From Hypomesus transpacificus (Eukaryota > Chordata > Actinopteri > Osmeriformes > Osmeridae), in contig NC_061061.1 of the NCBI RefSeq assembly GCF_021917145.1, forward strand, positions 13,270,908 through 13,334,907: DNA of 64,000 nucleotides. The letters run 5' to 3'. Below are positions 1 through 64,000 of this stretch, in pieces. Numbering within the stretch: position 1 is the first letter of the stretch; every line of letters starts with the position of its first letter. The position numbers were made by a program, and so were the translations under genes. Below the pieces are notes generated by a model. It was not told where the DNA came from. It saw nothing but the letters and a program-made list of their open reading frames with translations, and made no database searches.

Positions 1-195
1 CATGTGCCAATGTCATTTTAAATATCCAATGCATGTTTTGTTTGAAGATGATTTTAGTTTGAATCAAATGTAGCTTAAAAATTGAATGGTTTAAGAACTA
101 AGATAGTTGTGTGTTTTCTTATATCGGTATGTTGAGGTAATGTTGCTTGTAAACAAACATAAGTCCTTTTCTCCCATAATCCTTCTCTCCTCCAG

Positions 196-605
196 ATCAG
201 AGGGGCTGTGTATTGATTCCCGAGGTATTGATGGTGGGAGAAGAGGAGGTTGGCTGGCCTGAGGCACTGACATACTGCTATAAACGGGGCATGGTACAGA
301 TCAGCTTCAGCACTAATGACTTCCTGCAACATGTGACCGAGGAGGTGGAGAAACAGAAAGCTGTGGGGAACATGAAGAAGGAGGTGTGGATAGGCCTGCG
401 CCGCAGCTCCCTGACTGGGGGGTGGTACTGGTACAATCAGGCTGCCTTGGATGTCACTCGCTGGGCCGCCAATGAGCCAGGGCACCCAACGGAGGGCCAG
501 TGTGCTGCCATGAAGCTGGATGACTACAGCTGGAGTGACCAGAGCTGCTGTAAACCCCTCCCGGCTCTTTGCTACAGAAAGCCGTTCTACTTCCCTCTGA
601 CCTAG
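196..605 (+). CDS. C-type lectin-like domain protein, 3'-terminal exon (5' part outside window)
   Basis: This is the last coding exon of a C-type-lectin-like gene. It follows a pyrimidine-rich acceptor ending at 195 and reads open to a TAG at 603-605. The translation has the C-type lectin fold landmarks: a Cys in LTYCYKRG, the core WIGL motif, a Trp-rich stretch (GGWYWYNQ), NEPGHP near the ligand loop, and the closing cysteines in EGQCAAM, QSCCKP and ALCYRK. The usual EPN or QPD sugar-binding triplet is not present in standard form (NEP is seen), so calcium-dependent sugar binding is doubtful. The exon ends only a few residues after the domain, so this would be the C-terminal domain of the protein. 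Upstream exons, signal peptide and any transmembrane segment lie left of the window. It could belong to a single- or multi-domain lectin receptor; I cannot name the gene. Confidence 0.8.
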
Positions 606-961
606 GTCTCATTCCAGAGCTGAGTCGTTTGGACTGTAGCAAGGATTTTTTTTTTTATCACAAGTTTTTAAACATATAGTTTAACAAATAGTCATATATG
701 TTGAATGTAAAGTCTTAACAATAGAATTGCTGTCGTTTTCAGTGCTGTTTCTGTGATTAGATTTAAAGTTATATTAATTATAATATTATATTGTGTGATT
801 AACTGTACTGGTTTGGTGGAATTAAAATATTATGGATCCAATTTGTGTTGGAGAGGTTAATATAAATGTATTACTCTGTGCATGCATTGACACTTACTTT
901 GATTTCAGAAAGAAATCCATTGTGTGTCAAAGGCTGAGGCATCTTAACAGTGACATGTAGA

Positions 962-967
962 AATAAA
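962..967 (+). promoter_or_regulatory. poly(A) signal for the C-type lectin gene
   Basis: A canonical AATAAA lies about 360 nt after the lectin stop codon. It is the first good signal downstream. Confidence 0.55.
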
Positions 968-997
968 AGAGGATAAAGTTCAGTTGGAAGTGTCTCG

Positions 998-1003
998 TTT
1001 ATT
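998..1003 (-). promoter_or_regulatory. poly(A) signal for siglec15
   Basis: TTTATT on the + strand reads AATAAA on the - strand. It lies about 90 nt after the siglec15 stop. It faces the lectin gene's signal at 962, so the two convergent transcripts should end within a few tens of bases of each other. Confidence 0.5.
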
Positions 1004-1091
1004 GAGTTTAGTTCATAAAGACGCATGGTTAGGAGGGAAAGCAACGTTTCGTTCCCAGTTTACATCTGTGTGGGCGTACATGTGCCTCATT

Positions 1092-2385
1092 TCAGCCAGC
1101 AGTATCTAAGCCCCCCAGCAACATCCAGGTCCCCGTCCCCAAGAGCAGGAGGAGCTTTGCCCCCAGGGAGACTGAGAGCAGCAGCAGCAGCGGGGGGCCC
1201 TGCCCAGCAGGCGGGGGCCTGGGAGACAGCACGTACAGGGTGGCCTGCTCTTTCCCCAGGGGATTGGACGCACTGCAGGTGTACTGCTGCCCAGGGTGGA
1301 CATCCAGCAGCTGGCTGGTGGTGTGGTGCTCTTCAGGAGCGTCCTGGGACAGCGGAGAAAGGGAGGCCTCCTCCAGGAGCTCATCCTGGCTAAGCCACTG
1401 GATATCAGGGAGTGGGGATCCCTGGACACGACACAGAGCCTTGTAGCCAGAGTCCTCGCTGCCCTCCACAGACAGGCCCAAGATACGTGGGGCCGCTGGC
1501 CACAAGCACCACACATAAGAAAGTCACTAGAGAGGCAGATTGGCCAAAAACAAACATGATAGTACACCTTCAGAATTAATATTGTCCTCCCACCACAAGT
1601 GAGTCTTCCCCCCTAGGACACCCCCCCCCCCTGCTACTTCCCCTCAACTTCTCACCTTCCACTCGGAGCCTGGTGCCCATTTTGTCCTCGTAGCTGGCAT
1701 GGGCGTGGCCGGGCACCTCTACACAGCAGTAGTAGCGGCCAATGTCCTGCAGGGCGGCATTGGTGATGCGCAGGGAGAGGTCATGCTGGCGGGGGATCCC
1801 CTCCAGGCGGTAACGCTGGTCCTGCTTAGGACCTGGCTGGCAGCTGCTGGTGCTGCTGGGGCTAGAGCACTGGAACAGGACCCTGGAGCCCTGGCCGTGG
1901 CCCAGACGCCACAGCACCTTCAGGGAGGAGTGCAGCGTGTGGTGAGGATGGGTGAAGGAGCAGGGCAACACGACGGGGTAGCCCTCCATGGCCCTCACTT
2001 CAGGAGGAACCTTCATGGACCAGCCCTCGTCATTGGAGCCCCACACTAGAGGGGGAGGGGACAAGAGCAACAGCTGACGCAGCTCTGAAGGTTGGAGAAG
2101 CTGTAAAGTTACTGCCACTAATAGCCTGGCTGTGAAGACACTGTGAGGAGGCGAAGATGGCTGCCACACTGACAAGATCACCCATTAAAATGAAAGGAGC
2201 CAAGGCTTGCGATTAGGCGATTAAAGATCATTGGAAAATAATGAAATTGCTCCTGTGTTTCAGAACCCTGGCTCCTCGTGTGTTCCTTGTGTGTATGTCC
2301 CTTGGTTATAAAGTATGGTTGATAACTTACCTTCAATGACTGAGAGCAGGAGACTCAAAGAGAAAAGCACGGCTTGAATGTCCAT
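1092..2385 (-). CDS. siglec15: Siglec-15: sialic-acid-binding Ig-like lectin 15, DAP12-type receptor
   Basis: Three coding exons: 2385-2331 (signal peptide), 2045-1656 (V-set Ig) and 1495-1092 (C2-type Ig, transmembrane, stop). Phases close to 282 residues; human Siglec-15 has 328. The V-set matches human Siglec-15 closely: WSMKVPPEV, VLPCSFTHPH, FQCSS, HDLSLRI. Human Siglec-15 binds sialylated glycans and signals through DAP12 using a transmembrane lysine. That lysine is present here (SLGAKLLLLLG). Two oddities stand out. The human binding arginine (R143, in FCRVEF) is Cys here (YYCCVEV). The cytoplasmic tail is only a few residues (ending GGLDTAG), whereas human has a longer tail with a tyrosine motif. 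A further tail exon is possible but no donor is evident before the stop. The gene is head to head with the siglec15-like gene at 2889. Confidence 0.9.
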
Positions 2386-2888
2386 AGCCAGACTGTCCTG
2401 TTCAGGATATTGTATATTGTGAGGTGTGTGCGTATGTGTGGGTCCCACTTGACTCACTGTCTCCCAGCCTCCCAGACACAGTGTCACAAGATTTGTCAGT
2501 ATTCCCAGTACACTGCTATAAAGTGTAATTCAGTATCTGAGTACATACTTTCATGTCTAATATAGAGTGCACTACCACATTATTCCTAAAACACATTTGA
2601 ATCTTGTGTACTTGTATATCAGATGAGGACAACATCTGTCCTTGAGAGCTTCCATTTAAAGTGATTAGACCAATCCACCATAAACCAAAGTTACCCTGAC
2701 GTATATCCAAAAACAGAAGTCAAAAGTTTAAAATAATCGACTTTAAACGGGAAGTGGGTGTGAGAGATTTCACAATGTTTCCTGTCAGCAGCTATTTTCC
2801 TGTTTCAATGGTAAGTGCTCATACATGTTCACATCTTGATCAAGGACTCAAAAGGAGACAGTTGTCTGGAACCATCTTCCGTCCAGAG
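2386..2888. promoter_or_regulatory. short divergent intergenic region between siglec15 and siglec15-like
   Basis: About 500 bp separates the two start codons, which point away from each other. Both promoters and 5' untranslated regions must therefore lie here or extend into the neighbouring gene, unless undetected 5' exons exist. No TATA box or specific factor site is convincing. Shared regulation is an inference from the spacing. Confidence 0.45.
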
Positions 2889-5329
2889 ATGGAGTCTGTT
2901 AGACCCCAGATCCTTCTCACCTGGAGGGTCATGTGGACATTGCTACTTCTCTGGGTCATCCCTGGTAGGAACCGATCATCCTGGAGCATTCTTCTATTAG
3001 CATCTCTGGAGTCATTTGAGTCTTTGTAATATACTTGTGTTAGTTTTATGGTGCATTGATTGTGTTTCAGAGCACTCTAGATGTCTCAGCCTTTGTTGTT
3101 CCCTCTAGGCGTACTGTCCCAGGACTGGCACATGACCACAGCCCCTGTGGTGAATGGCACCGTAGGAGAAGATGTGGTACTGCCCTGCACCTTCACACAT
3201 CCACAGCAAAACACATACTCTGGGGTCATCACAGTTCAGTGGCTGTTCAGACAGTCGAAAGCAAAGCCTTTCTTTGAGTGCAAGATGCAAAATGTCACAC
3301 AGAGAAAACCAGATCGCTGCCTGGTCTCTGAATCCTCGCTGCGATTCTTCATTCACGAGGATCCTAGAGAGAGCAAACTTTCCCTCCTGGTTAGAAACCT
3401 GACACTCACAGACAATGGAGACTACTTCTGCAGAGTAGAATTGGAGTATAATAGATGCCAGTCTCCAACACACCTCAACGTCACAGGTGAAGGCATACAT
3501 TGTTTCTATGTCAATATCATTTGAATATAGTCCTCTATATTTTAAGCAGACACATTCTAAAGTATCTTTATAAAATACTGTGGAACAGAACATGTTGGAG
3601 TGTATTTGATTAAATACTAGTTCTAGTCAGGAACTTAAGGAACATAAAGAGCCTGTGTTCCTTCCTCTCCAGCTCCGGTCCAGATTCTCAGCCTCACATG
3701 GGACAGAACAGCCTCTGGCTCAGGGAATGGCAGCCTTTGCTGTATAGCAGAGGGCAACCCCCGGCCTTCCATCACCTGGCTATCCTCTGGCCAGGAGGAG
3801 CCCTCAGGCCAGCAGGATTCCCCTGGAGATTACCAGATCAAAAGCTCAATCCCCTACTCCATCCAACATCAGTACACCTGCAGGGCAGACAACAGGCTGG
3901 CGAGAGCAGAGGCCTCTTTCCCCCCTAAGGCTTCATCCCTCTCTGTAGCGCTTTCTGTCTGCGGTGTGATGCTGGTGCTGCTGCTTGGTGTTGTGGCTGT
4001 GTTTTTGCTAAGGAAGAGGGGTAGGTTGTGTACTGTACATTGAAACAAGATATTAAAACGTAATTCATATCTTTGGGCATCTTTACTCCAGATGCCTTAG
4101 TATGTTATGTCTTTACAGTTACAGTTCTGTCATTGAGGGTTTCTGCTGTCTTTGTTCCCCTTTCCTCCCAAGGAATTCTGAGACTCTGTCCTTCAGACAA
4201 CAGGTGACATGTGTTCTGAAATAACTGTTTGTTTAACTGCATTAATCAGGTAGCATTGAATTAACAAGATTCTCTCCTTGCCCAGGTGTGAAGAGCAAAC
4301 TAAGCCAGGTGTTTAGCCTCACGCTGGTTCAGTGTTGTTTACATTGCCTCACAAAGGCAGTAATAGTGAGTTATGATTCTCCTTGTTTTCCAACGTCTGA
4401 ATTAATAGAAAATAATAACATGGTGAAACTGCTTGTCAACAGGTCAGTCTTGTGAGTGCCCTATATATGCCAACAGCACAGACTTAGGTGAGTATTATCA
4501 GAGTGCAAATCATACAGTGACAATCAGGGGGGGTCGACTTCTTCTCCAGGCCGTGTATCGACCCCCCCCGACCTGTTGTTTTTACTTCTCTTGGGGGGTC
4601 CAAGTCTTAATTAGGGGGGTCAAACCCCCCCAAGCCCACCGGTAATTTGAACCCTGACTATTATACAGTTTCATCATGGCTAACGATCATGTCATTGTTT
4701 TCATTCTGTTGCTATTTTCCAAAACCCAGAGAAGAGACCAGAGCGGAATGACCTGACGGAAATAGGAGCTGATGAAATGGAATTGGTTTACTCAGTCATT
4801 CACATCCCAGGTCCACGTGAGTTTTACTCTTCAGTGTGTTTTACAATTCAAATATTGAATTAGCCCAGAGTTTCAGTATTGTACTGAACAACACCAGTAC
4901 CCTCTTGCAAGTAAACATAGTCACGTAGCTCTATGTTCTTATAGCTCTCCAGGGGTTACCTCACGTCTCCACAGCAGACGAGGGTGAGTAGCAACAACAG
5001 ACAGAGTGTACCAACCGACTGACTTCACCAACAGAGTGACTGTACCAACAGACTGACTTCACCAACAGATAGACTTTACTGTACCAACAGACTGACTGTA
5101 CCAACAGACTGAGTTCACCAACAGACTGACTGTACCAACAGACTGACTTCACCAACAGACTGATTGTACCAACAGACTGACTGTACCAACAGACTGACTG
5201 CACCAACAGACTGACTTCACCAACAGACTGAATGTACCAACAGACTGACTGCACCAACAGACTGACTGTACCAACAGATTTTGCCTTTGCTGCTCAGGTG
5301 TCAACTACGCTTCAGTGACTTTCTCCTAA
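2889..5329 (+). CDS. siglec15l: Siglec-15-like inhibitory receptor with ITIM-type cytoplasmic tail
   Basis: Exons by hand: 2889-2964 (signal peptide), 3109-3486 (V-set), 3673-4020 (C2-type Ig plus transmembrane), then small tail exons 4173-4203, 4286-4308, 4443-4487, 4730-4816 and 5298-5329. A possible 9-nt exon at 4975-4983 also keeps frame, so the tail has two readings (about 339-342 residues). The V-set resembles Siglec-15 (VVLPCTFTHP) and keeps the sialic-acid arginine in DYFCRVEL. The membrane segment (ALSVCGVMLVLLLG region) has no charged residue and is followed by RKRG. Tail tyrosines are IYANS, LVYSVI (ITIM fit) and VNYASV just before the stop (ITIM fit). Such motifs normally recruit SHP phosphatases, so an inhibitory role is inferred. 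The Ig exons are secure; the exact tail exon borders are less so. The symbol follows fish usage as I recall it. Confidence 0.8.
4499..4658 (-). repeat. short interspersed repeat, copy A (inverted relative to copy at 17993)
   Basis: The segment starts about 11 bp after the 4443-4487 exon of siglec15l. Its reverse complement matches 17993-18185 almost throughout, including CCCCCCTAATTAAGACTTGG, GGGTCGATAC, GGAGAAGAAGT and GATTGTCACTGTAT. Copy B carries about 40 extra bases between GTCGATAC and GGAGAAG. No terminal inverted repeat, target duplication or polymerase III box was recognised, so the class is unknown. Confidence 0.75.
5010..5280. repeat. 17-bp minisatellite in last intron of siglec15l
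   Basis: About 15-16 tandem copies of the unit ACCAACAGACTGACTGT, alternating with versions ending in TTC or TGC. One longer unit (about 22 bp) occurs near 5061. The last copy runs directly into the pyrimidine tract of the final splice acceptor (AG at 5296-5297). Confidence 0.95.
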
Positions 5330-5531
5330 CGGCAGGAAACAGGAGAAGAGATTGTTCCATATTTGAAACCAACATGTCCCACGCTGTGTAAACTGTAAAC
5401 CGACATTTCCTATGCTGTATGAAAACAATGCTTCCTTTAGGAAGTAACAGCAGAAAGGTTTCTGACAGCCATAGGAAATCACTTTTCCTTTGGTTGGTAT
5501 TAACTAATGCTAAACAAGCTTTTGGCCGTTT

Positions 5532-5571
5532 TTCTTCATTCACGATGATCCTATAGAGAGCAAACTTTCCT
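5532..5571 (+). pseudogene. 40-nt duplicated fragment of the siglec15l V-set exon in its own 3' UTR
   Basis: These bases repeat 3345-3384 of the V-set exon with about two mismatches (shared pieces include TTCTTCATTCACGA and GAGCAAACTTTCC). It lies about 200 nt after the stop codon and has no coding role. It looks like a partial internal duplication or a remnant of a second V-set exon. Confidence 0.8.
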
Positions 5572-5677
5572 GTTTTTGGTTGGATTTACGAAATAATTTC
5601 TTGTTTTGAGAACATCTGACTGAAAAAGTCTAGGGAAAAGCCACAGACAAATTGTTTGTGATACAAAGTATGTTGCA

Positions 5678-5683
5678 AATAAA
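5678..5683 (+). promoter_or_regulatory. poly(A) signal for siglec15l
   Basis: AATAAA about 350 nt downstream of the TAA stop, followed by a GT-rich stretch (about 5695-5715) as expected for a cleavage site. Confidence 0.6.
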
Positions 5684-7517
5684 CTGGGATGTGTTTGGTT
5701 AGTTGATGTTTGTGGCATGTACAGGCTTCAGCTACAGGCAAACGTGCTGAAATATCTATATTGTGCGATTTCTAAAACCTCATATAATTAATGAACCAGC
5801 CTACAGCAAGGCAACCCAAATTGACTGCACTAACCTCCACATTACCCCATATTACCGATGTAGCTCACCTAATCACACTGTTCACAAACTTGATTTCAAT
5901 CTGTTAATTTACCTGTCGCCCATGTCTCTACTGGACCCCCCCCCACACACACACACACACCCTCATATCCTATCAATCATTATATTTATACACGTATGCC
6001 TGTTATTGCTTCAAGTAAAGCAAATAAACATACACATTTGTTGGTGTGTTAAGGAAGAATTCGAGTGGCACTGTGTAGATCTGAATAGTCAAGGGATATG
6101 GTTTTAATACAATTTATTAGACTATACAATTACATAAACAAAGCTTTGCTGATCAATCACAGCGAAGGAGGTGTCATCTACACAGGTCGTTCGCAGGAGT
6201 GATGATCAGCCAGCACACATGCACTGCCTTATATAAACTTAAGATCAAATGGCATTCCATAAGGTCAATCAATCAATGAAGCAAACTCTGTGATTGGCTA
6301 ACTCAACTTAGTGACAGCTTGAAACAATACCAAGTGTCCAGTGTGTCCCAAAGTTCTTTGATGTCACAGCTCTCTCCAGAGCAGTAGATAATAAAGCCAC
6401 AGGGGTTGACCAGTCAAATGGTCAACTGTCCTTTGTGTGACCATCTTCAAACAATACTTTTAATTAACACAAACAATGAAACAGGACACAGTCCTTCTAG
6501 CCAAAGTTCAGAGCAACTATCTCATTGACCCCTTACAGTAACCAGAGGACAGAATGCCATATAAAATGCTTCACCCATCCCCCAGGGCAAGCTGCCCACA
6601 GAGCCATCAGCACCTCACATTCCTTTGAACTCAACTTAATTATCTTGCCTTCCTGTCTCTTACCAATGAACATAGAAGATTATAGATTTCATACACATAC
6701 ATCTATGCATATGACCAACATTTCCATTACAGGTGTGTTCTTTGAATTTGTGAGCTTTATTTTTAGTTGGCAATGTGCAGTGTGGCCTAAACTGAAACTA
6801 TGTGAAAAAGCTGTCGTCAGCTGGCACACGTGAAGCTGAATGGCTTTTTAGCCTACTAATGACTGTGGCCTTTTAAGGGTGTGGTTCCTGTTTGACCGTG
6901 CAGACTTCTCTGGTATTGCTATTTAAATCTTTTTCCATCCCCAGAGAGTGCTAATGTGTTTGTTTGTGGACTTAGTGCTACTTTACATGATTTGGTGATA
7001 GAGAATGTGTGAGCCACAAAGCTTGTAGCTTCTATACTAGTTATAGTGCACTTTAGTAGGTGCGTCCCAACTGTTGCATCATTGCTAGAAAACAACTACC
7101 TTTTATTGTGAATTGTTTAGAAATGTAGGAGTTTATTTCAAACTGACAAATCAACTCGAATCGAAATTAAATAAATAAAAACAGCCAAACCAAAAGTCAA
7201 AAAATGTATGTATTAACATTATGATAGTATGTGATAGTAGGTTGTCTCGCACGGGAGAACAAAGTGACCGTTTTTTCATGAGTATGCTAGATCTACTTCG
7301 GAGATTAAACTTTTTGATTGCGATTTCCTATTTTCAGCATGGACTAAAAATCAACTGTGAATCCGTTGATGTTGTAGCTGCTCGTTTGCTGAAAACCCCA
7401 CCCCCATGACTCACACACGGGTAACAGAACAGCACAGACTTTTGCGTACTGTTGGACACTTAACGGCGTTTAACGGTTGATATATCTTGATAATAGGTAT
7501 TTTCTACAAATATAAAA
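5684..7517. other. intergenic region, siglec15l to cmtm7
   Basis: No exon was recognised. It contains a short (CA)n at about 5945-5962 and a long AT-rich stretch. The open frames here have no recognisable domains and look like chance. The cmtm7 promoter should lie in the last few hundred bases; no specific site is convincing. Confidence 0.5.
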
Positions 7518-9370
7518 ATGTCTCACACTATTGTAACTACCACTACTACAACAACATCGACTTCTGATGGAGGTTTTTTTAACATGGGCTACACCCGTTC
7601 CACACACGGTTTACTGAAGATCGCTCAAATGGTGAGATCAGATTATATCGTTCCCCACAGCCTGCAATAGCCTTCTAAAGCCAATAAACTTTTGTTAAAT
7701 TAAAAGCCGTTTCTGATCCTAATATTCTATGACGATGTGGATGTATGGTCTTAAACAACGCTGTTTCAAAATGTGTTTGCGAGTCTTGAGACGACTTTTC
7801 ATAAGCCTACGCTTCTTTTCACACATATTCAAATTATATATATATATATATTTAAAAAAAAAATCTAAACTCATAGCTTTTATGTTGGAAATTGGGTGTT
7901 AAAACTCGCTATTAATGATGGTGACGTTTAGCTTTACTTCCTATTCAAACTCCTCCTAGTAGATCTGTCATGAAACCCGGTCATACTACAGTATGCACAC
8001 CAGCCCAACTCGGCTGCACACTGGCATCAACCTCTGCAGTTTCAGGAAATACTAATAACCAATTTACTGAATAACAAATAACTCATGTCCTGTTGAGGGT
8101 TATTTCCTCCCGGAAATGAGTCTCTGCAGGTTGGGATGTCTGCAGATGTTTTTGTTATTATTCACTTAAAATATTAATGACAAATAATTTTACGTCCCAG
8201 ATGGAACTAAAAAAAAAACCCATCAGGATAAGAAGTAAACCTGTATGTGTGTTTCCAGGTGGCACTCCTGATAGCGTTTCTGTGCGTGCATCTAGCCCGG
8301 GGATGGACAGATTGGTCAGCCTTCCGCTACTTTGAGGTGGTGACCCTGTGGTTCCTCATCGCCTTCCTCATCTTTTACCTCACGTACCTGCTCCGCTTGC
8401 AGAGCAAGATCCCCTGTATCAACTGGACTCTGACAGTGAGCGACAATGCACACATTTCAATCTCTTTCTTGCAATTTGCATGACTTTTTTGTTTTTTTTC
8501 TCTCTTGAATTTACAAACCACCTATGGCCATTCATTACACCCCCCCCTCCCTCCACACACACACACGCACACACACACACACACACACAAGTGGGTAATG
8601 TGAACCCAAATATAGTTTTGTGTTCTAGGAGTTCTTCCACTACGCCGTGGGGACCATCCTGGTTGGCATAGCCTCCATCGTAGCAGCTGTAAAGAGTAGC
8701 GGAGTGTCTGAACTGGTGGCCGGGTCCGTGAGTGACCTCACTGATGACCACTCGGATTACTTCACTGTTACTGTTCTATGGTTTTAATACTTGGCTCCAG
8801 AGTTTGAGAATAAGTAGAAATGTGATCATTTTGATCTAATGTTAATGTGAGGCTTCAACTACCAAGCAGTCAGGAGTTAAAAGACATTTGTGTTGATGAG
8901 GATCTCTTTATTTATTGTAACACGTCTATTGATATTCCTAAGTGTATCTTTTAAGAATAGCTTCATTTCATAGAAATGCTTCACATACCTACTTTATATA
9001 ATAGTAGTGTGATTTAAATTTGGAAAGGATTCAACCTGAACTGACTCCAAGCCTGTTGTGTACTCTGTCAGGTGTTTGGCTTCATAGCCACGTTCCTGCT
9101 AGCTGTCAGTCTTTGGACTACATACAAGGTGTCCTGTGGCTCCCAGCCAACCAGTAAGTCAAATGATTATTACTAGTTTTCAGGCACTGGTTGCTTAGTG
9201 ACATGACTGACTCGTACGAAAAATATTTGATTACAGCACTTCAAATCATGACATTGTTCGTCTACGTCGTGGGGGGTTTATTATGTAACAGCTGTACTCA
9301 GCTCTCCATCCTCCCCCCTCTCTTAATTGTTCTATCTTTCTCTGTGTCTGTTGTAGGTGCATCTGTTTAA
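7518..9370 (+). CDS. cmtm7: CKLF-like MARVEL transmembrane protein 7
   Basis: Five exons: 7518-7631, 8259-8435, 8629-8727, 9072-9153 and 9357-9370. They splice in phase to 161 residues (human CMTM7, 175). The protein has a short Ser/Thr-rich N-terminus with a run of seven threonines, then the four-helix MARVEL domain. Matching landmarks to human CMTM7 are THGLLKIAQM, LLIAFLCV, YFEVVTLW, IASIVAAVKS, LVAGS, FGFIATFL, YKVSC and the C-terminal SASV. CMTM7 is a vesicle and plasma-membrane protein; in mammals it acts in B-cell receptor signalling and EGFR trafficking. Exons 2 and 3 are 177 and 99 nt, identical in length to those of cmtm6. The N-terminus is the least conserved part; the start at 7518 is the only ATG that gives a plausible short leader. 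Confidence 0.92.
8553..8589. repeat. (CA)n microsatellite in cmtm7 intron 2
   Basis: CA dinucleotide run with one CG interruption, ending about 40 bp before exon 3 and following a C-rich run. Confidence 0.9.
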
Positions 9371-12252
9371 AATGGATCAAGTGTGCCATGCTCGGAAGTT
9401 CCAAGGCGGCTCAATTTTTATGATTATTATCAGTGTGCTGTGTGATGGTCACTTTCAGTGCCTAAGAACTCCCCATGTCTGTTTGCCTTTTAAATCCAAA
9501 TCAGTATTGGAAAAAGATATACTTTTATGTTTTCTTTCCCCTTACAGAATCAACACATCAGCTCTGGGATGAGTGCTCTCAAACTCACTTTTATTAAAGA
9601 TACATTTGCATACATTGCATGCATATTGAAATTGATTTTTGAGTGGAACAACTGCTGAGATTGTAATACCTCCTGGGTCTGTTTCAGCAGCTGGTATTGG
9701 CTCGTAGTTGTATAACCAGCTGGCTTGTAGTTGTTCTGTACTGGTGAAACTGCTAGTTGGGCATGTTAGGAGTGGAAAGTGTCTAAAATGTTTGCTGTGA
9801 GTACGTATTTATTTATTTTTCATTTTTCAGTATTTGAATTTAAAGTGCACTATGAAGCTTTGTTACCAAAAAACGCTGGTAGATTAATCATCAAAACTAT
9901 GATGCTCTGATATCAGTACCTCTCTATATGTGCCTATGTGTTTCCAGGTGGTGCATTAATAGTAATCTGACAAGCAGGTTGCAGTTCCTATTCAGATCCA
10001 GATGACTGTATACCGTATTCTGAGTGCCTCAGCTACCAGAGACAGTGTTGTTTTAGCTTCGACATGCTTGCTCACAATGCCATGCATAATTAAACTCAGA
10101 TTTGAAATGGATAGTTAGAATTTTTTTTAAGTTTAATAATAAAAAAAACATGCTTTTTTGGCTGAAGTAAAAATGTGTACATTTCTTTGATTCATTTTTA
10201 GATTAAGAACATGTTATCTATCATTGATAAGGACCAACGCAACTTATAATTAATGAAAATATGTGGTACATGCTTAACCAGTAACACACTGGATAGTTTG
10301 TCTACAGTCACACTCCTAAAGGTGTGTATTTAGATCCCCTCACAGCAATAGGAGTTTGATATAATTATGAACATACCAAACAAATGACATGTATCAGAAA
10401 TGTGCTTGGCCATTCCTGGAGCAGTATAGTGCAACACACAGACCATCTCGCTAGAGGGAGATGGGAAGGAGGAGCCAAAGTGAGAGATGTCTGTAGAGCT
10501 TTTTGGATTAGGAAGGCCTGTGTGGAAACATGAGTTATACAGGTAGTTTATCAGCAGTTCGTGAAACAACAACGCCCTCTGGTGGCTTACTGCACTTCCT
10601 TTAAAGTCATGGTTGGAGAAAGGACTGAGTTATTATCATGGGTGTGCCCTAACATTCAGAGGACATGAACATGATGCAAAATTCAAGTATTTATTGTATG
10701 ATATAAACGTGGATAGGTACAGTTTACAGAGAAGGGACCTACTTATAGCTTTACAGCCTCAAGACCAACTTGCATCCAATAGATGATCTCTCTAACAAAC
10801 ACTAATACCACACTGACATGACACTCAGCCACTCACATATTTAACATGGTACTTAACAGCATGAGTTTTTTTTTTTGCCAGATTTTTACAAGTCAGTTGT
10901 CAGTAGTCTTAAATTTTACATTACATCCCATCAATCCTTCAGAATGAATCCTTCATTCTGACACACTGGCTAGGCTAAGAGAGCTGGGGGTTGGTTGTTC
11001 ATGTACTCCAGTCTCTTGAAAGTGATGCTCTCCTTTAGTTTGAGGCAAGAAGGTTGACCGCAAAGTCACTTAGTTTATCAACATGCTGTCAGGTAAATCA
11101 CAAGTTAATCTACTATGGATTATGAGTGTGTGTGAAATCCGTCTTTATCACTTCCCCACAAAATGTAGGATGCAAAGCTTGGTTCGTCGGATATTTGGGT
11201 AATTTTCCCTACTCCAGCAGATGGCAATAGCATGTCTAGTCGTATTGCAGTCCTTACCTGTAGTGGGCATAACATTAGAAATAAAATGGGCATAACTACA
11301 GAAATAAAAACCAAAAAGAGGGCCAAACATTTCTATTGAACATGTCTGACATCACTGCCTCTTACATAAATGTAAACTTAAGTTTAGGGACGCAGATTTA
11401 TTTGGTCTGAATATTAAAATACTCCACACTTTCACAAACAAAGCTATATTCATTAAGGCACACAAGGTCATGCTGATTAAAAGAAAATGATGGAATCTCA
11501 ACAGAATGGTATTCACTATATATCTGCTTGCCATCCAGGTGTTACTCCAGAATAGGGGTGATGGTATGGCTGGTCAACAGCATGAGACAGTAAGAAGTCT
11601 AAGACAGCAGAATACATCATATAAAACACACATGTTGTAATCTATATAGACAAATCAATTTCAGTATAAACACCAAAATAAATTATGACTTCAACAATGT
11701 GATTAGAAGTTTTGATTTGTGTTCTTTTTATTTTGTATTTTTTACAATTCTAATTAACTATTTAAAAACAATTAAAAAAGTATTTGTGTAGTTTTTCAAA
11801 AATATAAATAACAATAGCAACTCAAAAATATGAAAATACAAATATTTTATAGTGTATAGTGAATCAATTGGGTTCTTCTAGTTCTGTGTTTTAAGTGTGA
11901 GATAAGCAGAACCAAACACAGAGATTGATACGGTTCTATCTCTTTGAATTAGATCCAGTAATACACCGGGATAGAAACCCATCTACTTAAGTCAGTCTGG
12001 GAGGTCATGGTCACTGCTTAGGGAAAGCTGAATTATCACAGGGAGGAAGCACTACATGTCTTACAAATTAAGATTGCTCCGAACAAAAGATCAAACCGGG
12101 AATGATCACAAGGAATGTTTTGGACAAAAAAAAAACGGTTTCAAGATTGAGTAATTTAAAAAGCCCACTGCCCTTGAGATATCAATGTTAAAAACATAAT
12201 GTTACAACCATTTTGATGCAATATCGAGTGGTCTCCACGGGAGTATTGTGAA
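9371..12252. other. tail-to-tail region: 3' UTRs of cmtm7 and cmtm6
   Basis: No exon is recognised. Candidate + strand poly(A) signals are ATTAAA at 9593-9598 and AATAAA near 10137-10142. The remainder is AT-rich, and the left flank of the cmtm6 stop probably holds a long cmtm6 3' UTR. A CTCF-like motif lies at about 10570. Confidence 0.5.
10570..10589. promoter_or_regulatory. CTCF-like motif
   Basis: CGCCCTCTGGTGGC at about 10573-10586 is a near-consensus CTCF core. It lies in the non-coding stretch between the two convergent cmtm genes. Occupancy is not shown by sequence. Confidence 0.45.
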
Positions 12253-16207
<3,955 letters not shown>

Positions 16208-17388
16208 GCTACTGCTGTAAAATAAATGTCCGTTTAACCGACATAAAGTAGGCTAGGTTGGAAAAAAAAATGTCTTACTATACTTTGGCCTTTAACCCAT
16301 CAGGCAAAATTGGTGGAAAATGAAACTACTAGTTAGTACACAATAACTTTATACCCTGGGCCTATGTAATACAGAAAAATTGAGCATTGGAGGGTGATTT
16401 GTAAGTATAATAATACAAAATATAATTAAGTATTAACAAACTCACGTGTATTGTTGGGTTAAATCAGCAATAAAGAATTACTCGTGAACTTCTCTATACA
16501 ATTGTTCACGCTGTCTTTTGTTTCGATCTTCAACTCAACTTCCGCGTGTTGTCTAAAGTCTCCACCCCACCGGCTGAATGAGGTGGGCGGCTTCGAGCAG
16601 AGTTTTAAACCAGTGTTGAAACAATTGGAAAGTATCGTTAAGGATGTCAACGTCCTACAGCATGAATTGCAATCCCTCCCGTGTACTGTATCCTAAACTA
16701 TCAAGAAAGTTGTAGGAGAAAAATAGGTAAATTCCGCCGTAACCTACGGCACACCTAGGTGTGCGCACGCATACCCTACCTGTTGCTTCTGCTCGCGGAC
16801 GCAAAGCAAAGTCTCTATTGTCTCACCAGATGTTGGTCTAGGTCTGTCTGTGGGTCTGTTGTCCGAATAATATACAAACTTTTATAATTTACACAATGAA
16901 ATACATTTATACTGTATTTGTATATCGCGTTTTAGGTACGAACTTAAAGTCAGACGTAGACTGTTATTAACACTTGGTGTGACAAAATGCCAAGTAACCG
17001 CTAGATGACACTGTCGTCAAGATGTGCTTCCAGCGCAAAGCAATCAGCTTTCAGTTTTTCCTTTCGATGGAGGGGAGGGTGTGTGTGAAAGTGATGAAAA
17101 CCACCTCCACCTCCTTGGACGACCCTAAGAAAGAATTTCCAGGAGTCTCCTGCAACGTCTCCCATAAACTTAAAAAGGGCGAGACTGGGAAGCGACAGGG
17201 AGTCACATCTGGGGAACATTCCTCCGGTACTGATGTTCACCAGAACTATGGATTGAGAATGGAGATAGGTAATCTGTGTGGTGCGGTCGTCCTCATCAGC
17301 CGAGTGCGCACACATCGCACCTTTTGAACAAGAAAAGTTTATTTTTTTTGTTGCCACGACTCTCTTGGATTTTCTGAAATCTCTGAAG
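16208..17388. promoter_or_regulatory. divergent region between cmtm6 and cpne4, with candidate cpne4 5' UTR exon
   Basis: cmtm6 starts leftward at 16207. On the + strand a strong donor (GAAG then GTGAGT) occurs at 17389 after about 300 bp of relatively CpG-richer sequence with no long conserved frame. This could be the end of a 5' untranslated exon of cpne4, because the first coding exon (from 19591) has an acceptor in front of it and so needs an upstream exon. The identity of that exon is inferred. Confidence 0.35.
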
Positions 17389-17992
17389 GTGAGTTGCTGA
17401 TGCGATGTCCTTTATGAATTGATGACACATGAGGGATGAAGGGATGGAATGTAGCGTAATGATAGCCTAGTGATATGTTAAATGTTAAATGTTACATTTT
17501 AAATCAAATATTTTTTCTCATTGAAGATGAGTGATCAACAACATTTCGAAAGCTTTTTTCTTTTCATCACATTGGATGAACGATCACGTGAAAGGGATTT
17601 ATTTTCCATAACTAAATTATGTGAGGTTATCTGTAAATGAAGCCACATATAGTGGTCCCACTCCCAATCATTATGTAAGGTGAATATGTAAATCAAGCTT
17701 TCTAAAGCCAAACATTGTTTTAAATGCTGCACATCCAATTATTGAGGATTCTCATTAATTCTGACGCTTGCCTTTGAACCTCATTCTTCCAAATCAAATA
17801 TTGAGTGTATCATATCTGTTCACTGACACTTTAGGTTGCACTTGTTCCCAATCAGCTGAATGTGTTCAGCATGGCTCATCCTGCATGACGGACATCCCTA
17901 GACCTCTTGCGTCTGTTGTACCCAGAGTGTTGGAAGTCCTGAACCCCTCCCACCACAGACATGTTGTTGGTCAGGCATGCTAATGGATTGAG

Positions 17993-18185
17993 CAGGGTTT
18001 GAATTACGGGGGGGGGGGTTTGACCCCCCTAATTAAGACTTGGACCCCCCAAAAAGAGGTAAAAGAAAATGTTGGATGGGTCGATACATTTATATATCAT
18101 TCTTAATTGTAATCGTAAATATTACTTTATACCCCGGAGAAGAAGTTGACCCCCTCCGATTGTCACTGTATAATTCGCACTCTGG
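17993..18185 (+). repeat. short interspersed repeat, copy B
   Basis: Matches the reverse complement of 4499-4658 from GGTTTGAATTAC to GCACTCTG. It carries a G run, and about 40 bp of AT-rich sequence absent from copy A. Class unknown. Confidence 0.75.
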
Positions 18186-18610
18186 GCTTGAGTTCACATG
18201 GATGGTTCCTTCCCATTCAGAGAAAGGGCAATTACCAGAGTATGAGATACAACTGGGTTTCAAAGTGCCCCAAGCAGCTGGTAGGCCCACGGAATGTCAG
18301 ACGCGGGTTATGTTGGCACGACAGCCAGGGCTGTTAAAGGGGCTTCAAGAGCTGGTGCTTTAATGATGCACCTGGATGATCAACTGCGAAAGCCTTGATA
18401 CTACTGTGGTTGTGACAAAACTAAATGGATCACAAATATGGAAGAAATATTTTGTGATTTCAGTTGATTAAAGATATGTTACGGTGCTGGCTCAGCTGTC
18501 CAGCAGGTCTGTCATGAAGACTTGTGTCTGGGGTCCAAATGTCAATAAAGAAACACACGTTTTGTTGACAGGTTTCCCAGAGGCCAGGAATCTCCTCTGC
18601 AACCTAATGC

Positions 18611-18740
18611 CCATGACATCACTAAACTACTGTACTGCCCATGACATCACTAAACTACTGTACTGCCAATGACATCACTAAACTACTGTACTGCCCATGA
18701 CATCACTAAACTACTGTCCATGACATCATAAAACTAATGT
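18611..18740. repeat. 28-bp tandem repeat
   Basis: Four full copies of a 28-bp unit starting CCATGACATCACTAAACTAC (at 18611, 18639, 18667 and 18695), plus a diverged partial copy from about 18718. Each unit contains TGACATCA, which resembles a CRE/AP-1 half site. It lies in the presumed first intron of cpne4. Confidence 0.92.
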
Positions 18741-19476
18741 GCTGGCAAGGTTGCTGTTTAGGTCAGAATCTTAGAAGGTTTTATCGTATTATTAATTCCT
18801 TTTGAGGCACAAATTGTTCTCTTTTCCTCTGTCTCTTTGTCTCCCTGAACTGTTTACGTATGTGCACAGGGTTAGTTTGAACTGCTATCTTGTGCTTGCC
18901 TGGAGACGTGAAATTACCCAGAGAGGGGCTGAGTGAATCTGATTGGAACAAGGAAGAGATCAAAGAGAGAAGTAGTATTAATATCCAATTATTGAATAGT
19001 ACTTTATTTTCTAATGCATTTGCAGACACACCATCAACTATCTGCTGCTTATGTGTTGAAGTTAAAGGGCATGGACACATGAGCAGTATATGAATATATG
19101 GGGACCATCTTTCATATTGTTAGACTGGATGAATTCCATCGCTTCAGAAAAATACGATCCTCGGATATTGTTGATTAAATTAGCCACCGACAATTATCAT
19201 CAGTTGAGCTCATGCCAGGCTCCTGTGGAAAGGGCTCAAGCTGCATGATTGGATGATTAGAGGGTTAGGATTCATTAGGTGATTGGTGGGCAGGGAGATA
19301 CTGATCATTTCCTGTCCACTTTATGGTGATTAAATCATGATTTGATCATTTGGAGTGTGGCGGAGGCTGGAGGATGCAGGATGAAGGGAAATGAGTGTAC
19401 CAGAACAACTGAAGGAGTGAGATGAAGTCATGAATAGGAAGCTGTTATTTCATCCCTATCACTTAATCACTGTTAA

Positions 19477-37648
<18,172 letters not shown>

Positions 37649-38297
37649 TCTTTTCCATTTTCTGCACCCAGATAGCTCGTCATAGCTAACTTTAAAAGAC
37701 AGTTACTGTTTGGGGTACATTATATTTTATGTTGTGCATGCTGAAATGTTAACAGGCTTGCATTTGTTGACATTTCAAACATTTATATGATTGACAAAAA
37801 AGCACCCACAAAGAAATGCATAACCAACTACAACCAAACTTGGCTTCCCTACAGATGAAGCATGTGGATAAAGGAATGTACTGGATGGATAACCACCCTT
37901 GTTCGTTTTTCTAACAGTTTGTTGAGATTTTGCTAAATTTCGTAAGATTCGTATATTGTAAAGCATTTTGGATCAATGCAAGTTAAGTGGCAACCTACTT
38001 TAATACCCATAGCCTCATCGGCTGCTTGTGGAGTAGGAGCAGATGCATGGACTGTTGTTTTGCATGCTCATAACGCTGCAGGAACGCGTTTTATGTTGTT
38101 TTCTTTGTGAGGAATCAAGTTTACAGTGTCGGTTAGGGAAGGGTATTCTCTACTCTAAAGCATGTTCAAATGTGTGAGTAGAACGTAAAGCACAACTTGA
38201 GTATTCTGGGAAAATGAATGTAAAATGATGGTCACATGATTTGCAATAGTTCTGTAACCATACAGTAGTGTGTGAAAAAGGATGAACAACTTATGAT

Positions 38298-38303
38298 AAT
38301 AAA
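38298..38303 (+). promoter_or_regulatory. poly(A) signal for cpne4
   Basis: AATAAA about 650 nt after the copine stop; first canonical signal downstream. Confidence 0.55.
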
Positions 38304-41300
38304 CACTTTATCAATATCTTTGTGAATTGTTTTGTGTCGATGCCAATGTGTTGTTAACAAGCTTGTGATCAAAAATAATAACTATTAATGTTCGAATGTA
38401 TTGACTAATATATACAATTGCAGGCTGTTTTACACTGACAAGCATGGCAGAATACTGAGAAGATTTTGACTGGAAATCATGAATTTTTGAATGCACATGG
38501 AAAGGTATGGGAATTACTAGACCAAAGAGAGGCATTGGCCGAAGTTAAAGTGGAATGTCTTCAACCATGTGTGACCAGATGTAGGGATAGGACTGTCGTC
38601 CTGCTCCCAGAATAACCCCCATCACGATCCGTTGTGTTAAGGAAATAGTGAGTTAAAGAGGGATGGAGGGAGTGAGGGATTTGGAGATGTCAGGGGTGTG
38701 CAGTGGAAAGGTCCATGGCTCTGTGATGGACTGAAGCCTATCAGATGACATTTAAGTAATTGTGTGTTTGCAATAATTAACTGAGTCTCAAGCATAAGAT
38801 TAGCATGGCCCACTGTGAAATGATAAGGTATGATGGAGAGTGGGGTGTGAAAGCATTACAGTAAGTGTCTTAATATCAATAAGACAACAATAATATACCT
38901 TAAAACAAATATGATTATGCTGGTATTTGAATGCCATTATCGAAGTAATATTTTTGTTCCTATCTCATAAAAAAGGATTTCATACTTTTGAACTCTTCAT
39001 ACTTTTGAACTCTTAACTTCAACAGCATCTCTCAATCAGAGTGATAAGTGATCTGAGAAAGAACACTTCATATCATGCGTGTTTCTCTGAATGTGTGCAT
39101 GTGTGTCTACTGTGTGTGTGTGAGTGAGTGTGTGTGTGTGCGTGTGTGGTGTGTGTAACAGTAACAGTGCAGTGAGTTGTCATGGGAAATCAAACTATAT
39201 TTCTCCTTAATGCCTTAGAAATTGTATCCTATCAAAATGAACACCCCAGGGACTAGAACCACGCAACATCATTTAAATTCAATCCTTCTAGAAGGAAATG
39301 AGATTGCCCAATACCAGACAACCACATCCTGGGATCTAGGTTGACTTTGAAACAGCCTCCTCTGGCCAGCTCCACACAGCCAGCCGTGACTCCAGTGAGT
39401 GGCATCTTTCATGGTAAATCCAAACAGGGCTCTCAGTATTTCAAAATGAGCCCCATCACTGAAGTGGGAGTCCAGACACAACTAAAGGTCTACTTCCATC
39501 ATCAGTCTGATTCATGTTGATGGGACAGAAGATGACTGCTGTTGCCTTGGAGGCTTAATCACACAGTATTTTACAGAAGAAAACAGACTAATTTGCTGCC
39601 GCCTATGCAGTGAGTGGACTCCTGTGTTATGGGACCAATTATGGGAGAGATGGTTAGAAAAACATTATGGAAAAAAACAAGGTCCCAAGATAGCCATCTG
39701 ATTCCTTTTTCAAACAGTGTTTGGGTGTGTGTGTGTTTGTATGGAGGGTCAGTCTGATTGAAAGAAATGAAAACATGCACGTAGATAGTTGTGACATATT
39801 TTCTATGCTTCTGTGCAAAGGAAACAAAGCAAACAATGCTCTGTATGTAATGATGGGCTGTTTGTAAACCAACAGGCTTGCAGTATGTACCAAGAAAACT
39901 GATATCACAGCCAATGACAGCGATTCACAGTTATTAGCTCTAAATCTTTGAGGTTAGCAAACAACAATAAGGATTATTTGCGCCATTGTTATCCTTGGTG
40001 TTTTCAAGGTTTGGAAATGTATTTCAGGAGGTCAGGGACTGATAGACATCTGTAGTCCTCAATCATAAACCAAAGCTGTCCTGACATTCATGGACACACA
40101 CACACACGGGGGGTCAATTATCCAGAGTGAGCACTAAACACTATAATTCTGAGCTGTGTTGACCTACGTCTTTGTTTGAATCAGTGTCTCTGGTGACCTC
40201 TCTGAGTGCATGATAGGTCAAAGCGGTCTGCCCAGGGAGCTGAATGCCATGCAGATTTAACTGGCAGGTAGGCTGAGTAGGGAGAGCAACAGAGGTAATG
40301 AGGGTCTTGTTCAAAGACAACGAGCTGTGAAAGGGGTTGATTAGCTACTGCAAGGACACTAAGCTGCCATTCTGAGTGTAGTAGAAGGGGGGGATCCCCT
40401 AGATCCACCCCTCTATACTTCTCTGAAAAGAACATATCTTAGTGGTCAGTGGTTAAACTGAAAGCCATTGTTTGGTTCTGTCAGTCCAATGTATCAAGGT
40501 ATCAAATTGGCTATGGTTTTTATGATTTGCAGTGGTAGAGAGGTTTAAAACTTTCAATCTGACTCTCATGGCTGATGTTATATGAAGTAACCTTCCCGCA
40601 ATTCTCTGGATGCATGTCATCATCTAGAAGTGACTTTGCTTTTTTGCACTTGAAGTTCTATTCTTTAGGTCAAAAGAAATTTGATTTTAGCATGCTGATT
40701 CGTTTTTTTACCCCAAAAACCCTTCAGGTGAAGTATGTTTTCTGTCATGTCAAAATATCACTGGGTTGCAACACAGTCTCTTTTTCTTGTTAAACATAAC
40801 AAAATACATGTCCAACCCAAACCACACTGAAGTAAAACTGGTCATGGATCTGTATAGTAGTTAACTGTTTTGTATAAAGAAGCATTTCCATAGGAAAATT
40901 TCTTTCTAAAGTGATACATTTAGTTGTAATACTTTGGACTGATTGAAAATGTGTCATCTTAGGCAGCTGTTCTAATATAAACATGCCTGGTGGTGTGATT
41001 CTCAACACAAAATACAAAAAAACAAATGGCTCCCACTCGCAAACTGGAATAATCTAAGTACATGGATAGCCTGAAGGAAGCCTATTGGCTGAAACATCCC
41101 ATTTGTGTTGCTAAGCAAATCATCTTGTCAATTGACTGTGACCTGTAGAGGTTAATTGATAAGAATGCATTCAATATCAAGCCAGCTTGTTAGACTATAT
41201 GGGCTTGGTAGAAGGCAAATAGCTGCTTGGCCAATGGCTTTCATGTCAAAATAAATCAGCAATCTCTGCTGATAGCGTTGCCATTTTATTGTGTAGCACA

Positions 41301-43025
41301 GTAGCAAGCCAAGGTAATTCCTCTGTCATTATTATAGAGGTGTCAATCCTAGTCCATAATTCAAATCATAAAATGTGAACCCAGTTTTAGGCTTAAATGA
41401 CCTGGAGCATGTCTCTTCATTCTCTTATGTTACTTCACATCTTCCTCTGGGTTGATTAATTGTAATTGCACACAGATGCAAAATAAGCTCCTGTCGTGCA
41501 TCACCAAATCCTCCCCCAAATCCATCCTTCCCTGTGCTTCCTAATCAGTTCCCCTCAAACACCCCTCCTCACGCTGTGATCTGATTGTCATACTCAACAA
41601 CCATACTGCCATGCAAAATCAATTAACCAAGCCTTATTTAGCATGTTAATTAATAGTCTACAGATGACTATTCAGCATATTGATTAGAGAACAGTCTGGA
41701 CAGAACTGTTCATCCTGCTGGTTAGAGAACTGTCTTTAGAAAACTGTACAGTGCCTTGCTCCCCATGATGCCTTTCCTTTGGCAGTTAACATAACTTATT
41801 TCAATATTTTATCACAGGAATATTAGCTGATGACTGATGACTATTTTATTGGGGGGGGGGGGGGGGGGGTTATCATTGATTATGATGATGTACTGTCTAT
41901 ATTGTGAGGCACAGTACTTGCAGTCCTGCTGGTGAAACCATGAAAACGCTCTTGCTCAGGCAGGTTTTTTAAACAGTGTTTACAAACAGTCCACAAAAAT
42001 GTTTCCCCTAAGTACTTGTACATGATAGAACCATGGAATGGGAACAGTGACTGTCTAATGGCTGCTGCTCAAACTGCTGCTCAGTTTTCTACCAGCAGCT
42101 GCTCTAGACTTCAGAAGAAGCCTAATTAAGGTGCCAGTTTCTCTTAGCGTGATTCAAAAATACTTTGACAAACATGGCTGAGGAGGGACTGAGAGAAGTA
42201 GTTACTGGTGACTCACAAAGAAAGTAGCCCCCCTGAAATAGAGTTCTTCTACAACTCAATGACCTTTGCTTCCTTTAACTCATATTGTTTTTTGTTTTTT
42301 TTACTTTGTTTACATTTCCAACAAACATCCTTCCACAATAGCGATAGTAGATTCCCCAAATGAAGACTTGCAGGAAGTAGAGCTGCTGTGCTAGTGTTAA
42401 AGGTTGGCTGTGCTGGGGGATGACCTCCCAGGTTTTGTTTAAGTAGTTCAGGGTAATGTCTTTCTACCTTTGCACCAAACTTTCTCCTTTTCGCTCTCTT
42501 TCTCCCTCTTTCTCAATTTCACTCTAAAACCGCAGGTATCAACACAAAACAAGCTGTTTTAATTGCTGTGGGATCCCTGTGGCCTTGGCTCCTCTGTGAG
42601 CTAATGAGAAAGATGTCTCTCTTCTCTCGTCCTTCCCAAGTCAAGGGTCATGGCTTGACCCAGGGCTGCTGGTGGGGGAGCTGATATCAGGGAACTATTG
42701 AACCAGGTCATCACCTCTGTCTGAGTCTGTGTCCATTGCTGTCCAATATATTGTCCAAGAGAGGTATTGAGCAGATGTCTAACACACGATTATCTTACTG
42801 TAGATTCTTAGACGTTTAGAGAATATGTGTACACGTAGCACTTTTGGTATGATAGAATCAACATGTTAGGGGAGACACTTTAGAACGTGTCAGCCAACCT
42901 TGCACATGTCACCTGCTTAATGTGCTAATATCATAAATAAAAAAATACACTTACAGTTCAGCGTTGCTGCAAGTGAAAATTCCCAAAGGCAGCGTTTGCT
43001 GTGCCGTCCTGGCCAGGAAATCCTA

Positions 43026-43039
43026 GTTCCCATGGCAAC
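43026..43039. promoter_or_regulatory. RFX X-box-like palindrome
   Basis: GTTCCCATGGCAAC fits the palindromic RFX site GTTnCCATGGnAAC. It lies in the desert, about 5 kb past cpne4. Motif match only. Confidence 0.35.
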
Positions 43040-44589
43040 TCCCCATCCCCCACCCTCCTTCTCCTGGAAGACCCACCTCACCTCTGCTCTACATTCTCTG
43101 CCTCACTTCAAAGTAGTTAATGCGTGGAGGTCTTCTTCCAACTACCCCTCACAATTACACTATATGCATTAACACACTCACATTCTCACACAGTGCAGAT
43201 CCAAAGACACATATTAACATGTCATTACAGAAGCTCATTGGCTGCTGCAGCAGTGGACCTTTTCTGTTTGTGTGCTGTCCATCCATGTGTGACAGGAAGA
43301 GAGGTCTAAGAAACTGAAGTAACAGTGGATTAGTCTGGAAGGGGGCAAGTAACGATGGAATTCTTTCAGAGGAGATCTACCTGTTAGAAGCCAACCCGAA
43401 CCGCAGGTCCCAGATACACAGTGTGTCCAAATCATTTTCTTTGCTTCTCAGTTCCACATTTGTAAGACTCAATTTGCATGTAAGATATAGGAATACCTGG
43501 TTCAGCTTTGCGATTCTAGCTTTCCATGTTATGGATTGAGTATTTTATTATTAGATAATTACAGAAACATGAAAAATGCAATATAATTTCTTCAAATCTG
43601 TTCACCAAGAAAGTTATCTTACCCAAGATGCTGAGCACGGTGACTCCTAAGCATCACACATTTGAATTCAAGATTCTTTAATCCTTTGAAGTACCAGTAC
43701 CGAGACAGTCCTTCTGTACTGTATCACAATCATTTGCTACGGTCTGCCAGTGACAGAATGGCCAAGGGTGGACCATTGACGGAGGGGTGTGTGTTAGGAG
43801 GGTGTTGGGATAAGGTGTGTAGAGTGGGAGAGGTACTGGGTGAGGGAGGTGGGTTGTGTAAATGTATTTTTCATCAAATACCAATTAAGGAAGTAACAAC
43901 TAAAACGTTTTAATGCTATCCATACAAATATTTCAAATAGTTTTAAAGTATTGTAGAATGTGTCAAATGTCGTCAGCCACTGTATTCTGACAGGACATTT
44001 TGGATGGAGCTGGGTGAGATAGGAAGCAAATACAAAGCCTACTGACAGAGCTGCTTGTGTTTGGAAGCCAGACAGAACTGGGCCATATGTTTGATCTCTG
44101 TCCAGCTGGAATCTCCGATGTGAGGGTTGCTCAGGTGAATTGGCTCCAGCCATGTAAAGAAGCTTCAGCTCTTTTCATTTGGGAATATCCATCCAGAAGC
44201 TCCCAGTAGCTCACTGCTTACAGCTAGCTGACCGTGTCAGTCGCATAGGGAATGTGCTATGGCAACTGTTAACTTTTTTTATTTATTTTTTACTAACGCT
44301 GCTTGCAAAGTACATTCATTTAAATTCCGGTGTGAAAGTGTGCAAGTCCATGCACTTATTATTTTTGTATTCCCTTATCGTAGTATCTTGGTACTACACT
44401 CACACTCTCTATCCTGGTTCCGCTCTCACACTCTCATGTCTCCTTGAGTGATCACTCTGAAAGTGCTGATGTGAATGCAACATGATCTGATAGGAGAAGA
44501 AATTAGAGGTCACATTACTCTTGTGTATGGCTGGTATGGAAGTATTAGCTTATCATAGATGTAATCTGTGTTAAATTGAATACTTATGT

Positions 44590-44700
44590 TATGTTCTGCT
44601 AGGTTGCTTTGCGTTGTCTTGCCCCAAGAATTTCAGTGCCCAGTCTGACCTTGTGTTTTTCTGTGCATCTGACAATAAAAGACTTGAAAACTTGAAACTA
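44590..44700 (+). repeat. probable non-LTR retrotransposon 3' tail
   Basis: AAGAATTTCAGTGCCC, then CTGTGCATCTGACAATAAA and an ACTTGAAA-type end resemble the 3' ends of fish Rex1-like LINEs as I recall them. No coding part remains. Confidence 0.5.
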
Positions 44701-47700
44701 GCTAGACCTTTCTAAACCCTGCTGTGTTATTGATCTGTTTCACAGCTCATAGAGAGCTCCTGACTGTGTTGAGTTCTCAGTGGGAAAGGCCCTCCATGAA
44801 CCCGGAATATCCTAGCCAGCACAGAATGATTACTTCCTCACACCAGGGTCTGTGTCTGGGTACAACAGACCAATTTCACTTTATTACATTTCCATAAAAT
44901 TCTTAATTTTTTCCTAATGTTAACTGTTGATGGCGTAGTCTTGAAACAGCAATGCTTTATTTATTAACCCCAGATCATCAGAATAACCTGATCTATTTCA
45001 TATTTAAATCATAAAATATTCTTCCTTCAATCTCTTTTGTTTTGGACCGGTGGCTCTGTGTCATGTGTTATTAATAGTGCCATGTAGTTGAATACTGATT
45101 CCTCTGGGTCTTTCTCCACCAGGGAAGCAATGTAAACAGAGCTGTTGATATGGATCAGTCAGATGGAGGTTTTATCATTGACCATCTGAGTAGCAGCTTC
45201 TCCTCTATGAAGCTCCCTGTGAAGATGTGTTTGAAGGGGGGTCTACGTTGGCATCCTGTGGCAAAGTGTGTGTTTGTATATTTGTGTGTGTGAAATGGAG
45301 AGTGAGGGAGACAATGAGAGAAAGGGTGCAGGTGCTGAGCTGAAGGTCTCCAGCATCTTCATGGTTCACATGTTCTGTTGCACATGATTGTAAGTGATGT
45401 ATTTGTTGTGACAGTGTGAAAGATTAGCTCTGGGGAACAGCTCCAATGGGCAATATCGAGTTCAGAAAGGATCCCTGGAACCTGTGACTAACAAAAGAAA
45501 ATGTACATACTGCTTTTGATTATGCAGTATGTATTGTGTGCTGAATGTTAGACTGGGAGCATTGGGAATGCTGGGGTCTGTGGTATTCTATTGCATTGTG
45601 AAATGCTGATTTCATTGTGTGTTCATTACAATGAAATATCAGTTTTGGTATTGACCAGGCAGGCCGACCCAAGGTAAGAGGCCCTACAGATTAGCTGGGC
45701 TCTTGACAGTTCATTGTTGGTCTGCATGAGGAAAAGGCTCAAGAAAGGTGCTTTTTCCTGATAAAATGCTGATAGATAGCCTTCGCCAGTGGCTGGGATT
45801 TCTCAACAGAAATCTTTTGTACCTGACAAATGGTATTAATCTGGTTTTGTTCCTTCTTGTTCACGTTTTGAGTGGCACTAATGTGTTTGGGCTCTGCCTC
45901 GTGTGTCAGGCTGTTACCTGTTTGAACCGGCAGCTTGTTGACAACCAGCACTTTAATCTGAATGATTCTGGGAGGAAAACTCTTGGGTTATGTGGTACAG
46001 GGGGCTTGCAGTAACTTTGTGAAATGTTCATCAATTTCATCCGGACATTCAGTTTTAATCTATAGCTGGCAACCAGCCACAAGTTTTCTTTGAAACGCAT
46101 AACTCTGCTCACTATTGCTTGAGCTTCCAAATGGCAAATCTCTAAAGCAAGCACCAGATCCATCAATACCACAGTGCACATACAGAAACAACACCCTATA
46201 GAAAAGGTGCTGGATGGTGTTTTTGATCATTGACTCATCGATGTACATTTAAGCCCCCTCATCTGGAACTCAGGTGTAAACAAGCCTGCTGATAGATGGT
46301 AGTGGGCAATAAAAATCTGTCCAGTCTGCTGTGGGGCCCATCTCTCCTCTTTCCTCCACATCCCAAGGGTACATTATGGAGATAGGAAAGACCATTATGG
46401 ATGCCACCTCTCATTTAATGTGATGGCCAGAGGACAGAGGGATGACGTTCAGAGATGGAGGAGGCAGGGCCAGCCTTGGGGCACATAGACACTATCTCAG
46501 CTGCCCTGGGGACACCTTGCAGTAACCAAGGACATGTCTTCCAAGAACTTCCAGGAAGACCATATAGATTATGTGTGTTGCTATTGTTTTTAAAGCAAGA
46601 TTTTTTCAAAGGTTCATTTTGCTGCAGTAATGTGGACTAAGTAGTGCTTACTTCAACACATTAAATAAAATGTGTGGGCATGAACTCTGAGGGCCAGGCA
46701 GGGGTGCATACAGGGAAGTAGATTTTGCTTCGTGGTAATGTTTGAGACAGTATAGTTCACTAATTAGCGTTTGAAGGGAAATGTATCCGTAAGTGGTTAG
46801 AATGCCCATGCTCTATTTAGCAGCCATCAGTCTCAGTTATCATGAGGTCATACATGACTGTGGTGGCACTGTGGCAGTTCAATAGTCAAGGCTGTCAGCT
46901 TGTAAACACTGCACAGTAATACTAAATTGGAGTGTTCACGACTATCATCATCACTCACTGTGAGCCATTGCTTGTGAACTACCCACCAATCTGTCTTCAC
47001 TTTTGTTAACTCGTACAGTTATTTATTGTCGTCTTTTCTCACGGTGTTGTGCAGCACTTAGCAATAGCAACCAATGTTCGCTTACCAGCAAAGGAGACAT
47101 TTGTAGTGAGACTTTCATGTAGTTGTCACATTATTGTTAACGTGTCACAGAGTAATTTCTACAATCAGAGTTCTTCTCCCAGAGTGCCTCTGTTATAGGA
47201 TCAGTATATTGAAGCACTAAGTTAAGTTGAAGAGAAACGCTATACACAAGGTTTCTGAAAGAGAAGAGCTGTCTAAGGTGCTGAATGAAGGTTCCATCCA
47301 TGGGTCTGTGTTTGCGTGAGGCATTCAAATCATGTGGTGTGTGAGTCCTGACTGATTCAAACTTTAAATAAATTAAGTGTAAAAAAAATAATTAATTATT
47401 AAATACACGATGAACCCAATCATGCATTCTCTCATATCCGGATTTGGAGTATAGTCAGATATTACTATCTTGAGTTTCCCTTCAGACCCAACTAGCACAC
47501 CATGCTGCTCAGTGGAGCAACCGTCTCTCCTACTCCCAGCACTCACTACTGCACTGCTGCTTCTGGTGTTCCTCCCTAGCATCTTACCCCAGTCAGGGTG
47601 CTGCTGCACTCTTTAACATGGCTGTCTGTTTGTCTCCCAGGGAGATCATGGATGCCTTCCTTCCCAACGTGACTGTTGCCTTGCTTGTCTCAGCTCAGAC

Positions 47701-48417
47701 AGCGCAGAGATGGGGCTCCCTGTATAAGCCCCCTCATTAGATAAGGTTACAGAGTGTGCAATGGATTTCGTTAAGCTCTGATTCTGCTAACACTGAGGGT
47801 TTGAGGAACAACTGTACAGACAGCATACAATCCAGATGTCCCTATAAGGGGATTGTGGGAAGGGTGATTTGGAGCCTTACATCTATTTATGAGATCAGAG
47901 GCAGGCAGAACCATCATAAACGGCACCACTGCCATAACGATGTTAATCGATACATGGGCGGTAAGGCTAGAGGAACTGCCAGCTGTGACTGTGATTGTGT
48001 ATTTCCTCTCTCATCATTCTAATAAGCAGTCTGTCTGCAGTATCATTAGTCACTCGGGAATCTATAATGACAGTTTCACAAAGATTGGCTAACAGTGATT
48101 CAATCTTAAACAGTACAACAACACTTAATGGCAGTGACTCAAACATTTACAGAATACTCAATGACATCCAGACTTTATTCCAAGACTGTAATTTTGAATT
48201 ATTTTGTGTTGTCAGCTTTCCAATTGAAGTCAGAAATAGCAAGAAATAATTATAAATCTTGTCTGTGATGGTCAGAATTTTGAGATAGAACGCCTTTATG
48301 CTGTTTTGACTAAACAGTGAGAATGAATTGAATTGCAAAGTGTCCTGAATTGCTAAATATCATATTTTAGGAAACACTTCGGATCCAGGTGCTCGTAATG
48401 ACCTTTAGGTAATATAT

Positions 48418-48590
48418 AAGGTCCTTATAAGATACCCATCAACATTTATATGTGTTCAAACTTCAGTGTTAATAACATTAGTAGGGGCTAGGGTCAGTGT
48501 TATTGTAAGATTAAATAAGCATTAGTTATGAGTTCATAAGGCCCTTATTAGATGCTTGTTAACATTCATATGTATTAATAAGACTTGCCC
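48418..48590. repeat. imperfect direct repeats, probable interspersed repeat
   Basis: About 40 bp at 48419 (containing CCTTATAAGAT and AACATTTATATGTGTT) recur at about 48540 (CCTTATTAGAT, AACATTCATATGTATT). The intervening text is CATTAGTAGGGG-like. Class unknown. Confidence 0.5.
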
Positions 48591-50707
48591 ATGCAAAACA
48601 CAAAAACAACAATGTAGTTTTATGGAGAAAGCTCACCGTCAATCAAGTACCATGCCGTGTGAAGAAAAGAAAATGCTGAAAAGGGTTTACACATTGACTT
48701 ATGGAAACACAAGTCTCTTGACATACTTCGGTATAACTTCATAACAATCGGTTTGTGTTTGAACAATGTCTATACCTTCCAGAACTGGGAGAAATACTTG
48801 TAATGTGGTTCCTGGGGGTACACAGAAATAATCTTTGCATGTTACCATAGCCCCAATGCATCAATAAATTAGGTTTCTGTGTTACAGGCGATATTAGAGT
48901 ATTAGAAAAATCGAATCTACACAACTAGGACACACGTGGCCTCATTTAAATGTTTTATTGTGCTGGTAGTTTTTTTATACAAATGAAGGCCGACTCCCTG
49001 TGAAGTACGCTCTCGTCGAAAACAAAGAAAACATATTTCTTCACTTTTGAATGTTATGTCTAGCTTTCCAAGGTAGTTTAGTGTTCTACAGAGAGTAAAC
49101 ATTGATTATGTTTAGTAATGCATTTTCACCACATAGATTGTGTCAACACTTATGTATCAAAAAAGCTGATATCATGCTGCCTACAATGTCAACAATGACC
49201 CAATCAAATCAAGAACAACAAGAACATTTGACCAACTGACAGTTCACAAATTAGACAGAATACTCATCTTATTGACATAGTGTAAGTATCTCTAAAGCCT
49301 ACATTCTGACTCCCTACTGACTCTCTTCTACTTCTAAACCGGCTTCGCCCATGGGAATGTCTGTTGGAGCATAACTGTCGCTACTTCTACCACGCAAACA
49401 GCAATTAATTTATCTTCTTGCAGGAAAGCGCACAACAACCTTTACATAGCTGAATACTAATGTAGCCTAGAGGGAGAGAGACACAGCGAGAAACAAGTAG
49501 AAAAGGGAGAGCACAAGAGAAAGAGGAGGGATAGGGAGAGAGAGAGGGAGAGATAAGACAGTGTGTTGTGTTAGAGAGAAATAACTTGATTGAAAACCTA
49601 AGACAAACACTGTGACAGTGATGGAGACCTTGTTTTTTGATCTGCTGTTGATAGGCTACTCACTATTCATTAAACACACTAGTCTTCTTCCACTCACTTC
49701 TCTCCTCACCAATATCTGTGGCGGAGTGATTATTATTTCAGTCTAATGCATTCCTGTACTGACCATGCTATGACTGAGGGAGGAGTTGGGGTGTGGGAGA
49801 GAGGGAAGCCTGTAGACAGCAGTAGAGAAAGAACAGGAGGAATAGTGGGAGGAGAGGAAACACATCAGCAATACCTTGATAACAAAGGCACTGCAATCAC
49901 AGACCTCTCTCTTACTGCTCTCTCGTTCACCAGCACACACATACACACTCTTTTTCTCTCGCTTTCAATCAGACTCCATTCAGAGCGTCCCTCTTTCCCT
50001 TTCAGGGAAACGAGAACAAGCAGCACAGAGGGTCATGTGACCACTCCCACTCTTTTAAAACAGGACGGCAAACTATTCTGTCAACCTGGTTCACATGTCT
50101 TTGTGTGAGTTCACAACACCTTTGAACAGTGATCCCCCTACTGCGTCCCTCTTTGCTGTCACTTCAGTGTCACCATGTGTCGAATGAAAAAAACGGACAT
50201 AACCAAAATGGAGAGGGAGGGCCCAAATTGCGATCTCTTCACGGGACCCAAAATGTTTTCGCGGTGCCCCTGCATTACGGTCAGGAGCACACCACACCAA
50301 GCTGTCAGGCACCCCCTCCAGTCGAACCCAGAGAATGGAGGAGGTGGACGTGGTTTTTGTCCCAGTCCAGCAGTCCGGGTTCAACACAGAGCTGCTTCGT
50401 ACGCACGGCCTCGGACGAACTTCCAGCCCGCGACACCGTTTGGGAGGAGGAGCAGCTCTGCTCTCGTGTATCGCACCACTTCCCAACACACCTTAAACTT
50501 GTGCCGCCTACTTTGTGGCAAACTTTGTGGAATCTCAGCAAACTCACACTTGAGGTGGCATTAAAAACACCAAATGCCACATAAGCCATTAAACGGCTGT
50601 AGGACCAAAGAACTGCAGCACTGAGAGTCTTCAATGTTGACCATCTCGGAAGATACCAACAGCAGTACGGTTCCTTTTCTGAATTTTATTAGTCTTTTTT
50701 TTGTTGT

Positions 50708-50741
50708 CATTTAGCAGACGCTCTTATCCAGAGCGTCTGCC
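50708..50741 (-). repeat. reversed orphan SINE/L2-type tail
   Basis: CATTTAGCAGACGCTCTTAT and the following CCAGAGCG are the reverse complement of the tail at 28781-28972. It is a third copy of this tail in the window, without a SINE head. Confidence 0.75.
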
Positions 50742-51630
50742 AGAATTGAAAACAAAAGCCAAAAAACAAAGCTTGTTCTATTATCTATGGTGATAATCAC
50801 GCCCATGAACTAATGCTCTCTTTTCCTGTTTTTCTCCTTCACCCAACTTAATGAGTCCATCACGGACAGCAAAGCAATAAGATCCCTCTGTTGGTTTGGT
50901 TCCCAACCTAATAAAAGCACTGTGTGATGAGCAAATAACTCTCACGACCTATAGCCCTCCCCCACCCTGATTTAAAGTATTTATTGCTGTATAGCTACCA
51001 TTGTAATTTCCCGCCCTTCCTTACACACACACATACACACACATTCCCTCAGGCTGTCATGAGTGTTCTGCTAATTTCATTTTCCATAACACACAAATTG
51101 TCCTTTACACACAAAATTGCCTTTTCCTGGTTGGAAGCATGTTGGAAAAGTGTCCAGGGTAGTTGTTTCTTCAGTGATTGTGGGTCATCCCCCCGAGGCT
51201 TGATTATAAACACACTGTATACCAATGTACTGGTATTGACTTTTCTTTTTATCTGTATCGTCAGATAAAAAAAGTGTGTGAAAAAAAAAAGGATAATTTT
51301 TCTCAACAAAGAACAGATCGGGAGGAGTGAAGATTGGGAGTGTCTGCATGTTCCAGCGCATGGTGACGAATCAAGCTATACTGAGCTGATTAGCTTCGTT
51401 TTGGATGACCACGTTCACACAGAAAAAAACAGATGCTTCGAAAACCCAAAGCAGATGCTTCGAAAAACCAAAGCAAGGTGTTCATAGTTGACTAAGTGGG
51501 CAATGGAGGACCATGTTGAGGAGGAAGGATCTTCAGAGGGGGAAGAAGACACTGTCTTGTAGCCTGGATTGTTCTGAAGATTTCTACGGGGAACGACGTG
51601 TGTGGGTTTGATCTCACAAAGCTGGAGGAA

Positions 51631-51654
51631 CCCCCCCCCCCCCCCCCCCCCCCC
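51631..51654 (+). repeat. poly-C run
   Basis: 24 consecutive C; assembly length uncertain. Confidence 0.95.
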
Positions 51655-52638
51655 TCCATTCCTGGTCTCGTCAGTTACACCCTGGGAGATAAAAGAGGTT
51701 GCGCACACTGACAGGCAGAAGGCTTCTCAGGATCACTCCCTCCCTCTGTCTCTATCTCTGCCTTCCTGTCTCTCTTTCGCCCTCTCACTGCCTCTCTGTA
51801 TCACTTTCACCCTCCGTCTCAGTAACTGTCTCCCTCCCTGTGTTTCTCTTACTCCTTCTCTATATCTCTCTCTCTCCCCCTTCATCTCCCTCGCAGTATT
51901 GTAGCACCAGCTGGTGGAGGCAGTCGTTCTCTGTGGGGACTTGATGCTCTGTGTATATGCCAATGAATCTTTACAGTGATAAAACTTTGACACTAAGGAG
52001 TGAAATAAATGCTGTTCATTATGGAGTGTTTGGGTCTCCTGCCTGTCAAAACACCAGCTCATGATGAAAATACGTTTTGCTCCTAAACATATAAATATTT
52101 CCACCCTCACTCCTCCCATGTCTCTTGAGAACAGGTTTCATCCTGGAAACTGCCCTGAATCCTATGAAGAAATGTACATACTGAAGAATATTGATGACTG
52201 CACTGAAGCCATGTACTGAAGAAGCATTTAATGGGTTCTGCTGAGAGATGAGAGTAAAGATGCACTTAAATAGTGGGACCCACACCATCTCTCTCCTGAT
52301 AATGTCCTCGCACACATCAAAGAGGTCCAATGCAACAGCAGAGAAGCATTGGGAGTATGTAGAAACAGAAAAGGTTTCTCTGTGAGATTGATCAAATACT
52401 ATCATCTCAATTCCCTCAGAGACGTAACAAGAGAGATGAGGAAGTAGAGCACGAAGGAAGAACCAGATGAAAAGAGCAGAGCTTATGCTAGTTTCTGTAA
52501 AAGCCTTGTTTGACTGTGGCAGGTATTCACCAAAAACAGTGATTTTACAATGATATGCGGTTAAAGGGGTGTTGATTTTCACTGCATAGATTGGACTCTT
52601 ACACACACATATCAAATATATAATTCAGGGTTACCTTT

Positions 52639-55600
52639 CTATGCATGCGAGTGTGTCTCTGTGAATATGTGTTGTGAATGTGTATGTTTGGGTCCTCCTG
52701 CTCCGTCTCTGGCCTCCTGTAGTTGTTCCTCATAGTAGAGAAGTTGGTCAACCTCAAAGCAGTCGCTGGGCGTCTTCACCATGCTCGCCAGGGCTTCCTT
52801 TATGCTGGCGTCACTCTCATGCCTCACCCTGGCCTCTTTCAGGTACTCATAAACTCTCTGGAAGACTCCTGGACCCAGACGACGGGAAACTGATCTGAGG
52901 GTGGCACAGAGAGAGGGTTAAGATCGTTAACACCACTAAGCGGTCTGTTTCAGGGTCACATGTTATTTTGTGAGCACTGACATTTGATGTACTGGATGTA
53001 TCTGGATGAAAATAATTGGCATTCCAATGGACTTGGAATCGGTACAACTGCCCTGAAATATTCAATATTCTCAAATGCGACCACTGGACTATGACTATCA
53101 CTTGAATGCTTGCTAAGCTAAACTGATGCATAGCATAGAGAGTAAGCATTGCATGATAAATTAGCCTAAATAGTCTACCACACTCCGTGTGTATGTATGT
53201 GTGTGTGTGTGTGTGTGTGTCTGTTCACACAGAAAAGTCAGTCCTTATCTAGCCTGTTGAGGTGAAATATTCGAATGAGATACTGTGACTGGTGCAAACA
53301 GCTTCTCCATTTTATTATAATTTCAGGTCAAACAAATAAAATTGATTTGAAATCAAACTCATCAAATTGAGAGCATTATGAAAATATTGGATTCAAAACT
53401 GTTTTACCCTCAAGGCTGTTTTTAGTTTTATGAAATGTTCTTCCTTTAATAACAGAAACTGCTACTTTACCCCTCGCTCTTTCACACCAGGCACTTTTGC
53501 AAATTGTTATCGTGGCAGAAGGGTTGAGGGTTATGGGTTTGGCAGAGTCAGACATCAGATAATGGTCATTTAAGAACTCTTTCACAGCTAAATGAACTAT
53601 TGGAATCTCCCAGATTGGACTGTGCAACTTTTTGGGGATGTTGGGAACAGAAAAGGGATTAGGACTTCAGGACTCTAAACGATCCAGGCTTCTCAGACAG
53701 TTTCTGCTCAGTGATTTGGACTCTTGGATGCAGCCCAACACCCAGGATGTTTCTGCTAGTACCAGCTGAAAGATCCAGGTGCGGGTAGATGGGTGGAGGT
53801 CCAGGATGGATGACCTAGTCCAGGGGGCGAATCTAAACCTCTTCTTGTAAAAGAAGAGGTTGGCTAAGACTAAGACGAAGGTCCGAGGACTGTGCAGACA
53901 TCAGTCTGAGGCCCGAGGCAATCTCCTCACAACCTCAACATTTCTCCATGTAACTCATTGTGGAAAGATTCAAGAACAAGCAAGTAAAATGATCACGTAT
54001 TTCAAATCATTTTAAAAACAAATCTGTTTTACACTATATAAAGGGTAAGACAGACAGACACTCATATACACCCACGCGCACACAAACACACACCACTCGA
54101 GCAGAGCCTTGTCTACTTCATGTCTAGAGCTAATCAAGGTTTAGCAATCAAACCCATTCATCCGCCACCAAAACAACAGTAAATACAGAGTCATATTTAA
54201 ATCCTACCTCCTCATCCAGCAATCAGCTTACATTTTTAAACCCAACAAAAATAAGGAATTTCACAAGTGAACTTACGTGCAAATGCACTTTAGTGTAATA
54301 GTTCTTTATACCTGTGATGAGACCGATGAGAGGCTCACGGTATGATAGCAGAAGTCACTCATTTACAATGCTTTGGACTAAATGTCAAGTTCCAATTCAA
54401 ACAGAGACAGCCACAAGTAGACAGGTCTCTCTCCCTCGCCAGTCAGTGGAGATACTGAGGGTAGGGACGTGGGGAAGGTGCTAATCCTGCAGTCTTTAAC
54501 CCTCCACTATATGATGTGCTCAGAGACCAAATACCATGTCCACTTACTGGGACAATCCCTTTCAGTGACACAAAGACAGACACACAGACAAACATGCAGG
54601 CAGGCAGAAGCACCATAGGTTACTCCCATTCGGCCTCAGCCTCCATATTATAAAGAGCCCAGGCTCCATCATACAGAGACAGGGGAGGCTTGGGGGGAGC
54701 ACAGCTGCTGAAAATTGCTACCTGTTTTCCTCTCCTCCCTCCATCCCTCTATCTCTTCACTTTCTCCGCCCCCTCCTCTGCCCTTTATGCAGCAATAGCT
54801 GGGATCTGACAGGGTCTAATTCTTCTTCCCACAGGAAATGTCTTCTGTTATTAATACGCCGAGCCAAGTCTCAGCAGGAGTGTGTAATTTCTGTGTGTGT
54901 GTGTGTGTGTGTGTGTTTGAGAGACTTGAGAGGGAAGACAGAAAGATGTACAGTATGGGAGTAGTTTTAAGGGATTAATCGTCGCAATGTTCTGCAAAGT
55001 ATTTATGGACCTCTTCTAAGCTCCAGACTGCATATTTAAACATTAAACAATTGTTTTCTGTTTTTCTGTCTTTGTCCATTCGTCTCTCTGCCTGTGACTC
55101 ACTATAGCGGGAAATCTCAGTGGGCAAAGAGGTACACATAACCAATGGCTTACCTGATCAGAGGTAACGTCAGGGAGAAAGATACCACTATAAAACAAAC
55201 AACTATAGAACAGATTTTTTTTAACATGCATGTCCCTATGCATGTTCTATATGCATGTCCTTACCAATACAGGAAGTCATTTAAGGGCTATTGTTAAAGG
55301 TGGAGGAGGTGATGGGGTATTGAAGGTCAGTGGGGTGAGGGGCGTGTTAAGGGTGAGGGAGGCGAGGAAGTCTGTCTGAGGAGAGGTGTTGAAGGTGAGG
55401 TGGGGGTGAGGAGAAGTGTCGGCACTCACTCTCTCATGCGCTGAATCCTGGTATGCACCATGCTGCTGTTGACCATGGAGCTTGCCTGAGGGCTGCACTG
55501 GCCTCCTGCTGCTCCATACGCTACACACCAGATAGAGATCAGGACCTCAGGTGAAACGCACACACACACTCACTCACACATACAGATGACCATTTGTGAT

Positions 55601-57563
55601 AGCTCTACTCTGATTCTCATCTGGCAATGGAGTGTGCTTTCTGCACACTGCACACGCTGCTTCTCAACAACAATATGGGATTATGATATGATCTCTATTC
55701 TCAGTAAATGATGCTATGTATTTTCTTGTCTCCTCGGATATAAAATACTTCCATATTGCCTGGGAGAATGGAGGGTTAGCTTTCCATTCAGCAAATGATG
55801 GTTGAAGCGGTGGAAGTATGGGGGTATTAAAAATATATTTGTTTTTAGTGAGACACTTCAGATGTTGTGAATAGCTCAGCATTTTAAAGATATAAGGTTG
55901 AGTTCAACAGTCCTATCATAGCATACCTTCAGCACTTTGTCCCTTAACATGGTGTCCCTTAACACTGTCCCTCAACAGTCCCTTTGCAGTGTGTGTGTAT
56001 GAACATGTTGCAGCCATTATGTATGGTTCCTTTGTTGTTGTGTATTGTATTCATTTGAACACTGGGTGCTGTCTGGGTGCAGGTGAGCTCACCTGGACAG
56101 GTGTAATTGATTAGAGACCAGGATGTGCACAGTTTTTTGATTGTGTTGACGAAAACAGGCTATTATTTTGTATATTGTTATTATTAGAATAAACAGTATT
56201 CTGTTCATCTGTGGAGTTCAGGCATCTAAATCATTTAACACCCAGTCGTACAATTACTCGGCTTTGAGTAGCAATTGATACAACAAAACATGATATATCA
56301 TGTGATCCAAGGCAGTGAAGAAATGTTTCTGAGTATGCCTCTGCTGGTCAGCGTGACATCCGAAACTCCCCAGACTGTTAATGCAGTAATAAATGGGCTA
56401 GGAGAAAGTTTAAAAACGTATCTGGGGCAGTATTGAAATGCAGTGTGCTGGCTGTGAGAGGAGGCCTCGCCACAGGTGAGCAGACTGAGGAGGGGCTGGG
56501 AGCTGCCAGCATCTGACATGAGGGCTATGGTTCACTGGATCAGCCAACAGGAGGGAGGGAGAAAGAGAGAGAAAGAGATACTGTACTACTTTATGTATTG
56601 TATTTTTAGAGAGTGGAATAGAGAGGTGTGTGTGTGTGTGCGCGTATCATACCATCAGCTCTTTATTCACAAGTTTGAGGAGTAATTAACAGATCTTTGT
56701 TTTTTATACATTACACAGACATAGCAGATGCTATTTTTTTTACCATTCCTACGTTTCAAAACCTTATTCGGTGACTTGATCCTGCGAGTGTGTGTGTTCA
56801 TTTGTATATGTGTGTAACATAAGCGTGTGTTCTCTCTGTATTCCTCCACAGGGAGGTGAATTCCATCTCTGCTGAACACCCTCCTGTCTCGCTACGCTTC
56901 ACAGAAACAGTTATGCACAGAAATATTCACTGGAAACAGTCAAATACATTACCAAAACCAAGCTGTCAAAAATATGCAAAAAAATAGTGGATGCACATAT
57001 ATAAATGTGTTGAGCACAATGCACTTACAGTACATTGTAGTTGCCTGACTGCATTCACAACAAGCTTGGAATATCTATCCTGGATGAAACGTAAAAATAA
57101 TAGACATACAGTCCTAATGTGATATATAACCATGATAGATCGATTTGATGTGAATTGTATTGCGATGGCAGAGTGATTAATCATTTGTGCCATCATGGTA
57201 ACTCTCATTTTGAGACAAACAATCCCAGTAAAGAGATCTTTTCTTTGACTGAAATGGCAGAATATTGAAAGAATAGAGAACTAAGGGTGCATAAAATGGA
57301 GTCAGATAATCAGATCCCTAAACCTTAGACAATCTGTAAACAGTAATGAGAAGGAAACCTAGTATGCTAAGAGGATAAATCAGACAGTAGGAGATACTGG
57401 AAGGACAACCCTATCTGGGCTGAGGAAGGAACACTTCCTGGTGCTGCAAATAGCATCATGATAAAGCCAGAGGAGTCAGATCACTTTCAGAGCTAAATGC
57501 TTCCTCAGTTCATGCTGGTGTCTGTGTGTTTACTTCTCTTTGTGTACCTCACCATACATCCAT

Positions 57564-57594
<31 letters not shown>

Positions 57595-60500
57595 AGTACA
57601 CAGGCATATCTTACCACTGACTTCTCCTTGAAGTACATTTTCCATGTGCATAATCATGGCATCTAGGTCACTATCCTGGAAGAATCAGAGTTAAAGTTAG
57701 TTAATAACATTACCCTATAAGAATTATTGTTGGGTTGGAGATAGTTACTAATAAGCACTTTATCCAGTATGGAAAAGTTTAAGAATTTCGGTGTTGTTGA
57801 GGGAAGGCTTTTCGAGAATAAATTGTTACTTGTTGATACAGTTTACAAGGGAGAAGCAGATAGGTTCACAGAATGTTACAGGACAGACATTTACTGCTAA
57901 ACCACATTGACTCCCGGAGCAAAGACCCCAGCACAAACACACACTGACAGATGAGGTCTCTGCTGAAAGGACGGTCAACCTCATGCTTCTAGACACATCT
58001 CTCCCCAAGAATGTTCCACTCCCTATCACAGGTAGGGTAGGGTTCAAAACCACTTCCCCCGGAGACAGCGTGAGCCAATTACACTGTCCAGAAAAAAAGA
58101 TGAGCCCAAATCCCCCAACAGCACTACTGAGACACACACCCTCATCTCAGGAGAAATCGTTCAGCTGACAAGATTACGTTCAGCAGATGCTCTCAAAGAC
58201 ACACGACAGGATGTGTCTGCAGCTGTAGTGTCACCGGGACCAAGGTGCACCAGCTGTTGACTGACCTCCAAGATCACACTAACACACACCGACACACTCG
58301 ATACGCCAACACAGAAGCTATGCACTCTCCTGAGAAACTCTGGAGCGGTGCATTGTAAATTCACCTGACAGCGAGAGAACAAGACAGGTGACACATTCCT
58401 TCCCCCCCCCCCCCCGTGCTTTGTTGCATTCACTACCCCTAATCTGTCAGCAGCCACCAACCACATCAGCTCTGGGAGAAAGGTTGGAGAGATGGGACAA
58501 AGCATGAAGAACTGCAACATGTTGTTGGAAGTCGTTGTGAGGGGAGACAAAACCTTCCGAACGAGAGAGCATGTTGAGAGCCTGAGTCTTGTAGATACCC
58601 TGCTACTGTTGAGAGGGGATGGAGAGAGGGTCTGCTAAAGTACAGGCATGGAAGATGAAGTATGGCGGACGAAACATGGAGGATGAAACTGACTGCAGAG
58701 ATCAAACATGGAGCACTCCTCACTACTTTTCTACAAAAGTTATGTAGTTAATCTAACTACTAAATCTTCATTGATTCAACTACCAAATCAACTTTGTCTG
58801 GAGGGATACAGACCCCTGGAAATTCATTGCGGGTGTTTTATATGAGATTATCACTCATTCTACAGTTTCCTGTCTGGGAGTGGTTGTGGTTGTTAGGGTG
58901 GCCTAATTCTACTCCCAGGCTGCCACTAGGAACTACTTAATTACCACACGAGTAGCTGGACCGGGCCTCATTACTTACACTTGGTCCATTCATCGCATTG
59001 AGAGATTTCATTTATTTACTATCTTGTTTTCTTCTCCTATAGTCTATCTTCCTCCAGCACTGAGATATAGTTTTAATCTCATCCTCTCTGCCAGTAGAGA
59101 CTAGATGGCAGCCCTGATACGTTTTCAAATTAAAAGAAGGGAAACATTTGGGCAAATATATAAATTCTTCTTCTTTAATTGGTGCCTTGCATGTACTAGG
59201 AATTCCAAATAAGTTTGTGTAATTCTGCATTGTATTTCCCAGACGCTTCTTTATCATTACGTACATTCCCTCATGTCAGGGAATCTTACTGGTCGAAAGA
59301 GACATGGTTTGCATCACAACAATGCTAATCGGATTTTAATTATTGACAAAAGACTTAGATCGTGTACATAATGTGTAATGTTAATCTGATCATGAACATT
59401 ATGTTATATCAGTCTGTGTGACCCCTAATGTGTAAGTGTGTGTGTGTTATCAGAATCTGTGTAGGCCCTAGTGACTGTTGTCTCCACCGTTAGAGTCTAA
59501 TTAATGTGACTGCAAGAGCAGTATGGGAAACAGCATTACCATATCATAGCCCATAACAGTGTACAGGTCCACATTACTGCATATACATTAACACACATTA
59601 ACTAAACACAGCCTTGATACAGGTGAATGACCCTCACATCAATAGAAGTACTTACATTGCGCTAATGGCAAGGATAAGATATGCTGACAATGGCTGTGAT
59701 GATGTATTTAATGCTAATGCCTTATAAATGTTGATAGACTGCAAACTAGGTATGTTCAGAATGAATGGGCCACAGTCAGTCCTGTAAAACAATGGTCTCA
59801 CAATACAGCATCACACTGCCAAAAGTCATGTCAATGGTCTCGCAATATGGAATCTTGCTAAAGGCCCTCTGGCTTTCATCCATTTTATAGAATTTATTTT
59901 TTGCTCGTTTCATTTGGTGTTTTCTAAAACATGAGCGGGTGCTGGTTAAGAGACAGAAGCCGAGGAGAGACAGCTATAACTCTGAGGATTCTCTCACTCA
60001 GAACTGGACAGAGGTGAGAAAAAATGCAAAACAATGAATAGTGTAAGTCCCACAGCCAATGAACATCATTATCTACCAAAGCACCCAGCTGAGAACGAGA
60101 AGAACAGCTAATCCCCTCAACCCCCACCCCACTCCTACTCAGCTACAGAATACAAACTAAAGAATTATAGTATACATTTCTATGAGATTTTCAAGCCATT
60201 CTGGTAATTACCTTGTACCAGCCAAACGGACAGCCAGTCAGACAGCTTGCAAGACAGGCAGACAAACTGACCAACCGACTGACAGACAGTCAGACAGCTA
60301 GCAAGACAGACTGACAGACTTCCCTCAATAAACTATTTCCGATTGAATTGTCCATATCAGTGAGTGTCTGCTGTTGGCCCAGACAGCAGATACTCTACTG
60401 TCAATTACATGGGGATGAGCCATTTTAATGAAAAATAAATTCTATTAAAATACAGAGTATTATAGAGTAATGCCGTTTCAACATTACGGCATTCCGACCC

Positions 60501-63500
60501 CAGTATGAATAATGGATTCTGACTCCTGTAATGGAAGTAAATGGTGCAAAAGCGATTCTGTCAAATGAACCCATTAGAGTTAATGCTCTGTGATCCGGCA
60601 CCAGCATGACTCTGATCAAACTTCAACACATAGATTCAAACTTTATTTTAATTATATATTAATGTTTTAGGACCGATGTACACACACACACACACACACA
60701 GACATACAGACACACAGACACACAGACACACACCTCACCTGTTGACAGGTGTGATAAAGGTCTGAGGTGAGAGCTGGGCTGTTATCTGCTGAGTCCTGCT
60801 CCTCTTCAGAGCACGACTCAAAGCCATCCTGATCATAGTAGACCTCTGCTGTCTGGGGATCCTCTGGGATCTCTGAACACACACACAAATATACACACAC
60901 ATATGAAGACATATACACACACTCACAGTGGGTAAATCAAAGCAGGAAGTCATTGGAGTAAATGAAGAGTAAGGGAAGGTTCTGTTTTATATTCTAAAGG
61001 GAATTTAGAAGGACAGTGTTTTGTTATGAGTAGACATACTTTGATAGGTTAGAATAAAACCACAGATTCATGTAGATTCTATGAATGGTTGCTGACTGTG
61101 ATTCATGTACAATGCCTTTACACTGTGAGTCTTCACCTTCCACCGAGATGGAGATGCAAGGTCTACCCAATCAATGTCCCTGCCCCCCCCCCCCCCTCCG
61201 TCTTTCAACCACTGTATCATTTCCTCTCTATCTCTCCTTTTCCATCTTTCACTTAGGACTTTTATGATGAGGCAATGTGTAGTGGAAGCATCTGTGGTGT
61301 ATGTCTGTGGTGTCTCGCCTGAACGCCTCCATTCTCTCACTTAGCAACCTCCACCTGAGCACCACCCTAACCAGGGCTCTGGAGGGACAAAAACTCCAGA
61401 GCCAGGGAGATGGACAAAGAGAGGGAGAGACCGTGGGAGGAAGAGAAGGAGAAAGAAAAGGGTCAGCAAAGAGAGAGAGATGGAGAGAGAGAGAGGAATA
61501 GAGACATAGAGACAGAGCGAGGGAGAGGGAGAACAGTAGTGTATTTACAAGCACTGTACTGTTTTATTACAGTTGATGATTATACTGAACATTACTGTTA
61601 AATATATCTAATAAAACTCAACCCCCTCAGATGCACCATCTATTTATTTAAGCATGTTTGTTTGCGTCATGCACTGATGTTTTCTCTATAAAAGTGTGGT
61701 TTGATACAGTAGGTGTCTGTGTTTAGCTACTTCTCACTGCATGTTGACTTATGAATTATGAGTGTGTGAGCGGGGTGTTTACATTCCTCGAAGGGTGTCA
61801 GTTTTCAAAACTGTGCAGAGGCAATCTGGGGTACCTGGGATTTACTTTAATTAAATCTATTGTCCAGAGATATACATGTACTACATTGGAACCTTTTTAT
61901 TGTCACATTACATTCTGCCCAAAACTCAGCAGAGCTCTATTTATCAGTTTAGAAGAAAGTATGGATTGGGTTCAACAGTGTCTGTCTCTGGTTTCCCAGC
62001 TTGGAACTACGGATAAATGGAGGGAGAGAAAGAATGAGGAATGGAGGGAGATAGCTGGATCGAGGGAGGGACAGATGGATGGATGGATGGATGGATGGAG
62101 AGGGAGAGATGGATGGATGGATGGAGAGATGGATAAAAGGATAGAGTGAGGATGTACACATCATCATGGTGGACCCTTTCTTCTAGACCTTCTACAGTGA
62201 CAATGAGCATCTGGTAACTACTGAAATATGTACTCTGCTAACTTCACGCTGAGGCAGAAGGTAATGCTTGTGAAAGATAATATTCTGATAGTGGAGAGAT
62301 ATCAACTTACTGCATTCACCTGGTTCAGACATGCACATTCTGTCCTGTTGCTGCCTTCCTATTGGCTGTGAGAAGCCCAGCGACCGGTAATCCTGAGCTG
62401 TAATTGGCAAAGTCTGGTGATCAGCATCCTCTGCACTCTCCTATTGGTTGGAAGTGAAAAGGTAATGTGTCCCCTGTGTACAACGTGTCGTAAAAAAGAT
62501 CCAGTTTTTCAAAGAAACTGACAAAAATATATATATTTTGGAATCAAATTTCAATTAGGGAGAGCTACTGGCTAATGGGACCATATGGGAATAGGCAATT
62601 AGCTTCACCAAAAAAAGAAACCTTTGGAGTTCAAGTGCCACCATAGAACTGAAAACTAATTGCACTCAAGACAATTAGTGAATTCATTTAATTGAGTTCC
62701 TAGACAAATCATTTTCATCCAATTATGTGCCTATTCCCTATGAATACACTTTCATTATTCTAGATGGAAATATCTTACACTGAAGATGTCCAAGCTGACT
62801 TTTTCAAAATGGCGGCTCCTAAGCTCCTGCATTCGTCTGTGATTTTCCTGGTATTTCTCCTCAGCCAATTTCCTGTTATGGGACAAGCAATATACAGTAA
62901 ATTGTGACAGTAAGCAGCTTTGCTGGTTCTCTTGGTCCTGGTCCCAGGGATCTCTGACATAATCCAGACCATGCTTACACTCAACCCTGCTAATAAAAAA
63001 AACAAGCAATGTCCTCATAGAGACTCTGTGTTGGTGTTTGTGTGCTACCTCAGCCTCCTGGCCTTGTCATCTGCAGCCTCCAGTTTTCTCAGCCTCATTC
63101 TCTCTCTGGGAGTCATCCTGTCCACCTCTGACCTCTCACGCAGGGTCTGCAGGTGAACCTTCTTCTGTCTGGGTAACACGCATCAAAAGGTCAAAGTGTC
63201 AATGAGAGGAAAGGTTTTCATAGAACTAGATTTACAAATAATCGGACACAAACCAAAAACATGTGATATGTCCTTGCGTGTGGTGGTAGGGATGCATGGG
63301 TTTTACATGTAAAATGTAAATATGCAGTGAGTTTAACACGTGTGCAGTGTGTAGCCATGCCACAGAGTGGCCATGCTAAGCTAATACTGATGGACATGCT
63401 GTCTGATTGGAGGTAGTTCTCATCAGTGATGCCTAGGTCTGGTAAGAGACAGCTGCTACTTAGCCTTCACATGGTTATCACCAACCAAATGCACAGCTCT

Positions 63501-63790
63501 GATGGGACTGGAGGGGGGATGTGCATTTATAGACACTGACGGGTGTGAGTAATTGAGTGAGTGTATATAGAGAGAGGGAGAGACAGCGAGAGCGAGAGAC
63601 ATCGAGTTAGAGAGATAGAGAGGGAGACTATAATACAAAATAGAGAGAATAAAAAAGATAAAGAGGGGAGGCAAAGACATTGAGGGAAGAAATCACACAC
63701 TTACACGGCTTTAGCTATCTGTGCAGCATCTCTCTCTCCTCCAGACTCCTTGTCTTTCAGTGTCGTGCTGAAGAGCTTGTGCTTTAAGCT
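52639..63790 (-). CDS. nek11: NIMA-related kinase 11, C-terminal region (5' part with kinase domain outside window)
   Basis: Eight exons: 63790-63705, 63168-63049, 62872-62779, 62440-62320, 60872-60739, 57675-57615, 55520-55430 and 52894-52639. They total 963 nt in phase, the last 320 residues. Matches to human NEK11 as recalled: [79 protein letters not shown] and [19 protein letters not shown]11 is a Ser/Thr kinase of the DNA-damage checkpoint (CDC25A degradation, G2/M arrest). The part here is the regulatory tail: a basic, charged coiled-coil-like stretch ([19 protein letters not shown]), then an acidic stretch ([11 protein letters not shown]), then a conserved C-terminal module. The final residues (GGPKHTHSQ onward) do not match human and may be lineage-specific or read-through of an unused donor. 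The catalytic domain should lie at more than 64000. Confidence 0.93.
53199..53220. repeat. (GT)n microsatellite, nek11 intron
   Basis: Eleven GT units. Confidence 0.9.
54892..54916. repeat. (TG)n microsatellite, nek11 intron
   Basis: About twelve TG units. Confidence 0.9.
57571..57594. repeat. (TG)n microsatellite next to a nek11 exon
   Basis: Twelve TG units, ending about 20 bp from the donor side of the 57675-57615 exon. Confidence 0.9.
60233..60320. repeat. short direct repeats rich in CAGACAG / GACTGAC
   Basis: AGTCAGACAGCTTGCAAGAC recurs about 50 bp later as AGTCAGACAGCTAGCAAGAC, with CCAACCGACTGACAGAC between them. The CCAACCGACTGAC block also resembles the siglec15l minisatellite unit. 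Confidence 0.7.
62068..62135. repeat. (GATG)n tetranucleotide repeat, nek11 intron
   Basis: Two blocks of tandem GATG units separated by GAGAGGGAGA. Confidence 0.92.
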
Positions 63791-64000
63791 CTAAGACATG
63801 AAGAGATAGGGGGAAAGGGAGAAAGAGAAGAAGAGAGAGAGAGGAAAGCTTGAAATAACAAATGGAGAAACCAAGTAAACCACAGTAGAAGCTACTGTCT
63901 CTAACTAGCTCTCACGCAATATTATTTTATTCAAGTTCATCTCTCAACCTCTCCCTCCATCTCTCTTCCACTCTATTCCATCTCCTTCTCTGTCCATATC

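What the first reader, a model, noticed from the sequence alone, without database searches (positions are those of the whole stretch)
1092..5329. Head-to-head paired siglec receptors with opposite signalling parts
Two Siglec-15-type genes are divergent with start codons about 500 bp apart. The - gene has a transmembrane lysine (DAP12-type) and almost no tail. The + gene has an uncharged membrane segment and a tail with two ITIM-fitting tyrosines (LVYSVI, VNYASV). This is the layout of an activating/inhibitory paired receptor, best known for other Ig and lectin families. Mammalian SIGLEC15 is, to my knowledge, a single gene.
Basis: partly seen in the sequence, partly recalled or inferred. Interest (0 to 1): 0.72.

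Follow-up and report, generated by a model that had tools for sequence, protein, structure and literature searches.

The report
Divergent fish Siglec-15 gene pair
In what looks like a fish genome, two Siglec-15-type immune receptor genes sit back to back, one built like an activating receptor that appears to have lost its sialic-acid-binding arginine and one built like an inhibitory receptor that kept it; they look like an old, diverged pair rather than a ligand-matched one.

Summary
Two intact gene models lie head to head with start codons 503 bp apart: - strand (1092-2385, 282 aa) and + strand (2889-5329, 321 or 324 aa). Both are Siglec-15-type: human Siglec-15 is the best solved-structure hit of each (E 4.7e-49, 1.4e-25), and their V-sets group with human Siglec-15 against 12 other siglec V-sets (support 100/99) and share its extra cysteines, seen in 0 of those 12. 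The - gene has the DAP12-type membrane lysine and a stub tail. The + gene has an uncharged membrane segment and two ITIM-type tyrosines.

The V-sets are only 32% identical, so this is not a classical paired receptor with matched ligand domains.

Best reading: a diverged Siglec-15 pair with opposite signalling modules and probably different ligands. Expression, signalling and binding are untested. Zebrafish papers already use the name siglec15l; its orthology to the + gene was not tested.

The parts
2331..2385 (-). siglec15 (- gene) exon 1, signal peptide, start codon at 2385
   Evidence: model; donor AAG|gtaagt matches 9 of 9 consensus positions
1656..2045 (-). siglec15 exon 2, V-set domain; codon 1725-1723 (TGT, Cys126) at the R143 position
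   Evidence: 43% identity to human Siglec-15 V-set; Pfam V-set 1.3e-11; for the codon
1092..1495 (-). siglec15 exon 3, C2-set domain, membrane segment with Lys262 (codon 1157-1155), stub tail, stop
   Evidence: its acceptor is unremarkable
2386..2888 (.). 503-bp region between the two start codons, possible shared promoter
   Evidence: coordinates; motif scans gave chance-level results, so promoter function is inferred only
2889..2964 (+). siglec15-like (+ gene) exon 1, signal peptide
   Evidence: weak donor
3109..3486 (+). siglec15-like exon 2, V-set domain; Arg134 (codon 3432-3434) at the R143 position
   Evidence: 40% identity to human Siglec-15 V-set; Pfam V-set 3e-13
3673..4020 (+). siglec15-like exon 3, C2-set domain and uncharged membrane segment
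   Evidence: weak donor
4443..4487 (+). siglec15-like tail exon (CPIYANS tyrosine, not ITIM-fitting)
   Evidence: donor strong, acceptor average
4730..4816 (+). siglec15-like tail exon with LVYSVI (Tyr303 codon 4789-4791)
   Evidence: donor strong, acceptor average
4975..4983 (+). optional 9-nt exon (adds 3 residues net)
   Evidence: consensus splice sites and frame only
5298..5329 (+). siglec15-like last coding exon with VNYASV (Tyr318 codon 5306-5308) and stop
   Evidence: good acceptor

Best explanation
Two intact paralogous Siglec-15-type receptor genes arranged head to head. The - gene is the SIGLEC15 counterpart: a V-C2 receptor that should pair through its membrane lysine with DAP12/DAP10 and signal through Syk (inferred from human Siglec-15). 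In this genome its sialic-acid site lacks the essential arginine, so it probably no longer binds sialic acid in the usual way and may work on a protein ligand or weakly. The + gene is a siglec15-like paralogue that keeps the arginine, has no membrane charge for an adaptor, and carries two ITIM-type tyrosines expected to recruit SHP-1/2 once phosphorylated. The pair can therefore send opposite signals, but the two genes are diverged and probably do not see the same ligand. Shown: gene models, family membership, residues. Inferred: surface expression, adaptor and phosphatase binding, ligands, shared regulation, age of the duplication.
For: Gene models. Human Siglec-15 (7zoz_A) is the top solved-structure hit of both (E 4.7e-49; E 1.4e-25, single-domain score 93 bits over V, C2 and membrane segment; best other siglec Siglec-5, 36 bits). 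Tree of 15 V-sets: minus, plus and human Siglec-15 versus 12 others, support 100/99; C95, C104 and C142 are Cys in all three and in 0 of 12 others. C95-C104 is called a unique feature in the human Siglec-15 structure paper (PMC10264397 passages). Column of R143: Cys in -, Arg in +, Arg in 11 of 12 others; the twelfth (L027) shows Met with Arg next to it, possibly an alignment shift. R143A abolishes sialic-acid binding of human Siglec-15. Membrane lysine aligned. Two ITIM-type sites, 0.5% of shuffles. Whole-genome searches with both proteins and with human Siglec-15 gave no further Siglec-15-type copy: all other matches read as TIM-like, MAG or another siglec V-set.
Against: No transcript, protein or binding data. 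The order of minus, plus and human is unresolved: one search puts plus with minus (56/19) and does not reject the alternatives (AU p 0.41, 0.30); one search puts minus with human (73/75) and does not reject the others (p 0.26, 0.24). Adding a TIM-like V-set (L014) draws it inside the Siglec-15 group beside + (81/85, 91/86; a Siglec-15-only clade is not rejected, p 0.25), so the V-set alone does not fix the place of +. In one search many other Ig proteins also pass on summed domains (next DSCAM, E 5.1e-16). The R143 codon TGT is one transition from CGT, so an allele or assembly error cannot be excluded. Human Siglec-15 itself carries SNYENL in its tail, so activating versus inhibitory is not clean even in the known gene. 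A DAP12 search of this genome found nothing, which the tool says shows nothing. Several splice sites are unremarkable.
Confidence: 0.62

Rival explanations
1. A true paired receptor: both ectodomains still bind the same ligand and the two proteins are co-expressed on the same myeloid cells to balance activation and inhibition, as Siglec-5/-14 do.
For: Adjacency, 503-bp divergent arrangement and opposite modules; same family.
Against: V-set identity only 32% (36); Arg lost in -, Y154/E155 lost and loop shortened in + (52). Classical siglec pairs have highly homologous ectodomains (PMC6288428 passages).
Confidence: 0.15
2. The - gene is a receptor in decline: R143C marks relaxed selection, and only the + gene is a working sialic-acid sensor in this species.
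For: R to C at the essential position; the same kind of change made human Siglec-XII non-binding (R122C, PMC6288428 passages); stub tail; Y87 also changed.
Against: Full open frame with GT-AG introns, conserved lysine, cysteines and Y154/E155, which relaxed selection would be expected to erode.
Confidence: 0.15
3. The + gene is not Siglec-15 but another V-C2 ITIM receptor that resembles it by convergence or through a TIM-like V-set.
For: A TIM-like V-set joins + in the enlarged trees; + is the longest Siglec-15 branch (1.64).
Against: + scores 163 against human Siglec-15 and 94 against the TIM-like V-set; shared V-C2-membrane layout, CTFTHP motif identical to human, membrane segment in the same exon as the C2 domain in both genes, adjacency.
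Confidence: 0.08

Closest known systems
SIGLEC15 (human Siglec-15, PDB 7zoz)
   Same: V-C2 layout, C95-C104 pair, CTFTHP-type motif, membrane lysine (in the - gene), Arg143 (in the + gene)
   Different: The one human protein has lysine, Arg143 and a tail with SNYENL together; here these features are split over two genes
Zebrafish siglec15l
   Same: Named as a Siglec-15-like gene; marker of dendritic-like or macrophage cells in zebrafish brain (passages of PMC12698085, PMC8501082)
   Different: Sequence not available here, so orthology to the + gene is a guess
Siglec-5/-14 and Siglec-11/-16 paired receptors
   Same: Opposite signalling modules: SHP-type tail versus DAP12-type membrane charge
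   Different: Those have highly homologous ectodomains and are CD33-related (recalled); this pair is head to head, Siglec-15-type and 32% identical in the V-set
Human Siglec-XII (R122C)
   Same: Same Arg-to-Cys loss at the essential position (67)
   Different: A different siglec branch and not a membrane-lysine receptor (recalled)

Membership tests
Siglec family | N-terminal V-set with PC(S/T)F-type motif (recalled as a siglec hallmark) and tree position with a known siglec | tested here: met
   Both genes; tree of 15 V-sets and alignment
Siglec family (+ gene) | Essential F-strand arginine | tested here: met
   Arg134
Siglec family (- gene) | Essential F-strand arginine | tested here: not met
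   Cys126, codon TGT at 1725-1723. Filed with Siglec-15 by descent, not as a sialic-acid binder
Siglec-15 | Extra C95-C104 cysteine pair, and C142 | tested here: met
   Present in both genes and human; 0 of 12 other siglec V-sets; feature described in passages of PMC10264397
Siglec-15 | One V-set plus one C2-set only | tested here: met
   Models and Pfam (V-set plus one further Ig domain)
Siglec-15 (- gene) | Membrane lysine for DAP10/12 | tested here: met
   Lys262 aligned to the human membrane lysine; adaptor binding itself untested
Siglec-15 (+ gene) | Membrane lysine for DAP10/12 | tested here: not met
   Segment uncharged; so + is filed as a Siglec-15-like paralogue, not as Siglec-15
Paired activating/inhibitory siglecs | Opposite signalling modules | tested here: met
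   At sequence level only
Paired activating/inhibitory siglecs | Highly homologous ectodomains | tested here: not met
   V 36/113 = 32%, C2 31/83 = 37% identical
Paired activating/inhibitory siglecs | Shared ligand and co-expression | not testable with these tools
   No expression or binding data

The most novel reading that the evidence does not exclude
Division of labour after an old Siglec-15 duplication. The ancestor, like human Siglec-15 today, had both a DAP12-type membrane lysine and a tail tyrosine motif (human SNYENL) plus a full sialic-acid site. In this lineage one copy kept the lysine and dropped tail and Arg, while the other kept Arg and an elaborated ITIM tail and dropped the lysine. 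Activating and inhibitory signalling, and sialic-acid sensing, are thereby split between two divergently transcribed genes, which would make the dual nature of mammalian Siglec-15 testable in separate genes.
Probability: 0.2. Interest if true: 0.6.

Novelty: new variant of a known kind. Interest (0 to 1): 0.43.

Why it matters
Siglec-15 is an osteoclast and tumour-immunity target usually described as an activating-type siglec without a typical ITIM. A fish with a separate ITIM-bearing Siglec-15-like gene next to the lysine-bearing one would show that this lineage also has an inhibitory arm. It would also offer a natural experiment on which part of Siglec-15 function needs sialic acid. If the pair is old, it bears on whether tetrapods lost the second gene.

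Tried and rejected
Rejected: classical ligand-matched paired receptor (ectodomains too different, Arg lost in one). Rejected: + gene simply another siglec such as MAG or CD33 (tree). Other genome hits of the two proteins and of human Siglec-15 were each read by eye: C1:3580124 is a TIM-like V-set, C2:13479219 is MAG, C2:13354973 is the siglec V-set of L025, and the two C20 hits are TIM-like V-sets. Extra exons between 4020 and 4443: the 31- and 22-nt candidates are not multiples of three, alone or together (lengths, whose translations were spoiled by wrong exon ends and mended); of 27 in-frame candidates listed I saw none with both a good acceptor and a good donor, by eye and unscored. Promoter motif scans of the 503-bp gap gave chance-level results. 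DAP12 search of the genome was empty and uninformative. Structure prediction of the + V-set could not be run.

Rows dropped: of the 11 V-set matches, ten had loci; L021 (near copy of L020) and the one without a locus were left out of the tree, leaving nine own-genome rows. Sialoadhesin and CD33 rows are the partial V-sets printed.

Absence in print: searches listed no paper on a fish Siglec-15 pair. Those lists are capped (4 of 4, 20 of 52, 20 of 34, 20 of 734, 10 of 3,349 and 4 of 4 shown), hold open-licence papers only, and most listed papers were not opened. Angata 2007, the founding Siglec-15 paper, was seen only as cited; a 2018 siglec evolution review was looked up and is not held.
Full report
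Observation. The window lies at C2:13270908-13334907 of a 437-Mb genome. No tool named the species; that it is a teleost fish is my inference from gene content. Splice-aware models give a - strand gene (exons 2331-2385, 1656-2045, 1092-1495; 282 aa) and a + strand gene (exons 2889-2964, 3109-3486, 3673-4020, 4443-4487, 4730-4816, optional 4975-4983, 5298-5329; 321 or 324 aa), all introns GT-AG and phase 1. In both models the V-set is one exon, and the C2 domain and membrane segment share the next exon. Start codons are 503 bp apart.

How sure are the tail exons? The three internal tail-exon donors match 8 of 9 consensus positions (0.7% of 7,991 GT sites in the window do as well). The acceptors at 4443 and 4730 are average (24% of 8,761 AG sites score as well), the donors at 2964 and 4020 are weak (16%), and the - gene's second acceptor is unremarkable (40%). 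The frame stays open through every tail exon. The 60-residue tail has two sites fitting [ILVS]xYxx[ILV], LVYSVI and VNYASV; 0.5% of 200,000 shuffles have two or more and 13% have one or more. A short-tailed form through read-through at 4020 is possible.

Family. In the solved-structure search the best hit of both proteins is human Siglec-15, 7zoz_A: E 4.7e-49 for the - protein and 1.4e-25 for the + protein, the latter aligned across V, C2 and membrane segment; for + the next hits are multi-Ig proteins such as DSCAM (5.1e-16 on summed domains). Pairwise identity in the V-set: - versus human 55/127 (43%), + versus human 48/119 (40%), + versus - 36/113 (32%). In the C2 domain: 28/87 (32%), 26/80 (32%) and 31/83 (37%), so there + and - are slightly more alike by identity, though the alignment score is highest for - versus human (121 against 81). 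In a tree of 15 V-sets (nine other siglec V-sets of this genome, mouse MAG, mouse sialoadhesin, human CD33, human Siglec-15 and the two genes) the three Siglec-15 types form one side of a branch with support 100/99. The order among the three is not resolved: joins + and - (56/19), joins - and human (73/75), and no alternative is rejected (p 0.24 to 0.41). The age of the duplication is therefore open. The low + versus - identity agrees with an old split, but fast evolution would look the same. One result cuts against: a TIM-like V-set (L014) added to the tree falls beside + (81/85, 91/86), although a Siglec-15-only clade is not rejected (p 0.25). Raw scores favour Siglec-15 (163 against 94).

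Diagnostic residues. Human C95, C104 and C142 are Cys in both fish genes and in 0 of the 12 other siglec V-sets; C95-C104 is called a unique feature in the crystal-structure paper (passages of PMC10264397). W44 is kept in both. R143, whose mutation abolishes sialic-acid binding (same passages), is Arg in +, Cys in -, and Arg in 11 of 12 others; the twelfth, L027, shows Met in that column with Arg next to it, which may be an alignment shift. Y154 and E155 are kept in - and absent in +, whose loop there is shorter; Y87 is kept in neither. So each gene has lost a different part of the binding site. The - codon is TGT (1725-1723), one transition from an Arg codon, so it should be checked in reads before much is built on it. 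Bornhofft 2020 reports R143 and the membrane lysine as conserved from fish to mammals, and cites that the zebrafish orthologue did not bind the tested glycans strongly (PMC7226832 section 17).

Signalling parts. The - gene's Lys262 lies where human Siglec-15 has its DAP12-binding lysine (Lys274 in passages of PMC6941304). Thirteen residues follow the hydrophobic core. The + segment is uncharged. From established knowledge of these families, the - protein should need DAP12/DAP10 and the + protein should recruit SHP-1/2. Neither was shown. A DAP12 search of this genome was empty and uninformative, but dap12 and siglec15 rise together in medaka osteoclast-type cells (passages of PMC7657398), so the adaptor exists in fish.

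Is it a paired receptor? By the definition in PMC6288428 (passages), highly homologous ectodomains recognising similar ligands plus opposite signals, only the second half is met, and that at sequence level. The pair works like an activating/inhibitory set in its signalling parts, but it is not a member of the classical kind. The Arg-to-Cys loss recalls human Siglec-XII R122C (same passages).

Known or new? Zebrafish siglec15l is a named gene and a marker of dendritic-like or macrophage cells in brain (passages of PMC12698085 and PMC8501082); I could not test whether it is the + gene. [quoted passage not shown] In this genome one - type and one + type copy were found and no further Siglec-15-type copy; the search scores only the best candidates. 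Six searches listed no paper on a fish Siglec-15 pair, with the limits stated under Tried and rejected.

An extra thought. Human Siglec-15 carries both the membrane lysine and a tail SNYENL that fits the loose ITIM signature [I/V/L/S]xYxx[L/V] given in PMC7226832, although a review says it lacks a typical ITIM-like motif (PMC11652361 section 5). If that was the ancestral state, the fish pair would be a split of one dual receptor into two genes. This is an idea, not a result.

Verdict. Real and correctly observed; ordinary in kind (an Ig receptor paralogue pair) but unusual in being Siglec-15-type, divergent, and apparently split in both signalling and binding residues.

Noticed in passing
G000:C2:13272000-13479600 (L030, L025, L026, L019): The pair sits about 72 to 203 kb from other siglec V-sets on the same chromosome: two near-identical tandem copies at 13.348 and 13.355 Mb (CD22-like by my reading), another siglec V-set at 13.447 Mb and MAG at 13.479 Mb. 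In human, SIGLEC15 (18q12.3) is apart from the CD33-related siglecs on 19q13 (MAG and CD22 on 19q13 recalled), so the fish linkage may reflect an older siglec cluster.
   Followed up: partly
window 4991-5278: Minisatellite of 16.6 copies of a 17-bp unit in the last intron of the + gene, ending 19 bp before the exon that carries VNYASV.
   Followed up: no
L014 (G000:C1:3580124-3580453); L035, L036 on C20: TIM-like V-sets are the next matches after siglecs, one of them draws close to Siglec-15 in V-set trees, and TIM structures appear among the hits: the Siglec-15 V-set may be unusually TIM-like.
   Followed up: partly
L027 (G000:C2:3244422-3244772): A siglec-like V-set whose essential-Arg column shows Met with Arg one position on; either a shifted arginine or an alignment error.
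   Followed up: partly
window 180-605: C-type lectin domain exon (Pfam Lectin_C 8.7e-13) just beside the siglec pair.
   Followed up: no
window 8262-8435, 22710-23096 and 36889-37143: Neighbouring + strand exons: a MARVEL-type exon, CMTM-like by eye (E 5.9e-4, below the Pfam cut-off), a C2 domain (1.7e-7) and a Copine domain (6.2e-36), the last two probably one copine gene.
   Followed up: no
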